DNA of 64,000 nt from Pseudaquabacterium terrae. GTDB lineage: Bacteria > Pseudomonadota > Gammaproteobacteria > Burkholderiales > Burkholderiaceae_C. The stretch's first letter is position 1, and each line of letters opens with the position of its first letter. A model generated the notes under the pieces. It saw nothing but the letters and a program-made list of their open reading frames with translations, had not been told where the DNA came from and did no database searches. The DNA is taken from positions 372,001 through 436,000 of the forward strand of contig NZ_JABRWJ010000001.1 of the NCBI RefSeq assembly GCF_013266755.1, in the 5' to 3' direction. Positions 1-64,000 of this stretch are shown here, in pieces. The position numbers were made by a program, and so were the translations under genes.

Positions 1-187
1 TGATGCCCAGCTGCAGCACGAGCCGGCTCAGCAGGCCATCGCCATAGTCGACGCGCCACGGGTCGATCCCCGCGGCGAGGAATACGACAGTCCCGCGCTG
101 GCCGGACGGATGCACGATCCTGTCGCCCTCGTGGATGTCGCGGCGATCGTAGTCGGGCCAGGGTGCTTTGCGCCGCGGAGCGGCCAT
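1..187 (-). CDS. Small unknown protein, partial (3' end lies outside the window)
   Basis: This reading frame begins at the ATG at 187 and runs off the left edge, so about 62 residues are visible. The protein starts MAAPRRKAPWPDYDRRD and continues with a GDRIVHPSGQRGTV stretch. That pattern of a basic Gly turn inside short beta strands recalls small KOW/SH3-like barrels, but the likeness is weak. Its start codon overlaps the stop of the sigma-factor gene (TGATG), so it is almost certainly the next gene of the same operon and translationally coupled. Function is unknown. Confidence concerns the existence of the gene, not a role. Confidence 0.6.
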   Translation of the reverse strand, partial: MAAPRRKAPWPDYDRRDIHEGDRIVHPSGQRGTVVFLAAGIDPWRVDYGDGLLSRLVLQLGI

Positions 188-1137
188 CAGGTCGGCTCCT
201 TGAACTTGCGGGTGATGCGATCGGCGGGAATCCGGACTGCTGCGACTGCGGGGACGCGCGGGCTGAAGCGCTCGTCGGGTGTCGTGAGGGCCGCTTCCAC
301 CAGTTCGCTCCACGGCGGCGCCGCCGTCGATCGCGCAAGTTGCGCTTCCCGCGACACGACCAGTTCGTCGAAGGCCACGGTGGCAGCGGCGCCCGGCCGG
401 TCGAGCGAGCGCCGTTCGGCGTGCCCGAAATGCCGCGCGACGCGGCCGCACACGTTCTTGTACAGCTGCGACACGCGTGACACGGTCACGTTCAGGCTGC
501 CGGCCAATTCCACCGGACTCATGCCAACGCCCAGGTACGCGTCGATCACCTGGCGGTCACGTTCGGGCAGTGTGGCGAAGAACGTCTCCAGCCGCCGCAG
601 GACGATGGCGGTGTCCACGCGGGCCTCCACCTCGTCCCTTTCCGTCGCCGGTTGCTGTGCCACCGGGTGATCGTCCGGGTTCGAGTCCTGGACAAGGCTT
701 TCCGCCTGCGCCGACCATGCCGCCAGATCGAGGCTCGCGATCTCGTCGATCCCGAGTCCGGTCACGCCGCTGAGTTCGGACAGCCGCGGACTCGCACCGT
801 TGAGCGAACGCCAGCGTTCGCGCGCGATCTGAAGCACCGTGCACTTGCGCCGCTGCTCGCGCCCCAGGTGATCCATCTGGCGCAGCTCGTCCATCATGGC
901 GCCCTTGACGCGCATCCTCGCGTAGCGCAAGAAGGCGTCGCGCGCTTCGGCGGTATCGCGGTCACCCTCCCAGCGAAAGCCCAGCGCCGCCTGCGCCACG
1001 GCGATCAGGCCCGCCTGGATCAGGTCCGCCCTCTGCACGTTGGCAGGCATCCGGCGCGCCAAGGTGTTGGCTTGCTTGCGCACCCAGGACGCGTTGCGTG
1101 CGATGAGCGCCGAGCTGACGCCTTGCATGGAGATCAT
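187..1137 (-). CDS. FliA-like (sigma-28 family) RNA polymerase sigma factor
   Basis: A 316-residue sigma-70-superfamily protein. Region 2 is clear (RADLIQAGLIAVAQAALGF, then FLRYARMRVKGAMMDELRQM) and has the RxRGAMxDELR signature typical of FliA/WhiG-type factors. Region 3 (LSELSGVTGLGIDEI) and region 4 (LPERDRQVIDAYL...VSRVSQLYK helix-turn-helix) follow. FliA proteins are usually about 240 residues. The extra length is an Ala/Arg-rich tail of roughly 75 residues after region 4. The start at 1137 overlaps the stop of the upstream REC-EAL gene by ATGA, which fixes the start. It sits in an operon with a hybrid kinase and an EAL protein and no flagellar genes are visible, so a specialised target set is more likely than housekeeping flagellar control. 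That last point is inference. Confidence 0.85.
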   Translation of the reverse strand: MISMQGVSSALIARNASWVRKQANTLARRMPANVQRADLIQAGLIAVAQAALGFRWEGDRDTAEARDAFLRYARMRVKGAMMDELRQMDHLGREQRRKCTVLQIARERWRSLNGASPRLSELSGVTGLGIDEIASLDLAAWSAQAESLVQDSNPDDHPVAQQPATERDEVEARVDTAIVLRRLETFFATLPERDRQVIDAYLGVGMSPVELAGSLNVTVSRVSQLYKNVCGRVARHFGHAERRSLDRPGAAATVAFDELVVSREAQLARSTAAPPWSELVEAALTTPDERFSPRVPAVAAVRIPADRITRKFKEPT

Positions 1138-2363
1138 GAGTTGACCAGCCCTCGAGTTCGTGAACGCCAGGTTTCCAGCCACGACGGCACCTGGTCCGGT
1201 GCCATGGCGCGGCCGATGAACCAGCCCTGCGCGAGATCGCACTCGAGCTGGCGCAGCAGCTGCCAGTCGTCCTCGGTCTCGACGCCTTCGGCCACCACGG
1301 CCATGCCCATCTGCTTGGCGATGCCGATGCTGCCCTGGAGAATCGGGCGAATGATCTGGTTGTGCCGCGCACCGCTGACGAAGCCGCGGTCGACCTTCAG
1401 CTCGGTGAACGGGATGTCGCGCAGTTGCACCAGCGACGAGTGCCCGGTGCCGAAGTCGTCGATCGACAGGCCGAAACGCTGCAGGCGCAGGCGCACCAGG
1501 CTTTCCAGCGGCATCGGCGACGGGGACAGCAGGCGGCTCTCGGTGAGCTCCAGCGTCACGTCCTGCGGCGCGGCCCCGGTGTCGCGGGCCCAGCCGGCGA
1601 CGCGTTCCGCGAAGCCCGGCGAGCGCAGGTTCTCCATCGAGAGGTTGACCGCCATCGTGACCGGCCAGCCCTGGGCTTGCCATTGCGCCAGCTGGCGCAG
1701 CGCCTCGTGCAGCACCCAGTCGGTCAGGCTGTCGATGATCCCGCAGTCCTCGGCCAGGCCGATGAACCGGTCGGGCAGCACCAGCCCATGCATCGGGTGG
1801 TTCCAGCGCACCAACGCCTCCAGACCCGTGAGCGCGCCGTTTCGCAGGTCCACCTTGGGCTGGTAGTGCAGCACCCACGGCTGCTCGTGGCCGGCGGTGA
1901 TCACCTCGGGCACGGTGAACAAGGGCAGGGTCGCGACGGGCGCCGCCGCGTGCAAGGGCTGCCAGCAGTCGAGCAAGGCGCCCAGCGAGGCGCGCGCGGC
2001 GGGCTTTTCCAGCGCGCCGAGGATCAGCAGGTGGCCGCCGGCCAGCAGCCGCTGCACCGTGTGCATGATGCGGGCCCCTTCGGCGCTCAGCAGGATCACG
2101 CTGCAGTGCTGGCCGCGCGCGTTCAGGATCTGCAGGAACTCGATGCCGTCCATGCCGGGCATGTTCAGGTCGCAGACGATCACATCGACCGCCCTCGGTT
2201 CCTGCTGCATCAGCGTCAGCGCGGCCTGGGCCGAATCCGCCGTGCGCAGCTGCCCGTAGCCCATGCTGCGCAACATGCTCGATAACACGCCGAGCATGAA
2301 GGGGTCGTCGTCAAGCATCAGGATGCCCGGTTCGGACCGCAGGGCGTGCATGAGGGATGACAT
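1134..2363 (-). CDS. REC-EAL response regulator, probable c-di-GMP phosphodiesterase
   Basis: A 409-residue two-domain protein. Residues about 12-130 form a receiver domain with acidic residues in MLDDDP and the phospho-acceptor Asp65 in VIVCDLNMPGMDG. Residues about 160-405 form an EAL domain with the signature EALVRW (182-187), the NLS motif, the ELTES glutamate motif, the DDFGTG loop and VAEGVE near the end. These are the metal- and substrate-binding elements expected of an active c-di-GMP phosphodiesterase. The gene starts 13 bases after the hybrid kinase stop and overlaps the sigma factor by ATGA. A natural reading is that the kinase phosphorelay controls c-di-GMP breakdown through this protein. 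That partnership is inferred from gene order only. Confidence 0.9.
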   Translation of the reverse strand: MSSLMHALRSEPGILMLDDDPFMLGVLSSMLRSMGYGQLRTADSAQAALTLMQQEPRAVDVIVCDLNMPGMDGIEFLQILNARGQHCSVILLSAEGARIMHTVQRLLAGGHLLILGALEKPAARASLGALLDCWQPLHAAAPVATLPLFTVPEVITAGHEQPWVLHYQPKVDLRNGALTGLEALVRWNHPMHGLVLPDRFIGLAEDCGIIDSLTDWVLHEALRQLAQWQAQGWPVTMAVNLSMENLRSPGFAERVAGWARDTGAAPQDVTLELTESRLLSPSPMPLESLVRLRLQRFGLSIDDFGTGHSSLVQLRDIPFTELKVDRGFVSGARHNQIIRPILQGSIGIAKQMGMAVVAEGVETEDDWQLLRQLECDLAQGWFIGRAMAPDQVPSWLETWRSRTRGLVNS

Positions 2364-2376
2364 CGCGTGCTTGCCG

Positions 2377-5300
2377 CTATCTCGCGGCGAGGAAATGCTG
2401 CACGGCCTGCATCTCGGCCTGGAGCGACGGCAGGATGGCGTTCAGCAGATCGGTCTTGCCCGCCCGGGCGGCCTGCTCCAGCCGGGCGCAGAGATCGCCC
2501 AGGGGCAGCGCGCCGATCGCACGGGCGGCGGACACCAGCTTGTGCGCGACGGCCGCCACCGCCGGCGCCGAGCCGGCGAGCACGCCGCGGGTCATTTCCG
2601 CACTCGATTGCGCGGCGGTCACGCGGAAGGCCTGCACGATGTCGTCGAGCACCTTCTCATCGCTGCCCACCAGTGCCACCAGCACACTCAGGTTCACCGG
2701 TGGGGTCGGCGCAGGCGCGGGGGCGGGCTCGGGTGCGCCCGGACCGAGCCAGCGTTCGAGGGCCGCTTTCAGCTGCGGCAACAGCACCGGCTTGCGCAGG
2801 TAGGCATCCATGCCCGCCGCGCGGCAGCGCAATTCTTCGTCGCGCAGCACGTTGGCGCTGAGCGCGATGATGGGCGTGTGCTGCGCAGCGCGTTCTTCCT
2901 TGCGAATCGCCGCTGCCAGCGCATAGCCGTCCATCTCGGGCATGTGCAGATCCGTCAGCACCAGCGCGACATGGCCGCTGCGCCAGCGTTCGAGCGCTTC
3001 GCGGCCGTTGCCGACGACATCGGCGGCGTAGCCGATCAGGTGCAGCTGCTGCTGGATCACCTTGCGGTTGGTGGCGTTGTCCTCGGCCACCAGGATCGGC
3101 GGGCCTGGATGTCGGGCGGCGGGTTGCACCGACAGGGGTAGGGGCCCAGACGCCGAGTCGGCGTGCTCGTTTTCGGTGTCATCACGTTCGCTGCGCGAGG
3201 CCAGGATCAACGCCTTGAACAGGACCCGGGGCAGCAACGCATTGGCATCGAGGCAGACCAGCTCGAGCGCTTCGACGCGCGGCCGCCTTCGCCGGCCCCA
3301 GCCGAGCACGACGAAACGCGTTCGCAGCGCCTCGGGCGCGGTCACCATCTTGCGCAACTCGGGCAGGCCGGGAGCCTGCTCACCCGGCAGGATCAGCCAC
3401 AGCCACTGGCCGCGCGCCGGCGGGGACGCCGACGCGGCGGCGAGGTCGGCCGAGCGCTCGACGCGCACGCCGGCCGCCGACAGGCTGGTGGCGAGATCGG
3501 CGGCCAGCGGCAACTCGCTGCCGACGATGCGGCATTGCAGCCCCGGCGGCAGCTGCGGAGGCGACGCCGGCGGCGGGGCGCTGGCGTCGACGGCCTCGAC
3601 CAGCGGAAACACCAGGCGCACGCTGAACACCGAGCCGAGCCCGGGTTCGCTGCGCACCGACATGTCGCCGCCCATCACCCGCACCAGCATGTCGGAGATC
3701 GCCAGGCCGAGGCCGGTGCCGCCGAAGCGCCGCGTCGTCGAGGCGTCGGCCTGCGTGAACGGCGTGAACAGCTGGGCCACCGTCGCCGGCGACATGCCGA
3801 TGCCGTTGTCGGCGACCGACAGCTCCACCGTCGCGCTCTGCGCGAGGCGCTGCGCCAGCACGGCCCGCACCGAGACGCGCCCCGGCACCGCGCGACCGCT
3901 GGAGAACTTGATCGCATTGCCGGCCAGGTTCACGAGCACCTGGCGCAGGCGCATCGCGTCGCCCAGGACCGTTTGCGGAATGGCCGGATCAACGAACACC
4001 GTCAGCCGGACGTCCTGGTCGGTCGCCATGGGGTCCAGCATGGCGCAGACCTTTTCGATCGCCCGGCCGGGCTGCATCGGCTCGCGCTCGACACGCAGCC
4101 GGCCGGCTTCGATCTTGGAGAAGTCCAGGATGTCCTCGATGATCCTCAGCAGCGAGAACGCCGACTCGCGGATCAGCTCGACCATCTCCAGCTGGTGGCT
4201 TTCGAGGCTGGTCTGGTGCAGCACGTCGATCATGCCGATGACACCGTTCATCGGCGTGCGGATCTCGTGGCTCATGGTGGCGAGGAAGGCCGACTTCGCC
4301 TGATTGGCCTGTTCGGCCTCTTCGCGCGCCTGGGTCAGTTCGACGGTGCGCAGATCGACACGGGCCTCCAGCTGCGCATTCAGCTCGCGCAGCGCGTCCT
4401 GGTCGCGCTTGCGCCCGGTGATGTCGCGCTCGACCGCCACGAAATGGGAGTAGCCATCGCCCTGCGCGCCCACCGGCAGGATGTCCATCTCGATCCAGTA
4501 GGGCTCGCCGCGCTTGGTGTAGTTGACCAGTTCGGTGTGGACCGGCTCCAGGCGAGCCAGGGCCCGGTGCACGCGCTCGAGCTCGACGCGGTCGGTGAGC
4601 GGGCCCTGCAGCAGCCGAGGCGACTTGCCGAGCACGTCTTCGCGTGCGTAGCCGGTGACGCGCAGGAAGGCGTCGTTGACGAACAGGATGCGCGGGCCAG
4701 GTTCGGTCAACGGCGCCGCCTCGGTGATCAGCACGATGTCGTTGAGCTGCGAGACGCTGGCCTCCAGCAGCTCGAGCCGCTGGCGCGCGGCGCGTTCCGT
4801 CGAGGTGTTGCGGAAGTACACCCCCAGGCCTTCCTCGGACGGGTAGCAGTTGACCCGCACCCAGACCTGCAGCGGCGCGTAGAAAGCTTCCACCGTGGTC
4901 GCACTGCCGTGCGCCATCGCGTATCGGTAGCCGTGTTCGAACTCGGTCCCCCGCAGCAGCGGGAATTCATCCCACAGCACGCGGCCGAGCAGGCCCTCGC
5001 GCTGCCGCGCCAGCATGCGTTCGGCCTGGCCGTTGACGTAGGTGAACCGCCAGTCCCGGTCCAGCATGTAGAAGCCCGAGGTCAGGCTCTCCAGCGTGGT
5101 GGTCAGCCGCGCCGCGAGCTCGCGTGTCTCGCGCTCGGCCTGCTTGCGCTCCGCCTTCAGTTGCTCGGCCAGCCTGCATTGGCGGGTGACGTCGCGCATG
5201 TAGACGCCCAAGCCGCGGCGCGACGGGTGGATGCGCACCTCGAACCAGCGGCGGGGCGGTCCGAAGGGCGCGACCAGCTGGACGTCGGCGCCGTCGGCCA

Positions 5301-5988
5301 GCGCCCGCCGCAGGGCCGGACCGAAAGGGCTGCCAGCCAGCTTCGGGAAGCGCTCCCAGACCACGAGACCGAGCAACTCCGCGCGCGGCCGCCGGAGCAT
5401 GCGTTCGGCCTGGCGATTCACGTAGGTGAGGCGCCAGTTGTGATCGAGCGTGCAGAAGCCGTCGCTCAGACCCTCGAGCGTGCTGCCCAGGCGCTCGACA
5501 AGCTCGCGCGACTCCTGCTGCGCCCGCTTGCGCTCGGTGATGTTGCGGCTGATGCCGACCAGGCCGGTCACCTCGCCGGCTGCATCGCGCAGCGGTATCT
5601 TGGTCGTCAGGTGCCATTGCGGCACGCCGGCCGGATCGGTGCTGCGTTCCTCGCGATCCACCACCTTCTGGCCGCCCAGCACCCGCAGGTCGTCGGCATG
5701 CAGCGCCGCGGCGACGTCGGGCGCGAGGATGTCGAACACGGTCTTGCCGGCGAGCTCCCGTTCGCGGTCGGCGCCGAGCAGCACCAGCGCGGCCCGGTTG
5801 CACAACACGAAGCGCCCGGCCGCGTCCTTGGTGTAGACGATGTCCGGCAGCGCCTCGATCAGCGTGCGCAGCAGCCTGCGCTCTTGCGGTGGCGCGCTGG
5901 GGGGCGTCGGCGTGCCGCGCGCGGTCGGCTCGAGGGCCGGCGCCCAAGGCGCTGCATCCCTCTCCGGATCGCCCGCAGGATGACTCAT
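2377..5988 (-). CDS. Hybrid sensor histidine kinase with PAS domains, REC and Hpt
   Basis: A 1203-residue cytoplasmic multi-domain kinase without visible transmembrane segments. In order there are four PAS modules (about 43-165, 170-290, 295-420, 425-545), a short coiled linker, and HisKA with His574 in [10 protein letters not shown]. The HATPase domain follows (N box [12 protein letters not shown] boxes DNGIGM and GGTGLGLAI), then a degenerate receiver-like segment, a REC domain with Asp1013 ([11 protein letters not shown]), and a C-terminal Hpt domain with His1149 ([13 protein letters not shown]). This is the full His-Asp-His relay of BarA/ArcB-type kinases. The start at 5988 is preceded by GGGAG; a longer upstream frame exists but lacks homology-like sequence. 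It leads the operon with the REC-EAL protein and the FliA-like sigma factor. Confidence 0.92.
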
Positions 5989-6171
5989 GGAACTCCCTTG
6001 CTGCCCGATCGCAGGTGTTCGCACCGGACGTTTTGCGCAAAGTAAGCGGCGCAGTCCGCGTCGTCTGTGCGCTAGCGCTCGCAAGCCGTGGTGCAGCCGC
6101 GTCCGCGCGCGCGAGGATTTGCGCCCTGCCGCACAGACGCCGCCGGCGCCAGCGTCTATCGTCCCAAACGT

Positions 6172-7086
6172 ATGACCCAGCAGATTCCCGACGCTGCCAC
6201 GTCCTCTCGCATGCTGCACGCGCTGGACACGGCGCTCGACCAGAGCCACGAGGTCAAGGCCGAGGTGGAGGGGTGTGCCGACGATCTTGCATCGGCGAAC
6301 GCGCTCGTGAAAGCTCGAATCGCGGGTGGGGCGAGCGCGCTGCCCGCCGCGCAGGCGCTGCGCAACGGTCTGGCCGTCGAACGCAGGGTACAGAGTTGTG
6401 CCGACGATTTGCAGCAGGTGACGGACAACCTGGCCCACGGCGTGGATGAGGTCAAGGCGGTGGAACAGGCCTTGAACCGGTCACGCGCGGCGCTGGCAGA
6501 GTCGGAGGCTGCGCTGGAGGTGTCCCGCAACGCCGAGCGCACCGCGAGCCAGCTTGCCATGCACGATCAGAAGACGGGTTTGCCCAACCGCACGCTGTTC
6601 GATGACCGTCTGGCGCAGGCCATTGCAGGCGCCGAGCGCCATGGCTGGATGCTCGCGGTGATGTTCCTGGACCTCGATCGCTTCAAGCTCGTCAACGACA
6701 CCCATGGCCATGCCGCCGGCGACTGCGTGCTGACGGTCGTGGCACAACGCCTGATGCGCAATGCACGCGACGAGGACACCGTCTGCCGCAATGGCGGCGA
6801 CGAGTTCCTGTACCTGTTGATCAATCCGACGGGTCGCAAGACCGTTGCGCGCATCGCAGGCCTGGTTCGCCAGGCGATCGAGTCGCCCATCGATGTGGGT
6901 GCACTGCAATTCGCCATCACGCCGAGTATCGGCATCGCGCTCTATCCCGAGCACGGCATGAGCGGGCAGACGCTGATCGCCCATGCCGACGCCGCGATGT
7001 ACCGGGCCAAGCAGCTTCGCAGCCATTGCGAATTCTTCGATCCATCGATGGCTTCGAGCGCGGCTTCGCGGCAACAGGCGGACTGA
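6172..7086 (+). CDS. Diguanylate cyclase (GGDEF domain)
   Basis: A 304-residue protein transcribed divergently from the hybrid kinase. The N-terminal 130 residues are helical and rich in Ala, Glu and Arg, probably a coiled-coil dimerisation or signalling segment, with no transmembrane helix. The GGDEF domain follows ([11 protein letters not shown], then [12 protein letters not shown]). The active-site loop is intact (GGDEF at 208-212). An RxxD inhibitory site (RDED, 199-202) lies exactly five residues before it, so product feedback inhibition is expected from family knowledge. With the adjacent EAL protein it forms a make/break pair for c-di-GMP. The start at 6172 was chosen because the upstream extension of the frame lies in the divergent promoter region. 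Confidence 0.9.
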
Positions 7087-7122
7087 CGGCGGCGAGCGCC
7101 TGGCAAGGATCCGGGGGGACTG

Positions 7123-7734
7123 TCAGGTGCCGGCGATCGGCCGCGCCGCCAGCATCCACGCCACCTTGGGTTGCCGATACCGATCGATCACCTGCTCCTC
7201 CAGCGCCAGGCGCTGCCAGCGGCGCTCGTCGAACAGCCGCTCGACGGCCGCGCGGTCGAAAAAGCGCTTCGGCTGGCCGTCGACCAGGTAGAAATGGCCA
7301 TCGTCGAGCCGCGGGTGACCGTTGGCGCCGAAGTGGTGGTCAGCGGTGGAATTCAGGCGGCACAACAGCAGCCCGCCCGGCGCCAATGACGCAGCGATGC
7401 GTCGCACCAGGGTCTCGGTCATCGGCCAGTCGAAGTAGTGCAGCGACAGGCTCGCCAGCACCGCGCCGAACGGCCCGGGCGGCCAGGCGTCGCGCAGGTC
7501 ACGGCGATGGAAGTGCACGCCGCGTCGATTCCACCAGCGCCAGCCGCGCACGCGCCAGCGCGCGGCCATCAGCCAGGTGGCAGAGCGGTCGATCGCCTGC
7601 ACCTCGAAACCGGCGCGCGACAGCGTACGGCTGTCGCGGCCATCGCCGCAGCCGAGCTCGAGCAGCGGCCGTCCGGCGGCATGCTGCGCGAGGGTCGGGA
7701 GCCAGGGGTCCAGCCAGCGGTCGTCGTCGGTCAT
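7123..7734 (-). CDS. Class I SAM-dependent methyltransferase
   Basis: A 203-residue protein with the Rossmann-type methyltransferase fold. Motif I is PLLELGCGDGRDS near residue 28, followed by an acidic turn (VQAIDRS) for the ribose hydroxyls of SAM. The post-motif segment (SLSLHYFDWP) and a late LAPGGLLLCRLN strand are typical of small-molecule or tellurite-resistance-like methyltransferases. The substrate cannot be read from sequence. It starts 12 bases after the stop of the unknown gene at 7747-8505 on the same strand, so the two are probably co-transcribed. Confidence 0.85.
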   Translation of the reverse strand: MTDDDRWLDPWLPTLAQHAAGRPLLELGCGDGRDSRTLSRAGFEVQAIDRSATWLMAARWRVRGWRWWNRRGVHFHRRDLRDAWPPGPFGAVLASLSLHYFDWPMTETLVRRIAASLAPGGLLLCRLNSTADHHFGANGHPRLDDGHFYLVDGQPKRFFDRAAVERLFDERRWQRLALEEQVIDRYRQPKVAWMLAARPIAGT

Positions 7735-7746
7735 CGGCAGTTGCTA

Positions 7747-8505
7747 TCAGCGATAGTGCGCGGCATGTCGCGGGTAGTTCACGCAGGCATCGAAGGCCTT
7801 CAGCCGCCCGCGAACCGCACGCAGCGGCGGCACGCGGCCTTCGTAGCGCAGCACCTGGCGAGTGGACTCGTCGAACGCCACGCGCAACGGCGCGACCGCC
7901 AGCCGCACCCACCAGCGCGCCGGCGTGATCGTAAACGCCCGCCGTCCACGCGCGGCCGCGGGATCCTGGCGGATCTGGAACGCGTAGCTCGTGCGCTGCG
8001 CCAGCACGATCATGCGCACTGTCGACACCTCGCCAGCGGCGAGCGCGTCCCAGTGCGCGAGGATGTGGCCGTGCAAGGAAGGGCCGCTGACGGCGGGTGC
8101 GTCGATGCGTTCGGTCGACTCGCGCAACCGGCTGCCGCGCTGCAGCCGGTAGTGCAGCTGCCGCCCGTCGGCGCTGACCTCGACCGAGCCGCTGAAGCCT
8201 TGCTGGCCGTTCACCGCGTCGAAACGGCGCAACGTGTAGTCGCTGCCCATGCGCGCCGACTCGACGATGATCGGTGCGCCGCCGGGCAACCGGCCGTCGC
8301 GCGTGATGTGCGAGGCGCCCAGGCCGTCCGGCGTCTCGCGCACGCGGCGCTGGTAGCTGAACAGCATCGCCGTGTCGGGAGCCGCGACGCCACGCGGGAA
8401 GACCTCCCCGTCGTAGACCCACGCGCCGGCCGCGTCGGGCGCCTCGTGCAGCGTGTGGAGCAGGGTGGCGGCGGCATCGGTCAGGGCAGTGGTCATGGCG
8501 TGCAT
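7747..8505 (-). CDS. Conserved-looking protein of unknown function
   Basis: A 252-residue protein I do not recognise. The start at 8505 (MHAMTTAL) is a choice; an ATG at 8496 is equally possible because neither has a strong Shine-Dalgarno. There is no signal peptide or membrane segment. The body alternates short hydrophobic strands with polar turns (FSGSVEVSADGRQLHYRLQRG), suggesting a beta-rich, perhaps lipocalin-like fold. It precedes the methyltransferase gene in a probable two-gene operon and is divergent from the LysR gene at 8640, which may regulate it. Codon use matches neighbouring genes. Confidence 0.7.
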   Translation of the reverse strand: MHAMTTALTDAAATLLHTLHEAPDAAGAWVYDGEVFPRGVAAPDTAMLFSYQRRVRETPDGLGASHITRDGRLPGGAPIIVESARMGSDYTLRRFDAVNGQQGFSGSVEVSADGRQLHYRLQRGSRLRESTERIDAPAVSGPSLHGHILAHWDALAAGEVSTVRMIVLAQRTSYAFQIRQDPAAARGRRAFTITPARWWVRLAVAPLRVAFDESTRQVLRYEGRVPPLRAVRGRLKAFDACVNYPRHAAHYR

Positions 8506-8639
8506 GGGGGTGTCGTGGATCGGTGCCGCCACTGTAGGCAGCTGCCCGCCCGGCACCCAGCCGTAGCCGGCGAAGGCACTCTTGACGGCAATGGAAGAAT
8601 CGCCGACATGACCGACCCCCCGCTCACTGCGTTCCCCTG

Positions 8640-9605
8640 ATGGATCAATTGCGCGCATTGCGTGTCTTCGTGCAGGTGGCGGCCGAGGGCAGCCTGGCCG
8701 GCGCCGCACGCGTGCTCGACCTCGCTCCGGCCGTGGTCACCCGCACGCTGGCCGAGCTGGAAGCGCACCTGGGCACGCGGCTGATGCACCGCACCACGCG
8801 CCGCCTCGCGCTGACCGAGGCGGGAGAGAACTACCTGGCGAACGCGCGCCGCATCCTCGCCGAACTCGACGAGGCCGACGCCGAGGCCGGCGCGGCGAGC
8901 GCGCAGGCGCACGGCAGCCTGCGCGTGCTGGCGCCGCCGGCCTTCGCGGTGCACCAGCTGGCGCCGCTGCTGCCGGCGCTGCGCGCGCGCCATCCGCAGC
9001 TGGTGCTCGACGTGGCGACGCCGGGTCCGGTCGAAGCGGCCGACGCGAACTTCGACGTCTCGATCGTCTCGCTCGGCCAGCAGCCGCTGCAGGGCGACTT
9101 CATCGCGCGTCGGCTGGCTGTGTCGACCTTCGTGCTGTGCGCGGCGCCGGCCTACCTCGACCGCCACGGCCGGCCCGATGCGCCCGACGCGCTGCTGCCG
9201 CACGCCGGGCTGCTGCCGGCGGTCGACGCGGTGCGCCAAGGCCTGCGCCTCTATCACGACAAATCAGCGGCCAGCGCAAAGGCCATGCCGCCGTTGGTCG
9301 AGCTGCCGGCACCACGCGCGGTGCTGTCGACCAGCCAGCTCGAGCTGCTGCTCGCCGCCGCGCTGGCCGGCCTCGGCATCGCCGGGCTGCCGAGCTTTCT
9401 CGCCGCCGCCGCGTTGCGCGATGGCCGGCTCGAGCGCGTGCTGCCGCACTGGCATGGCGGCGCGCTGACGATCTACGCCGCGATGCCGACGCGCCGGCAC
9501 CTGCCGGCCCGCACGCGGGCCTTCGTCGACTTCCTCATCGAGCACTTCGGCGGCGGCGAAGGCGACCCGTGGCTCGCTGGCCTCCGAGCGCGGATCACTC
9601 TTTGA
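8640..9605 (+). CDS. LysR-family transcriptional regulator
   Basis: A 321-residue regulator. The N-terminal winged helix-turn-helix begins at residue 1 (MDQLRALRVFVQVAAEGSL) and includes the recognition segment VVTRTLAELEAHLG and the LysR signature LMHRTTRRLALTEAG. The remainder is a periplasmic-binding-protein-like effector domain (LRVLAPPAFAVHQLAP onward). It is divergent from the unknown-protein/methyltransferase pair, the usual arrangement for a LysR regulator and its target. Its last codons overlap the 3' end of the convergent DUF2252 gene by 11 bases. The inducer is unknown. Confidence 0.9.
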   Translation: MDQLRALRVFVQVAAEGSLAGAARVLDLAPAVVTRTLAELEAHLGTRLMHRTTRRLALTEAGENYLANARRILAELDEADAEAGAASAQAHGSLRVLAPPAFAVHQLAPLLPALRARHPQLVLDVATPGPVEAADANFDVSIVSLGQQPLQGDFIARRLAVSTFVLCAAPAYLDRHGRPDAPDALLPHAGLLPAVDAVRQGLRLYHDKSAASAKAMPPLVELPAPRAVLSTSQLELLLAAALAGLGIAGLPSFLAAAALRDGRLERVLPHWHGGALTIYAAMPTRRHLPARTRAFVDFLIEHFGGGEGDPWLAGLRARITL

Positions 9606-10815
9606 ATGCGCCGCGATCGAAGGCGCCTGCGTAGGCACGCCAGTCGCGCTCGGTCTGCTTCGCGCAGTCACGCGCGGCGTCGAGCAGCGCGCGCTGCCAG
9701 CGCGGTCGCGCGCTGCCCCAGTCGATCAGCGCATCGGCCGTCGCCGAGCCCTGGCGGCCTGCGCTGCGCAGCTGCGCCCAGGCCAGCAGGCGCGCCATGT
9801 CGAGCACGGCGCGGCGCAGGTCGGTGGTGGCGACACGCGGCGCGTCGAGCGCCACGCGGTCCTTGCTCGGCTGCATCGCGCGCAGCACGTAGGACTTGCT
9901 CCGCCGCGCGATCGGCGCCAGGAAGGCGGGCGGCAGCGCCTGCATGCGCGTCTCGACGGCGACGATGCGGTGCGCGTCGGAATGCCAGTCCGGCTGCGCG
10001 ATGCCCGCATGGCGGCCGAGCGCCGATGGCAGCGCCTGCTTGACGTCGAGCAGCCGCTGGCCGTCGGCGCCGCCCTTGCCGCGGATCAGCACGGCGTAGC
10101 GTTCGACGCCGAGCGAGCCGGTGCCGGCGATGCGGCGCGCGACGTCGAGCACCTCGAAGAAGCGCGGATCGTCGCGCGTCGCGGCAAAGGCCCGCACCAG
10201 CGCTTCGGCGCGCGCGCGGCCGCGTTCATTCACCGGCAGCGCGTATTTGCCGTCGCTGCGCAGGCGGCGCCGGCGCTTGCGGCGTTCGGTGCGCTTGTCC
10301 AGCCAGTCGGCGTGGTCGCGGTCGCGCAGGTCGACGAGCAAGCGCTTGACCAGGCCCTGGGCCGTGTCGCGCTCCAGGTAGCGCGCCTGGCCGGTGGCGA
10401 GGGCTTCGGCGTAGGCGGCGAGCGCGTCGCGGCACAGCGCCTTCGCCTCGCCGGTCTTCAGCGACAAGGTGTCGGCGCCGACCAGCAGGCTGGTGAGCAG
10501 CCGCACGACATCCCACTGGGCCGGCGCCAGCGCGGATTCGTCGAAGTCGGCGATGTCGAAATAGACGAGCCGGTTGTCGCCTTGATAACTGCCGAAGTTC
10601 TCCAGGTGCAGGTCGCCGCAGCACCAGGCGGGCGGCGCACCGACATCGAGGCCGAGCGCCGCCAGCCGGTCGCAGGACAGGTGGCAGCTGCCGCGCAGGA
10701 AGGTGAAGGGATCGCGATGCATGGCCGCGTACTTCATCGCCAAGCGCTCGGCGTCGCGCCCGGCGTTGAAACTGCGGATCGTCTCGACGACGTCGAGTGC
10801 GGACGTTGTGGCCAT
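9595..10815 (-). CDS. DUF2252 family protein (kinase-like fold)
   Basis: A 406-residue protein of the DUF2252 family. The key motifs are CCGDLHLENFGSYQG near residue 65 and YFDIADFDES shortly after. The GDxHxxNF plus DxxD arrangement resembles the catalytic and metal-binding loops of aminoglycoside phosphotransferase-like kinases, which is why a phosphotransferase activity is often suspected; no substrate is known. A basic patch (KRTERRKRRRRL) lies near residue 170. The ATG is two bases after the stop of the upstream 1325-residue gene (junction TGACCATG), so it is the fourth gene of the TIR-MoxR operon. Whether it is a functional component or a passenger is open. Confidence 0.85.
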   Translation of the reverse strand: MATTSALDVVETIRSFNAGRDAERLAMKYAAMHRDPFTFLRGSCHLSCDRLAALGLDVGAPPAWCCGDLHLENFGSYQGDNRLVYFDIADFDESALAPAQWDVVRLLTSLLVGADTLSLKTGEAKALCRDALAAYAEALATGQARYLERDTAQGLVKRLLVDLRDRDHADWLDKRTERRKRRRRLRSDGKYALPVNERGRARAEALVRAFAATRDDPRFFEVLDVARRIAGTGSLGVERYAVLIRGKGGADGQRLLDVKQALPSALGRHAGIAQPDWHSDAHRIVAVETRMQALPPAFLAPIARRSKSYVLRAMQPSKDRVALDAPRVATTDLRRAVLDMARLLAWAQLRSAGRQGSATADALIDWGSARPRWQRALLDAARDCAKQTERDWRAYAGAFDRGAFKE

Positions 10816-10817
10816 GG

Positions 10818-13800
10818 TCAGGGTGCCTTGTGAGCGGCGAAGCGCTGCTGCAGCTCGCCGAGGGTGCGGGAATGCCCGAAGCCGGGCGGCGTGGACTCGT
10901 TCAGCAGCGCGTCGACGACCGCGCGGCGCAGGCGCTCGATGCCGAGGTACGCCGCGTGCTCGACCTGCTCGCCGCGTTCGATCAGGTAGTCGACGCCGCG
11001 CGTACGCTCCATGCCGCCGAAGGCCGAGGCCACCGAGACCCAATGGTCGCCCTCGCTGTCGTCGTCGGGGGAGCCGAGCGTGCGCGCGATCCAGTCGTTC
11101 ATCCGCGTGACGAGGCCGCCGGGTTCGCTGATACCGGTGATCACCGTCAGCGGCGCCTCGACCTCGACGCGCCGCGTCAGCAGCGGCTGCACGCCGGCGC
11201 CGGGCACCAGCGCGGCCGGGCCGGGCACCACGCTGGCATCGGTCAGCAGCGCGTCGATGCCCGGCAGCACCGACAGCACGCCGCCGACCCACGGCATCGC
11301 GCGCGCCAGCCGCACGCTGGTGCGGCCGCCGCCGCGGTAGATGCTGGAGCCTTCGATCGGGGCCGAGATGCGCACGAAGCGTTCGATCGTCGGCGCCTTG
11401 GCCTGCAGCAGCTCGTTCAGCTCGGCGAGCAGGCGGCGATGGTCGGGCTCGATCGACGCCTGTGCGTCGAGCAGCGCGAAGTCGTCTTCATCGAAGGCCG
11501 GCGGTCGCGAGGGCCGCATGCCGCGGCACAGCAGCTCGGCGACGATGCCGCCGCCGGAGTAGGTGACGAGGTGCAGGCGCGCGAACGCGGGCAGCGCGCG
11601 CATCAAGGCCACGGCGTTGGCGAGCGGGCCGACCGTCAGGCTGCGGTACTGCCACGCAAAGCACGCGTCAGCGTAGCGCTCGTGCAGGCGCTGGCGCTGC
11701 ACGCGGTCGTCCTTCAGCAGCGCACCGAAGTTCATCTCGACGTCGCCGGAGGTGCCGTGGAGGAAGAGCAGCATCGGCTGCTCCGGGCTGATCGCCGGCT
11801 GCGGCTCGGTGCGCTTCAGCTCGAACCCGCGGCGGGCGAGATCGATGGTGAACAGGCCCAGCGCGCTTTCCTCGCGGGTTTCGAGCAGGGCGATCAGGCG
11901 GGCGCGCAGGCTGGACAAGGGGCCGGGCGGGCGGGGTGGGGGGGCCGCGGGCGCTTCGCTTGTTGCGGGTGGAGGTGTGGTTTGCTGCTCCACCACGGCC
12001 GACGGGTCGGCGAACGGCGACCAAGAGGCCACTGCGCGCGCCAGCATGTCCGGCGGCATCAGGCGGAACCATTGGCGCCGCCGGACAGCGTCTGCGACCT
12101 CCGGCGGCCAGGCCGCCAGGCTGCGCTCGAGCTCCTCGTTCGTCGCGTCGGCATCCGGCGCCCAGCCGATGGTTCGGCCGGCCGCCGCTGCGTGCTGCGC
12201 AACGTCGAGCCAGGCCTCGTGCAGCGGACCGACGCCGACCAACAGCAGCACGGCGAAGCGTCCTGCGAACTCGGCCATCGCTTCGGACAAGTCGGGCGAA
12301 CGGCCGTCGGGGACATAGGCCACGCGCCAATTCGGCATGCCGTCTTTGCTCAGTTGGTACGACAACTCGTCCGCCGCGCGCCGACCATTGACAGTCGGCA
12401 CGATCAGGCAGCGCCATTGACGTCGCGCCGTGCGTTCGGCTACGTCGACCCACCAGTTGATCGGTAGGGGCGGCCTGAAGCCGTGGCGTGCGAAGGCGTC
12501 GGCCGTCTTGGCGACTGCATCGCTGCGGAGCAGCGCCACCATCAGCTTCAGCTCGCCGCGATGCATGAATGGCGCCGGCGTGTGGTGCTGGTACCGTTTC
12601 TCGACCAACGCGCCTTCGCTCTCAATCTCCAAGACGTCGTCCCCCGGACCCGCGATACCCAGGGCGCCGTCGAGTGGGGTGATCGGCAGGGGCGGTTCAA
12701 CCAGCGTGATCACAACGGGCAGCCTGTCCTTCTCGCTGACGACGCGGCCCACGCAGGTCAGCATGTCCTCGGGCATCTCCCCGAAGCGCATTTCGAGGCG
12801 CTCGCCCGGTTGGGGCCAGCGCGACGGGTTGTCGTTCTCGACGACCGCCAGCGCCAAGTCGGGCGCGACGAGCAGCGCCCTGTCGCCCATCAGGCCCCAG
12901 CGCAGCACCGAAGCCTGCAACCCCTCCCGCACCGATCCCAGCGGCATCATCTCGACCTGCTCGCCCGCCAGGGTCCGCAGCACGATCGCCTGATCGATCT
13001 CGAACGGCGCCAGGTCCACCTGCACGGACCCCTCGGCCGGCAACGCCAGCACCTGCCGACGCCCCGCATGCTCCACCTGCAGCCACGCCGCGGCCCCGGC
13101 CGGCAGCTCGACGCGGTGCAGCGCGCAGGTGGCCGGCTGCTCGGGGCCGAAGACCAGGTTCGTCGAGCCATCGCCGTAACGCCGCAACTCGACGCTGAAG
13201 ACACGCCGCGCCACGCCGGCGCCGAACAACCAGCGCGCCGACGGCAGCGCCGGCCCGTCGCCGTCACCGCCGTGCAGCCAGCCGGGCTGCGCCGTGTGCC
13301 GGCTGGCGGCAAACGCCAGCGCGCGCGCGGCCTCGGTCTCGCGCACTTCAGGCGACATGCGCGTCCACGCGTGCGCGGCCCAGCTGGCCACCTCGGCCGC
13401 GCCGTCGCCGCCGGCGGCCAGGGCTTTCAGTGCCGGCCGCAGCACCTCATCGACCGCCTCGCCGTCGAGCCTGCCGCGCAGCGCCAGCGCGATCAGCGCC
13501 TCCTCGATCGCCGTGCCGTCGCGGCGTGCGCCGCGCAGCTCTTCGATGCGCCGCAGCGCCCGCTCGCGCTGCGGGCTCTCGGCCAGTTCGGCGCGCAGCC
13601 TGCGCAGCACCTCTGCATCGAAGACCAGCCCGCCGCCGCCGTGGCTGTGCACGAGGTCGCTGGCGGCGAGCTCGGCTTCGGCCCGCGGCGGCAGCGCCAG
13701 CTCGCGTCGCGCCCGCCGCAGCAAGGCCGGCTCGACGACCACGGCCGGGCTCAGCTCGCGCGCCAGCGCCAGCAGGTCGGCCGCGGTGACCGCCCGCACC

Positions 13801-14795
13801 GGCGCCAGACCCTGGCCACCGCGGGCGCGCAGCGTATCGCCCAGCGAGGTGCGTTCGCTCCACGCCACGAGTGCCAGGCCGGGCAGCGGCGGCAAGGCCG
13901 CATCGGGCAGCGGTGTGAAGACCACCGCATGCCGCCCCTGCCGGCGCAAGGCTGCGAAGGCATCGCGCCAGCTCGACCACGGCGCCGGTGGCTCGCCGTC
14001 GCCGCGCCAGCCGGAGCCCAGGTCGCTCAACACCAGCACCGGCGTCGGCGCGCCCGGCGGCCGCTCGGGCAGCGGCACCGGTTCGGCCGCGCGTTCGCGG
14101 CGGCGGCGCGGGCGTGGCGCCAGCGGCTGCGGGCCGCCTTCGAGCACGACGGTGTGCAGACGCTCGGCGCCGAGCAGCGCGATCAGCGCATCGCGCAGCT
14201 GCAGCTGGTCCTCGTGGAACGGGCGCAGCCACGGCGCGCGATCGATGCGCAGCTCGGCACCGTGCCGCAGCGTGCGCCTCGGCAGGCGCGGCACGCGCTT
14301 CAGCGGGCGACCGTGGCCTAACTCGCGAAGAACGCGTCGCAAGTCCGGCGCCCCTTCGGCCACCTGCGTCGACAGCGCTGCGGCGAGGATCGCGCGCCGG
14401 CGCTGGCGCGGCAGCAGCGGCGGGACGGGCTGCGGCGCGAGCGCCGGATCGATCTGCAGCGCGGCCACCGAACCCAGCCACGGCGGCGGCGACACCGTCG
14501 GCGCCGGCTCGGTGGACTGCAACGCGCTCGGCAGGCGGTGGCTGCCGGCATCGTCCGGCGGCTCGGGGGAGGGCGGCGGCGGCGCCTCGTCGCGCACGCC
14601 GTCCTCGTCCGCTCGGTGCGGCTGATCGGTGGGTGCCACGGGACCGTCCGGCTGCAGCACCGGCTCGGCCACCACCCGCCGCGCCTGCGGCAGCGACAGC
14701 AGCTCCAGCACCGCGGCCGTCGTGGCATCGTCCGCCGGCTGCACGGCCGCCAGCGCGCGCAGCGCGTCGCCGAGCCAGGGCTCGCGCGTGAGCAT
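10818..14795 (-). CDS. Large conflict-system protein: vWA-like (SAV_2336-type) N-terminus and alpha/beta hydrolase C-terminus
   Basis: A 1325-residue multi-domain protein. The N-terminal third contains an Arg-rich segment, a strand APWLRPF and then VLVLSDLGSGWRGD near residue 256. This is the order seen in SAV_2336 N-terminal (vWA-like) proteins that accompany MoxR ATPases; I make that assignment from memory of the family pattern, not a search. A central beta-rich part follows (about 430-900), then a Pro-rich linker near 930. The C-terminus carries an alpha/beta hydrolase: LLFLHGTSGD, then LVTYSGGGIVAEL with putative nucleophile Ser1080, and EGDHWVSV as a possible His loop. The gene begins two bases after the MoxR stop. 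Likely role: the adaptor/effector partner of the MoxR ATPase, with a hydrolase effector. Confidence 0.75.
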   Translation of the reverse strand: MLTREPWLGDALRALAAVQPADDATTAAVLELLSLPQARRVVAEPVLQPDGPVAPTDQPHRADEDGVRDEAPPPPSPEPPDDAGSHRLPSALQSTEPAPTVSPPPWLGSVAALQIDPALAPQPVPPLLPRQRRRAILAAALSTQVAEGAPDLRRVLRELGHGRPLKRVPRLPRRTLRHGAELRIDRAPWLRPFHEDQLQLRDALIALLGAERLHTVVLEGGPQPLAPRPRRRRERAAEPVPLPERPPGAPTPVLVLSDLGSGWRGDGEPPAPWSSWRDAFAALRRQGRHAVVFTPLPDAALPPLPGLALVAWSERTSLGDTLRARGGQGLAPVRAVTAADLLALARELSPAVVVEPALLRRARRELALPPRAEAELAASDLVHSHGGGGLVFDAEVLRRLRAELAESPQRERALRRIEELRGARRDGTAIEEALIALALRGRLDGEAVDEVLRPALKALAAGGDGAAEVASWAAHAWTRMSPEVRETEAARALAFAASRHTAQPGWLHGGDGDGPALPSARWLFGAGVARRVFSVELRRYGDGSTNLVFGPEQPATCALHRVELPAGAAAWLQVEHAGRRQVLALPAEGSVQVDLAPFEIDQAIVLRTLAGEQVEMMPLGSVREGLQASVLRWGLMGDRALLVAPDLALAVVENDNPSRWPQPGERLEMRFGEMPEDMLTCVGRVVSEKDRLPVVITLVEPPLPITPLDGALGIAGPGDDVLEIESEGALVEKRYQHHTPAPFMHRGELKLMVALLRSDAVAKTADAFARHGFRPPLPINWWVDVAERTARRQWRCLIVPTVNGRRAADELSYQLSKDGMPNWRVAYVPDGRSPDLSEAMAEFAGRFAVLLLVGVGPLHEAWLDVAQHAAAAGRTIGWAPDADATNEELERSLAAWPPEVADAVRRRQWFRLMPPDMLARAVASWSPFADPSAVVEQQTTPPPATSEAPAAPPPRPPGPLSSLRARLIALLETREESALGLFTIDLARRGFELKRTEPQPAISPEQPMLLFLHGTSGDVEMNFGALLKDDRVQRQRLHERYADACFAWQYRSLTVGPLANAVALMRALPAFARLHLVTYSGGGIVAELLCRGMRPSRPPAFDEDDFALLDAQASIEPDHRRLLAELNELLQAKAPTIERFVRISAPIEGSSIYRGGGRTSVRLARAMPWVGGVLSVLPGIDALLTDASVVPGPAALVPGAGVQPLLTRRVEVEAPLTVITGISEPGGLVTRMNDWIARTLGSPDDDSEGDHWVSVASAFGGMERTRGVDYLIERGEQVEHAAYLGIERLRRAVVDALLNESTPPGFGHSRTLGELQQRFAAHKAP

Positions 14796-14797
14796 GG

Positions 14798-15769
14798 TCA
14801 GCCAGCGGCTTCCAGCTGCGCTTGCTTGCCGAACACGCAGCGCTCGATCTGCGCCCAGGCGGGATTCTGGTCGGCGGCCTGCACGTCGAGCACGTCGAGC
14901 TTGACCAGCGCCTGCAGCGCATCGAGGTATTCCGCGGTGCCGGGCAAGCGCGTGCCGCGGCGGCGCGCTTCGTCGCGGTAGACCACCAGCCGCTTCTCGA
15001 GCGTCTGCGCGAGGGCCGCGGAGATCTCCGGATAGCGCTCGGCCGCGATCTGGCTGAACCACGGCGGCACCGCCTCGGGCAGGCGGTGCACCACGCAGCG
15101 CCGCATGAACGCGCCGGGCAACTCGCGTTCGAGGTTGGTCGTGATGATCACCAGCACCTGCTCGCGTTCGGCCTGCACGCTGCGGCCGCGCACCGAGAAG
15201 CTGCGCGTGTCCAGCACCTCCAGCAGGTCGTTCGGCACGTCGGGCTCGGCCTTGTCGATCTCGTCGATCAGCAGCACCGCGCCGCCGGCATCGCGGTGGC
15301 CGGGCGGTGCGATCGCGGCATCTTCGGGCTCGACATCGAGGCCGCGCCGGCGCGCCGAGGCCGGTGCCAGCGCCCACCACAACATGCCGGGCTCGACGTA
15401 ACGATCCTCGCCGAGCAACCGGCGGTCGGGGTCGTAGGCGTCGTTCAGCCGGCGCAGCGTGTCGAGCTCCCACAGCAGCTCGGAGGCCTGGCTGCGCGAG
15501 CTGACGGTGTAGCGGTAGCTGGCCCAGCCGAGCACCAGCGAGGCGTTGTAGGCCAGCGTTGTCTTGCCGCTGCCGGGTTCACCCGCCACCAGCAGCGGCC
15601 GGCCGGTCGCCAGCGCGACGTTCAGCGCCAGCACCAGCCGCGGGTCGTAAACGTAGGTCGATGCCGCAGCACCTGGCGGCGTGAAGTGCGTGATCAAGGA
15701 CCCGTCCGGCTCGCTGCGGCAGCCCGGCGGGGGCGCGAGGCCGGGGAACAGCTGGCGATTGAATTGCAT
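14798..15769 (-). CDS. MoxR-type AAA+ ATPase
   Basis: A 323-residue single-domain AAA+ protein of the MoxR group. Walker A is GEPGSGKT (63-70), Walker B is VLLIDEID (165-172), sensor 1 is VIITTN (208-213), and an Arg-finger candidate lies in FMRRC just after. The AAA core contains a long insertion between the Walker motifs (DRYVEPGMLWWALAP onward), common in MoxR subgroups that act with vWA proteins. The start at 15769 has a GAGGA Shine-Dalgarno. It lies 26 bases after the TIR gene and two bases before the vWA-like/hydrolase gene. Likely role: ATP-driven remodelling or licensing of the partner protein. Confidence 0.88.
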   Translation of the reverse strand: MQFNRQLFPGLAPPPGCRSEPDGSLITHFTPPGAAASTYVYDPRLVLALNVALATGRPLLVAGEPGSGKTTLAYNASLVLGWASYRYTVSSRSQASELLWELDTLRRLNDAYDPDRRLLGEDRYVEPGMLWWALAPASARRRGLDVEPEDAAIAPPGHRDAGGAVLLIDEIDKAEPDVPNDLLEVLDTRSFSVRGRSVQAEREQVLVIITTNLERELPGAFMRRCVVHRLPEAVPPWFSQIAAERYPEISAALAQTLEKRLVVYRDEARRRGTRLPGTAEYLDALQALVKLDVLDVQAADQNPAWAQIERCVFGKQAQLEAAG

Positions 15770-15795
15770 GTCGGGTCCTCCTCGAAGCGGATCGG

Positions 15796-17076
15796 CTAGG
15801 CAGCGCCGATGTGGGCCTGGGCCTTGCCCAGGTCGCGCATGCGGCGCACTTCGTCGGCATGGGGCGGCGCGATCGGCGCGATCTGCAACTCCCTCGACAG
15901 GCGTTCGCAGACGTCGGCGCGCGCGGTGATCAGGAACAGGCAAGGCCAGTACGCGCGCACCACCGGCAGCACGTGCTGCATCGACTGCACGCCCGCCAGG
16001 TGCACGAAGCAGCGCTTGCCGGCGGCGAGGTCGTCGGCCAGGTCCTCGATGATGTCCTTGGCGCTGATCTCCGGTTCGTCCGGGAACAGATGGGCCTGCA
16101 AGGCCTGGCGCAGCTTGGCCGCGAACATCGGCGCGGTCTCGTTGCCCGGCGTCACCGGGATCCAGTGGCCGAGCTCGCCGAAGGGCTGGAAGCGCCGGTC
16201 GCGATGCAGCAGCGCGACCTTGTCGGCGGCGCTGTACTCGGTGTGCAGCACCAGCACGTTGCCGGGCGGCTCGTCGTCCTGCGGCTGGCGCAGCCGCGCC
16301 AGCGCGTCGGCCAGCCGCGCGGCATTGGCCAGCGGCACCCAATGGCTGCGCAGCGCGTTCAGCAGCTGCAGCCGCTTGGACCGATCGGCCTTGTCCTGCA
16401 GCTTCTCGAACAGCCGCTCCAATCCGCCGAAAGCGCACAGGTCGCCCGAGGCCAGGCGCCGCGCGTACAGCGCCTGCAGCGCCCGCTCCGCCGGCACGAT
16501 GCCGCGCCACAACGCGTCGTCGACCTGCAGGCATTCGGCCAGCACGCGCTCGCCGGCGCGCTCGGCCATGAAGGGCTCGAGCCGGTCGAAGATCAGTTCG
16601 GCCAGCCGCGCCTGGTGGTCGCTGCCGAAGACGGCCACCTCCTGCATGCCGGCGTTGACCTGCGCCACGAAGGCGGCGATCGAGTCGGCCGGCGCGGCCA
16701 GCGTCGCGCGCTGCAGCGCATCCAGCTCCAGCGGGGCGAAGCGGGTGGTCCACACCTCGTGCGCGAGCACCGGCTGATCGACCAGCAGGAACAGCCGGAA
16801 CGCTTGCGCGCCTTCGAGCATCGTGCGTGCGCGCAGCAGCGTGGCTTCCTGCAGCACCCAGTCGGGCCGGTTCATCACGGCCTGGGTGATCAGCAACACG
16901 GCGCCGTGGCAACGCGCCATCCAGCGGTAGAGCTCGGGGCGGTATTCGACGCCCTGGCGCAGGTTCTGGACGTCGAAGGCCGTGTCGAAGCAACCGGCGG
17001 CCACCAGCGCCTGCTGCAAGGCGATGGCGCGCGGGTTGTCGTCGGACGAGTGGCTGAGGAAGACGACCGGTTTCAT
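15796..17076 (-). CDS. TIR-domain protein, candidate NADase effector or sensor
   Basis: A 426-residue protein. Residues about 1-140 form a TIR domain: opening strand VVFLSHSSDD, a BB-loop-like segment (QNLRQGVEYRPELYRW), strand AVLLITQAV, and PDWVLQEATLL with Glu77 at the position of the catalytic glutamate in NAD-cleaving TIR domains. The rest is helical, followed by a second alpha/beta segment (NVLVLHTEYSAADKV) and a C-terminal stretch resembling an inactive STAND- or TIR-like region. There is no signal peptide, so it is cytosolic. It is the first gene of the four-gene operon. The family link to NAD depletion is established for some TIR proteins; activity here is inferred from the retained glutamate. 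Confidence 0.85.
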   Translation of the reverse strand: MKPVVFLSHSSDDNPRAIALQQALVAAGCFDTAFDVQNLRQGVEYRPELYRWMARCHGAVLLITQAVMNRPDWVLQEATLLRARTMLEGAQAFRLFLLVDQPVLAHEVWTTRFAPLELDALQRATLAAPADSIAAFVAQVNAGMQEVAVFGSDHQARLAELIFDRLEPFMAERAGERVLAECLQVDDALWRGIVPAERALQALYARRLASGDLCAFGGLERLFEKLQDKADRSKRLQLLNALRSHWVPLANAARLADALARLRQPQDDEPPGNVLVLHTEYSAADKVALLHRDRRFQPFGELGHWIPVTPGNETAPMFAAKLRQALQAHLFPDEPEISAKDIIEDLADDLAAGKRCFVHLAGVQSMQHVLPVVRAYWPCLFLITARADVCERLSRELQIAPIAPPHADEVRRMRDLGKAQAHIGAA

Positions 17077-17175
17077 CGCGCGGCACCAGGCGCGCCCGAG
17101 TGTAGGCGCGGTGCCGCGCGCCGTGCGGCGCGGCGCTGCCGCGGCGTCAGCCGTTCGTACGACGCGGCAACGCCG

Positions 17176-18159
17176 TCACTGCAACTCGACGCCCGCCTTC
17201 TTCACCAGCGCCGCGTACTTCGCGAGCTCGCTCCTGAAGAACTGCTGGGCGTACTCCGTGCTGCTGACGTCGATCACATTGCCCTGCTTGGCCATCGTTT
17301 CCTTGACGTCGGGCGCGGCGAAGGCCGCAACCACGGCGTCGTGCACGCGCTTGACTTCAGCGGCCGGCAGGCCCTTCGGCCCGATCACCGCGAACCAGGC
17401 TTCGACGACGTAACTCGGGACGCCCTGCTCGACAAAGGTGGAGATCTCGGGCGCGGCCGGAATGCGCTGCTGCGTGGCGACGCCGATCGCCCGCAGCGCA
17501 CCGCTCTTCAGGTGTCCCTGCACGCTCGGCAGCGCGACGGTGCCGAATTCGATCTGGCCGCCGATCAGGTCGGTGACCATCGGCCCGACGCCCTTGTACG
17601 GAATGTGCCGCGCCTTCGCGCCGACTGCGTCCAGGTACATCTCGGCGGCCAGGTGCAGGATCGTGCCGTTGCCGCCGGAGCCGAAGTTCAGCTCGCCGGG
17701 CTTGGCCTTCAACAGCGCGGTGAACTCCTTCGCGTTGCTCGCCGCCACCTTCGGGTTGACGACCAGCACCACCGGCGTGAAGCCGCAGATGGCAATCGGC
17801 GTGAAGTCGCCCGGCATGTTGAAGGGCAGCGACTTGTAGACGCTGGGAAAGATCACGACGTTGTTCGACACCACCGACAGCGTCGTGCCATCGGGCGCCG
17901 AACGCGCCAGCGCCTGCAATCCGACGATGCCGCCGGCGCCGGGCTGGTTGTCGACGATCACCGACGCGCCGAGCGCCTTGCCCAGCGCGTTCTGCGCCGC
18001 GCGCGTGATCGCGTCGACGCCCGAACCGGTGGCATTCGGCAGGATGAACTTGACCACCTTGTCCTGCGCCCGGGCCTCTGGCAGCAGCGCACCAGCGCCG
18101 AGCGCGGCCAGGCCCTGCAGCGTGCGACGGCGGGTCAATGGAGGGGCGAAGCGGTTCAT
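17176..18159 (-). CDS. Bug-type (TctC family) tripartite tricarboxylate transporter solute receptor
   Basis: A 327-residue periplasmic binding protein. The N-terminus carries a twin-arginine-like signal (LTRRRTLQGLAALGAG) ending near LPEARAQ. The mature part shows Bug hallmarks: PNATGSGVDAITRAAQNAL, DNQPGAGGIVGLQALA, a KPGELNFGSGG loop and the IPYKGVGPMVTDLIGGQ segment that lines the ligand pocket. Bug receptors bind carboxylated small molecules and are strongly expanded in Burkholderiales. No transporter membrane genes are adjacent, a common orphan situation. It may be co-regulated with the upstream racemase, though it also has its own promoter-like sequence at 18195-18222. Confidence 0.9.
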   Translation of the reverse strand: MNRFAPPLTRRRTLQGLAALGAGALLPEARAQDKVVKFILPNATGSGVDAITRAAQNALGKALGASVIVDNQPGAGGIVGLQALARSAPDGTTLSVVSNNVVIFPSVYKSLPFNMPGDFTPIAICGFTPVVLVVNPKVAASNAKEFTALLKAKPGELNFGSGGNGTILHLAAEMYLDAVGAKARHIPYKGVGPMVTDLIGGQIEFGTVALPSVQGHLKSGALRAIGVATQQRIPAAPEISTFVEQGVPSYVVEAWFAVIGPKGLPAAEVKRVHDAVVAAFAAPDVKETMAKQGNVIDVSSTEYAQQFFRSELAKYAALVKKAGVELQ

Positions 18160-18194
18160 GCGGTGTCTCCGGAGGGGGTGTATTTATCCGCCCC

Positions 18195-18222
18195 ACTCTA
18201 GGCAATCCGCGCAACGTCGCAA
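18195..18222 (-). promoter_or_regulatory. Putative sigma-70 promoter for the Bug receptor gene
   Basis: Read on the minus strand there is TTGCGA (18222-18217), a 16-base spacer, then TAGAGT (18200-18195). Transcription would begin near 18188, leaving a leader of about 29 bases before the ATG at 18159, which contains a GGAG-type Shine-Dalgarno. The match to the consensus is partial (four of six bases in each box). The TAGAGT box recurs upstream of other genes in this window, which raises its credibility. Confidence 0.5.
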
Positions 18223-18260
18223 GCGGTATTTGGCGAAGGCGGGCTTTCCGGGCGGAGAAG

Positions 18261-18473
18261 TCAGGCGTGCTCGGCGACGACCCGCAGGCGCCGGCCGTTT
18301 GCGGCGCAGATCGCGCGGAAGTCGGCGCCGATGCGGGTGTCGGCGGCGGCGTGCGCCCAGAACGCGAGCGCCGCCTCGCAGGCCGGGCGCTGTGGCGGGC
18401 GCGGCAGCGGTGGTTCGAAGCTGCGCGCGGGCACTTCGCCGCCGGGCAGCGGCGCGTAAGGCATCGGCAGCAT
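18261..18473 (-). CDS. Small unknown protein (70 residues)
   Basis: A 70-residue frame between the racemase and Bug genes, beginning 22 bases after the racemase stop. The protein starts MLPMPYAPLPGGEVP, then has a helical half with two Cys (CEAALAFWAHAAADTRIG, ICAANGRRLRV). Third codon positions are as GC-rich as in surrounding genes, which supports coding, but no clear Shine-Dalgarno is present and I recognise no family. It could be a small operon member or chance. Confidence 0.4.
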   Translation of the reverse strand: MLPMPYAPLPGGEVPARSFEPPLPRPPQRPACEAALAFWAHAAADTRIGADFRAICAANGRRLRVVAEHA

Positions 18474-18494
18474 GCACGCGGCGGCGCCGCCGAG

Positions 18495-19217
18495 TTATGC
18501 GTCGTTAGTCGCAGCCACCGCCCGCCGCAGCGCCGCGCGCGCCAGCAGCCGCGTCGAGTCCAGCGTCGGCAGCGGCGAATTGCCGTCGTCGATCAGCAGC
18601 GGGATCTCGGTGCAGCCGAGCACCACTGCCTCGCAGCCGGCGTGTTTCATGCGGTCGATCACCGCCTGGAAGACGGCCGCCGAGGCGGGATCGATTCGCC
18701 CCGGCACCAGCTCGTCCATGATGATGCGGTCGATGCGGTCGCGTTCATCATCACCCGGCTTGACGCAGCGCAGGCCACGCGCGGCGAGCGCATCCGGATA
18801 GACGGCGCTGTTCACCAGCCAGCGCGTGCCGGTGAGGCCCAGGCACCGAAAGCCGCGCCGCAGCGCCTCGTCGGCCACCACCTCGGCGATGTGCAGCCAC
18901 GGCAGCGGCGAGCGCGGCACGACCAGCGGCAGCGCCTGGTGGATCGTGTTGTCGGGGCAGACCAGGAACTGCGCGCCGGCCGCGGCCAGCTTCTTCGCCG
19001 AGGCCAGCATCAGCTCGGCGACGCCGGGCCAGTCGTCGCGCTCGAGGCAGTGCACGTAGTCGGCCAGCGAGGCGCCGTGCAGCGAGACTTCGGGATGTGC
19101 GTGCGCGCCGAGCAGCGCCGCGCCTTCGCTGCAGATCGTGCGGTAGCACAGCGCCGCGCCTTCGGCCGAGCAGGCGACGATGCCGATGTGTTTCGGAGGG
19201 CGGGTCGAAGTGATCAT
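18495..19217 (-). CDS. Aspartate/glutamate racemase family protein
   Basis: A 240-residue protein of the two-domain Asp/Glu racemase fold. Opening strand HIGIVACSAEGAALCYRTI, middle motif PDNTIHQ (88-94) and second motif VVLGCTEIP with Cys202 are as expected for the family. The first active-site position, which is Cys in aspartate racemase or Thr in the YgeA type, is Asp89 here, while the second Cys is present. That may change stereochemistry or substrate. The start at 19217 is supported by AGGAACG upstream; a longer frame exists but begins inside the divergent promoter. It is divergent from the SARP gene and precedes a small ORF and the Bug receptor on the same strand. Confidence 0.85.
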   Translation of the reverse strand: MITSTRPPKHIGIVACSAEGAALCYRTICSEGAALLGAHAHPEVSLHGASLADYVHCLERDDWPGVAELMLASAKKLAAAGAQFLVCPDNTIHQALPLVVPRSPLPWLHIAEVVADEALRRGFRCLGLTGTRWLVNSAVYPDALAARGLRCVKPGDDERDRIDRIIMDELVPGRIDPASAAVFQAVIDRMKHAGCEAVVLGCTEIPLLIDDGNSPLPTLDSTRLLARAALRRAVAATNDA

Positions 19218-19396
19218 CGGCGTTCCTGGTCGTCGAATCCGGTCGCTACCAGTGTGCCCGCTGCGACACATCGCTGTCCTCGGATGCCAACTCGGTCACA
19301 CCCGTGCAAGACCGCGCCCCTAGAAGCGCGGCGACGCGTCCGCGGCGCCTTCCTAGACTTGATCGGTATCGCCAGGCTGCCAGGGAGGACAACGGC

Positions 19397-20305
19397 ATGT
19401 CGCGATTGCGCATCACCTTGTTCGGCGGCGTCTCGCTCGCCGTGCCCGGCCCGCGGGTCCTGCCGCTGGCCGCTTCGTGCCGGCCGCTGCTCGGCTATCT
19501 GCTGACCCAGCGCCGGCGTGCCGTGCCGCGGCTGGAAGTGGCCGAGTTGCTGTGGCCGGGCCAGGACAGCGACAGCGCGCGGCGCTGCCTGTCGACCGCG
19601 CTGTGGCGGCTGAAGCAGTGCATCGGCAGCGGCCCGCCGCTGCTCGCCGCCTGCGGCTGCGATGACCTGGCATTGAACGACGGTGCACGGGTGTGGGTCG
19701 ACGCATGGGCCTTCGAGCAGCGCCTCGCGCCGCTGCTGCGGCGCGATCCCGACACACTGGCGCCGGCCGAGCTCGCGCGGCTCGAGCGCGGCCTGCGCCT
19801 GTACTGCGGTCCCTACCTTGCCGGCATCGATGCCGAGTGGGCACTGATCGAACGCCAGCGCCTGCGCAGCCTGTATTGCGATGCGCTGTACCAGCTGACG
19901 CTGGCCTGCGTGGCCCGCGCTCAATGGGCGCGTGCCCTCGCCTGGGGCCGGCTGCTCGCGCGCGAGGAGCCGCTGCGCGAGGACGTGCAGCGCACGCTGA
20001 TGCTGGCCCTCGCGCACACCGGCAACCGCGCCGGCGCGCTGGCGCAGTACCGCGAGCACGCGCAGCGCCTGGCGCGCGAGCTCGGCGTCGAGCCGATGGC
20101 CGAGACGCGCGCGCTGTACCAGCGGCTCGCGCAGGCCGGCGATGTCGCGACCGCGCCTGCGACGGCGCCGGCCCCGGCGCTGCCGCCAGGCGCGGCGGAC
20201 AGCGCGCTCGGCGCCGCGCGGCGACGCATCGGCCGCGTACAACGCGTGCTAGCGGCCTCGCAGCTGCAGCTCGAAGCCGCGCTGCAATCGCTGCCGCCCC
20301 CCTAG
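19397..20305 (+). CDS. SARP-type transcriptional activator (OmpR-like DNA-binding domain plus BTAD)
   Basis: A 302-residue regulator. Residues about 1-95 form the OmpR-like winged helix (LRITLFGGVSL, the LLGYLLTQRRRAVPR helix, ELLWPGQDSDSARRCLSTAL, WRLKQCIG). Residues about 100-245 form the bacterial transcriptional activation domain with TPR-like helices (WALIERQRLRSLYCDALYQL and the final LARELGVEPMAETRALYQRL). This is the architecture of SARP/AfsR-DnrI activators, which are abundant in Actinobacteria and scarcer in Proteobacteria. The start at 19397 has a GGGAGGA Shine-Dalgarno; an earlier in-frame start lacks homology. Four SARP-like repeats lie immediately downstream, ahead of the next operon, making it the likely pathway-specific activator. 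Confidence 0.88.
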   Translation: MSRLRITLFGGVSLAVPGPRVLPLAASCRPLLGYLLTQRRRAVPRLEVAELLWPGQDSDSARRCLSTALWRLKQCIGSGPPLLAACGCDDLALNDGARVWVDAWAFEQRLAPLLRRDPDTLAPAELARLERGLRLYCGPYLAGIDAEWALIERQRLRSLYCDALYQLTLACVARAQWARALAWGRLLAREEPLREDVQRTLMLALAHTGNRAGALAQYREHAQRLARELGVEPMAETRALYQRLAQAGDVATAPATAPAPALPPGAADSALGAARRRIGRVQRVLAASQLQLEAALQSLPPP

Positions 20306-20319
20306 ACCATCCCCCTAGA
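20298..20319. repeat. Two CCCCCTAGA direct repeats at the SARP gene end
   Basis: Identical 9-base copies lie at 20298-20306 and 20311-20319, 13 bases apart start to start. The first contains the SARP stop codon TAG. They lie just upstream of the 11-base-period CGGTGA array. They may be part of the same control region or a chance result of C-rich sequence. Confidence 0.4.
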
Positions 20320-20339
20320 GCGTCGGCGCAAAAACCGCG

Positions 20340-20379
20340 CCGGTGAGCGTCCGGTGACGCGGCGGTGAGAGGGCGGTGA
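20340..20379 (+). promoter_or_regulatory. Candidate SARP operator: four (C/G)CGGTGA repeats with 11-base period
   Basis: CGGTGA occurs at 20341, 20352, 20363 and 20374, each start exactly 11 bases from the last. Counting the preceding base, the heptamers are CCGGTGA twice and GCGGTGA twice. SARP proteins are known to bind heptameric direct repeats spaced one helical turn (11 bases) apart, close to the -10 box of target promoters. A weak -10-like CAGAGT lies at 20391-20396. The array sits between the SARP gene and the first gene of the downstream operon (start 20435). The repeats are seen directly; operator function is inferred. Confidence 0.7.
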
Positions 20380-20434
20380 CAGCGCCCGCGCAGAGTGAAG
20401 CCATCCGATCAACCCCCGGCTTCGTTGTCAGCCG

Positions 20435-20650
20435 ATGTCCCGCCCGCCACCCGACGCTGCCGCCCACACGCTGCTCGTACGGCTGTGGAAGGAACGCCGA
20501 GCGCCCGAACAGGCGGACGGCGAACCGGTCTGGCGCGGCACCGTCAGCGACCTGCAGGGCCATGAGCTCGGCTCGTTCGCCAGTGCGACCGAGCTGGTGG
20601 GCTTGATCGGCCGCGTCACCGGCGTGACCTTGCTGTTGCAGTCGTCCTGA
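20435..20650 (+). CDS. Small unknown protein, first gene of the SARP-linked operon
   Basis: A 71-residue protein beginning MSRPPPDAAAHTLLVRLW. After a short disordered start it shows a compact pattern: strand TLLVRLWKER, a polar loop, WRGTVSDLQGHELGSF, then the helix ATELVGLIGRVTG and a terminal strand TLLLQS. A strand-loop-strand-helix-strand order like this suggests a small globular alpha/beta domain. I recognise no named family. No signal peptide or membrane helix is present. It starts about 55 bases after the SARP-type repeats and 19 bases before the next gene, so it is taken as the operon leader. The Shine-Dalgarno is weak. Confidence 0.7.
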   Translation: MSRPPPDAAAHTLLVRLWKERRAPEQADGEPVWRGTVSDLQGHELGSFASATELVGLIGRVTGVTLLLQSS

Positions 20651-20669
20651 ACCGATCCGGAGAGCCCTG

Positions 20670-21728
20670 ATGTATATGACCGCCACCGCCTATCCCACGC
20701 TGCGCGCCGGCCTGGCGCCCGAATGCATCGAGTGGAGCGACGCGCAGATCGAAGCGCTCGTCGCCGAGCTCTACGGGCCCGCCGTCGGCGCCGAGGATGT
20801 CGAATCATTCTGGAGCGACGCCGGCAAAGGCTTCCTGAAGGTCGGCAAGAGCGTCGGCCGCTTCGCCCAGCAGGCGGCGCCGGGCATCGCGCAGGGTGCG
20901 CTGACCGGCGCCAGCGTCGGCGGACCGTTCGGCGCGATCGCCGGTGCGGTCGCCGGTGGCGCGGGCGGCATCCTGTCGCGGTCGAAGAACAAGACGCTGC
21001 GCGGCATCGGCGGCGCGATCGGCGGCGCCACGCAGCTGGCCTCGCAGTTCCTGCCGGCCGGCCGGCTCGGCGGCGCGGTCGGCCAGCTCGCCGGCGTCGC
21101 GCTCGGCGCGGCGCGCGGCGGCGCGCGTGGCGGGCTCGGTGGCCTGGCGCAGGGCGCGCTCGGTGCCCTCGGTGGACTCGGCGGGCAGCGTGGCACGCTC
21201 GGTGCGCTGGCACGCGCCGGTGGTTCGCTGCTCGGCAGCGGTGCCGGCCGCGGTGGCGCCGCGAATGCCTTGATGGGCCTGCTGTCGCGGCCCGAGACGA
21301 CGCGCGCGTTGACCGCTGCCGCGCTCGGCCCGGCCGGGCGCTCGCAGGTGTCGGTCGGCGGCCACGCGGTGCCGGTGCAGTCGATCCTCTCGGCGCTCGG
21401 CGGCCTGGCCGGTCGTGCGGCCGGCGAGGCCGAGGCCGAGCACGCCGGCATGCCCGCGTACTTCTACGGCGCCGACGGCGAGCTGGCGATCGACCCGGCC
21501 GATGCCGAGCAGCGCACCGATGCGCTGCTCGAACTGTTCGCCGCCACGCCGGTGCCGTGGCCGATCGAGCATCACCGGCACACCGACGAGACGGACGAGT
21601 CGGACGAGCACGACGAGGCCGTCGACGAGAGCGTCTACAGCGCCGAAGACCTGCGCCGCGACGCCTGGCTGCTGGCCAACGAGGCGCAGTGGCAGGCCGA
21701 ATGGGCCGAGGAGTATCGCCATGCTTGA
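20670..21728 (+). CDS. Gly/Ala-rich unknown protein with glycine-zipper segments
   Basis: A 352-residue protein with a GGAGAG Shine-Dalgarno. The N-terminal 60 residues are ordinary globular sequence (CIEWSDAQIEALVAELYG). Residues about 70-240 are dominated by Gly, Ala, Leu and Arg with GxxxG-like spacing (GAIAGAVAGGAGGILSR; LGALGGLGGQRGTLGALAR), as in glycine-zipper or membrane-inserting proteins. Residues about 250-350 are acidic (HTDETDESDEHDEAVDES) and end in Trp-rich helical sequence. There is no Sec or Tat signal. Function is unknown: surface assembly, membrane insertion or a scaffold are all possible. Its stop overlaps the next gene by eight bases, showing translational coupling. Confidence 0.75.
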   Translation: MYMTATAYPTLRAGLAPECIEWSDAQIEALVAELYGPAVGAEDVESFWSDAGKGFLKVGKSVGRFAQQAAPGIAQGALTGASVGGPFGAIAGAVAGGAGGILSRSKNKTLRGIGGAIGGATQLASQFLPAGRLGGAVGQLAGVALGAARGGARGGLGGLAQGALGALGGLGGQRGTLGALARAGGSLLGSGAGRGGAANALMGLLSRPETTRALTAAALGPAGRSQVSVGGHAVPVQSILSALGGLAGRAAGEAEAEHAGMPAYFYGADGELAIDPADAEQRTDALLELFAATPVPWPIEHHRHTDETDESDEHDEAVDESVYSAEDLRRDAWLLANEAQWQAEWAEEYRHA

Positions 21729-22188
21729 AGAACCGAATGCGATCGCGCTGCCCGACACCGGCGCGATGCTCGCCAACTTCGTGCAGCAGAACCCGCAGCT
21801 CGCCTGGCTGCCGCAGATGCTGGCAGCGCAACGCCAGGCGGCCGCCGCGGCCGCGGCCATCGCCGAGCCGCAGGCCGACGAATGCGCGCTGCTGCAGCAG
21901 GCGCTGGCGCAGGCCGAGACGCGCATCGAGCGGCTCGTGCGCAGCCACCGGCGCCTCACCGGCGAGCTGACGGCGGCGCATGAGCTGTTGTCCGATCTGG
22001 CCGCGGCCTTCGGTGCCTGCGGCCTGTGCTGGGGCGAAGACCCCGGCTGCCCGAGCTGCCGCGGCCGCGGCAAGCCGGGCCGCTTCGCCGCCGATCCCCA
22101 GCTGGCGCAGCGCTTCGGCGTCATCGCCGAAGCGCCTGTCGCCGCGGCGCGGCTGGCGGTGTCCCTTGGCCCCACCGACAGGAGATGA
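21721..22188 (+). CDS. Unknown protein with coiled coil and Cys cluster
   Basis: A 155-residue protein whose ATG overlaps the preceding stop by eight bases. Residues about 35-100 are Ala/Gln/Glu-rich and look like an amphipathic coiled coil (LLQQALAQAETRIERLVRS). A short metal-site-like cluster follows, CGLCWGED then CPSCRGRGKPG. The second half matches the CxxCxGxG repeat of DnaJ-type zinc fingers, so one zinc ion could be bound by the four Cys. No signal peptide is present. Its place between two unknown operon proteins suggests a chaperone- or adaptor-like part of the same assembly, which is inference. Confidence 0.75.
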   Translation: MLEEPNAIALPDTGAMLANFVQQNPQLAWLPQMLAAQRQAAAAAAAIAEPQADECALLQQALAQAETRIERLVRSHRRLTGELTAAHELLSDLAAAFGACGLCWGEDPGCPSCRGRGKPGRFAADPQLAQRFGVIAEAPVAAARLAVSLGPTDRR

Positions 22189-22191
22189 GCC

Positions 22192-22800
22192 ATGCTCACT
22201 TACGCCCCGTATGAAACCGACGAGCTGATCGAGAACGACGAGTACTTCGAATACGACGAGAGCGACGAGTCCGACGAAGCCAAGCGCCGCCGCGGCGCGC
22301 GCGGGCCGGTGCGCACCGCCAAGCGCGGCGGCAACGTGCCGCCGCGGCCGACGCCCGGCTTCGCCACCCGCGCCGAGCTGACTGCCACCGCCAACCGCCT
22401 CGACGCCAAGATCGCCACCAACTCGGGCGCGATCAAGGCCGTCGAAGGCCGCGTCAATACCTTGTCGACCGAGCAGACCAAGCTGCGCACCGACGTCAAC
22501 AAGCTGCAGGGCAGCATCAACGACGTGCGCAACATGGCGATGCTGATGCCGCTGCTGACCTCGCAGACCACGCGCACCGTGACCACCGCCGTCGGCGGCA
22601 CGATCAACGCCGGCGACAAGGTCGTCGTCGACACCGGCGACAGCTTCAGCAAGGTCCTGCCGCTGCTGATGTTCAGCGGCGGCTTCGGCGGCTCGTCGTC
22701 CGGCGGCAGCGGCGGCAACAGCGGCGGCGGCATGTTCGGCGGCGACTCCGGCGGGATCATGATGGTCGCGCTGATGATGGCCATGCAGGACAAGAAGTAA
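22192..22800 (+). CDS. Acidic, coiled-coil, Gly/Ser-rich unknown protein
   Basis: A 202-residue protein starting four bases after the previous stop, with AGGAG seven bases before the ATG. It has three parts: an acidic start rich in Tyr, Asp and Glu (DEYFEYDESDESDEAKRRR), a heptad-patterned helix (about 58-115: NRLDAKIATNSGAIKAVEGR, then LSTEQTKLRTDVNKLQG), and a Gly/Ser-rich region with hydrophobic Met/Leu patches ending in MMAMQDKK. The layout recalls fibrous trimeric proteins, but no family is recognised. The acidic motif echoes the tail of the protein at 20670-21728, which suggests a shared binding role. Confidence 0.75.
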   Translation: MLTYAPYETDELIENDEYFEYDESDESDEAKRRRGARGPVRTAKRGGNVPPRPTPGFATRAELTATANRLDAKIATNSGAIKAVEGRVNTLSTEQTKLRTDVNKLQGSINDVRNMAMLMPLLTSQTTRTVTTAVGGTINAGDKVVVDTGDSFSKVLPLLMFSGGFGGSSSGGSGGNSGGGMFGGDSGGIMMVALMMAMQDKK

Positions 22801-22812
22801 GCGGAGGCGGCC

Positions 22813-23190
22813 ATGGCATCGCCCCTCGTTCCCTTCGTGCTCGGCCGCGCGCTCGCCGGCAGCATCGGCGTCGTCGATGACGCGTCGAAGAACCGCGCCG
22901 GCCTGATGATGATGATGTTCGGCCTCGGCCTGCCCGGCATCGTGGTGACGCGCGAGATCGCGCGCCGTGACGTGCCGCCGCCGGTGCCCGTGCGCACCGA
23001 TGACGGCACCGGCACCGCCACCGACGGTGGCACCGGCACCACGACCGGCGGCACCGCCGGCGGCACCGGCACCACCACCACCGGCGGCACCACCATCGGC
23101 GTCACGACGACCACCGGCGAGATCACCACCACCGGTGGTGGCAGCTCGACCGGCAGCGCCACCGGCACGCCCGCCAAGGCGCGTGCCTGA
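22813..23190 (+). CDS. Thr/Gly-rich low-complexity unknown protein
   Basis: A 125-residue protein with a GGAGG Shine-Dalgarno, starting 12 bases after the preceding stop. The first 45 residues contain a hydrophobic Met-rich segment (AGLMMMMFGLGLPGIVV) that could insert in a membrane. The remaining 75 residues are almost pure Thr, Gly and Ser repeats (GTGTATDGGTGTTTGG and similar). Such tails are typical of flexible or glycosylated extracellular linkers in other bacteria. No enzyme domain is present. Position in the operon links it to the protease-tyrosinase protein. Confidence 0.7.
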   Translation: MASPLVPFVLGRALAGSIGVVDDASKNRAGLMMMMFGLGLPGIVVTREIARRDVPPPVPVRTDDGTGTATDGGTGTTTGGTAGGTGTTTTGGTTIGVTTTTGEITTTGGGSSTGSATGTPAKARA

Positions 23191-23223
23191 GCGCGTGCGC
23201 TCGCCACCGCGGCAGCCCCTGCC

Positions 23224-26200
23224 ATGGACCCGGCATTGCAGGAGCTGCTCGCCAGCGGCGAGGCGAGCGACGAAGTCGCCGTCGTGCTGCGGTTGCGCGA
23301 TGCGGAGCCGCCGCCGGCGGTGCTGCGCATCGTCGCGCGGCTCGGCGCCATCGCCACCGCGCGCATCGAGCGCGCCGCCGTCTGGCAGGTCTATGGCCAT
23401 CCGGCCATCGCGAGTCTCAAGGCGCCGCGCTGGCTGATCAGCGAATACGGCGCGCTGATCGATCGCGACGACGCCGAGTTCACCGAGGTCCTCGACAGCG
23501 ACCGGCGCCGGCCCGAGGACCTGCCGCAGACCGGCCGCGGCGTGCTGATGGGATTCGTCGACTGGGGCTGCGACTTCGCGCATCCCGACTTCCTCGACGA
23601 GCATGGCGATACGCGGCTGTGCGCGCTGTGGGACCAGCGTGCCGCCGGCAACGACGGCAACCGCTACGGCTACGGCCGCATCCTGCGCCGCGATGCGCTG
23701 AACGCCGCGCTGCGGGCGAAGGATCCGTACGCCGCCGTCGGCTACCACCCGGGCCGCGCCGACACCGGCGCCGGTGCGCATGGCACGCACGTGATGGGCA
23801 TCGCCGCGGGCAATGGCCGCGCCGGGGGGCCGTCAGGCCTGGCGCCCGATGCCGAGCTGGCCTTCGTGCACCTGGGCGCACCCGGCTGGGAGAAGAGCGG
23901 CCCGCTCGGCGATTCGAGCCACCTGCTCGAAGCGATCCATTTCCTCGTCGACGAGGCCGGCGACCGGCCGCTGGTGCTGAACCTGAGCATCGGCCGCCAC
24001 GCCGGCCCGCACGACGGCTCGACGCCGATCGAGCTGGCGATCGACTGGCTGCTGCGCGCGCGCCCCGGCACCTGCATCGTGCAGAGCACCGGCAACTACT
24101 TCGAGCGCGCGGTGCACCAGGCCGGCCAGCTGCGCGCCGGCGAGACCGACACGATCAGCTTCGACGTGCACAGCGGCGACACGACACCGAACGAGCTCGA
24201 GCTCTGGTACCCGGGGCACGACCGCTTCGTCGCCGCGCTGATCGACCCCAGCGGCCATGAAGTCGCGCGCACCGAGCTCGGCAGCCGCGCGCCGGTGCTG
24301 ATTGCGGAGCGCTGCGTCGGCACGCTCTACCACCGTGCACGCGATCCGAACAACGGCGACCACCACATCCACCTGTTCCAGTACCCCAGCGCACCGGCCG
24401 GCCGCTGGCAGCTGCGGCTGACCGGCGAGGACGTGTCCGATGGGCGTTATCACGCCTGGCTCGAGCGCGACCCCGGCTGCAAGCACTGCCAGGCGCTGTT
24501 CACGCCCGGCCAGGCCGATGCGCGCTCGACCACCGGCAGCATCTGCAACGGCCTGCAGGCGCTGGTCGTCGGCGCGCTCGACGGCCATGCCGACGAGCCG
24601 CTGCTGGCGCCGTTCTCCAGCAGCGGGCCGACGCGCGACGGCCGCGTGCGCCCGCTGCTGCTGGCGCCCGGCGTGCGCGTGCTGTCGGCGCGCTCGACAC
24701 CGCTGATCGGCCGCCGCGCGGCGCGCCTGGTGCGCATGAGCGGCACCAGCATGGCCGCGCCGCATGTCAGCGGCACCGTCGCGCTGATGTACGAGGCGGC
24801 CGGGCGCCTGCCGATCGCCCGGCTGCGCAGCGCGCTGTTCGAAACGCTCGAACCCTTCGACACCGGCGACCCGGCCGACCACCACCGCCTCGGCTTCGGC
24901 CGCCTCGACAGCGCCGCCGCGGTGCGGCGCGCGGCCGCGCTCGGCGGCGGGGCCGTGCGGGCGACACCCCCTCAGGAGATGACGATGAACCCCGATTGCT
25001 GCGGCGAAGAGCGGTGCAAGGACTGCCAGCACTGCGCCACCGAATCCTGCGCCACCTGCCCGTGCTGCCACGGTGCGGGGCACGAGTGCGGCAAGACCGA
25101 GACCGCGATCGAGGCCGAAGCCGAGCCGGTGATCCGGGTGGTGCCGTCGCCGCTGGCCGAAGACGCGGGGCCGGAGCTGATCGCCGAGGCCGAGCAGCCG
25201 CAGATCCAGGTCGTGCCGTCGCCGCTGACGTCCGACGTGAGCGTCGAAGTGATCGAGTCCGACGAAGCGGCAGAGATCGCGGATGCTGCCGAGGCCTTCT
25301 ACGTCGCCGAGCCGCCGCCCCATCCGGTCGACATCGCCGAAGCCCTGCTCGACGAGGGCATCACCGAGGTCGACCAGTTCGTCGCGCGCCAGCTCGGCGG
25401 CGACAGCCCGACGGCGCGCACCGCGCAGCTCTTCGACGAGCTGAGCGGCCGCCTCGGGCCCGAGCGCCAGGCGCAGCGCGCGGCGCAGTTCGAGCTGGTC
25501 GTGCCGCCGGGCGCGGCGATCGATGCGCCGCTGCAGCCGGGCGACCTGTTGCTGCGGCGCGGCGAGGGCGGCCGCGCGCATGCCGCGGTGCTGACGCAGG
25601 GCCAGCTGACCAGCCCGCCCGAGGCACCGGCGCAGGGGCTGCAGCTCGAAGGGCCCTGGCCGGGGCTGTACGCACCGGTGATCGAGCCGGGCGCGCGCCC
25701 GCACCACGCGCGGCAACGCTTCGCACGCCGCATCGCCGGCGCCGACGGCACGCTGCGGCCCGACAGCCTGCTGCTGCGGCCGCGCCGCGGCGGCGCGCCG
25801 CTCGGCGAGCACATCGAGGACACCGAGGCGGCGCCGGATCCGAACGTGCGCTGGCTGCAGACCGCGTTGAATGCGATCGGCAACGCCGGGCTGGTCGTCG
25901 ACGGCATCGCCGGCACGGCCACGCGCGAAGCGGTCAAGCGCTACCAGGCCTCGCGCGGGCTCGCCGCCGACGGCCTGGTCGGACCGCAGACGCTGCAGGC
26001 CCTGCACGCTGACTATGACGGTTATCGCGGCTACGGCACGCCACCGCCGCCGCCCTATGCGCCGCCACCGCCACCGCCGTACACACCGCCGCCGCCACCG
26101 TATGCAGCGCCGCCGCCGCCCTACGTGCCACCGCGCCCGCCCTACACGCCACCACCGCGGCCACCGTACACGCCGCCGCCCCCGCCCTATGCGGCGCCGC

Positions 26201-28119
26201 CGCCGCCGTACGCACCGCCACCGCCGTACGTGCCGCCACGGCCGCCGTACGCCGCGCCGCCGCCACCGTACACACCGCCGCCACCGCCGTATGCCGCACC
26301 TCCGCCGCCGTACACGGCACCGCCCGGCTACGGCCAGTGCGAGGTCTTCAACAACTACGGCTACGACAGCAGCACGCCGACCTATGCACATCGCGCGACG
26401 ATCGAGACGCTGGCGCAGCAGCTGATTGCGCGCAATGTCACGGCACTGCGCATCACCGGCTACAGCAGCCCCGAGGGTGCCGCCACCTACAACCAGGCGC
26501 TCGGCCAGCAGCGCGCGCAGAACCTGGCCACCGCGCTGCGCGCAGCGATCGAGCGCCGCCGTCCCGGCTACGCCGCGCGCATCCGCTACGACATCCGCTC
26601 CGAAGGTGAAGCCCAGCAGGTCGCCGGCGGCGGCCCGGCGAACCGCCGCGTGATCGTCTGCTACGACACCCCGTACGGCCCCGGCCCCGGCCCGGGACCG
26701 ACCCCGCCACCGCCGCCCCCGCCACCACCGCCCGCACGCGTCCTGACGCGCCACGACGTCAGCACGCCGCAGGGCCGCGCGATGCTCGACCGCTACGCCG
26801 AGGCGGTGCGCCGCATGCGGGCACTGCCGGCGCGCGACCCCGCGAGCTGGACCTTCCAGTGGTACATCCACGCGGTGCGTGACGACCGCACTGAAGCGCA
26901 GGAGTTGCAGGCCGCGTTCGGCGGCGCCGATTCGCCGGTGCGCCGGCTCGCCGCGCGCGTGTGGAACACCTGCCAGGCCCACCAGACCACCGACCGGCCG
27001 ACGCACGAGTTGTACTTCCTGCCCTGGCACCGGATGTACGTGCACTACTTCGAGCGCATCTGCCGCCGCGTGCTCGGCGACGAGAACTTCACGCTGCCGT
27101 ACTGGGACTACGTCAACGGCTCGTCGGTGCTGCCGGCGCCGTTCCGCGACCGCGGCAGCCCGCTCTTCCATGCCGACCGCACGCCGGCGGTCAATGCCGG
27201 TGGCGCGATCGACACGCCGCAGACCCGGCTGCAATACGCCGACGCGCTGGCCAACCGCAACTTCGCGCGCCAGGGCGGCGACTTCGGCTTCAGCCTGACG
27301 CTCGAAAGCCGGCCGCACAACGTCGTGCACGGCAACATCGGCACCGGCCGCGGCATGGGCAGCGTCGAGTGGGCTGCCGCCGATCCGATCTTCTGGCTGC
27401 ACCACTGCAACATCGACCGCGTGTGGGCGAGCTGGAATGCGCTCGGCCGCCGCAACCCCGGCGACGCCGGCTGGCTCGACGCCAGCTTCACGTTCGCCGA
27501 CGAAGCGGGGCGCGAGGTCAACCCGCGCAACCGCGACTTCACCGACATCACCCGCCTCGGCCTGCGCTACGACCGGCTCGAAGCTGCCCCGCGCGGCGCC
27601 AGCGCCGAGTCCGATGACTTCGCGGCCGACCTGTCACCGCCTGCCGGGAGCACGACGATGAGCACCACGCGCCACCGCGCCGCGCCGAGCGGCGGCATCC
27701 CGCTCGGCGGCCAGGCGATCCAGGTCACGCTGCCGGCGCAGGGCCCGCGCGACGAGCACGAAGCCGCCGACGAAGCCGCCGGCGACAAGCGCAGCTTCCT
27801 GGTGCTGAACAACTTCCGCGCCGATGCGCCGCCGGGGGTCACGTACCACGTCTACCTCGGCCTGCCGCCGGGCACCAGCGGCCGCGAGGCGGCGCGCTAC
27901 TACGTCGGCCCGCTGAGCTTCTTCGATGCGGTGCCGCGCCGCGGCCATGCCGCGCACTTCAGCGGCAAGTCGACCAGCTTCGACGTCACCGCGCTGGTGC
28001 GGCGGCTGCGCAGCGAGGGCCGCTGGCAGGGCACGCCGGCGGTGACGATCGCACCGGCCGGCGCGCCGGCGTCCAGTGCCCGGCCATTGATCGGCGACAT
28101 CAGCATCGTCGAGCAATGA
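23224..28119 (+). CDS. 1631-residue subtilase / peptidoglycan-binding / OmpA-like / tyrosinase fusion
   Basis: One uninterrupted frame with these parts in order. A propeptide-like start (1-80). A subtilisin-family S8 protease with Asp113 (FVDWGCDF), His186 (AHGTHVMG) and Ser509 (SGTSMAAPHVSG). A Cys-rich segment (from Met588). An NlpC/P60-like region (about 690-860, PGDLLLRRGEGGRAHAAV). A PG_binding_1 domain (872-930). Pro-rich PPPPY-type repeats (about 940-1037). An OmpA-like domain (1038-1150, ITGYSSPEGAATYNQ). A second Pro run. A tyrosinase (about 1172-1456) with copper-A His in THELYFLPWHRMYVHYFE (1261, 1269) and copper-B His1365, His1369 and His1393. A C-terminal beta domain (1479-1631). 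No Sec or Tat signal is visible. Every catalytic set looks complete. In-frame Shine-Dalgarno/ATG cassettes at 24974 and 27646 suggest it arose by joining genes. Confidence 0.88.
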   Translation: MDPALQELLASGEASDEVAVVLRLRDAEPPPAVLRIVARLGAIATARIERAAVWQVYGHPAIASLKAPRWLISEYGALIDRDDAEFTEVLDSDRRRPEDLPQTGRGVLMGFVDWGCDFAHPDFLDEHGDTRLCALWDQRAAGNDGNRYGYGRILRRDALNAALRAKDPYAAVGYHPGRADTGAGAHGTHVMGIAAGNGRAGGPSGLAPDAELAFVHLGAPGWEKSGPLGDSSHLLEAIHFLVDEAGDRPLVLNLSIGRHAGPHDGSTPIELAIDWLLRARPGTCIVQSTGNYFERAVHQAGQLRAGETDTISFDVHSGDTTPNELELWYPGHDRFVAALIDPSGHEVARTELGSRAPVLIAERCVGTLYHRARDPNNGDHHIHLFQYPSAPAGRWQLRLTGEDVSDGRYHAWLERDPGCKHCQALFTPGQADARSTTGSICNGLQALVVGALDGHADEPLLAPFSSSGPTRDGRVRPLLLAPGVRVLSARSTPLIGRRAARLVRMSGTSMAAPHVSGTVALMYEAAGRLPIARLRSALFETLEPFDTGDPADHHRLGFGRLDSAAAVRRAAALGGGAVRATPPQEMTMNPDCCGEERCKDCQHCATESCATCPCCHGAGHECGKTETAIEAEAEPVIRVVPSPLAEDAGPELIAEAEQPQIQVVPSPLTSDVSVEVIESDEAAEIADAAEAFYVAEPPPHPVDIAEALLDEGITEVDQFVARQLGGDSPTARTAQLFDELSGRLGPERQAQRAAQFELVVPPGAAIDAPLQPGDLLLRRGEGGRAHAAVLTQGQLTSPPEAPAQGLQLEGPWPGLYAPVIEPGARPHHARQRFARRIAGADGTLRPDSLLLRPRRGGAPLGEHIEDTEAAPDPNVRWLQTALNAIGNAGLVVDGIAGTATREAVKRYQASRGLAADGLVGPQTLQALHADYDGYRGYGTPPPPPYAPPPPPPYTPPPPPYAAPPPPYVPPRPPYTPPPRPPYTPPPPPYAAPPPPYAPPPPYVPPRPPYAAPPPPYTPPPPPYAAPPPPYTAPPGYGQCEVFNNYGYDSSTPTYAHRATIETLAQQLIARNVTALRITGYSSPEGAATYNQALGQQRAQNLATALRAAIERRRPGYAARIRYDIRSEGEAQQVAGGGPANRRVIVCYDTPYGPGPGPGPTPPPPPPPPPPARVLTRHDVSTPQGRAMLDRYAEAVRRMRALPARDPASWTFQWYIHAVRDDRTEAQELQAAFGGADSPVRRLAARVWNTCQAHQTTDRPTHELYFLPWHRMYVHYFERICRRVLGDENFTLPYWDYVNGSSVLPAPFRDRGSPLFHADRTPAVNAGGAIDTPQTRLQYADALANRNFARQGGDFGFSLTLESRPHNVVHGNIGTGRGMGSVEWAAADPIFWLHHCNIDRVWASWNALGRRNPGDAGWLDASFTFADEAGREVNPRNRDFTDITRLGLRYDRLEAAPRGASAESDDFAADLSPPAGSTTMSTTRHRAAPSGGIPLGGQAIQVTLPAQGPRDEHEAADEAAGDKRSFLVLNNFRADAPPGVTYHVYLGLPPGTSGREAARYYVGPLSFFDAVPRRGHAAHFSGKSTSFDVTALVRRLRSEGRWQGTPAVTIAPAGAPASSARPLIGDISIVEQ
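24974..24987 (+). promoter_or_regulatory. Internal in-frame ribosome-binding site and ATG (start of Cys-rich/tyrosinase part)
   Basis: AGGAG at 24974-24978 is followed by six bases and the in-frame ATG at 24985 (Met588, MNPDCCGEERC). Another ATG lies at 24979. This is a textbook initiation site located precisely at the border between the subtilase and the Cys-rich segment. It could make a separate 1044-residue protein lacking the protease. The site is seen; its use is inferred. Confidence 0.5.
27646..27660 (+). promoter_or_regulatory. Internal in-frame ribosome-binding site and ATG (start of C-terminal domain)
   Basis: GGGAG at 27646-27650, a seven-base spacer and the in-frame ATG at 27658 (Met1479, MSTTRHRAAPSGG) coincide with the border between the tyrosinase and the 153-residue C-terminal beta domain. 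It may allow independent synthesis of that domain, or may be a relic of gene joining. Confidence 0.45.
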
Positions 28120-28781
28120 GGTTGATGGCGCTGGCCTGCACCGGCGCGATGGCGCTCGGCCTGTGGGCTGATACGCGCAACGTCAGCGCCGAGGCGCTGG
28201 CCAGCGTTTGCAGCACGGCCTCGACGCTGGCCGAGGCCTGGGCCTTGCACCGCAGGGTGATGCCGGCGACGACGCTGCTGACCGCCGCGCTGCCGCTGCT
28301 GCCGTGGCTGCTGCCGCGGCGCCGCTGGCCGCACCGCGCCGAAGCCTCGCTGTGCGCGGCGGCGATGGGCCTGGGCATGCTGGCGGCGTTGCCTTTCAGC
28401 AGCGTGCTCGCCGGCCGCTCCGCCTTCACCGCGATGCTGCTGGCGATGGCCACCGGCATGGCGCTCGGCGCCGCAGCGGCGCACGGGCTGTGCCGCCTCG
28501 CCGCACGGGCTGCCGATAATGCCGCGGACGCCGGCCGTCGCCGGCGCACAGCGATCGAGGGGATCGAATGCAGTCAGCCTTCAGCGGCCGATCCGCCATC
28601 GTCACCGGGGCCGCGTCCGGCATCGGTCTCGGCCTGGCGCGGGCGCTCGCCGCGCGCGGCGCGAAGCTCTGGCTGGTGGACATCGATGCCGCCGGCCTCG
28701 AGCGGGCGGCGCAGGCCCTCGGCTCGGCCTGCCAGGCCGCAACGCTCGATGTGCGCGACGCCCCCGCGCTGCAAGCATTGA
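28116..28781 (+). CDS. Predicted multi-pass membrane protein; 3' end questionable
   Basis: The ATG overlaps the stop of the 1631-residue gene (ATGA), so it belongs to that operon. Residues about 1-140 contain around four hydrophobic helices (LMALACTGAMALGLWA; TTLLTAALPLLPWLLP; AAAMGLGMLAALPFSSVLA; AMLLAMATGMALGAAAA). After about residue 150 the frame becomes Arg/Ser/Pro-rich, shadow-like sequence overlapping the dehydrogenase gene by 214 bases. The natural end is therefore probably near 28520-28570, and a frameshift or loss of the original stop is possible: a TAA lies one frame away at 28517. Role unknown; perhaps a membrane anchor or exporter accessory. Confidence 0.6.
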   Translation: MRLMALACTGAMALGLWADTRNVSAEALASVCSTASTLAEAWALHRRVMPATTLLTAALPLLPWLLPRRRWPHRAEASLCAAAMGLGMLAALPFSSVLAGRSAFTAMLLAMATGMALGAAAAHGLCRLAARAADNAADAGRRRRTAIEGIECSQPSAADPPSSPGPRPASVSAWRGRSPRAARSSGWWTSMPPASSGRRRPSARPARPQRSMCATPPRCKH

Positions 28782-29401
28782 TCGAGCGCGTCGCGCGCGA
28801 ACACGGCCGGCTCGACTACGTGTTCAACAACGCCGGCATCGGCATCGGCGGCGAAGCCAGCGAGCTCGGCGTCGCGCACTACGACCGCAGCATCGACGTC
28901 AACATCCGCGGCGTGGTCAACGGCACCGTCGCCGCCTATGGCGTGATGGTGCGCCAGCGCAGCGGCCACATCGTCAACACCGCGTCGCTGGCCGGATTGA
29001 CGCCGGTACCGCTGCTGGTGCCGTACGCGATGACCAAGCACGCCGTCGTCGGCCTGTCCACCAGCCTGCGGGCCGAAGCCGCGCTGCACGGCGTGCGCGT
29101 CAGCGCCCTGTGTCCGGCGGCGGTCGAGACGCCGCTGCTCGACTCGAGCAACCCGGCCGACCTGCCGCCGCTGCGCTGGCGAGCCGACGTGCGCCACTAC
29201 CTCGAGCGCCTGTCGGGGCCACCCTATCCGGCCGATCGAACGGCCGAGGACACGCTGCGCGGCGTCGAGCGCAACCAGGCGCTGATCATCGTGCCCGGGC
29301 GCGCGCGCTTCACCGCAGTGCTGAACCGCTGGCTGCCCGGGGTGGTACGGTGGGCCACGCAGCAGGCGCTGCGCGAAGAGATGAAACGAGGCGGGCGATG
29401 A
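28568..29401 (+). CDS. Short-chain dehydrogenase/reductase (classical SDR)
   Basis: A 277-residue NAD(P)-dependent oxidoreductase. The cofactor motif TGAASGIG lies near residue 13, the NNAG motif in FNNAGIGIG, the catalytic Ser in NTASLAG and the YAMTK active-site Tyr/Lys further on. A cap region near 190-250 is typical of longer classical SDRs. Cofactor preference and substrate are not evident. The GAGGGG Shine-Dalgarno fits the ATG at 28568, even though it lies within the end of the membrane-protein frame. Its stop overlaps the ketopantoate reductase-like gene by ATGA. Confidence 0.88.
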   Translation: MQSAFSGRSAIVTGAASGIGLGLARALAARGAKLWLVDIDAAGLERAAQALGSACQAATLDVRDAPALQALIERVAREHGRLDYVFNNAGIGIGGEASELGVAHYDRSIDVNIRGVVNGTVAAYGVMVRQRSGHIVNTASLAGLTPVPLLVPYAMTKHAVVGLSTSLRAEAALHGVRVSALCPAAVETPLLDSSNPADLPPLRWRADVRHYLERLSGPPYPADRTAEDTLRGVERNQALIIVPGRARFTAVLNRWLPGVVRWATQQALREEMKRGGR

Positions 29402-30294
29402 AGACGGCGGTGATGGGCGCGGGCGCGGTGGGCTGCTACTACGGCGGCATGCTCGCGCGCGCCGGCCATGCGGTGACCTTGATCGGCCGCGCCGAACACG
29501 TCACCGTGATGCAGCGCGACGGGCTGCGGCTCGAGGCGCAGAGCTTCGACCAGCGCATTCCACTGGCCGCCAGCAGCGATGCCAGCGCCTGCGCCGGCGC
29601 GGCGCTGGTGCTGGTGTGCGTGAAGTCCACCGACACCGAGAGTGCCGGCCGCCTGCTCGCGCCGCACCTGGCGCCGGGCGCGTTGATCCTCAGCCTGCAG
29701 AACGGCGTCGACAATGCCGAGCGGTTGCAGGCGGTGCTGCGGCGGCCGGTGCTGCCGGCGGTGGTCTATGTCGCGACCGAGATGGCCGGCGCCGGCCACG
29801 TGCGCCACAACGGCCGCGGCGAGCTGGTGATCGGCCCCTCGGCCGACAGTGCGGCACTGGCAGCCATGTTCGGCGCCGCCGGTGTGCCGGTGCAGGTGTC
29901 GGACAACGTGCGCGGCGCGCTGTGGTCCAAGCTGATCCTCAACTGCGCCTACAACGCGCTGTCGGCGATCACGCAGCAGCCCTACGGCACGCTGGTGCAG
30001 GGCGTGGGCGTCGGCGCGGTGATGCGCGATGTCGTCGACGAATGCCTCGCCGTCGCCGCCGCCGATGGCGTGCAGCTGCCCGCCGACCCGTGGCCCGCGG
30101 TGCTGCGCATCGCCGAGACGATGCCGGCGCAGCTGTCGTCGACGGCGCAGGACCTGGCGCGCGGCAGGCCCAGCGAGATCAACCACCTGAACGGCCACAT
30201 CGTCGCGCGCGGCGCGGCGTTGGGCATTCCGACGCCGGCCAATCGCGTGCTGCACACGCTGGTCAGGCTGGTCGAAGGGCGCGCTGCTCGCTGA
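29398..30294 (+). CDS. Ketopantoate reductase family protein (ApbA/PanE)
   Basis: A 298-residue NADP-dependent reductase. The N-terminal Rossmann motif is GAGAVGCYYGGMLA. The family signature LSLQNGVDNAERL (Asn and neighbouring residues of the nicotinamide site) is present, as are the catalytic Lys in SKLILNCAYN and the late SEINHLNG motif. True PanE makes pantoate for CoA synthesis, but this family has many paralogues acting on other 2-oxo acids. Coupling to an SDR rather than pan genes argues against the biosynthetic enzyme. The ATGA overlap fixes the start at 29398. Confidence 0.87.
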   Translation: MKTAVMGAGAVGCYYGGMLARAGHAVTLIGRAEHVTVMQRDGLRLEAQSFDQRIPLAASSDASACAGAALVLVCVKSTDTESAGRLLAPHLAPGALILSLQNGVDNAERLQAVLRRPVLPAVVYVATEMAGAGHVRHNGRGELVIGPSADSAALAAMFGAAGVPVQVSDNVRGALWSKLILNCAYNALSAITQQPYGTLVQGVGVGAVMRDVVDECLAVAAADGVQLPADPWPAVLRIAETMPAQLSSTAQDLARGRPSEINHLNGHIVARGAALGIPTPANRVLHTLVRLVEGRAAR

Positions 30295-30309
30295 GCCTCG
30301 AGGGGTCCC

Positions 30310-30771
30310 TCAACCGCGATGGATCGGATCGATCCACGCCACCTGCTCCGGCTTCTCGACCGGCTCGATGTCGAGGTTGATCGCCACCGCCTCGCCGTCG
30401 CTGCGGACCAGCACGCATTCGAGCACCTCGGTCGGGCTGGCGTTGATCTCCTGGTGCGGCACGTAGGGCGGCACGTAGATGAAGTCGCCCGGGCCGGCCT
30501 CGGCGGTGAACTCCAGCCGGTCGCCCCAGCGCATGCGCGCGCGGCCGCGCACGACGTAGATCACGCTCTCGAGCGGGCCGTGGTGGTGCGCGCCGGTCTT
30601 GGCATCGGGGTGGATGTGCACGGTGCCGGCCCACAGCTTCTGCGCGCCGACGCGCGCGAAGGTGACCGCGGCCTGCCGGTCCATGCCAGGCGTCTGCGCG
30701 GTGTTGGGGTCGAGCCGGTCGTGCGGCACGACGCGCACGCCGTCGTGCTTCCAGCGGGGTTCGTTGCTCAT
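30310..30771 (-). CDS. Cupin-domain protein
   Basis: A 153-residue single-cupin protein. The metal-binding motifs are recognisable: HIHPDAKTGAHHHGPLESVIYV (His and Glu ligands) and, after the inter-motif loop, PGDFIYVPPYVPHQEIN with the last His. This places it with small mononuclear metal cupins of unknown substrate. An ATG start at 30771 was chosen over a GTG at 30780; neither has a strong Shine-Dalgarno. It converges on the ketopantoate reductase-like gene. Confidence 0.85.
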   Translation of the reverse strand: MSNEPRWKHDGVRVVPHDRLDPNTAQTPGMDRQAAVTFARVGAQKLWAGTVHIHPDAKTGAHHHGPLESVIYVVRGRARMRWGDRLEFTAEAGPGDFIYVPPYVPHQEINASPTEVLECVLVRSDGEAVAINLDIEPVEKPEQVAWIDPIHRG

Positions 30772-30834
30772 GCTGCGCACCGTTCGGGGTGGAGCGGACC
30801 ATCGTACGTCGACAAGCGCACGACGTGCTGAAGC

Positions 30835-31251
30835 TCAGGGCTCGTTCGCTGCGACGTAAGCCCCGGCGTACTGCGGCAGGCCGTCGTCGATCGGCCACCA
30901 GCTGCACTTCGAGCCGACGTGGGCATGCCAGGCCGGCCGCGCCGGCACCGGTTCGCTGATCAGGCCCGCGCGAACGCGCACGACGTCCGGCAAGGCGTCT
31001 CGACGGCTGAAGAGCGGCGAGCCGCAGCGACCGCAGAACATCCGCTGCTTGCCCGGCGTGGCCTCGTAGGCGGTCAGCAGATGCTGCGGATCGTCGAGCG
31101 CAAAGGAGGCCGTCGCCACCGGGATGATCGCCACGAACGGCCCGCCCTGGGCGCGCCGGCACTGGCTGCAATGGCAGACCTGGATCGGCTCGAGCGGCGA
31201 ATGAATTCGGAAGGTGATGCCGCCGCAGAGGCAGCTTCCGGTGTGTGGCAC
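30835..31251 (-). CDS. GFA family (glutathione-dependent formaldehyde-activating enzyme-like) protein
   Basis: A 138-residue zinc protein of the GFA/CENP-V family. The Cys pattern is intact: GSCLCGGITF, then CHCSQCRRAQGG, then FCGRCGSPLF, giving the two zinc sites of the fold. Only some family members condense formaldehyde with glutathione, and most are uncharacterised. Located near ada, an alkylation-repair gene, on the opposite strand; a joint role is speculative. Confidence 0.88.
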   Translation of the reverse strand: MPHTGSCLCGGITFRIHSPLEPIQVCHCSQCRRAQGGPFVAIIPVATASFALDDPQHLLTAYEATPGKQRMFCGRCGSPLFSRRDALPDVVRVRAGLISEPVPARPAWHAHVGSKCSWWPIDDGLPQYAGAYVAANEP

Positions 31252-31346
31252 GAGGACTCCTGTCGGGCGCGGCAGCTTAGCAGCGGTGCGCCCCGGGTTT
31301 CGAATTCGACCGCAAGGCGACGAGTGCGGCGCACCGACCCGGCGCC

Positions 31347-31361
31347 TAGAGTGGCACCATG
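31347..31361 (+). promoter_or_regulatory. -10-like TAGAGT six bases before the ada ATG, suggesting a leaderless transcript
   Basis: TAGAGT at 31347-31352 is separated from the ATG at 31359 by six bases. Transcription normally starts about seven bases after a -10 box, which would be the A of the ATG. No Shine-Dalgarno precedes this ATG. The -35 region is poor. The identical layout occurs before the AtuA-type gene at 37480. Confidence 0.45.
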
Positions 31362-32489
31362 AACCTGCACCACCCCGCTCCCATGCCTGTCCACCCCGCG
31401 CGTCCGCCGCTGAACCCGCGCGCCGCCGAGCTCGCCGCGGTGGTCGAACGCGACCCGCGCTGGGCCGCGGTGCGCAGCCGCGATGCCGCCGCCGACGGCC
31501 GGTTCGTCTACTCGGTGCGCACGACCGGCGTCTATTGCCGGCCGAGCTGCCCGGCGCGCGCGGCGCGGCCGGAAAACATCGCCTTCCACGCCGATCCGTC
31601 GGCGGCCGAAGCCGCCGGCTTTCGCCCCTGCAAGCGCTGCCGGCCCGATGGCGTGAGCATCGCCGCGCAGCAGGCCGCGATCATCGCCGCGCTATGCCGT
31701 CACATCGAAGCGAGCGAACAAGCGCCGACCCTCGACGCATTGGCCGCGCGCGCGGGCTGGAGCCCCTATCACCTGCACCGCGTCTTCAAGGCGATCACCG
31801 GGTTGACGCCGCGCGCCTACGCCGCCGCGCAGCGTGCCGGCCGCATGCGCCAGCAGTTGCAGTCCGGCGCCCGCGTGACCGACGCGCTGTACGACGCCGG
31901 TTATGGCTCCGGCGGCCACTTCTATGCCGAGGCCGACCGGCAGCTCGGCATGACACCGGGCCGCTACCGTGCCGGCGGCGCCGACAGCGTGATCCGCTTC
32001 GCGCTCGGCGAGTGTTCGCTCGGCGCGATCCTCGTCGCGCAGAGTGAACGCGGCATCTGCGCGATCACGCTCGGCGACGATCCCGACACGCTGCTGCGCG
32101 AGCTGCAGGACCACTTTCCGCGCGCCCGGCTGATCGGCGGCGACCGCGCTTTCGAGACGCTGGTCGCACGCGTCGTCGGCTTCGTCGAGGCGCCGCGGCT
32201 GGGCCTGGACCTGCCGCTCGATGTGCGCGGCACGGCCTTCCAGCAGCGCGTGTGGCAGGCGCTGCGCGACATCCCGGCCGGCCGCACCGCGAGTTATGCC
32301 GAGATCGCCGAGCGCATCGGCGCGCCGAAGGCGGTGCGCGCGGTCGCGCAGGCCTGTGCGGCGAATGCGCTGGCAGTGGCCATTCCCTGCCACCGCGTGG
32401 TGCGCCGCGACGGCGCCTTGTCGGGTTACCGCTGGGGCGTCGAGCGCAAGCAGGCCTTGCTGGAACGCGAAGGCAGCGCGGCGGCATGA
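31359..32489 (+). CDS. ada: Ada: bifunctional DNA methylphosphotriester/O6-methylguanine methyltransferase and regulator
   Basis: A 376-residue protein with the complete Ada layout. The N-terminal zinc and phosphotriester repair domain has Cys60, Cys64, Cys91 and Cys94 (VYCRPSCPAR, PCKRCRPDG). The AraC-type helix-turn-helix follows (LDALAARAGWSPYHLHRVFK; YDAGYGSGGHFYAEADRQLG). The C-terminal methyltransferase carries active-site Cys344 in AIPCHRVVRRDGALSGYRWG. Methylation of the N-terminal Cys converts family members into activators of the adaptive response. The next gene, a 2-oxoglutarate oxygenase, overlaps by ATGA, as alkB follows ada in enterobacteria. An earlier start is unlikely given the TAGAGT box six bases upstream. 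Confidence 0.95.
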   Translation: MNLHHPAPMPVHPARPPLNPRAAELAAVVERDPRWAAVRSRDAAADGRFVYSVRTTGVYCRPSCPARAARPENIAFHADPSAAEAAGFRPCKRCRPDGVSIAAQQAAIIAALCRHIEASEQAPTLDALAARAGWSPYHLHRVFKAITGLTPRAYAAAQRAGRMRQQLQSGARVTDALYDAGYGSGGHFYAEADRQLGMTPGRYRAGGADSVIRFALGECSLGAILVAQSERGICAITLGDDPDTLLRELQDHFPRARLIGGDRAFETLVARVVGFVEAPRLGLDLPLDVRGTAFQQRVWQALRDIPAGRTASYAEIAERIGAPKAVRAVAQACAANALAVAIPCHRVVRRDGALSGYRWGVERKQALLEREGSAAA

Positions 32490-33181
32490 ATCGGCTCGAT
32501 GGTGTGGACTGGGCAGCGGTCGAAACCGCACTCGATGCCGACGGCGCGGCGCTGCTGCCCGGCCTGCTGTCGTCGCAGGAGTGCCGGGCGCTCGCCGCGT
32601 CGTACGACACGCCGGTCTTCCGCAGTCGCGTCGTGATGGCGCGCCACGGTTTCGGCCGTGGCGAGTACCAGTACTTCGCCTATCCGCTGCCGCCGCTGAT
32701 CCAGCGCCTGCGCGAAGCCGCGTATCCGCGCCTGGTGCCGATCGCCAACCGCTGGAACGAAGCACTGGGCAATCCGATTCGCTATCCCGCAAAGCACGCG
32801 GCCTTTCTCGAGCGCTGCCACGCCGCCGGGCAGGACCGGCCGACGGCGCTGCTGCTGCAGTACGGCGCGGGCGACTACAACTGCCTGCACCAGGACCTCT
32901 ACGGCGAGCACGTGTTCCCGCTGCAGGTCGTGCTGCTGCTGTCGCAGCCGGGGTGCGACTTCGAAGGCGGCGAATTCGTGCTGACCGAACAGCGTCCGCG
33001 CATGCAGTCGCGGCCGCTGGTGCTGCCGCTGCAGCAGGGGGACGCCGCGGTGATCGCCGTGCAGCACCGCCCGGTGCAGGGGGCACGCGGCGCCTACCGC
33101 GTGAACCTGCGCCACGGCGTCAGCCGCGTGCGCTCCGGGCGTCGGCATGTGGCGGGCATCGTGTTCCACGATGCGCGCTGA
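32486..33181 (+). CDS. 2-oxoglutarate/Fe(II)-dependent oxygenase coupled to ada
   Basis: A 231-residue protein. The iron-binding facial triad is visible as His135 and Asp137 (LHQDLYGEHV) and His194 (AVIAVQHRPVQ), with the 2-oxoglutarate-binding Arg205 in YRVNLRHGVSR. The remainder fits a double-stranded beta-helix oxygenase. It is not a close textbook AlkB by motif spacing, but its ATGA overlap with ada strongly suggests alkylation repair or a linked modification. Family-level assignment is firm; the substrate is inference. Two hairpins follow the stop codon. Confidence 0.85.
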   Translation: MNRLDGVDWAAVETALDADGAALLPGLLSSQECRALAASYDTPVFRSRVVMARHGFGRGEYQYFAYPLPPLIQRLREAAYPRLVPIANRWNEALGNPIRYPAKHAAFLERCHAAGQDRPTALLLQYGAGDYNCLHQDLYGEHVFPLQVVLLLSQPGCDFEGGEFVLTEQRPRMQSRPLVLPLQQGDAAVIAVQHRPVQGARGAYRVNLRHGVSRVRSGRRHVAGIVFHDAR

Positions 33182-33236
33182 AGTGTCTTATTCGCACCGA
33201 ATGACACTGACTCAATCCCTTGCCAGGGGATTGAGT
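33182..33236. terminator. Tandem hairpins after the ada operon
   Basis: The first hairpin pairs AGTGTC and ATTCG (33182-33194) with CGAAT and GACACT (33198-33208), with a CAC loop and a small TT bulge. The second pairs ACTCAATCCC (33210-33219) with GGGATTGAGT (33227-33236), a perfect 10-base stem. Neither is followed by a clear T run, so termination may be factor-assisted. Position directly after the oxygenase stop supports a terminator role. Confidence 0.55.
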
Positions 33237-33253
33237 GAATCCGTGACTATCGC

Positions 33254-33267
33254 CGTGTCGCGACACG
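33254..33267. promoter_or_regulatory. 14-base perfect palindrome upstream of the H-NS gene
   Basis: The sequence CGTGTCGCGACACG is self-complementary along its whole length and lies about 90 bases before the H-NS start. A weak promoter-like TTGTCC (33275-33280) and AATACC (33298-33303) with 17-base spacing lies just downstream, which would place the palindrome at an operator position. The palindrome is certain; function is inferred. Confidence 0.4.
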
Positions 33268-33354
33268 AGCTGCTTTGTCCGCACCGAATTGCCTCACAAT
33301 ACCCCTTTCCAGGGATGCCGACAAAAACAATGGCTCCATTTGAAAGGACACGGA

Positions 33355-33861
33355 ATGAGTACGTATCGTGATCTGACGGCCGAGATTTCCCGGCTGCAGG
33401 CCCAGGCGGAGAAGCTGCGCAATGCCGAGAAATCGGGTGTCATTGCGCGAATCCGCGAGGCCATCAGCCTCTATGGGATCACGCCCGCCGATCTCGGGTT
33501 GTCGAAGTCCGGCAAGACCGCCGCGGTCAGCATCGAGGCCGCGAAGCCGGCGCCGCAGTTCGGCGTGGCCAAGTACCGTGACCCCGCGACCGGCAAGACG
33601 TGGACCGGGCGCGGCAAGCCGCCGGCCTGGATTGCCGGCAAGAAGGACCGCACCGCGTTCCTGATCTCGGCGGCGGCGCCCGCCGCCTCGGGCAACGCGA
33701 CGCCGGCCAAGGGCAAGCGCCGCTTGAATGGCAGCCGTCCGACGTCGGTAGGCGTCGCCAAGTACCGCGACCCCGCCTCCGGCAAGACATGGACCGGCCG
33801 CGGCAAGCCGCCGCTGTGGATCGCCGGCGCCAAGGACCGCGATCCGTTCCTGATCAAGTAG
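33355..33861 (+). CDS. H-NS family nucleoid protein with two C-terminal DNA-binding domains
   Basis: A 168-residue histone-like protein. Residues 1-50 form the helical oligomerisation part (YRDLTAEISRLQAQAEKLRN). The family's AT-hook-like DNA-binding motif (YRDPATGKTWTGRGKPPAWI) occurs at about 73-93 and again, nearly identical, at about 137-155. The two copies are joined by a Lys/Ala/Pro-rich linker. Burkholderiales H-NS proteins (Bph3 type) normally have one copy and about 100 residues. A GAAAGGA Shine-Dalgarno precedes the ATG. It should silence or organise AT-rich DNA; the second copy may allow bridging by a single subunit. Confidence 0.92.
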   Translation: MSTYRDLTAEISRLQAQAEKLRNAEKSGVIARIREAISLYGITPADLGLSKSGKTAAVSIEAAKPAPQFGVAKYRDPATGKTWTGRGKPPAWIAGKKDRTAFLISAAAPAASGNATPAKGKRRLNGSRPTSVGVAKYRDPASGKTWTGRGKPPLWIAGAKDRDPFLIK

Positions 33862-33881
33862 CCGCCGTTCGCCGCGGCGGC
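33861..33881. terminator. GC-rich hairpin between convergent H-NS and amidohydrolase genes
   Basis: GCCGCCG (33861-33867) pairs with CGGCGGC (33875-33881) across a seven-base loop, starting in the H-NS stop codon. The stem is strong but there is no T run. It could serve both convergent genes. Confidence 0.5.
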
Positions 33882-33898
33882 AAGCGCTGCGCTGCCCC

Positions 33899-35158
33899 TC
33901 AGCGCGGATGCAGCGGCATGCCGCCGCGGATCGTGCAGCGCGCCTGCGCGAAGCGGCGCACGTCGGCGCCCGGGTCGCCGTCGAGCACCACCAGGTCGGC
34001 ATCGAGGCCGGCGGCGACGCGGCCGCGGCGCGCGCTCTCGTTCCAGCGCGCGGCCGGCGCGGTCGTCAGCGAGGCCAGGATCTGCATCGGCGTCAGCCCC
34101 GCACCGGCCATCAAGCTGTACTCGTCGGCCGGGTCGAAGTCGGTCATGTAGCCGACGTCGGTGCCGAACAGCACCTGGCCGCCGGCCGCGGCGAAGCCCT
34201 TCAACTGCGCTTGCGCCGAGCCGATCAGCTTCTGCTGCACCGGTGCCGGCACGCCCGCCTTCGCCAGCTCGAAGCCCCACAGCTTCAGCGTCGGCACCAG
34301 CGCCACGCGCTGCGCGACCAGTTGCGCCACCAGCGCCTCGGGCCACGCGCCCTCGGGCGTCAGCGTCGTGTGCGCGAGGATGTCGACGCCGGCGGCCAGC
34401 GCAGCGCGCAGGCCGTCGATGTTGGTCGGGTGCGCCAGCACCAGCTTGCCGCGCTTGTGCGTCTCGTCGGCCGCGGCGCGTGCCACCTCCCCCGGCATCA
34501 GCTTCGTGCTGCGGTCGGCCTGCGGCGTGGCAATGAAGAGCTTGGTGGCGTCGGCGCCGGCTTCGAGGTTGAAGCGCACGACCTGCTGCGCGGCCTCGGC
34601 CGTCGGCGGCTGCGGCAATTGCTCGAGCACGGCCTTAGGCAGGCTCGCCAGGTAGAACGGAATGCCATTCGGCGGATAGAGGCCGGTGCCGGCCGTCAGG
34701 ATGCGCGGCCCGGCGACGGCGCCGGACTCGATGCGCCGGCGCAGCGCGATCGTCGTGCGTGGATCCGACGCCGCGTCGAGCACGGTGGTGAAGCCGTAGC
34801 GCGTCAACATCGCGGCCAGCGCCTGGGCCTGCGCGGCCGTGTCGCTGCCGGCGTAGACGGGGCTGGTGAAGTGCACGTGGCTGTTCTGGAAGCCGGCCGT
34901 CACGACACCGCCCGAGCAGCTCGATTCGCGCGCGCCGGCCGGCACCGTCAGCGCGGCGCGCGCGCCGACGGCGCTGATCTTGCCGCCTTCGATCAGCACG
35001 ACGGCATCGTCGATCGGCACGGCATCCGGCGCGACGTACAGGCGCTGCGCGCGCAGCACGGTGACGGCTGCATCGGCCGCCTGAGCGGCGGCGGTGGCGG
35101 CGAGCAGCGCGGCGACGAGCAGCGCGCGACGACGGAACGGTGAGTCGGAACGATTCAT
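33899..35158 (-). CDS. Secreted amidohydrolase family protein
   Basis: A 419-residue protein with a Sec signal peptide (RRRALLVAALLAATAAAQAADA). The metal-dependent hydrolase fold is clear: first metal motif NSHVHF, candidate Lys in DATKLFI, metal His in LVLAHPTN and DILAHTTL, and the final Asp in LFGTDVGYM. The C-terminal composite domain (LDADLVVLDGDPGAD) closes the protein. This pattern matches imidazolonepropionase/prolidase-like members of the superfamily that hydrolyse peptides or cyclic amides in the periplasm. Substrate unknown. It is divergent from the O-methyltransferase gene. Confidence 0.87.
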   Translation of the reverse strand: MNRSDSPFRRRALLVAALLAATAAAQAADAAVTVLRAQRLYVAPDAVPIDDAVVLIEGGKISAVGARAALTVPAGARESSCSGGVVTAGFQNSHVHFTSPVYAGSDTAAQAQALAAMLTRYGFTTVLDAASDPRTTIALRRRIESGAVAGPRILTAGTGLYPPNGIPFYLASLPKAVLEQLPQPPTAEAAQQVVRFNLEAGADATKLFIATPQADRSTKLMPGEVARAAADETHKRGKLVLAHPTNIDGLRAALAAGVDILAHTTLTPEGAWPEALVAQLVAQRVALVPTLKLWGFELAKAGVPAPVQQKLIGSAQAQLKGFAAAGGQVLFGTDVGYMTDFDPADEYSLMAGAGLTPMQILASLTTAPAARWNESARRGRVAAGLDADLVVLDGDPGADVRRFAQARCTIRGGMPLHPR

Positions 35159-35253
35159 GGCATCAAGGCGACTGGAGCGGGCAGGGCGCGATCATCGCCG
35201 AGCTCCGCGTGGGCCGCGCACAATGGCCGCTTCCGCTCCACCGCCACCCCCCA

Positions 35254-35913
35254 ATGAACAACCGCCACCTGAACATCGACGACACGCTCTACCGCTACCT
35301 CGTGGAGCACGGCGTGCGCGAGCACCCGGCGCAGGCCGCGCTGCGCGAAGCGACCAGCGCGCATCCCTACGCGCTGATGCAGATCGGCCCCGATCAGGGG
35401 GCGCTGCTGGCCTTGCTGGTCCAGCTGATCGGTGCGAAGCACACGATCGAGATCGGCGTCTTCACCGGCTACAGCGCGCTGACCGTCGCACTGGCGCTGC
35501 CCGACGATGGCCGCGTGCTGGCCTGCGATGTCAGCGAGGCCTTCACGGCCGTCGGCCGGCCGCATTGGCAGGCCGCCGGCGTAGCGCAGAAGATCGATCT
35601 GCGCCTGGCGCCGGCGCTGCAGACGCTCGATGCCGAGCTCGCCGCCGGCCGCGCCGGGCACTACGACTTCGCCTTCATCGACGCCGACAAGACCGGCTAC
35701 GACGGCTACTACGAGCGCTGCCTGCAGCTGCTGCGCCCGGGCGGGCTGATCGCCATCGACAACGTGTTGTGGAGCGGACTGGTCGCGCAGCCGGCGGACG
35801 ATGCCGACACGCGCGCGCTGCAGGCGCTGAATACCAAGCTGAAGGCGGATCAGCGCATCGACCTGGTGATGCTGACGGTCGGCGACGGGCTGACGCTGGC
35901 GCGCAAGCGCTGA
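35254..35913 (+). CDS. Class I O-methyltransferase (CCoAOMT-like)
   Basis: A 219-residue SAM-dependent methyltransferase. Motifs are typical of the caffeoyl-CoA/catechol O-methyltransferase group: IGVFTGYSALTVALALP for SAM binding, VLACDVSE, the metal-binding FIDADKTGYDGYY and LIAIDNVLWSG. These enzymes need a divalent metal and act on vicinal diols. The start at 35254 follows a CA-rich leader without a strong Shine-Dalgarno; an earlier in-frame start would lie inside the divergent promoter. A 28-base tandem duplication spans its stop codon. Confidence 0.9.
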   Translation: MNNRHLNIDDTLYRYLVEHGVREHPAQAALREATSAHPYALMQIGPDQGALLALLVQLIGAKHTIEIGVFTGYSALTVALALPDDGRVLACDVSEAFTAVGRPHWQAAGVAQKIDLRLAPALQTLDAELAAGRAGHYDFAFIDADKTGYDGYYERCLQLLRPGGLIAIDNVLWSGLVAQPADDADTRALQALNTKLKADQRIDLVMLTVGDGLTLARKR

Positions 35914-35950
35914 CGCGCTTTCGCTGGCGCGGAAGCGCTGACGCGTCTTT
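35895..35950. repeat. 28-base tandem duplication across the O-methyltransferase stop codon
   Basis: Copies at 35895-35922 and 35923-35950 share GCTGGCGCG(C/G)AAGCGCT then GACGCG and differ at only a few bases. The first copy encodes the last residues and stop of the methyltransferase; the second is non-coding. It is a likely replication-slippage duplication. Confidence 0.7.
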
Positions 35951-35956
35951 AGCGTG

Positions 35957-36496
35957 CTAGGCAGCGGTGCTGCCGAGCGCGCGCACGAAAAGCCGGTTCT
36001 CGAAGCTCTCTTGCTCGAAATGGTGGCTCGTCGCGCCGATGTCGGCGTAGCCGCGCCGCGCATAGAAGGCCCGCGCGCGCTGGTTGCCGCTCCACGCCGT
36101 CAGCCACAGCGTGTCGGCGCCGAGCGCGGCGGCCTCGGCTTCGGCAGCGCGCAGCAGGCGCGTGCCGACACCCACCGACGCAAAGCGCGCCTGCACGTAC
36201 AGCCGCTGCAACTCGGCGGCCCGGCGCGAAGGCACGTCGTCGCGCAGCGCCGGCAGCTGCAGCTGCGCGAAGCCGACCAGGTGCGCGTTCAGCTCGGCCA
36301 GGATGAAGCCGATCGACGGATCCAGCAGCAGCGGTGCGAAGGCCTGCGGCGACATCGTCTGCAGCACCTCGCGCGCCAGCGCCGGCCGGATGCCCTCGGT
36401 GGCGTAGGTGTCGAGGAAGACCTGCGTCGCGAGCACGCCGATGCACAGCGCATCGGCGTGGGTGGCGGGGCGCAGCGTCAGGTTGTCGAGAATCAT
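35957..36496 (-). CDS. GNAT family N-acetyltransferase
   Basis: A 179-residue acetyltransferase. The opening strand LTLRPATHADA, the acyl-CoA loop RLYVQARFASVGVGTRLLRAAE (the Gly-x-Gly pyrophosphate loop) and the terminal NQRARAFYARRGYADIG are the usual GNAT motifs A and B. It resembles PhnO/RimI-like members acting on small amines, but the substrate is unknown. It is coupled by ATGA to the LysR gene upstream on the same strand. Confidence 0.88.
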   Translation of the reverse strand: MILDNLTLRPATHADALCIGVLATQVFLDTYATEGIRPALAREVLQTMSPQAFAPLLLDPSIGFILAELNAHLVGFAQLQLPALRDDVPSRRAAELQRLYVQARFASVGVGTRLLRAAEAEAAALGADTLWLTAWSGNQRARAFYARRGYADIGATSHHFEQESFENRLFVRALGSTAA

Positions 36497-37416
36497 GCGG
36501 ACGATTGTCGGCGACGCGCCACCGCACGCGGCCGCTCGCGCAGCAGCACCTCGTACAGCGCCTGCGCGGCAGTCGACAGGCCGCGGTCGGCGCGGCGCAC
36601 GACGAAGACCTGGCGCTCCAGACCGGGGGCGTCGAGCGGGCGGGCGACCAGGTCGGCGTGGTCGAAGTGGAACAGCGTCAGCGAGGGCACGACGGTCAGG
36701 CCAAGGCCGGCGCGGACCATGCCGGCGACGGTGCTCAGCTGGTCGAGCTCGAGCATCGTGCGCAGCCGCGTCGGATAGATCGCGGCCTCGAGGTACTGGC
36801 GCACGCTGCTGGAACGCGCGAGCTGCACGATCGGATGCGGCGCCAGGTCGGCCAGCGCCAGCGCGCCGCGGCGTTTGGCGAGCGGATGGTCGCGCCGGCA
36901 GACGACGTGGAAGCGGTCGCGGCAGAAGTCCTCGGTGCGCAGCTCGGGCGCTTCGGCGCGCGTCGAGGCCAGCGCGAAGTCGGCGCGGCCGGCGCGCAGG
37001 CGCTCGATGCAGTCATCCGACAGCACGTCGGCGACGTCGAGCTCGATGCCCGGAAACTGCTGGTGGAAACCGGCCAGCAGCGGCGGCAGCCAGCCCGCCG
37101 CCAGCGAGGGCAGCACGGCGATCGCCACGCGCCCGCGGCGCCGCGCGGCATGCTCGCGCACATCGTCCCACGCGGCTTCGGCGTCCTGCAGCAGCCGGCG
37201 CGCGGCGTCGATGAAGACGCGTCCTTCGGCCGTCAGCTCGACGCTGCGCGTCGTGCGGTCGAAGAGCCGCGCGCCGAGCGACTGCTCCATGCCGCGGATC
37301 AGCGCCGAGAACGCCGGCTGCGACAGGTGGTTCAGCGACGCCGCGCGCGTGAAGCTGCGCTCGTCGGCCAGGCTGACGAAGGCGCGCAGCTCGCGGGTCG
37401 AGAGATTGATCGGCAT
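36493..37416 (-). CDS. LysR-family transcriptional regulator of the AtuA-type operon
   Basis: A 307-residue regulator: winged helix (LSTRELRAFVSLADERSF; QPAFSALIRGMEQSLG; RLFDRTTRSVELTAEG) and an effector-binding domain from about residue 92 (GRVAIAVLPSLAAGWLP). It is divergent from the AtuA-type operon, separated by 63 bases that contain two nested dyads and a good promoter, so it very probably regulates that operon and itself. It is co-transcribed with the GNAT gene. Confidence 0.92.
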   Translation of the reverse strand: MPINLSTRELRAFVSLADERSFTRAASLNHLSQPAFSALIRGMEQSLGARLFDRTTRSVELTAEGRVFIDAARRLLQDAEAAWDDVREHAARRRGRVAIAVLPSLAAGWLPPLLAGFHQQFPGIELDVADVLSDDCIERLRAGRADFALASTRAEAPELRTEDFCRDRFHVVCRRDHPLAKRRGALALADLAPHPIVQLARSSSVRQYLEAAIYPTRLRTMLELDQLSTVAGMVRAGLGLTVVPSLTLFHFDHADLVARPLDAPGLERQVFVVRRADRGLSTAAQALYEVLLRERPRAVARRRQSSA

Positions 37417-37430
37417 TACAGATCAATGTA
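37406..37430. promoter_or_regulatory. Nested dyads at the divergent LysR/AtuA-type control region
   Basis: TTGATC (37406-37411) is inverted as GATCAA (37421-37426), and TACA (37417-37420) is inverted as TGTA (37427-37430). They cover the start codon of the LysR gene and lie upstream of the -35 box of the AtuA-type gene. LysR proteins bind imperfect dyads of this size and often repress their own gene from such sites. Function is inferred. Confidence 0.5.
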
Positions 37431-37444
37431 TCGCTTCTTTGAGT

Positions 37445-37482
37445 TTCACAGATGAAGTCCCGGCCCCTAGAGTGAGCCCATG
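37445..37482 (+). promoter_or_regulatory. Sigma-70-like promoter giving a probable leaderless AtuA-type mRNA
   Basis: TTCACA (37445-37450), a 17-base spacer and TAGAGT (37468-37473) form a good promoter. The ATG at 37480 follows after six bases, so the predicted transcription start coincides with the start codon and no Shine-Dalgarno is present. Confidence 0.6.
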
Positions 37483-38847
37483 GACTTCCCCAATGGCCCT
37501 CGCGACGACACCCTGCTGATCGGCTGCGCCGCCGGCTTCTCGGGCGACCGCACCGATGCCGCGGCGCCGGTGGTCAAGGCGCTGATTGCCAGCGGCCGAC
37601 CGGCGGCGCTGATCTTCGAGACGCTGGCCGAGCGCACGCTGGCGCTGGCGCAGCTGGCGCGGCGCGCCGACCCGGCCGGCGGCTACGAGCCGCTGCTCGA
37701 CGCGCTGCTGGCCCCCGTGCTGGGCGATTGCCTGGCGCACGGCATCCGCATCGTCAGCAACTTCGGCGCGGCCAACCCGCGCGGCGCGGCGCTGCGCATC
37801 CAGGCGCTGGCGCGCGAGCTCGGGCTGCCGCGGCCGCGCATCGCGGTGGTGTTCGGCGACGACGTCTCCGGTCCTGAACACCGCGCGGCCATCAACGCTC
37901 AAGCCGGTGAGGCGCTGGCCGGCCGCGCGATCGTCAGCGCCAACGCCTACCTCGGCGCCGAGCCGATCGCCGCTGCCTGGCGCGCCGGCGCCGACATCAT
38001 CGTCTGCGGCCGCGTCGCCGATCCGTCGCTCAGCGTCGGCCCGGCGCTGGCCCACCACGGCTGGGCGGCGGACGACTGGGATCGGCTGGCGCGCGCGACG
38101 ATGGCCGGCCACTTGCTCGAATGCGGCGCGCAAGTGACCGGCGGCTACTACGCCGACCCGGGGCTGAAGGACGTGCCCGGCCTCGCGCAGCTCGGTTATC
38201 CGATCGCGGCGATCGCGGCCGATGGCGCCTGCGTGATCGGCAAGCCGGCCGGCAGCGGCGGCCGCGTCGACGAACACACGGTAAAGGAGCAGCTGCTCTA
38301 CGAGGTGCACGACCCGGCGGCCTACCTGACGCCGGATGTCATCGCCGACATCGGCGCGGCCGAGGTGCATCAGCTCGCGCCGGACCGCGTGGCCTTGAGC
38401 GGCGTGCGCGGCCACGCGCGGCCGGCAACGCTGAAGGTCAACGTCTGCTTCGAGAGCGGCTGGCTCGCCGAGGGCGAGATCTCGTACGCCGGTGCGCGCG
38501 CCGAAGGCCGCGCCCGCCTCGCCGCCGAGGTGCTGCGCGAGCGGCTGGCGGGGCTGGGCACGCTGCGCGCGGACCTGATCGGCGTGGCCAGCGTGTTCGG
38601 CGACGACCACGGCCGCTGGTTCGAAGCGCAGCCCGCCGGCGCGGCGCGTGACGTGCGGCTGCGCGTGGCGCTGCGCCACGTCGACAGGCCCGCCGCCGAA
38701 CGCCTGCTGCGCGAGGTGACTGCCCTCTACACCTGCGGCCCGGCCGGCGGCGGCGGCGTGCGCACGGCCCTGCGGCCGACGCTCGGCACGGTGTCCTGCC
38801 TGCTGCCGCGCGACGCCGTGCGCAGCGGCTTCGAGATGCTCGACTGA
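37480..38847 (+). CDS. AtuA/DUF1446 family protein (acyclic terpene utilisation-type)
   Basis: A 455-residue protein of the DUF1446 family. Recognisable segments are LLIGCAAGFSGDRTDAA near the start, RIVSNFGAANPRGAAL, the ADIIVCGRVADPSLSVGPAL motif and GRVDEHTVKEQLLYEVHDP. The founding AtuA belongs to the citronellol/geraniol pathway of Pseudomonas, but most members sit in other carboxylate catabolic clusters and have no measured activity. Here it is first in an operon with a small AtuA-related partner, a Bug receptor and a hydrolase, suggesting uptake and breakdown of a carboxylated compound. The promoter location supports this start. Confidence 0.88.
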   Translation: MDFPNGPRDDTLLIGCAAGFSGDRTDAAAPVVKALIASGRPAALIFETLAERTLALAQLARRADPAGGYEPLLDALLAPVLGDCLAHGIRIVSNFGAANPRGAALRIQALARELGLPRPRIAVVFGDDVSGPEHRAAINAQAGEALAGRAIVSANAYLGAEPIAAAWRAGADIIVCGRVADPSLSVGPALAHHGWAADDWDRLARATMAGHLLECGAQVTGGYYADPGLKDVPGLAQLGYPIAAIAADGACVIGKPAGSGGRVDEHTVKEQLLYEVHDPAAYLTPDVIADIGAAEVHQLAPDRVALSGVRGHARPATLKVNVCFESGWLAEGEISYAGARAEGRARLAAEVLRERLAGLGTLRADLIGVASVFGDDHGRWFEAQPAGAARDVRLRVALRHVDRPAAERLLREVTALYTCGPAGGGGVRTALRPTLGTVSCLLPRDAVRSGFEMLD

Positions 38848-38856
38848 AGGCGCGCC

Positions 38857-39231
38857 ATGAATCACACCTCCTCCCCGACGCTCACCGTGCCGCTGTGGCG
38901 CGCCGCCCACGGCCGCACCGGCGACAAGGGCAACCGTTCGAACATCAGCGTGATCGCCTGGCATCCGGCGCTGTACCCGGTGATCGCCGAGCAGCTGACG
39001 ACCGCGCGCATCGCCGCGCAGTTCGCGCACCGCACACCCGCTCGTATCACGAGTTATCTGCTGCCGGCGCTGCAATCGATCAACGTCGTGCTCGACGACG
39101 TGCTCGACGGCGGTGTCAACGACGCCCTGAACCTCGACAGCCACGGCAAGGCGCTGTCCTTCCTGCTGCTCGAACTGGCGATCGACGTTCCTGCCGAGCT
39201 GGCCCCGCTGCTGCGCGGGCCGGCCGAGTGA
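38857..39231 (+). CDS. AtuA-related small partner protein
   Basis: A 124-residue protein matching the small domain that accompanies or is fused to DUF1446 proteins. Key segments are RAAHGRTGDKGNRSNISV at the start and LQSINVVLDDVLDGGVN, LDSHGKALSFLLLELAI later. It follows the large AtuA-type gene by nine bases, so the two probably form a complex. Catalytic role unknown. Confidence 0.87.
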   Translation: MNHTSSPTLTVPLWRAAHGRTGDKGNRSNISVIAWHPALYPVIAEQLTTARIAAQFAHRTPARITSYLLPALQSINVVLDDVLDGGVNDALNLDSHGKALSFLLLELAIDVPAELAPLLRGPAE

Positions 39232-39289
39232 TTCCGCACCCCGACCACCTCGACGCCCCCCGACAACCCCGACGCTGGAGACATTCACG

Positions 39290-40270
39290 ATGACATCCCC
39301 CCACCCGATCCGCCGCACGGCGCTGCTGGCCGCGCTGGCCGCCGGCTTCGCACTCCCCGCCTTCGCGCAGGCGACGAAGTACCCGGAGAAGCCGGTCACC
39401 TTCATCGTGCCCTTCGCCGCCGGCAGCGCGACCGACCAGCTCGCGCGTGCGCTCGGCCAGTCGTTCACCGAGCAGACCAAACAGACCGTGATCGTCGACA
39501 ACAAGGCCGGCGCCAGCGGCATGATGGCCGCGCAGGCAGCGGCGCGCGCGCCGGCCGACGGCAGCGTGGTGCTGATCACGACCAACACGACGCATGCCGC
39601 CAACGAGCACCTGTACAAGAAGCTCGGCTACGACCCGCTGAAGGACTTCGCGCCGGTCACCGGCCTCGGCAAGGGCGGCCAGGTGCTGGTGGTGCGCGCC
39701 GACGCGCCGTACAAGACGGTGGCCGATCTGCTGGCGAAGGCCAAGCAAAGCCCCGGCAAGCTGAGCTTCGGCAGCGGCAGCTCGTCGAGCCGCGTCGCCG
39801 GCGAGATGTTCAAGCAGCTCTCGGGCACCGACATCCTGCACGTGCCGTACAAGAGCAACCCGAACGCGGTGACCGACCTGCTCGGCGGCCAGATCGACCT
39901 GATGATCACCGACACCGCGACCGGCCTGCCGCAGATCAAGGCTGGCAAGCTGCGCGCGCTGGGCGTCTCGACGACCAAGCGCATCGCGCTGCTGCCCGAG
40001 GTGCCGACGATCGACGAGGCCGGCGTCAAGGGCTACGACATGGGCTACTGGTTCGCCGCCTACGTGCCGGCGGCCACACCGCAGCCGGTGGTCGCGCGGC
40101 TGCGCGAGATCCTCGTCGCCGCGGTGAAGAGCGCCGCCGCGAAGCCCTTCTTCGACGGCAGTGGCGCCGACGCCTGGACGACGACGCCCGAGGAATTGGC
40201 CAAGTTCCAGGCCGCCGAGACGGCCAAGTGGGGCAAGGTCATCAAGGCCGCCGGCATCGAGGCGGAATGA
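39290..40270 (+). CDS. Bug-type (TctC family) solute receptor of the AtuA-type operon
   Basis: A 326-residue periplasmic binding protein with a Sec signal ending near LPAFAQA. Family hallmarks are VTFIVPFAAGSATDQLARAL, DNKAGASGMMAAQAAA, KLSFGSGSSSSRVAGEMFK and VPYKSNPNAVTDLLGGQIDL. It should bind the carboxylated substrate of this operon and deliver it to a tripartite transporter encoded elsewhere. Its stop overlaps the possible upstream ATG of the hydrolase gene by ATGA. Confidence 0.92.
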   Translation: MTSPHPIRRTALLAALAAGFALPAFAQATKYPEKPVTFIVPFAAGSATDQLARALGQSFTEQTKQTVIVDNKAGASGMMAAQAAARAPADGSVVLITTNTTHAANEHLYKKLGYDPLKDFAPVTGLGKGGQVLVVRADAPYKTVADLLAKAKQSPGKLSFGSGSSSSRVAGEMFKQLSGTDILHVPYKSNPNAVTDLLGGQIDLMITDTATGLPQIKAGKLRALGVSTTKRIALLPEVPTIDEAGVKGYDMGYWFAAYVPAATPQPVVARLREILVAAVKSAAAKPFFDGSGADAWTTTPEELAKFQAAETAKWGKVIKAAGIEAE

Positions 40271-40272
40271 CC

Positions 40273-42396
40273 ATGAAACACCTGCATTCATCGCTGGCCG
40301 CCGGCGCGGCCGCCCTGCTGCTCACCGCCTGCGGCGGCAGCAATAACGACGACACGCCGCCGCCCGCCGCGGCGCCGCAGCTGAAGCTCGCGATCACCGC
40401 GACCGAGGACTTCGCCGGCAGCTACGGCACGGTCGGCGCCTACGAGAAGCTGACCGGCACGATCAGCGGCGAGGTCGATCCGAAGGACGCACGCAACCGC
40501 GTGATCCAGGACCTCGAGCTCGCGCCGGTCAATGCCAACGGCATGGTCGAGTACAAGGCCGACTTCGTGCTGCTGAAGCCGAAGGACATGAGCAAGGCTT
40601 CGGGCGTGCTGCGCTACGACGCGCCGAACCGCGGCAACATCCTGACGATGCTCAATCCCGTCGCGGCACCGAGCGACGCGGTGTACCTCGAGCGCGGCTA
40701 CGTGCTGCTGTATTCGGCCTGGCAGGGCGATGTGCCCAAGAGCACCCCGGCGCGGCTGACGGTGAGCGTGCCGGTGGCCAGGAACAAGGACGGCAGCGCG
40801 ATCACCGGCCCCTACCGCACCGAGCTCGTGCCGGCCGCGGCCACGCCGGTGATGGCGCTGCCCGGCGGCGTGTTCAACGGCACGATGATCCCGTACGAGC
40901 CAGCGAGCCTGGACAACACGCAGCCGGGTTATTCGCTGACCCGCCGCATCAACGAGACCGACCCGCGCATCGCGATCGCGCCCGCCGACTGGAAGTTCGC
41001 GGGCTGCGACGCCGGCGCGAATCCGTTCCCCGGCACGCCCGACGGCACGCGCATCTGCCTGAAGGGCGGGTTCGACCCGAAGTACCTGTACGAGCTGGTC
41101 TACGTCGCGAAGGACCCGAAGGTGATGGGCGTGGGCCTCGCGGCGCTGCGCGACACGGTGAGTTTCTTCCGCGGCGCGAGCGCCGACTCGGCCGGCAGTG
41201 CGAACCCGCTGGCCGGGCGCATCACGCACGTGCTCGGGCAGGGCACCTCGCAGTCGGGCAACGCGATGAAGACCTTCCTGCACCTGGGCTTCAACGAATC
41301 GCTGCGCGGCGGGCGCGTGTTCGACGGCCTGTACTCGCACGTCGCGGCGCGCCAGACGCATGTCAACACGCGCTTCGCGGTGCCGGGCGGCGGCGGCGGC
41401 CTGCGCACCGACCACACGGCGTTCGGCCAGACCGCGCCGCGCGGGCTGGCGAAGGACTACGCCGACGACGTGGCCGGACGCCAGGGCGGCGTGATGCAGC
41501 GCTGCGAGGCGAGCAGCACCTGCCCGAAGTTCGTGCTCGGCCTGTCGGGCACCGAGTTCTGGCAGCTGCAGGGCTCGCCGGTGCTGACCGACGCCTACGG
41601 CTGGCGCGACCTGCAGCAGCCCGCCAATGCGCGCGTCTACTACTACGCCAGCACGCAGCACGGCGGCCCCGGCGGCACCGCGAGCATCAACTACACGCCG
41701 GCGCGCAACGTCTACCCGGCCGGCACCGTGGTGCACTTCAACGACACCTTCCGCGCGCTCTTCGTCGCGCTGGAAGACTGGGTGGTGCGCGGCGTCGAAC
41801 CGCCGCCGAGCGCGGTGCCGCGCATCGCCGACGGCACGCTGGTGCGGCCGGAAGCGCTGCGCTTCCCGGCGATCAAGGGCCTGAGCTGGCCGGTCAACGG
41901 CGTCGCGACGCCGGTGCCCGACTTCCAGTACCTGGCGCGGCACAACGGCTTCCCGCTGTTCGACTTCGGGCCGAGCTACCGGCCGCAGGACGAGTCCGGC
42001 ATCGCCAGCATGCTGCCGCCGGCCTACCTGAACCGCGACTACGCGATCCTGGTGCCGCAGGTCGATGCGTCCACCGGGCTGACGAAGGCCGGCATCCGCA
42101 GCGTCGAGGCCCGCGTGCCGCTGGGCACCAGCGTCGAGTTCAACTACGTCGCCACGCCGGGCATCGTCGACCTGTCGAACCTGACCGGCGCCTTCCTGCC
42201 GTTCCACAAGACCCGTGCGGCGCGGCTGGCGGCGGGCGACGAGCGGCCGTCGCTCGAGGAGCTGTACGGCGACCAGGCCGGCTACGTGGCCGCCGTGCGG
42301 ACTGCGGCTGCGGCGCTGGTGGCTGAGCGCGTACTGCTGCAGCGCGACGCCGACCGCATCGTCGCGCAGGCGATCGCCAACCCGGTGCTGCCCTGA
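40273..42396 (+). CDS. Lipoprotein of the Abhydrolase_10 (alpha/beta hydrolase domain) family
   Basis: A 707-residue protein with a lipoprotein signal (AAGAAALLLTACGG, lipobox Cys near residue 20). The start at 40273 places MKH before the hydrophobic core; an ATG at 40267 overlapping the Bug stop is the alternative. The family motif GTSQSGNAMKTFLHLGFNES is present, with Ser328 as probable nucleophile. The protein has the large beta-rich architecture of the alpha/beta hydrolase domain (PF20091-like) group. It ends the AtuA-type operon and presumably opens an ester or lactone in the periplasm before uptake; this is inference. Confidence 0.82.
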   Translation: MKHLHSSLAAGAAALLLTACGGSNNDDTPPPAAAPQLKLAITATEDFAGSYGTVGAYEKLTGTISGEVDPKDARNRVIQDLELAPVNANGMVEYKADFVLLKPKDMSKASGVLRYDAPNRGNILTMLNPVAAPSDAVYLERGYVLLYSAWQGDVPKSTPARLTVSVPVARNKDGSAITGPYRTELVPAAATPVMALPGGVFNGTMIPYEPASLDNTQPGYSLTRRINETDPRIAIAPADWKFAGCDAGANPFPGTPDGTRICLKGGFDPKYLYELVYVAKDPKVMGVGLAALRDTVSFFRGASADSAGSANPLAGRITHVLGQGTSQSGNAMKTFLHLGFNESLRGGRVFDGLYSHVAARQTHVNTRFAVPGGGGGLRTDHTAFGQTAPRGLAKDYADDVAGRQGGVMQRCEASSTCPKFVLGLSGTEFWQLQGSPVLTDAYGWRDLQQPANARVYYYASTQHGGPGGTASINYTPARNVYPAGTVVHFNDTFRALFVALEDWVVRGVEPPPSAVPRIADGTLVRPEALRFPAIKGLSWPVNGVATPVPDFQYLARHNGFPLFDFGPSYRPQDESGIASMLPPAYLNRDYAILVPQVDASTGLTKAGIRSVEARVPLGTSVEFNYVATPGIVDLSNLTGAFLPFHKTRAARLAAGDERPSLEELYGDQAGYVAAVRTAAAALVAERVLLQRDADRIVAQAIANPVLP

Positions 42397-42402
42397 TCTT
42401 GG

Positions 42403-42428
42403 GCCGCGTGTCGTGCGCGACACGCGGC
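42403..42428. terminator. Strong hairpin between convergent hydrolase and BPSS1780-type genes
   Basis: GCCGCGTGTCG (42403-42413) pairs perfectly with CGACACGCGGC (42418-42428) across a TGCG loop. It fills the 37-base gap between two convergent stop codons and is probably a bidirectional terminator, though a T run is lacking. Confidence 0.65.
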
Positions 42429-42433
42429 TCGAC

Positions 42434-43165
42434 TCATGCGCCGAACAAGTCCTTGTACGCCACGTAGGCCGTCAGCAGCGTGACGGGGATCAGCACGATC
42501 CAGCCGAGGCCGAAGGGGATCGACGCGACGATCGCCGCGACGATGTAGATCACGCCCCAGAGCAGGAAGGGGACGATGTTCTTCAGGCTGGCGGCGAAGC
42601 TGGTCTTGATCGCGTCGACCGGCGACAGGTCGCGAAAGACAACCAGCGCCGGCGCGAACCAGATCGCCATCGAGACGACGAAGGCGAAGGCGAGGGACAG
42701 CAGCGCCACCAGCAGGCCGACGCCGAACCCCGCGGCCATGCCGCCGGCACTGCGGCTTGCGCCGCCGGCCGCCATGCCGAAGACCGCGCCGAAGCCGAGC
42801 ACGCCGACGACGATGCCGAAGACGATCGCCGCCGCCAGCAGCAGCGCGCCGATCACCAGCAGCGGCACGGCCTTCGACTGGAACGCCGCGAACAGGTCAG
42901 CCGGCTCGGGCGCCCCGCCGGCGTCGACCTTGCGCGCCGCGATCATCCAGCCGCCGACCAGGATCGGCGCCAGCAGGGCCGTCGCGATGCCGCCGAGGAA
43001 CGGGATAAAGGCGAGCACGATGAAGATCACCAGGAAGATCAGCGCCAGCACGATCCACATGCCGGCGTTCTTCATGAACATCGCCCACGCGTCGGTCCAC
43101 CAGGTGATGCCGCGTCCGGCTTCCACGCTGCGTGCTTCGACGCTGCCCTTGAATGTGTCGTCCAT
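42434..43165 (-). CDS. BPSS1780-family inner-membrane protein
   Basis: A 243-residue multi-pass membrane protein. Hydrophobic segments include MWIVLALIFLVIFIVLAFIP, TALLAPILVGGWMIAA, PLLVIGALLLAAAIVFGIVV and others, about six in total. The pattern DAWAMFMKNAGMWI near the start and DLSPVDAIKTSFAASLKN later are typical of this Burkholderiales family, which has no known function. The start at 43165 is chosen at MDDTFKGS; a longer frame extends into the hydrolase promoter region. Confidence 0.82.
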   Translation of the reverse strand: MDDTFKGSVEARSVEAGRGITWWTDAWAMFMKNAGMWIVLALIFLVIFIVLAFIPFLGGIATALLAPILVGGWMIAARKVDAGGAPEPADLFAAFQSKAVPLLVIGALLLAAAIVFGIVVGVLGFGAVFGMAAGGASRSAGGMAAGFGVGLLVALLSLAFAFVVSMAIWFAPALVVFRDLSPVDAIKTSFAASLKNIVPFLLWGVIYIVAAIVASIPFGLGWIVLIPVTLLTAYVAYKDLFGA

Positions 43166-43206
43166 CGTTGGCCTCCAGCCCTTGGGGTGCACAGGTGGCG
43201 GCGAGT

Positions 43207-43935
43207 CTAGCGCCCGGATGGGGCCGTGGCCTGCAACCAGTCGCGCAATACCTCGGTCACCGCCGCCGGTTGTTCGATCGCCGACAGGTGGCCGCAGTCC
43301 TCGATCACCGCGAGCTGCGCGTCCGGCACGCGCTCGGCCATCGCCTGGTGGTCGGCCAGCGGCGTGACGGCGTCCTGGCGGCCGCACAGCACCAAGGTCG
43401 GCACGTTCACCCGCTCCAGATCGGCCAGCGAATCGGGCCGGCCGAGCATCGCCGTCTGCTGGTTGCGCTGACCCAGCGCGCCGACCGAGCGCGCCATGTC
43501 GCCGAGCAGCGCCACCAGCGCCGGGTCCTGCTGGTGCGCCGGCAGCAGCCAGCGTTTCGGCAGCTCGGGGATCAGCGTGTCGAGGCCGCGCTGGCGCACG
43601 AGCTCGATGTCGGCGAGGCGGCCATCGCGTTTGGCCGGCGTGTCGGCCGCCGCGGTGGTGTCCATCAGCACCAGGCGCTCGATGCGCGGCAGCGCGCGGC
43701 GGATCACTTCGAAGGCGACATAACCGCCGAGCGACAGCCCGATCAGCGTGAAGCGCGGCGGCGCGGCGGCGAGCACGTGCTCGGCCATCGCGGCCATCGA
43801 GTCCTGGTCGCGCGGCACGATCACGCGGCAGCCATGGGTGTGATTCAGCGCCGCGGTCTGCGCGGCGAACAGGCGCTCGTCGGCCAGGTGGGCACAGAGG
43901 AAGACGAGAGTCGGGCGGTCGGCGCTGTTGTCCAT
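43207..43935 (-). CDS. Alpha/beta fold hydrolase
   Basis: A 242-residue serine hydrolase. The nucleophile elbow is LIGLSLGGYVAFE (Ser in GLSLG), the acid is likely the Asp in CGRQDAVTP and the base His is in EDCGHLSAIEQP. These match the MenH/BioH-like group of small hydrolases. The cytosolic protein begins at 43935 with a GGAGA Shine-Dalgarno. It is divergent from the molybdenum hydroxylase genes; a metabolic link is possible but not shown. Confidence 0.9.
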   Translation of the reverse strand: MDNSADRPTLVFLCAHLADERLFAAQTAALNHTHGCRVIVPRDQDSMAAMAEHVLAAAPPRFTLIGLSLGGYVAFEVIRRALPRIERLVLMDTTAAADTPAKRDGRLADIELVRQRGLDTLIPELPKRWLLPAHQQDPALVALLGDMARSVGALGQRNQQTAMLGRPDSLADLERVNVPTLVLCGRQDAVTPLADHQAMAERVPDAQLAVIEDCGHLSAIEQPAAVTEVLRDWLQATAPSGR

Positions 43936-44093
43936 AGGGTTCTCCAGGAAGACGCTTTCGGGTCCGGCAATCGTCACGCCCGGCGCAGCCAAAGACAAAG
44001 CCCCAGTACGAATGCGGTTGCTTCGCGTGGCCCTTGCGGCGTCGTGGTCACGACGGACACTCGCCGCCTTCCTCCTCCCGCCACTGAAACGCA

Positions 44094-44570
44094 ATGAGCA
44101 CCACCCTGAAGCTGAACGGCAAGCCGGTGACGGTAAAGGCCGATCCTTCCACGCCCATCCTGTGGGCGCTGCGAGACGAGCTGGGCATGACCGGCACCAA
44201 GTTCGGCTGCGGCGCCGCGCTCTGCGGCGCCTGCACCGTGCACCTGAATGGCGCGGCCATCCGCTCCTGCGTCACGCCGATCTCGGCCGCCGTCGGCGCC
44301 GACCTGCGCACCATCGAGGCCCAGGGCGGCGACCGCGTCGGCAGGGCGGTGATCGACGCCTGGGTCAAGCACGACGTCGCGCAATGCGGCTACTGCCAGA
44401 GCGGCCAGGTGATGAGCGCCGTCGCGCTGCTGAAGGCCAACAAGAAACCCAGCGACGCCGACATCGACAGCGCGATGGCCGGCAACATCTGCCGCTGCGG
44501 TACCTATCAGCGCATCAGAGCGGCCGTCAAGGACGCTGCCGGAACGCTGGGCAACGGGAGCGTCGCATGA
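44094..44570 (+). CDS. [2Fe-2S] subunit of an isoquinoline 1-oxidoreductase-type molybdenum hydroxylase
   Basis: A 158-residue two-cluster ferredoxin subunit. The plant-type cluster Cys lie in KFGCGAALCGACTVHLNG plus a later Cys (IRSCVTP). The second, hydroxylase-specific cluster is formed by QCGYCQSGQVM and NICRCGTYQRI. This is the electron-transfer subunit of the xanthine oxidase family. Its stop overlaps the large subunit by ATGA, a stable two-subunit arrangement without an FAD subunit, as in isoquinoline oxidoreductase and related periplasmic aldehyde dehydrogenases. Confidence 0.92.
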   Translation: MSTTLKLNGKPVTVKADPSTPILWALRDELGMTGTKFGCGAALCGACTVHLNGAAIRSCVTPISAAVGADLRTIEAQGGDRVGRAVIDAWVKHDVAQCGYCQSGQVMSAVALLKANKKPSDADIDSAMAGNICRCGTYQRIRAAVKDAAGTLGNGSVA

Positions 44571-46789
44571 TCACCGACAAGCTGCTGCGCGCCGCGCAGC
44601 CCGCTGCGCCGCAAGGCCTGACCCGCCGCCAGTTCGCGACGATGACGATCGGCGGCAGCGTCGGCCTGGCGCTGCTGCCGCTGGGCGCGCTGGCGCAGCA
44701 GGCGGCCAAGCTGCCGCCGGGCCAGAACCCGACCGAGCAGCCGGCGGCCTTCGTGACGATCGGCCGCGACGGCCTCGTCACCGTGCTGTGCAACCGCATG
44801 GACATGGGCCAGGGCATCGAGACCGCGCTGGCGATGGTCTGCGCCGAGGAGCTCGGCGCCGACTGGGCCTCCGTGCGCACCGGCTTCGGTGATGCGCGGC
44901 CCAATTACATCGACCCGGCCTTCGGCATGCACCTGACCGGCGGCTCGAACTCGATCAAGAACAGCTATACGCAGTACCGCGAGCTCGGGGCACGCACGCG
45001 CGCGATGCTGATCGCCGCGGCGGCCGAGCAATGGAACGTGCCGGCGAGCTCATTGACGGCCGAGAACGGCTTTGTCAAGGGCGCCGGCAAGTCGGCCCCC
45101 TACGGCAACCTGTTCGATGCCGCGATGAAGCAGCCGATTCCCGAGAAGGTGGCGCTGAAGGATCCGAAGGATTTCAGAATAGTCGGCAAGCCGACCGGCC
45201 TGAAGGTCTCGCGCGCCAAGTCCAGCGGCCAGCAGGGCTACGGCATGGACGTCAAGCTGCCCGGCCTGCTGGTCGCGGTGATCGCCCATCCGCCGGTGTT
45301 CGGCGCCAAGCCCAAGGGCTTCGATGCCGCGGCGGCGCAGAAGGTCGCCGGCGTGCGCGCGGTGCTGCCGGTCGAGCTCGACCGCGGCGCGCGCGGTGTC
45401 GCGGTGATCGCCTCCGGCTACTGGCCCGCGAAGACCGCGCGCGAGGCGCTGAAGATCGACTGGGACTCAAGCGGGCTCGAGAAGGTCGACACGGCGAAGC
45501 AGCTGGCGCAGTACCGCGAGCTCGCGAAGTCCGGCGGCAACCTGGCGCCGAACCCGAACCTGCGGGGCGATGTTTCCAAGCTCGCCGATGCGCCGCACAA
45601 GCTCAGCGCCGAGTTCGTCTTCCCGTACCTGAACCACGCGCAGATGGAGCCGCTGGCCTGCACGGTGAACCTGAAGGCCGACCGCTGCGACATCTACACC
45701 GCCTCGCAGATGCCCGGCATCGACGCGATGGCGATCGCCAAGTCGACCGGATTGAAGCCCGAGCAGGTGCGCATCCACGTGCAAATGGGCGGCGGCGGCT
45801 TCGGCCGGCGCGCGGTGCCGAGCTCGGAGTACCTGCTCGAATCGGTGGCCGTGGCCAAGGCGCTGGCCGCCGCCGGCAAGGCCGCGCCGGTGAAGGTGAT
45901 CTGGAGCCGCGAGGACGACCTGCGCGCCGGCTACTACCGGCCGTTCACCGTGCACCGTGCCGAGATCGGCCACGACGCGCAAGGCAACGTGCTGGCCTGG
46001 GACCACCGCATCGTCACGCAGAGCATCGTCGGCGGCACGCCGTTCGAGGCTTTCATGGTCAAGGAAGGGGTCGACGACACTGCCTTCGAAGGCATGCGCG
46101 ACCCGTACAAGCTGCCGATGCGCGTGGCGGTGCACCACCCGAAGGTCAACGTGCCGGTGCTGTGGTGGCGCTCGGTCGGCTCGACGCACACCGCCTTCGT
46201 GATGGAGACGCTGGTCGACGAGATCGCCGAGGCGACGAAGCAGGACCCGGTGGCCTACCGGCTGAAGCTGATGGGCGACGGCGCCGAGCACGCGCGCCAC
46301 CGCGCGGCATTGCAGCTGGCCGTGACCGAAGCGGGTTACGGCAAGAAGACACTGCCCGCCGGCATGCAGTGGGGCGTGGCGGTGCACGAGAGCTTCGAGT
46401 CGGTGGTGGCCTATGTCGTCGAGGCCGGCATCAAGGACGGCAAGCCGGTGATCGGCCAGGTCACCGCCGGCGTGCATTGCAACTTCTGCATCAACCCCCG
46501 CACTGTCGAAGCGCAGGTGATGGGGGCCGCGGTGATGGCGTTGTCGACGACGCTGCCCGGCGCGGCGATCACCTTCAAGGACGGCGTCGTCGAGCAGAGC
46601 AACTTCGGCGACTATCCCGTCGCGCGCATGACCGACACGCCGAAGATCGCCGTGCACATCGTGCCGAGCAACGATCCGCCGAAGGGCATGGGCGAGCCGG
46701 GATTGCCGCCGTTCGCGCCGGCGCTGGCCAATGCGCTGCGGCGCGCGGGGGCCAAGCCGGTGCGCGAGTTGCCGTTCAAGCTGGCGTGA
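44567..46789 (+). CDS. Molybdopterin-binding large subunit (isoquinoline 1-oxidoreductase beta / aldehyde dehydrogenase type)
   Basis: A 740-residue subunit with a twin-arginine signal (LTRRQFATMTIGGSVGLALL), so it is exported folded with its cofactor. Segments typical of the IorB group are MDMGQGIETALAMV, LTGGSNSIKNSYTQ, VQMGGGGFGRRAVPS and the final PPKGMGEPGLPPFAPALANA, which carries the catalytic Glu. Electrons probably leave through the partner [2Fe-2S] subunit to a cytochrome. The substrate may be an N-heterocycle or an aldehyde; sequence alone does not decide. Confidence 0.92.
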   Translation: MITDKLLRAAQPAAPQGLTRRQFATMTIGGSVGLALLPLGALAQQAAKLPPGQNPTEQPAAFVTIGRDGLVTVLCNRMDMGQGIETALAMVCAEELGADWASVRTGFGDARPNYIDPAFGMHLTGGSNSIKNSYTQYRELGARTRAMLIAAAAEQWNVPASSLTAENGFVKGAGKSAPYGNLFDAAMKQPIPEKVALKDPKDFRIVGKPTGLKVSRAKSSGQQGYGMDVKLPGLLVAVIAHPPVFGAKPKGFDAAAAQKVAGVRAVLPVELDRGARGVAVIASGYWPAKTAREALKIDWDSSGLEKVDTAKQLAQYRELAKSGGNLAPNPNLRGDVSKLADAPHKLSAEFVFPYLNHAQMEPLACTVNLKADRCDIYTASQMPGIDAMAIAKSTGLKPEQVRIHVQMGGGGFGRRAVPSSEYLLESVAVAKALAAAGKAAPVKVIWSREDDLRAGYYRPFTVHRAEIGHDAQGNVLAWDHRIVTQSIVGGTPFEAFMVKEGVDDTAFEGMRDPYKLPMRVAVHHPKVNVPVLWWRSVGSTHTAFVMETLVDEIAEATKQDPVAYRLKLMGDGAEHARHRAALQLAVTEAGYGKKTLPAGMQWGVAVHESFESVVAYVVEAGIKDGKPVIGQVTAGVHCNFCINPRTVEAQVMGAAVMALSTTLPGAAITFKDGVVEQSNFGDYPVARMTDTPKIAVHIVPSNDPPKGMGEPGLPPFAPALANALRRAGAKPVRELPFKLA

Positions 46790-46875
46790 AACGCGGCAAG
46801 CGAGGCGGAGAGTGAAAGCGCGTACATGCTCTGGGAAAACGCGTATCGGCACTGAACAGGTGCTTTGAGTAATAC

Positions 46876-46906
46876 CTCGTAATTTGCTCGTAACCCGCCG
46901 GTTACG
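46876..46906. promoter_or_regulatory. CTCGTAA direct repeats and adjoining inverted repeat
   Basis: CTCGTAA occurs at 46876-46882 and 46887-46893, 11 bases apart, and the second copy overlaps a hairpin CGTAACC/GGTTACG (46889-46895 and 46900-46906). The segment is unusually AT-rich for this window and lies about 80 bases before the discoidin/di-haem gene. It is likely the regulatory region of that gene. Confidence 0.45.
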
Positions 46907-46986
46907 GCTGCGCCATACCCCTGGTGCGTTCCCCACAATCGCGCCCACGCCGCCGAGGGGGCGGTCGTTGGGACGAGGGGGAATCG

Positions 46987-49900
46987 ATGTTTGCAGTGGA
47001 TTCGTCGCGCCGGTCGCCGGCGCGAAGCGGCCGCTTGGGTGCTGCCCTGGTCTTGCTGCTGTCACTGGTGTCGAGCGGCTGCGGCGGCGGCGCAGCGGAT
47101 GACTCATCGACGCAGGCCGACGCGCAGCGACAGCCGCAGGCCGTGGCGGCCGCTGCCGAGGCGGCGCCGAGCGCCGAGCGCCCGCTGGTGCCGCTGTCGG
47201 CGAAGGCCTCGGCCATCGAGCGCGGCGACCTCGGGCCCGAGAAGGCGATCGACGGCAACACCGCCACGCGCTGGTCGAGCGCCTTCACCGACGACCAGTG
47301 GCTGAGCCTGGACTTCGGCGCGCGCGTCAGCTTCAGCCGCGTGCAGATCCAGTGGGAAGCGGCGCATGCCAAGGCCTACGAGCTGCAGGCCTCGGACGAC
47401 GGCGTCAGCTGGTCGACGCTACGCGCCGTGCCGAGCAGCAGCGGCGGCAGCGAGACGCTGTCGGCGCTGGCCGGCAGCGGCCGCCACCTGCGCATCAAGG
47501 GCCTGCAGCGCGCGACGCCCTATGGCTACTCGATCTTCGAGATCCAGGCCTTCGGCACGGCGGCCGGCGATCCGCCGCCACCGCCGCCGCCACCCCCCGA
47601 GCCGCCGACGCAGCCGCCGACGCCCCCCGGCGTGCTGAAGCCGGTCGCCGCACTGGCCTCGGGCGCCGAGCGCTCGACGATGTCCGCCGACAAGGCGATC
47701 GACGGCGACCCGAGCACCCGTTGGTCGAGCGCGTTCAACGACCAGCAGTGGATCCAGTTCGACCTCGGCATGCGCCAGACCATCGGCGCGGTCAAGCTGC
47801 AGTGGCAGAACGCGCATGCCGCGGCCTACCTGCTGCAGGTGTCCGACGACGGCGTGTCGTGGAAGACGATCCTGACGGTCGACCCGAGCGCCGGCGGCAT
47901 CGAAGAGTGGTATCACCTGAATGCAGCGGGTCGCTACCTGCGCATCCACGGCCTGCGGCGCGCGACGGCGTACGGCTACTCGCTGTGGGAGGTGACCATC
48001 CTCGGCCCCGAGGCGGTCGTGTCGCGGCCGCCATCCCCGCCGTATGCCGAGCCGGCGCCGGGCGCGCAGCCGGTGGCGCTGTACCGCGAGCCGCTGCCGC
48101 CGATCGAGACCATCCAGCAGGTCGAGCCCGACGGCACGCTGGTGACCTTCATGGGCGCACGCTCGCACGAGCGCCATGCCCGCGAGCGCGGCGAAGACTG
48201 GACCGAGGCGGACAAAGGCCCGGGCCGCTACTTGAGCTTCCCGGCGCGCTACTTCCGCAACCGCACCTTCGGCATCGAGATCCGCGACACGATTCCCGCC
48301 GGCGGCAAGACGATCGAGTTCTGGCTGCACAACCCCGACCACGACCACGACGGCACCACCTTCAGCCTGTTCCGCAACGTGCTGAATCCGGAGGTGCGCG
48401 ACTACGGCTGGTCGCTCAACGGCGGCTTCACGCACGGCAGCCCGTCGTCGCACTTCTGCCCGAAGGGCCAGCGCCTGTGCAAGCTGGTGGTCTCGAGCAA
48501 CTGGTCGACCAGCCCGCACAGCCCGCTGAAGATCGGCGACCGCATCGAACTGGCGCCGGCGCCGTTCCTCGCGCGGCCCACCGCCGATGGCGGCGGCGCG
48601 CGCTACTACTCGGCCGAGTCGCTGTACGTCGTCGGCAGGGGCCTGCGGCCGTGGATCGGCGTCGAGCCGCGGCTCGACTCGGCACCGCTGCCGGACGAAA
48701 CGCTGTCGGGCGGGCTCGGCTCGGTCTCGTACAACTATTCCGACGAAGCCTTCCGCATGTTCCAGCAGATGTTCAACAACATCGGCATGCGCAATGCGCA
48801 GCGCTGGGTCGAAGGGCGGCGGCTGTTGCATACCTCGTTCGTCACCGGCCGCCATTCGGAGCATGTCAACGACAACGGCGTCTACGAACCGGCCGTGGGC
48901 AAGGCGGGGCCGAGCTTCAACAAGGCCGCCTGCATCGAATGCCACACGCTCAACGGCCGCAGCCCGGCGCTCGCGCTCGGCCAGCGGCCCGATGCGATGT
49001 CGGTGCTGACCGGCACGGTCGGCGCCGATGGCAAGCGCCGGCCCGACCCGGTCTACGGCGGCAACGTGCAGCTCAACGGCAGCGCCGATGCGCTGCACCG
49101 CCGCATCAGCGTCACGCGCTTCGAGACCGAGACCCGCGTGCTGCCGGACGGCCAGCGGATCGAGCTGCGCAAGCCGGTGCTCGATTTCAGCGGCGGCGGC
49201 GCGTTGCCGCAGACCTTCTCGCTGCGCGCGGCGATGCCACTGATCGGGCTCGGGCTGCTGGAGGCGGTGCCCGACGAAGCGATCCTCGCCCGCGCCGATC
49301 CCGACGACCTGAACGGCGACGGCATCCGCGGCATCGCCAACATCGTCTTCGATGGCGAGAGCACGCAGCCGCGGCTCGGCCGCTTCGGCTGGAAGGCATC
49401 GAAGGCCAGCATCCGGCAGCAGGTGGCGACCGCGCTGCTGCGCGACATGGGCGTGACGACGCCGGTGTTTCCGCGCAAGTCCTGCCAGTACACCGAGCTC
49501 GATTGCCGCCGGCCCGATGGCAGCGCGCCCGGCGTCAGCGAGGCCGAGCTGACGCGGCTGACGCAGTACCTGGCGCTGCTGGCGGTGCCGGCGCAGCGCA
49601 GCCTGCGCAGCGGCTTCCCGACCGGTGCGGTGGTGCTGAAGGAGCACGACGTCAACCCGGCGCAGATCCAGCGCGGCCGCACGCTGTTCGGCCAGGCCAA
49701 CTGCATCGGCTGCCACACGCCGGAGCTGCGCACCGGCGCCAACCACCCGTTCGCCGAGCTGCGCGGCCAGACGATCCGCCCGTACACCGACCTGCTGCTG
49801 CACGACTTGGGGCCGAAGCTGGCCGACACGCTGGGCGAAGCGCGCGCAACCGGGCGCCACTGGCGCACGCCGCCGCTGTGGGGCATCGGGCTGACGCCTT

Positions 49901-50070
49901 ACGTGCAAGGCGGCGACGACAAGGCGCGCTACCTGCACGACGGGCGCGCGCGCACGCTGACCGAAGCCATCCTGTGGCACGGCGGCGAGGCCGACACGAG
50001 CCGGCGCGGTTTCGAGGCGATGACGGCGGCCGATCGCGAGGCCTTGCTGGCCTTCCTGCGTTCGCTGTGA
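46987..50070 (+). CDS. Lipoprotein with two discoidin domains and a di-haem oxidoreductase domain
   Basis: A 1027-residue exported protein. The signal ends in a lipobox-like LLSLVSSGCGGG. Two near-identical F5/8-type C (discoidin) domains follow (about 70-190 and 215-345), each with a KAIDG..TRWSSAF segment, separated by a Pro run. A linker of about 200 residues leads to the C-terminal di-haem oxidoreductase (DHOR-like) domain with haem-c motifs CIECH (649-653) and CIGCH (906-910). Discoidin domains bind carbohydrates or surfaces, so this may anchor a redox enzyme to a polysaccharide. The fusion is uncommon. Single gene; regulatory repeats upstream. Confidence 0.85.
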   Translation: MFAVDSSRRSPARSGRLGAALVLLLSLVSSGCGGGAADDSSTQADAQRQPQAVAAAAEAAPSAERPLVPLSAKASAIERGDLGPEKAIDGNTATRWSSAFTDDQWLSLDFGARVSFSRVQIQWEAAHAKAYELQASDDGVSWSTLRAVPSSSGGSETLSALAGSGRHLRIKGLQRATPYGYSIFEIQAFGTAAGDPPPPPPPPPEPPTQPPTPPGVLKPVAALASGAERSTMSADKAIDGDPSTRWSSAFNDQQWIQFDLGMRQTIGAVKLQWQNAHAAAYLLQVSDDGVSWKTILTVDPSAGGIEEWYHLNAAGRYLRIHGLRRATAYGYSLWEVTILGPEAVVSRPPSPPYAEPAPGAQPVALYREPLPPIETIQQVEPDGTLVTFMGARSHERHARERGEDWTEADKGPGRYLSFPARYFRNRTFGIEIRDTIPAGGKTIEFWLHNPDHDHDGTTFSLFRNVLNPEVRDYGWSLNGGFTHGSPSSHFCPKGQRLCKLVVSSNWSTSPHSPLKIGDRIELAPAPFLARPTADGGGARYYSAESLYVVGRGLRPWIGVEPRLDSAPLPDETLSGGLGSVSYNYSDEAFRMFQQMFNNIGMRNAQRWVEGRRLLHTSFVTGRHSEHVNDNGVYEPAVGKAGPSFNKAACIECHTLNGRSPALALGQRPDAMSVLTGTVGADGKRRPDPVYGGNVQLNGSADALHRRISVTRFETETRVLPDGQRIELRKPVLDFSGGGALPQTFSLRAAMPLIGLGLLEAVPDEAILARADPDDLNGDGIRGIANIVFDGESTQPRLGRFGWKASKASIRQQVATALLRDMGVTTPVFPRKSCQYTELDCRRPDGSAPGVSEAELTRLTQYLALLAVPAQRSLRSGFPTGAVVLKEHDVNPAQIQRGRTLFGQANCIGCHTPELRTGANHPFAELRGQTIRPYTDLLLHDLGPKLADTLGEARATGRHWRTPPLWGIGLTPYVQGGDDKARYLHDGRARTLTEAILWHGGEADTSRRGFEAMTAADREALLAFLRSL

Positions 50071-50106
50071 AGCACGCCACGCCCGGCTCCGGAAACGCGG
50101 CCCGCT

Positions 50107-50179
50107 GAAACGAACGAAACCGCCACTGATGCGCCGCTGACGCACGCGACGCGCACAGTGGCGTTTTCGCGCTTGTTTC
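50107..50179. repeat. Long imperfect inverted repeat upstream of the M48 peptidase gene
   Basis: GAAACGAACGAAACCGCCACTG (50107-50128, read with two gaps) is inverted at 50156-50179, giving an extended hairpin with a loop of 27 bases. It lies between the di-haem gene stop and the M48 gene start at 50192. It could terminate the former or regulate the latter. Confidence 0.5.
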
Positions 50180-50191
50180 ACCGGAGCCGCC

Positions 50192-50947
50192 ATGAACCTT
50201 CACCGCCGCCAAACGCTGTTCCTGCTGCCCGCCGCCGCGCTGGCGCCGCAGGCCTTCGCCTTCGACCTGAACAAGGCGCTCGGCGCCGCACAAGGCGCCG
50301 CCAAGGCGGCCAGCCTGTCGGACGACGACATCCGCGCCCATGCCCGCAGCATGGCCGCGCAGATGGATGCGCAATCGCGCATCGCCCCGGCGACCAGCGC
50401 GCATGCCAAGCGCCTGGCCGCGCTGACGCAGAGCTGCCGCGAGGACAAGGGGCTGGCCTTGAACTACAAGGTCTACCAGACGCCGGAGGTCAACGCCTTC
50501 GCGCTGGCCGACGGCTCGATCCGCTTCTACAGCGGGCTGATGGACATGATGAGCGACGACGAGGTCCGCTACGTCATCGGCCACGAGATCGGCCACGTGC
50601 AGGCCGGCCATTCGAAGAAGCGCATGCAGGTGGCGCTCGGCTCGGGCGCCGCGCGTGAAGCGGCGCTGGCCGCCGGCGGCAAGGCCGGGGCGCTGGCGTC
50701 ATCGGAGCTGGGCGATCTCTTCGTCAAGGTCGTGCGCGCGCAGCATTCGCAGTCCAACGAGAACGAGGCCGACGACTACGCGATGCAGTTCCTGTCGCGC
50801 CGCCAGCATGACCGGCGCGCTGCGGTCTCAGCGCTGGAGAAGCTCGACAAGATGAGCGGCGGCGGCGGCGCGCACTGGCTGTCGACGCACCCGGCACCGC
50901 GCGACCGCGCGCAGCGCATGCGCACGCAGCTGGGTGGAACGACCTAA
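50192..50947 (+). CDS. Exported M48-family zinc metallopeptidase
   Basis: A 251-residue peptidase with an N-terminal signal (RRQTLFLLPAAALAPQAFA). The zinc motif HEIGH begins at His131 (HEIGHVQAGH), and the third ligand Glu lies in NENEADDYAMQFL. Short M48 proteins with this layout (BepA/LoiP-like) act on misfolded outer-membrane proteins in the periplasm. Its 3' end overlaps the convergent GST gene by four bases. Confidence 0.9.
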   Translation: MNLHRRQTLFLLPAAALAPQAFAFDLNKALGAAQGAAKAASLSDDDIRAHARSMAAQMDAQSRIAPATSAHAKRLAALTQSCREDKGLALNYKVYQTPEVNAFALADGSIRFYSGLMDMMSDDEVRYVIGHEIGHVQAGHSKKRMQVALGSGAAREAALAAGGKAGALASSELGDLFVKVVRAQHSQSNENEADDYAMQFLSRRQHDRRAAVSALEKLDKMSGGGGAHWLSTHPAPRDRAQRMRTQLGGTT

Positions 50948-51594
50948 CGCTCGTCCGCTTCGAACGGAAAGCGCGCGTCCCAGAACGCCGCCAGCCGCGG
51001 TTCGGCATCGACGCGTCGCACGATCGGCGCGAGCCGCGGCGCCACCGCGTAGAAGCGCGGCCGCCACGGCCCGAAGCGCGAGACGACGGTGACGTAGAGG
51101 TCCAGCACCGTCAGCGCTTCGCCGAGCAGGTAGGGCCCGGCCGGCGCGAGCTGCGCATCCATCTGCTGCCAGCAGAAGGCGATGCGATCGTGCACCGCAT
51201 CGTGCACGCGCTCGCGCTGCGCCGGCTCGGCGCCGATGCGGCGCACGTCGGGCTTGATCCAGTGCAGCGCATAGATCGCCGACGAGACGTAGAGCATCCA
51301 GCGCAGGAACTGCGCGCGCCGCGGGTCGCCGATCGGCGGCGCGAGCTGCGCTTCGCGATGCGCATCGGCCAGGTGGATCAGGATCGCCGCGCTCTCGGTC
51401 ATCACCGCGCCATCCGGACTCACCAGCGTCGGGATCTGGCGCATCGGGTTCGCCGCTGCGACGCGCTCGCGCGCGTCGGCCTCGGCCCAGGTCGCGCCCT
51501 CGATCAGCGTGTACGGCTGGCCGATCAGCGTCAGCGCCGCTTCGACCGCGGTCGAGCCCGAATACTGCGCGCCGTAGACAGTCAGCCCGGTCAT
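50944..51594 (-). CDS. Glutathione S-transferase family protein
   Basis: A 216-residue GST-like protein. The thioredoxin-like N-terminal domain includes QIPTLVSPDGAVMTESAAIL, with the cis-Pro and the Glu-Ser that grip glutathione. The all-helical C-terminal domain includes YLLGEALTVLDLYVTVVSRF, the N-capping Asp motif. The usual N-terminal catalytic Ser/Cys may be in GAQYSGSTA. Substrate unknown. Confidence 0.88.
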   Translation of the reverse strand: MTGLTVYGAQYSGSTAVEAALTLIGQPYTLIEGATWAEADARERVAAANPMRQIPTLVSPDGAVMTESAAILIHLADAHREAQLAPPIGDPRRAQFLRWMLYVSSAIYALHWIKPDVRRIGAEPAQRERVHDAVHDRIAFCWQQMDAQLAPAGPYLLGEALTVLDLYVTVVSRFGPWRPRFYAVAPRLAPIVRRVDAEPRLAAFWDARFPFEADER

Positions 51595-51599
51595 CCGTG

Positions 51600-51667
51600 C
51601 CCCCTACAGCCCTGCGGGCTGGTCCCCCCGAGGGGGAGCGAGCGCCTTCGGAACGGCCGGGCGGCGC

Positions 51668-51670
<3 letters not shown>
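51600..51670 (+). repeat. Intergenic repeat element, copy 1
   Basis: A GC-rich element of about 71 bases made of short inverted parts: AGCCCTGCGGGCT, CCCCCCGAGGGGG and the segment CTTCGGAACGGCCGGGCGG. It fills the gap between the GST start and the stop of the amidohydrolase-like gene and includes that stop. A related copy in the opposite orientation lies at 58271-58342. The order CCCCC...CCCCCGAGGGGG...TTCGGA(A)CGGCCGGGCGG is shared, so this is a dispersed family rather than chance. Confidence 0.65.
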
Positions 51671-52711
<1,041 letters not shown>

Positions 52712-52830
52712 CGGGCGATTGTGGTTCAGGCCGAACAACTGAAACCGCGCTGTGCTTGAACTGGAACGGGCTCGATACGCGCACTCGCAACACTGCCTTC
52801 CACAGCAAATCCACCAATGAAGGCGCAGTA

Positions 52831-53472
52831 ATGAAGCTGACAACGATGATGAATGCGATGGTCCTGGCGGCGTTGGGTGCCGTGGGTGCAGCGCAGACGG
52901 CGCAGGCGGCCGTGATGACCCAGACGGCGATGCTCAACGGCGCCGGCGGCAACCCGAACGTGACCAACCTCAACCCGGTCGTCTACATGAGCGAGGACGT
53001 CGAGTTCACGAAGTTCGACACCAATCTCGGCACACTGCAGTCGGCGCTGCTCGAATGGGACCTCGGCGGCAACACGTCGGTGACGCCGGCCCTCGCGCCG
53101 CCGCCCGCGGTGGTCTGGACCGATGGCACGATCACCTTCCAGTTCCGCGGCCAGCAGGACGTGACGGCATTCGACCACCTGCTGACGACGAAGCTCTTCG
53201 ACATCGACGGCCCCGACGGCAGTGCCAACCTGAACCTGGCGAATGTCATCGGCAGCGGCAAGTTCAGCGCCGGGCTGTTCGAGGCCATCTTCGACATGAG
53301 CAGCGGCCTGTTCCCGGCGCAGGTCTCGGGTGAGTACAACGGCAAGGTCACGCTGACCTACACCTACGAGCCGGGCCGCGGCACCGCGGACGTACCGGAA
53401 CCGGGCAGCCTCGCGCTGCTCAGCGTCGGCCTCGTGGCCGTCGCACTCGGCCGCCGCGGCGTGCGCCGTTAG
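52831..53472 (+). CDS. PEP-CTERM sorting-domain protein
   Basis: A 213-residue secreted protein. The signal peptide (NAMVLAALGAVGAAQTAQAA) is followed by a beta-rich body and a C-terminal tripartite sorting signal: VPEPGSLALLSVG, a hydrophobic helix, then the basic end GRRGVRR. Such proteins are processed by exosortase (EpsH), encoded elsewhere, and attached to or released with extracellular polysaccharide. The body has no recognised domain. The ATG at 52831 follows GAAGGCGCAGTA. Confidence 0.88.
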   Translation: MKLTTMMNAMVLAALGAVGAAQTAQAAVMTQTAMLNGAGGNPNVTNLNPVVYMSEDVEFTKFDTNLGTLQSALLEWDLGGNTSVTPALAPPPAVVWTDGTITFQFRGQQDVTAFDHLLTTKLFDIDGPDGSANLNLANVIGSGKFSAGLFEAIFDMSSGLFPAQVSGEYNGKVTLTYTYEPGRGTADVPEPGSLALLSVGLVAVALGRRGVRR

Positions 53473-53475
53473 TGC

Positions 53476-54123
53476 CTAGCGCTGCCCGACGATCAGCGGG
53501 TACGGATTCAGCGGCGTGCCCTTCCACCACTGCCGCTCCGCTCCGAGCACGAAGACCGCGAAGTGCAGATGCGGCGCGTCGGCCGATGCGTTGCCGGTCG
53601 AGCCGACGGTGCCGACCGGATCCCCACGCTTGAGCCACGCGCCTTCCTTGAGGCCGTCCGCATAACGATCCAGGTGAGCGTAGTAGTAGGCATAGCGCTC
53701 GGTCGGATCGAACTGGTAGACGGTCAGGCCGCCGGGCTTGCTGTTGAACAGCTTGACGACCCGCCCATCGGCCGCGGCCACCACTGGCGTGCCGCGCGGC
53801 GCCGGGATGTCGAGCGCTTCATGGCGCTGCGCGCCGCGCGCCTGCTCGTAGTTGTCGCGCAGCATCGAGGCATCGATGCCGGCCACCGGGACCCGCAGCG
53901 AGCCCGGCGAGGGTGGATGGATGCCGGCGAGCACCGCTGGCGCCGATGCCGATGCCGCCGCAGCGGCGGCCGGCGCGGATGGGGCGACCGGGGCGGACGG
54001 GGCAGCAGGCGCGGCGTGCCGGCCCGCCCGTTCACGCACCGCTTCGTCGCTGCAGCCGATCGTCACGCTGCCCGCGATCACCGCGCACCACGCGACCGTC
54101 CGCACCGCGCGACGCGCGACCAT
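53476..54123 (-). CDS. M23-family (LytM) peptidase, probable lipoprotein
   Basis: A 215-residue envelope protein with a signal ending in VTIGCSDE, a possible lipobox. An Ala/Pro linker precedes the LytM domain: RHEALDIPAPRG (first His and Asp zinc ligands), GLTVYQFD, AYYYAHLDRYADGL and APHLHFAVFVLG (the HxH motif). All catalytic zinc residues are present, so cleavage of peptidoglycan cross-bridges is plausible. It lies six bases after the L,D-transpeptidase gene on the same strand, a cell-wall pair. Confidence 0.88.
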   Translation of the reverse strand: MVARRAVRTVAWCAVIAGSVTIGCSDEAVRERAGRHAAPAAPSAPVAPSAPAAAAAASASAPAVLAGIHPPSPGSLRVPVAGIDASMLRDNYEQARGAQRHEALDIPAPRGTPVVAAADGRVVKLFNSKPGGLTVYQFDPTERYAYYYAHLDRYADGLKEGAWLKRGDPVGTVGSTGNASADAPHLHFAVFVLGAERQWWKGTPLNPYPLIVGQR

Positions 54124-54129
54124 CCGCGC

Positions 54130-55116
54130 TCACCCCTTCACGTCGACCACGAATCCGGCCGACCCGAGCGCGGAGAGCCGCTTCGCATCCCAGTTCGTCA
54201 GGTGCACGCAGCCATGCGTTTCCATGCGGCCGACCAATGACGGTTCCGGCGTGCCGTGAATGCCCCAGTGCGGCTTGTTCAAGCCCAGCCAGATGCTACC
54301 GACCGGATTGTTCGGCCCCGGCTTGATCTCGACCTTGCGCTGGTTCGGCTTGGCGTCCCACATCAGCGCCGGGTCGTAGTGGAACGACGGGTCGGCGACC
54401 TCGTTCTTGATGCGCATCTGCCCGACCGGCAAGGGATCGTGGCGCCCGCCGATGCTGACCGGGAAGGCCGCCACCGGCTGGCCCTGCTTGTCCAGCACCT
54501 GCAGCTGCCGCTCGGCCTTCAGGATGCGGATCGACGCCCCGGCGCGCTGCGGCTTGGTGTCCAGCACCGCCGGCACGACCAGCTCGCTGCCGACCGCCCA
54601 CTGGCGGCCAGGGTTCAGCTGCTGCAGCAGGCGCGGCGACGAGTGGAACTTCTCGGCCAGGCCCTCGAGCGGGGTCTGGTAGCCCAGCCGCGGCAGGTCG
54701 GCGCGCGCCATGATGTCCTTGGGCACCGGCTGGAACGGGCCGCGCAGGTCGGCTTCCGACACCACGTAGCGCACCAGCGGCGCCGCGTTGTCGGACTGCA
54801 GCATTCCCCAAGTCGGCGCATCGATGCGCCCGCTCGGCCGCAGCCCGTGCGAGGCCTGGAACGCGCTCACCGCGCGCCGCATGTTGGTGGCGAACACGCC
54901 ATCGATCTCGCCCGACGAGAACCACTGGCGATCGAGCAGCACCTGCGCGCGCACCACGGCCGCGCCGCGGCTGCCGGGCCCGAGCACCGGCAGGCGCTCG
55001 GCGCGTTCGATCGCGGTGATCATCGACGCCGCGGTCGACTTCGGCAGCGGCTTCGCCTGCAATGGCGCCGCGAACAAGGCGGCCAGCAGCGGGGAAAGCA
55101 GGCGCAGCGTGTTCAT
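54130..55116 (-). CDS. L,D-transpeptidase (YkuD) with peptidoglycan-binding domain
   Basis: A 328-residue exported enzyme: signal peptide ([16 protein letters not shown]), a PG_binding_1-like domain (about 45-105, [19 protein letters not shown] then [11 protein letters not shown]), a LysM-like middle, then a YkuD domain from about 190. The active site is [21 protein letters not shown], with catalytic Cys in HGCVHL; the usual Arg after Val is His here, a common variant. It makes 3-3 cross-links or attaches proteins to the wall. The start at 55116 gives a clean signal peptide. Confidence 0.9.
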
Positions 55117-55235
55117 GGCAACAACCGGCAAACCGTGTACCCGGTGCCACGGCACTGCCGGCGAACCCCAATGGCGCGGATGGCGGCGCGCGGCTTAGAG
55201 TCGCGCGCGTCGCTCCAACCACCGCCACCCACGAG

Positions 55236-56462
55236 ATGCGCCTGCTCCCACGTTCCCTCCTCGCCGCCGGCCTGCTCGCCGCCGGCAGCCTCGCCGCCGC
55301 GCAGCCGGCCGCCACGCTCCGCGACGTCGTCGTCGTCGGCAGCAACTGGGACGGCACCGCCGAGATCTTCGATCCGCACACCTTCAAGGTGCTCAAGCGC
55401 CTGAACCTCGTGCCCGACCGCGCCGAGCGCCTGCAGGAGATCGAGGACGCCGGCCTGAAGCGCCGCTTCATGTTCCAGCTGATCCGCCGTGTCATCGGCG
55501 AGGGCCACGACCAGCTCGTCGACGACCTGTTCCCGTCCCACGACGGCCGCCTGCTTTTTGCGTCGCGGCCGAGCTTCGCCGACGTCGTCGCGCTCGACGT
55601 GCTGACCGGCAAGATCGCCTGGCGCACGCCGATCGAAGGCGTGCGCGCCGACCACGCGGCGCTGTCGCCCGACGGCAAGACCTTCCTCGTCTCGGCGTCC
55701 ACCGCACGCAAGGTGCACGCGATCGACACCGCCACCGGCAAGATCATCGGCGGCTTCGAGTCGGGCGACCAGCCGCACGAGAGCAACTATTCGAAGGACG
55801 GCCAGCGCATCTACCACGCCAGCATCGGCAAGGTCTACGTGCCGACGACCGCCGGCTGGCTCGACGGCATCAAGGGCGACCGCTGGTTCCAGGTCGTCGA
55901 TGCGAAGACTTGGGCAGTGCTCAAGCGCATCGACATCGGCGAGAAACTGAAAGCATTCGGCCGGCCCTGGGTCGACAAGGCGGTGCGGCCGATGGCGGTG
56001 GCGCCGGACGAGCGCCATGTCTACATGCAGGTCTCGTTCTTCCACGGTTTCTTCGAATACGACCTGCAGCAGGAGAAGATCACCCGCGTCGCCGAATTGC
56101 CGGTGCCCGACGAGATCGCCAAGCTCTCGTACTGGAGCTACCAGCTCAATTCGGCGCACCACGGGCTGGCGATCAATTCCGAGGGCACCAAGCTCTGCGT
56201 GGCCGCCACGATGTCGGGTTATGCGGCGATCGTCGACCGCGCGACGCTGAAGCCGACGATCATCCCGCTGTCCGACAAGCCGCTCGGCGCGAAGCCGTAC
56301 TGGGCCACCGAGAGCGCCGACGGCAAGCACTGCTACATCTCCGTCAGCGAACAGGACCGCGTGTCGGTGATCTCGTTCGCTGAAGCGCGGGAAGTGGCCA
56401 GCGTGAAGGTCGGCGATCACCCGCAACGGGTGCGCACGGGCAAGCTGCTGATTGCCGAGTAG
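55236..56462 (+). CDS. Exported YncE/cytochrome-cd1-like beta-propeller protein
   Basis: A 408-residue periplasmic protein with a signal peptide ([18 protein letters not shown]). The mature part contains seven-bladed beta-propeller repeats recognisable as [71 protein letters not shown] and similar blades. This is the YncE/lactonase-like fold used for ligand or protein binding. No enzyme motif is evident. A TAGAGT box lies at 55196-55201. Confidence 0.85.
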
Positions 56463-56467
56463 ACGGC

Positions 56468-57355
56468 TCAGTCGATCTCGAACGCCGGCACCTGCCGCCC
56501 ATCGATGTCGGTGAAGCCGTATTCGCGGGCCAGGTCGGCGACGCGGTGCACGCGGCCGCTCTTCTCCATCACTTCGCGGTCGGCGGCCAGCGCGGCGATC
56601 GCGCGGCCCAGGTAGCGCGGTGACTCGGTGCGCGCGAGCGCCGGCCGCTCGCGCCAATGCGCCTCGTCGGTCTTGTGGCCGGCGAGGATGAATTCGGTGC
56701 GCATCCAGCCCGGCGATACCGCGAGCGACGCGACGCCGTGTTCGCGCAGCTCCTGCGCGATGCCGAACGCCAGCCGGTTCATCGCCGACTTCGCGAGGTC
56801 GTAGAACAGGTTGCCGGTCAAATAGCGGTCGCGGTCCCAGAAGGTCGTGCTGGCGATCAGGCCGCGCCGCTGCTTGACCATCATCGGCGCGGCGAATCGT
56901 GCGGCGACCAGGTGATTGCGCACGCCGCGATCGAACATCGCATCCCACTGCGCCAGCGGGTGCTCCCAGAACGGCGCCTGGAACACGCCGTTGAAACTCT
57001 CGTGGCCGCCCCAGGCGTTGTTGACCAGCAGGTCGAGCCGGCCGGCTTCACGCTGCACACGCTCGAACAAGTCGCGCACCTGGTCTTGCTGCGTGTGGTC
57101 GACCCGCACTGCGATGCCACGGCCGCCGGCGGCCGTGACCTCGTCGGCGGTGTCGTCGATGCTGCCCGGCAGGCGCGCGAGGCCGGACATCGCCATCAGC
57201 TCGCCGTAGCGCTCGGCCGGCTGCGCGCGCGTGCTGCGGCCGGTGACGTAGACGGTGGCGCCGGCAGCGCCGAGCTCGACCGCGATGCCGCGCCCGCCGC
57301 CGCGGCTGGCGCCGGTGACGATCGCGATGCAGTCCTTCAGGGGCGGGTGGGCCAT
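56468..57355 (-). CDS. Short-chain dehydrogenase/reductase
   Basis: A 295-residue SDR with the cofactor motif VTGASRGGGRGIAVEL, the NNAWGG motif, the STTFWDR serine position and YDLAKSAMN (catalytic Tyr and Lys). The NNAWGG and FWDR variants indicate a divergent subgroup. The start at 57355 follows GGGAGA. It faces the AraC regulator gene on the same strand; these may be a pair. Confidence 0.88.
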   Translation of the reverse strand: MAHPPLKDCIAIVTGASRGGGRGIAVELGAAGATVYVTGRSTRAQPAERYGELMAMSGLARLPGSIDDTADEVTAAGGRGIAVRVDHTQQDQVRDLFERVQREAGRLDLLVNNAWGGHESFNGVFQAPFWEHPLAQWDAMFDRGVRNHLVAARFAAPMMVKQRRGLIASTTFWDRDRYLTGNLFYDLAKSAMNRLAFGIAQELREHGVASLAVSPGWMRTEFILAGHKTDEAHWRERPALARTESPRYLGRAIAALAADREVMEKSGRVHRVADLAREYGFTDIDGRQVPAFEID

Positions 57356-57401
57356 GGCAGTCTCCCATGCGTCGAAACGATGGATCGACGATAGCGGCGC
57401 C

Positions 57402-58271
57402 TCAGTCGCTCGTCTTGGAAGAACCCGCAACGACGCGTTCGAAGAACAATCCCGGCGTGAGCCCGCACAGCGCCTGGAACTCGTTGACCAGGTGCGACTG
57501 GTCGTAAAACCCAAGATCCTGCGCGACCTCCGCCCAGCGCGGCGGCACTGGCTGGCGCAGCGCACGCAGGCAGGCATGCAGCCGCGCGAGGCGCCGCCAC
57601 GCGCGCGGCGTCAGCCCGATGTGGGCCTGGAAGATCTGCTGCAGCCGGCGCTCGCCGATGCCGAGGCTTTGGGTCACATCGCGCAGACCTTCATTGCCGG
57701 TCGATTCGGCGAGCAGGCGCGCGGCTTGCATCGCCTGCTGGCGCACGCTGCGGTCGGCGGGATTCAAGTGGCGCTGCAACACCTCCTGCAGCAGCGCGAC
57801 ACGGGCGGCATCGTCGCGCGCCGCGGCCAGACGCTCGAGCAGCTCGCCCGCGTCGTGACGCCACAGCGCCTCGAGCGACACCGCGGTGCTCGCGATCTCG
57901 CTTGCCGGCACGCCGAGCAACGCGGCGGCCGCGCCGGGGCGCAAGGTCAGCGACAGGCCGGCGACGCGGCCCTGCAGGTGCAGCACCGCCGGCGCCGCGC
58001 TCGCGCCCACCGCCTCGGCCGCGAACGCGGCCTGCCCGCCGATCGTCGGCGCATCACCCAGGTTGAAGATCAGGTGCACTGCGCCATCGGGCAGCACACG
58101 TTCCTCGACTGCACGTCCGTCGGGAATCTGCTCGCGGTAGGCGGTGATGTTGGCGACGAACTCCCGCAGCGGCGGCGCGACCGCGAACCCTTGCATCGTG
58201 CCGGCCGGCACGTCGGTCTCCGGCGCGTACAGCGGGTCGCCGTCGAGGCGAACGAAGAGGCGCTCGGGCAT
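57402..58271 (-). CDS. AraC-family transcriptional regulator
   Basis: A 289-residue regulator. The N-terminal 170 residues form a DUF6597-like sensory domain (LREFVANITAYREQIP; VHLIFNLGDAP). The C-terminal part has two helix-turn-helix units (LRDVTQSLGIGERRLQQIFQ; WAEVAQDLGFYDQSHLVNEF). It lies 46 bases upstream of the SDR gene on the same strand and may control it. A repeat element fills the region before its start. Confidence 0.9.
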   Translation of the reverse strand: MPERLFVRLDGDPLYAPETDVPAGTMQGFAVAPPLREFVANITAYREQIPDGRAVEERVLPDGAVHLIFNLGDAPTIGGQAAFAAEAVGASAAPAVLHLQGRVAGLSLTLRPGAAAALLGVPASEIASTAVSLEALWRHDAGELLERLAAARDDAARVALLQEVLQRHLNPADRSVRQQAMQAARLLAESTGNEGLRDVTQSLGIGERRLQQIFQAHIGLTPRAWRRLARLHACLRALRQPVPPRWAEVAQDLGFYDQSHLVNEFQALCGLTPGLFFERVVAGSSKTSD

Positions 58272-58342
58272 CAGTGCCCGCCCGGCCGTCCGAAGGGCAC
58301 TGAGCGCCCCCCGGGGGCCGCGAACGCAGTGATCTGGGGGCC
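58271..58342 (-). repeat. Intergenic repeat element, copy 2
   Basis: Read on the minus strand this element repeats the order of copy 1 (51600-51670): GCCCCC, a G/C-rich middle, CCCCCGGGGGG, then TTCGGACGGCCGGGCGG. It lies between the stop of the gene at 58405-60018 and the AraC start. Copy 1 lies in the opposite orientation. The shared order of four motifs supports common origin. Confidence 0.6.
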
Positions 58343-58404
58343 GACCATCTCTGCGATGCTACGCCGCGATGCGCTGACGAGGCGATTTCCGCCACGCGGC
58401 GCCG

Positions 58405-60018
58405 TCAGTTGCGCGTGATCGTCAGGCCCGCGGCCCGGGCGCCGACGGGCGCCTTGGCGCTGATCGTCACGCCGCGGTTGCGCGGGGCCACCACGGTCGT
58501 GATCGTGAAGCTCGCGCTGCTGGCACCGGCGGGCACGGTGACGCTGGCCGGTACCGCCGCCCACGCGGGGGTCGACGAGCCGAGCGTCACCAGCACGCCG
58601 CCGGCAGGAGCCGGCCCGGCCAGGCCGATCACGCCGGTCGCCGACTGGCCGCCGACCACGCTGCGCGGCTGCAGCACCAACGAGGTCAGCGCGGGCATCG
58701 CGGCGGCCTTCGTCACGGTCAATGCCGTGGTCTTGCTGACGCCGGCATAACTCGCAGTGACGTTGGCCGTGGTGGTCGCGCTGACCGAGGTCGTCGTGAT
58801 CGTGAAGTTCGCGCTGCTCGCGCCCTGAGCCACCGTCACCGACGAGGGCACCAGCGCGGCCGATGACGAGCTGGCCAGCGTGATCACCGCGCCGCCCGCC
58901 GGCGCCGCGGCCGACAGCTGCACGCTGCCGGTCGCGCTACTGCCGCCACTGACGCTGCTCGGCGTGATGCCCAGCGTGCTCAGCACCGGCGCCGTGCCCA
59001 CCGGGTTCCAGCCGAGCTGGATGACATCGAAGTCGCTGGCCGACAGCAGGCGGAACGCCGGGTTCAGCACGCCGTTGTCCCAGCGCGTGTCGAAGGTGCC
59101 GGTGACGTACAGGTCGGAGCCGTTGTCGGCGACGATCAAGCCGTGCTTCTGCATCGCGCGGAAGATCTTGCGCAGGTTCGGGTCGCTGGTGCGCAGCGCC
59201 GGGTCGGCGCCGTTGACGCTGGCCTTCAGGCGCAACCGCGCGCCCATCGGCAGCGCGCCCGCGGTGCTGCCGGCGCGGTGCGAGGCCGGCCAGACGTAGC
59301 CGTTCGTCGCACGAACTGTCACACGAAAGGCGTGGCCGATCTCGGAAAGCGTGAGGTCGTACACCTCGTCGTAGCGCACCAGCCCCGGAAAGATCGCCAG
59401 GCCCGCGGCATCCGCCGAGGTCCAGCCGTTCGGCCGGCGATTGTTGGTGTTCATGTCGAAGAACGCGCCCGAGCCGGCGCGCCAGCCGCTGCCGTCGTAC
59501 CAGACGTTGTACAGCTCGTAGAGGTGGTTGTTGCTGCAGTCGACCATCAGCAGGTGGCGGTCGGAACTGCTGCGCTGGTCGACATTGGCCGGCGCGCCGC
59601 CCTCGACCCAATGCGGCTGCGTGATCGATTGGATCGGGATCGGATAGAAGGCCTGGCCGACGCCGTCGCTCTCGTCGTCGTAGAGAAAGCTGACCCGCGA
59701 CTTGACTTGGGCCCCGTCGACCACTGCATAGGGCATGCCGTAGATCGAGACGCTGCCGGAGGACTCCTCGCCGCCGAAGTCCGGATGCAGCCGCCGCGTG
59801 CCGCCGTTGTTGATGAACGAGATGAAGGCCGCGGAGTTGGCATCGACCGGCGCGCTGCGGATGTCGAGGTTCCACCAGTTGTCGGCCGGGAACACCGGCT
59901 CGGCGCCGCGCACCGCGGCGCCCTGGACGGGCGTCGATGCCGGACACACCACGCTGCCGGCCTGAACGGCGAGCGGAGCGGTCACGAACAGCGAGAGCAG
60001 CAGGGCGCGCACGTTCAT
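58405..60018 (-). CDS. Secreted unknown protein with repeated Ig-like C-terminal domains
   Basis: A 537-residue exported protein with a signal peptide (LLLSLFVTAPLAVQAG). Residues about 30-330 form a domain I do not recognise, with many aromatic and Asn residues (PADNWWNLDIRSAPVDANS; VEGGAPANVDQRSSSDRH). The C-terminal 200 residues are two Ig-like/BIG2-type repeats (ITPSSVSGGSSATGSVQLS; VVGGQSATGVIGLAGPAP). Such repeats often extend surface proteins. No sorting signal is evident at the C-terminus. Confidence 0.8.
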   Translation of the reverse strand: MNVRALLLSLFVTAPLAVQAGSVVCPASTPVQGAAVRGAEPVFPADNWWNLDIRSAPVDANSAAFISFINNGGTRRLHPDFGGEESSGSVSIYGMPYAVVDGAQVKSRVSFLYDDESDGVGQAFYPIPIQSITQPHWVEGGAPANVDQRSSSDRHLLMVDCSNNHLYELYNVWYDGSGWRAGSGAFFDMNTNNRRPNGWTSADAAGLAIFPGLVRYDEVYDLTLSEIGHAFRVTVRATNGYVWPASHRAGSTAGALPMGARLRLKASVNGADPALRTSDPNLRKIFRAMQKHGLIVADNGSDLYVTGTFDTRWDNGVLNPAFRLLSASDFDVIQLGWNPVGTAPVLSTLGITPSSVSGGSSATGSVQLSAAAPAGGAVITLASSSSAALVPSSVTVAQGASSANFTITTTSVSATTTANVTASYAGVSKTTALTVTKAAAMPALTSLVLQPRSVVGGQSATGVIGLAGPAPAGGVLVTLGSSTPAWAAVPASVTVPAGASSASFTITTVVAPRNRGVTISAKAPVGARAAGLTITRN

Positions 60019-60103
60019 CTGGAATTCCTAGGGATGGTCGACAGGGCCGGTTTGTGCCATCACCGCGATCCACCGTCGTGTCCAGCTGTAAGGGAGCATC
60101 GAC

Positions 60104-61234
60104 ATGGGATCCATCGATCTGCGGTTGCGCACGCGTCATCTCGCGGCCCTGTGCGCGCTGCTCGCCAGCCTGGCCGTGGCCGATGCGCAGGCGCAGGCAG
60201 CCAAACCGCTGGCTCCGCTGCCGGCCCTGCAGACGCCGATCGGCGCACCGCAGCGCAGCACGCCGGCCAACGATCCGATCATCCTGCAGCTGCAATTGCG
60301 CGACCCCAACGACGCGACGCGCGGACGGATCCAGAAGGTGAACGTCACCTACGTGAAGACCGACCGCAAGCAGGGCGAGGACGACTTCGCCTACGCCGCG
60401 CGGCTGACGCGCGAGAAGGCCGCGGCCATCGCCGACGCGACCAATGCGCTCGTGCCCGGCACCGCGAAGGCCATCGACAAGGAGGTCAATGTCATCGTCG
60501 GCTATCGCAGGAATGCCCAGGGCAGGTACCTGCGCGATCGGTTCGGCTTCTTCATTCCGATCTACAAGAAGTTCAAGCAGGGTTATGTCGAGTTCACCAA
60601 CCTGGTCAACGATCCGCGGCTGAAGAACGATCCGCAGATGATGGGCCAGCAGGTGGTCTTCGGCGAACGCGTGCGCCAGCAGAACGGCACCATCAAGATC
60701 GTCGGCGGCAATCCGACCGGCGAGCCCGGCGGCGGGGTCTGGGGCCAGGGCGAGATCCCCGGCGTGCCGCCACCGCCACCCCCCTCGTCGGGCAGCTCGA
60801 TGGGCAGCATGATGGGCTCGGCCGGGACCTCCAGCGGCATCTCGATCGGCGACTTCCCCGGCGACCCGACATCGACGCCGTATGCCGCGTTCGGCGTCTT
60901 CGAGGTCGACAGCTTCGGCGATCCGATCACCAGCCCCGATGGCGGCGTGCCGGTCGCGGTGGTCGACATCGTGTCGGGCCAGACCGCCAACGATGTGCTG
61001 CAGTCGCTGTACCTGCTGCTGCAGGAGATGAACATCGAGGCGACGCTGGACCTCGCCGAGAGCCTGCTGTTCATCGACGGGCTGGGGGCGAACCAGCAGG
61101 TCTACTGGAACGAGACCGACACCGGCCTGGAGTTCGGCATGAGCGCGGCTTTCATCGTGCCGCTGCCGGACAGCCTGGGGCTCGCGCTGACGGGGTTGAT
61201 GCTGATGGCGGGCCTGCGCTCGACGCGCCGGTAG
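60104..61234 (+). CDS. Secreted unknown protein with a PEP-CTERM-like tail
   Basis: A 376-residue protein with an AAGGGAG Shine-Dalgarno and a signal peptide (LAALCALLASLAVADAQAQ). The middle has no known domain; a Pro/Ser/Met-rich stretch (PPPPPPSSGSSMGSMMGS) precedes it. The C-terminus reads IVPLPDSLGLALTGLMLMAG then RSTRR, which matches the tripartite layout of PEP-CTERM signals with VPLPDS in place of VPEPSS. It may be sorted by the same exosortase as the protein at 52831-53472. Confidence 0.75.
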   Translation: MGSIDLRLRTRHLAALCALLASLAVADAQAQAAKPLAPLPALQTPIGAPQRSTPANDPIILQLQLRDPNDATRGRIQKVNVTYVKTDRKQGEDDFAYAARLTREKAAAIADATNALVPGTAKAIDKEVNVIVGYRRNAQGRYLRDRFGFFIPIYKKFKQGYVEFTNLVNDPRLKNDPQMMGQQVVFGERVRQQNGTIKIVGGNPTGEPGGGVWGQGEIPGVPPPPPPSSGSSMGSMMGSAGTSSGISIGDFPGDPTSTPYAAFGVFEVDSFGDPITSPDGGVPVAVVDIVSGQTANDVLQSLYLLLQEMNIEATLDLAESLLFIDGLGANQQVYWNETDTGLEFGMSAAFIVPLPDSLGLALTGLMLMAGLRSTRR

Positions 61235-61262
61235 CGCTGCGCGGCGCACTCACAATGCGCCG

Positions 61263-62810
61263 ATGCCGACCCCGCTCGCCGCTGTCGTCGATGCCTCCCG
61301 TCGCGCTGCGGAAACCAGCAGCCGGATCGCCAAGCGCGATGCGATCGCCGGCTGCCTGCGCGGCGCGGCCGGCGATGAAGTCGAGATCGCCGTCGCCTTT
61401 CTCTCCGGTGTGATCCGCCAGGGCCGCATCGGCCTCGGCTACGCCACGCTGGCCGCACAACGCGGCGAGCCCGCGGCGCAAGCCGCGCTGATGCTGCTCG
61501 AGGTCGACGCCGCGCTCGGCCGCATCGCGGCGACGAGCGGCAAAGGCTCGGCGGCCGCGCGCCATGCGCAGCTGCATGAGCTGTTCCAGCGCGCCACGGC
61601 GGCCGAGCAGGACTTTCTGATGCGCCTGCTGGTCGGCGAGCTGCGCCAGGGCGCGCTCGAAGGCGTGATGATCGATGCGGTCGCCGCGGCGTCCGGCGTG
61701 CCGCTGGCCGACGTGCGCCGCGCGGCGATGTTTGCCGGCGATGTGGGGATGGTCGCGCGCCTGGCCCTGACCGAAGGCGCGGCCGCGCTCGCCGGCTTCG
61801 GCGTCGCGCTGCACCGGCCGCTGCAGCCGATGCTCGCAACGCCGGCCGAGGACATCGCCGATGCGATGGCGCGGCTGGGCACCGCGGCGCTCGAATGGAA
61901 GGTCGATGGTGCGCGCGTGCAGGTGCACAAGTCGGGTGAGCGCGTCGAGGTTTACACGCGCAACCTGAACGACGTCACCGCCTCGGTGCCCGAGATCGTC
62001 GAGGCGGTGCAGGCGCTGCCGGCGCAGGAACTGGTGCTCGACGGCGAGGCCGTCGCGTTGAACGCCGGCGGCACGCCGCTGCCATTCCAGGTGACGATGC
62101 GTCGCTTCGGCCGCAAGCTCGACGTCGCGCGCATGCGCAGCGAATTGCCCTTGGCGGTCTACTTCTTCGACTGCCTGCACCGCGACGTCATGCCGCTGAT
62201 CGACCGGCCCGCCCGCGAGCGCTTCGATGCGCTCGCCGACGTTGTGCCCCCAGCGCTCGTGATCCCGCGCCTGATCACTGCCGACGTCGCCGCCGCCGAA
62301 GACTTCTATGCCGATGCCCTGGCGCGCGGCCACGAGGGCGTGATGGCAAAGGCGCTCGATGCGCCCTACGAAGCGGGCGGCCGCGGCGCGAGCTGGCTGA
62401 AGGTCAAGCGCACCCACACGCTCGACTTGGTCGTGCTGGCCGCCGAATGGGGCCACGGCCGCCGCCGTGGCTGGCTGTCGAACCTGCACCTCGGTGCGCG
62501 TGATCCGGCCGGCGGCTGGGTGAAGCTGGGCAAGACCTTCAAGGGCATGACCGACGCGCTGCTCGAATGGCAGACCGCCGAGCTGCTGGCACGCGAGAGC
62601 AGCCGCGATGCTTACACGGTATATGTGCGGCCCGAGCTGGTGGTCGAGATCGCGTTCAACGACTTGCAGCAGAGCCCGCAGTATCCGGGTGGCCTCGCGC
62701 TGCGCTTTGCGCGGGTCAAGGGCTACCGGCCGGACAAGCGGGCCGAGGAGGCGGATACGATCGAGGCGGTGCGGGCTTTGTATGCGGCGCAAGGAGCGAA
62801 TGAGGCATGA
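61263..62810 (+). CDS. ATP-dependent DNA ligase
   Basis: A 515-residue ligase. The N-terminal 200 residues form the DNA-binding domain of the archaeal/LigB type. The adenylation domain follows with motif I EWKVDGARVQ (catalytic Lys213), motif III-like ELVLDGEAVAL, motif IV HEGVMAKALDAPYEAG and motif V SWLKVKRTHTLDL. The OB domain ends near GLALRFARVKGYRPDK. No LigD-type polymerase or nuclease domain and no Ku gene are adjacent, so this is not the canonical NHEJ LigD. Its stop overlaps the next gene by ATGA. Confidence 0.92.
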   Translation: MPTPLAAVVDASRRAAETSSRIAKRDAIAGCLRGAAGDEVEIAVAFLSGVIRQGRIGLGYATLAAQRGEPAAQAALMLLEVDAALGRIAATSGKGSAAARHAQLHELFQRATAAEQDFLMRLLVGELRQGALEGVMIDAVAAASGVPLADVRRAAMFAGDVGMVARLALTEGAAALAGFGVALHRPLQPMLATPAEDIADAMARLGTAALEWKVDGARVQVHKSGERVEVYTRNLNDVTASVPEIVEAVQALPAQELVLDGEAVALNAGGTPLPFQVTMRRFGRKLDVARMRSELPLAVYFFDCLHRDVMPLIDRPARERFDALADVVPPALVIPRLITADVAAAEDFYADALARGHEGVMAKALDAPYEAGGRGASWLKVKRTHTLDLVVLAAEWGHGRRRGWLSNLHLGARDPAGGWVKLGKTFKGMTDALLEWQTAELLARESSRDAYTVYVRPELVVEIAFNDLQQSPQYPGGLALRFARVKGYRPDKRAEEADTIEAVRALYAAQGANEA

Positions 62811-63256
62811 AACGGTTGATGGCACTTCTGGTGGCCGCATGGCTTCCGTTGACGGGCTGCGGCGGCGATTCCGATCCGGATCGCGACCCCACCGTCACCG
62901 CAGCGAAGCAGCGCTGGTTGGACGCCAACGTTCGCAGTTATCGCTTCACGTACTCGATGTCCTGCTTCTGTCCCTCGCGCGGACCGATCGCGGTCACGGT
63001 GCGGGACAACCTGGTGATTGAGGCGCACGCGAAGGAGACCGGCATGGCGCTGCCGGCGGAAGAACTCAAGTCCGTTCAGACCATCGGGCGCATCTTCGAC
63101 CGCATCGACGATGCCTATGCGCACAAGGCCAGTGTGATCCGGGTGACGGCCGATCAGACCTACGGCTATCCCACCAGCGTGTACATCGACTACAGCGGGG
63201 GCTTCGTCGATGATGAAGTCGGCTTCACCATCGTCGAATTCGTGGCCGGTGCATGA
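62807..63256 (+). CDS. DUF6174-like lipoprotein
   Basis: A 149-residue protein with a short lipoprotein signal (LLVAAWLPLTGCGG). The mature part contains the segment AKQRWLDANVRSYRFTYSMS and a Cys pair (SCFCPSRG), with RVTADQTYGYPTSVYIDYSG later, matching the DUF6174 pattern from memory. Function unknown. It overlaps both the ligase stop and the acetyltransferase start by ATGA, so the three are one operon despite unrelated roles. Confidence 0.82.
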   Translation: MKRLMALLVAAWLPLTGCGGDSDPDRDPTVTAAKQRWLDANVRSYRFTYSMSCFCPSRGPIAVTVRDNLVIEAHAKETGMALPAEELKSVQTIGRIFDRIDDAYAHKASVIRVTADQTYGYPTSVYIDYSGGFVDDEVGFTIVEFVAGA

Positions 63257-63675
63257 GTGATCAAATGCGCTACGTACTTCGACACGACGTTCCCTCCGTC
63301 GAAACCTACATCGACATTCGCCTCGCAGCGGGCCTCAGCAGGAAGTCGTCTCAGGCGGCCACTGTCGGTCTGAGCAATGGCCTCTTCAGCGTGGTCGTGT
63401 ACCTGGATGCCGCACCCGTGGGCATCGGTCGGATCATCGGCGACGGCGGCTGCTTCTTCGAGATCGTGGACATCGCGGTGCGGCCGGAGCACCAGAAGAA
63501 GGGGCTCGGCGACATGATCATGAGGGCGCTGATGCGCTGGATTCATGAGAACGCGCCGTCGACCGCCTACGTCAGCCTGATGGCAGACCATGGGACTCCA
63601 AAGTTCTACGAGCGCTACGGCTTCGAAGCCTCGCTGCCTCCCAAGAAGTCCGGCATGTCCCTGCGCATCGCGTAG
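63253..63675 (+). CDS. GNAT family N-acetyltransferase
   Basis: A 140-residue acetyltransferase with the acyl-CoA loop VRPEHQKKGLGDMIMRALMRW and the terminal TPKFYERYGFEASLP. It resembles small bacterial GNATs of unspecified substrate. Third gene of the ligase operon by ATGA overlap. Confidence 0.88.
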   Translation: MSDQMRYVLRHDVPSVETYIDIRLAAGLSRKSSQAATVGLSNGLFSVVVYLDAAPVGIGRIIGDGGCFFEIVDIAVRPEHQKKGLGDMIMRALMRWIHENAPSTAYVSLMADHGTPKFYERYGFEASLPPKKSGMSLRIA

Positions 63676-63690
63676 TTGCGAAACGAACGG

Positions 63691-63963
63691 ATGGCCGATC
63701 GGATCATCGCCTTCCTTGCCGAGGCCGTACCCGCCTTGTTCTGGGCCACGGCCGAGTTCACGTTGCTCGTCCTCGCGTTCAGCGCGTGCTTGAGGGCGTA
63801 TGCCCTCTTCCGTTCGCGCAGGGAGCGCACGGCCGACTTCATCGGACACGATGCCCTGGCAAGGTGGATCCGCTTGACGTGGGATGCCTGGCTTCAGCTC
63901 GCCGTCGTCGCGATCCTCCTTGGCGCTGTCTGGGCGATGATCGCGGCACTGACCGAAGAGTAG
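63691..63963 (+). CDS. Small membrane protein, unknown function
   Basis: A 90-residue protein with two hydrophobic helices (AFLAEAVPALFWATAEFTLLV-like segment and LQLAVVAILLGAVWAMIAA) flanking a basic loop (RSRRERTAD). The ATG at 63691 is chosen; a TTG at 63676 directly after the acetyltransferase stop is possible. No family recognised. Probably the fourth gene of the ligase operon. Confidence 0.7.
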   Translation: MADRIIAFLAEAVPALFWATAEFTLLVLAFSACLRAYALFRSRRERTADFIGHDALARWIRLTWDAWLQLAVVAILLGAVWAMIAALTEE

Positions 63964-64000
63964 GAGGCTCTTCGAACTCACCGTCCACTCGGAGACATTC

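Follow-up and report, generated by a model that had tools for sequence, protein, structure and literature searches.

Csp germination proteases are spore proteins of Clostridia in which the subtilase domain carries an inserted segment, a jellyroll domain (CspB; PDB 4i0w, 9sj6). According to the available part of one account, the prodomain of CspB stays bound and inhibits the enzyme until a signal arrives, and activation of the wall and cortex hydrolase SleC requires CspB (PMC3567191). Polymorphic toxins of the PVC/eCIS type, as far as the available portion of their description goes, join a constant N-terminal part to exchanged C-terminal domains and include a subtilisin-type processing protease as well as peptidoglycan-binding and OmpA domains (PMC3482391). 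Sequence features reminiscent of both occur in a gene cassette in the 64,000-nucleotide stretch of Pseudaquabacterium terrae DNA analyzed here (hereafter, the window), where four small genes, gp1 to gp4, precede a gene for a very large protein.

The large protein is encoded by one uninterrupted open reading frame (ORF) of 1631 aa with no internal stops (23224-28119, + strand), with the domain order subtilase, Cys-rich segment, unnamed conserved domain, PG_binding_1, Tyr/Pro repeats, OmpA-like domain, tyrosinase, PPO1_DWL, and DUF7868 (Table 1). GC content at the third codon position is 0.79-0.97 along its length, and position 3 has the highest GC in 16 of 17 blocks of 100 codons (the last block has 31 codons, with positions 1 and 2 equal); the exception is codons 901-1000, where the Pro repeats begin. 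Nothing in the frame points to a frameshift or a chance ORF. The single polypeptide proposed by the original prediction, which was made from the sequence without database searches, is confirmed, and its observation was essentially right, with one domain misnamed. Pfam placed Peptidase_S8 (5e-29), PG_binding_1 (3e-16), and Tyrosinase (3e-29) above the cut-off, as had been expected for these three domains, and also matched two families left unnamed before, PPO1_DWL (8.8e-6) and DUF7868 (2.8e-9). The Cys-rich segment and the wall-binding modules are likewise present as described. The OmpA-like assignment stands for the closest relative, which scores 40.0 bits, over the Pfam cut-off of 27.2; the window protein itself scores 21.8 bits and stays under it.

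Table 1. Features of the cassette and its surroundings in the window (all on the + strand)
Feature	Coordinates	Strand	Basis
BTAD (SARP-like) regulator	19304..20305	+	Pfam BTAD 6.7e-24
gp1, Gly-zipper protein, 352 aa	20670..21728	+	HMM matches upstream of subtilase in 34/41 genome loci
gp2, coiled coil and GAC..CWGED..C..C.G.G.PG motif; overlaps gp1 stop	21721..22188	+	32/41 loci
gp3, acidic leader, basic patch, coiled coil, short Leu/Met-rich C-terminal runs (by eye)	22192..22800	+	28/41 loci
gp4, hydrophobic N-terminal module, then Thr/Gly-rich tail	22813..23190	+	Frame position, read by eye
Csp-like S8 subtilase (Asp113, His186, Ser509) with an inserted segment and, N-terminally, a prodomain-like region	23224..24930	+	Pfam, alignments
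Cys-rich segment, 10 Cys (residues 592-622)	24997..25089	+	Similar segment in Bradyrhizobium MAG
Unnamed conserved domain ("adaptor domain"; residues 761-862), PGDLL.RRGEGG..HAAV	25504..25809	+	34 domain matches in 29 regions
PG_binding_1	25837..26004	+	Pfam, 59.8 bits
Tyr/Pro tandem repeat tract (residues 926-1044)	25999..26355	+	21-base period, 13.5 copies at 26039-26324
OmpA-like domain	26365..26538	+	Below Pfam cut-off in window, above in relative
Tyrosinase domain, six conserved candidate copper His	26719..27441	+	Pfam, alignment
PPO1_DWL and DUF7868 C-terminal domains	27463..28116	+	Pfam

The original prediction of a catalytically complete subtilase, a processing-type protease within the same chain, was borne out by the alignment of four cassette subtilases, in which all three residues of the S8 triad are invariant. 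The nearest relatives among sequences of solved structures are the Csp germination proteases (profile E-value of 1.6e-47), and at the sequence level the alignment spans their inserted segment. Whereas the Csp proteases belong to clostridial spores, the cassette protease occurs in other phyla and is often fused to cargo. CspB is needed to activate a wall hydrolase, and the cassette protease is in several loci fused or adjacent to wall enzymes. By analogy, we infer that a held-back protease placed in or next to such enzymes may follow the logic of CspB. A [DE][PS].L motif lies no more than 20 residues from the chosen start in each of the 38 gp1-bearing subtilases, and over their first 40 residues the 15-residue hydropathy mean nowhere exceeds 1.8; the starts were placed at the match, and longer leaders are possible in some. 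At a related Rhizobium subtilase locus, a small gene 3' of the subtilase (L009:8869-9126) resembles, by eye, a lone N-terminal prodomain region.

Residues 761-862 had been taken for an NlpC-like domain. This assignment did not hold: none of 24 members of the domain matches any Pfam family at E<=0.1, just one Gly and one Asp are invariant in the domain alignment, whereas NlpC/P60 domains conserve a catalytic Cys-His, and the top match among solved structures has an E-value of 0.02 over 18 residues. The search against sequences of solved structures gave no convincing relative for either this adaptor domain or gp1. The adaptor domain was matched 34 times in 29 of 53 regions, the window included, with 26 matches in the subtilase chain, seven in separate genes, and one in L018, indicating that the domain accompanies payload chains whether or not they are fused to the protease. 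The L018 match is the second half of an interrupted frame in a MAG (L018:6498-9500), where an in-frame stop breaks the adaptor domain through decay, error, or a genuine end.

Among the plasmid matches of the large protein, the subtilases from Cupriavidus, Streptomyces, and Gemmatirosa have small genes 5' that are like those in the window, and alignments of these upstream genes with those of the window defined three families, gp1, gp2, and gp3. We built HMMs on the window and plasmid sequences and iterated them on loci found by a subtilase-profile scan of the species-genome collection, in which 76 stretches yielded 41 loci, a lower bound because the scan was restricted by two peptide patterns. 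All three families were found together in 27 of the 41 loci (individual counts in Table 1). Of the seven loci lacking gp1, four (L021, L032, L038, and L046) lie on contigs that start 0.4 to 2.8 kb ahead of the subtilase, L032 having gp2 and gp3; in the other three (L053, L054, and L056) the match starts only near the catalytic part, and they look like other subtilases. The profiles also detected all three families at three plasmid loci (L001, L002, and L013), although a single-sequence tblastn search with gp1 had given no match in the plasmid collection. Six further plasmid S8 loci (L003, L004, L009, L010, L011, and L012) matched none of the three HMMs, which indicates that this subtilase type is wider than the cassette. 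The small proteins belong with the large protein, as the original prediction had implied, and their genes recur in fixed order before the same type of subtilase.

Judged by record titles, seven phyla are represented among the 27 full loci: Pseudomonadota, Bacteroidota, Cyanobacteriota, Actinomycetota, Chloroflexota, Planctomycetota, and Acidobacteriota. The Gemmatirosa plasmid locus (L013) extends the range to Gemmatimonadota, and in a 'Deltaproteobacteria' MAG (L052) gp1 occurs on its own. Some subtilase-profile match at E<=0.001 was present in 30 of 60 genomes of the window's family, its own included, with a strong match in that genome only (3e-298; next best 5.7e-26). The gp1 profile matched six of 398 genomes of the window's phylum at E<=1e-8, again strongly in the window's own genome only (1.1e-39); the five other matches (4e-10 to 7e-9) look like Gly-zipper cross-matches. 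In the phylum of L020, two of 291 genomes matched, one being L020's own. The occurrence of a rare cassette in many phyla, sometimes on plasmids, suggests that it moved by horizontal transfer. A phage origin was considered and rejected: only one S8 relative was found among 59 pattern matches in viral contigs, and the seven phage records matching the large protein do so over the subtilase part (six) or PG_binding_1 (one). PHROG matches of the large protein are mainly to generic protease and endolysin families.

None of gp1 to gp4 of the window reaches a Pfam or NCBIfam cut-off, and their PHROG matches are weak at most (best 0.0019). The Cys motif of gp2 is reminiscent of a DnaJ zinc finger. In 20 of 22 regions inspected, gp3 and the subtilase are separated by a frame of at least 60 aa, with a hydrophobic start by eye in 18; in the relatives of gp4, also read by eye, the hydrophobic module is followed by a coiled coil, low complexity, or repeats. 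Homologs of the BTAD gene lie near the cassette in eight of 53 scanned regions, the window counted, and this SARP-like gene is a possible regulator of the cassette. Upstream of two cassettes where BTAD was not found, sigma-54-type activators were recognized by eye (L033:6072-7118 and L036:3530-4627), and the type of regulator seems to differ among cassettes. A promoter scan found none, and terminator-like sites numbered three against 1.7 expected. Elsewhere in the window, 31359-33181 holds an Ada-like gene followed by a frame that may encode an Fe/2OG oxygenase; the matching region of a Paracoccus plasmid is annotated as ada and proline hydroxylase.

We then compared what follows the protease by scanning with Pfam the regions after the subtilase in 29 of 51 S8 chains. 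Above the cut-off, these C-terminal parts contain PG_binding_1 (10) and OmpA (4), together with the enzyme families LCAT (1), M15 (2), PLD (1), Amidase_2 (2), M23 with Phage_lysozyme2 (2, one with DUF4056), and PAD with amine oxidase (1). Thirteen of the 29 match no family at E<=0.01 and two (L013 and L027) have below-cut-off matches only, so that the term "enzyme payload" is an extrapolation for 15 of them. Ten downstream genes gave PLD in three, wall hydrolases in three, OmpA above the cut-off in one and below it in another, and no family in two. Across bacteria, the payload kinds comprise amidases, M15, M23, lysozyme, phospholipase D, lipase, arginine deiminase, and amine oxidase, with tyrosinase in the window. 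On the Cupriavidus plasmid, L001:6-2770 (-) contains another gp1-like frame together with a protein of 721 aa that has an adaptor domain and PG_binding_1, probably a second payload. The original prediction saw a phenol-oxidizing machine; a tyrosinase domain is indeed predicted, but phenol oxidation is not the essence of the system, because in other bacteria different enzymes accompany this subtilase type and these upstream genes.

Judged from these sequence comparisons, small genes in fixed order precede a Csp-like subtilase, and what follows it, often with an adaptor domain and PG_binding_1 or OmpA, is exchanged between lineages. A conserved part with exchanged C-terminal enzymes is the arrangement of polymorphic toxins, and the processing protease and the peptidoglycan-binding and OmpA domains are common to both. 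Unlike in those toxins, neither RHS, nor PVC-metallopeptidase, nor an immunity gene was recognized in the cassette domain scans, and several cassette payloads act on wall or lipid. We consider it fairly probable that the window protein unites protease and cargo within a polymorphic five-gene cassette for exoenzymes or effectors, and that it is matured by its own protease and carries a tyrosinase together with a built-in Tyr substrate. The subtilase would fold with its prodomain as an inhibited enzyme and, upon assembly or a signal, would cut itself and free the payload, comparable to the CspB/SleC pair. Wall-binding domains would then hold the payload on peptidoglycan, either the producer's own or that of a target. 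In the lineage of the window the payload would be a copper tyrosinase with the Tyr-rich Pro tract of the same chain as substrate, and the released molecules may cross-link to one another and to nearby protein via quinones.

As far as a simple hydropathy scan can tell, the large protein lacks an N-terminal signal, as the original prediction stated, and no strong membrane segment or leader is seen in it or in gp1 to gp4 of the window (the highest 19-residue mean in the cassette is 1.51, in gp4). The gp1 to gp4 proteins could form a carrier or export assembly. In its boldest form, which we put forward tentatively and regard as doubtful, they would build a hitherto undescribed carrier or secretion apparatus, present in at least seven phyla, that exports protease-gated enzymes; its payload here would be a self-cross-linking tyrosinase with its own Tyr substrate, a bacterial equivalent of mussel-type glue that serves as a weapon or an anchor.

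Alternatively, the polypeptide could be cargo of an extracellular contractile injection system (eCIS), loaded without a signal peptide and released by its subtilase as in PVC-type toxins, an explanation that we consider unlikely. The eCIS cap family PF14065 is present in 16 of 35 cassette genomes, 34 of which have gp1 (the exception, L038, lies on a short contig). It was found in 6/10 carriers versus 53/246 other genomes in Bacteroidota (p = 0.012) and in 2/9 versus 14/298 in Pseudomonadota (p = 0.074), which gives a pooled odds ratio of 5.6 (p = 0.001) stratified over the two phyla, with genomes assigned to phyla by record title, controls matched by phylum only, habitat and genome size aside, and the other 16 genomes outside the comparison. 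The centre genomes (those of the window and L024) were left out of these controls; with them, the counts are 15/299 in the window's phylum and 54/247 in the phylum of L024. PF14065 was absent from 14 named control genomes. The sheath family PF04984 occurs in 16 of the 35 genomes, 12 over the cut-off, and in the genome of the window sheath and cap genes are located on a different contig. PVC-delivered toxins are listed with subtilisin-type proteases and C-terminal OmpA domains in the available part of PMC3482391, and 68 predicted eCIS toxins carry a peptidoglycan-binding domain according to that of PMC11297309. However, PF14065 was not matched in 19 of the 35 genomes, some of which are incomplete MAGs, and the cassette HMMs gave no significant match in 19.9 kb around the eCIS of the window's genome (best E-value of 0.47). 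A general dependence on eCIS is not supported, and we regard eCIS as at most one route. The main texts of two eCIS toxin papers (PMC8213781 and PMC11297309) mention no tyrosinase, subtilisin, or OmpA. The eCIS-like locus of the window's genome, with sheath and Pvc16 cap, lies at 130500-150400 of its contig (G000:C5, L095), and the frame at 4180-7284 of L095 looks by eye like a TIR-type protein.

Closer to the original proposal of a wall-anchored machine, the cassette might instead encode an own-envelope device, a coat or wall-modifying complex that sclerotizes or remodels the surface of the producer; we doubt this reading about as much as the eCIS one. It fits the PG_binding_1 and OmpA domains and the Tyr-rich tract adjoining the tyrosinase, and the gp4 repeats of some relatives look PASTA-like by eye. 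Yet many of the payloads recognized elsewhere are lytic (amidases, M15, M23, muramidase, and PLD), for which a permanent coat is ill-suited. Wall-lytic payloads in other bacteria fit attack or remodeling as well as they fit anchoring to the own wall.

The original claim that all copper ligands are present agrees with an alignment of four tyrosinases, in which the six candidate copper His (1216, 1253, and 1269; 1365, 1369, and 1393) are conserved, the assignment of each being by analogy; His1394 is likewise conserved. The copper His are in common with bacterial tyrosinases or polyphenol oxidases that have a C-terminal domain, such as chain A of PDB 8b74, and the match to 8b74 extends into the C-terminal part. 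They are also in common with L003 and L014, yet there the tyrosinase is a separate gene and gp1 to gp3 were not found in the locus. For this reason the tyrosinase loci of Bradyrhizobium septentrionale and Sinorhizobium were rejected as cassettes. The window and the genome of L016, a Bradyrhizobium MAG, are the only places where a tyrosinase was found with the cassette; in a search of 35 genomes, four others had weak or partial matches elsewhere.

This MAG is also the closest relative found, and its domain order is the same, interrupted by a contig end only. Its subtilase is 63.5% identical over residues 1-573 and extends to the end of a 9580-base contig. Its tyrosinase, 56% identical to that of the window, lies on a separate contig within a single frame of 1145 aa that is open to the contig edge and contains the Cys-rich segment, adaptor domain, PG_binding_1, Tyr/Pro repeats, OmpA, Tyrosinase, PPO1_DWL, and DUF7868. 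In this nearest homolog, no stop codon divides the stretch from the Cys-rich segment through DUF7868 into separate genes. Continuity between the two contigs is inferred. The similarity is co-linear, with 39.5% identity over residues 584-956 and 50.6% over 1013-1629. Because the relative keeps the same order, the fusion is unlikely to be a sequencing artifact. A fortuitous gene fusion or an error of assembly, without any underlying system, would suit an architecture found in two genomes only, the second a MAG broken at a contig end, but is hardly credible given the co-linear similarity of all three segments and the conservation of the cassette across phyla.

The two tyrosinase members share a Tyr-rich Pro linker. 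Residues 926-1044 of the window protein contain 61 Pro and 17 Tyr in 119 residues, confirming the Tyr/Pro repeats noted before, and the Pro linker of the Bradyrhizobium MAG has 27 Tyr in 233 residues. In contrast, the Pro-rich stretches of seven other cassette subtilases, two of them near-identical, contain 0, 0, 0, 2, 0, 0, and 1 Tyr. Counting against the substrate reading, the window protein has a further Pro-rich stretch (1137-1188) with just two Tyr. The repeat unit is 39 bases in the MAG versus 21 in the window. Repeats that turned over while Tyr was kept suggest that Tyr matters, with two related members as a small sample; because they are related (about 40-64% identity by segment), the enrichment does not count as two independent events. 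The sequences suggest that the Tyr-rich linker may serve as a built-in cross-linking substrate.

Our search of the main texts of open-access literature recognized no paper describing the cassette or the domain combination, and a gene cassette with swapped enzymes of this kind is apparently undescribed. Its novelty lies in the cassette behind the fusion more than in the fusion itself: a compact set of four small genes ahead of a Csp-like protease, with enzymes swapped across distant phyla. Should gp1 to gp4 build a carrier, this would be a new means of transporting large enzymes that lack signal peptides. In the tyrosinase version, the pairing of an enzyme with its putative cross-linking substrate in a single chain can be tested directly.
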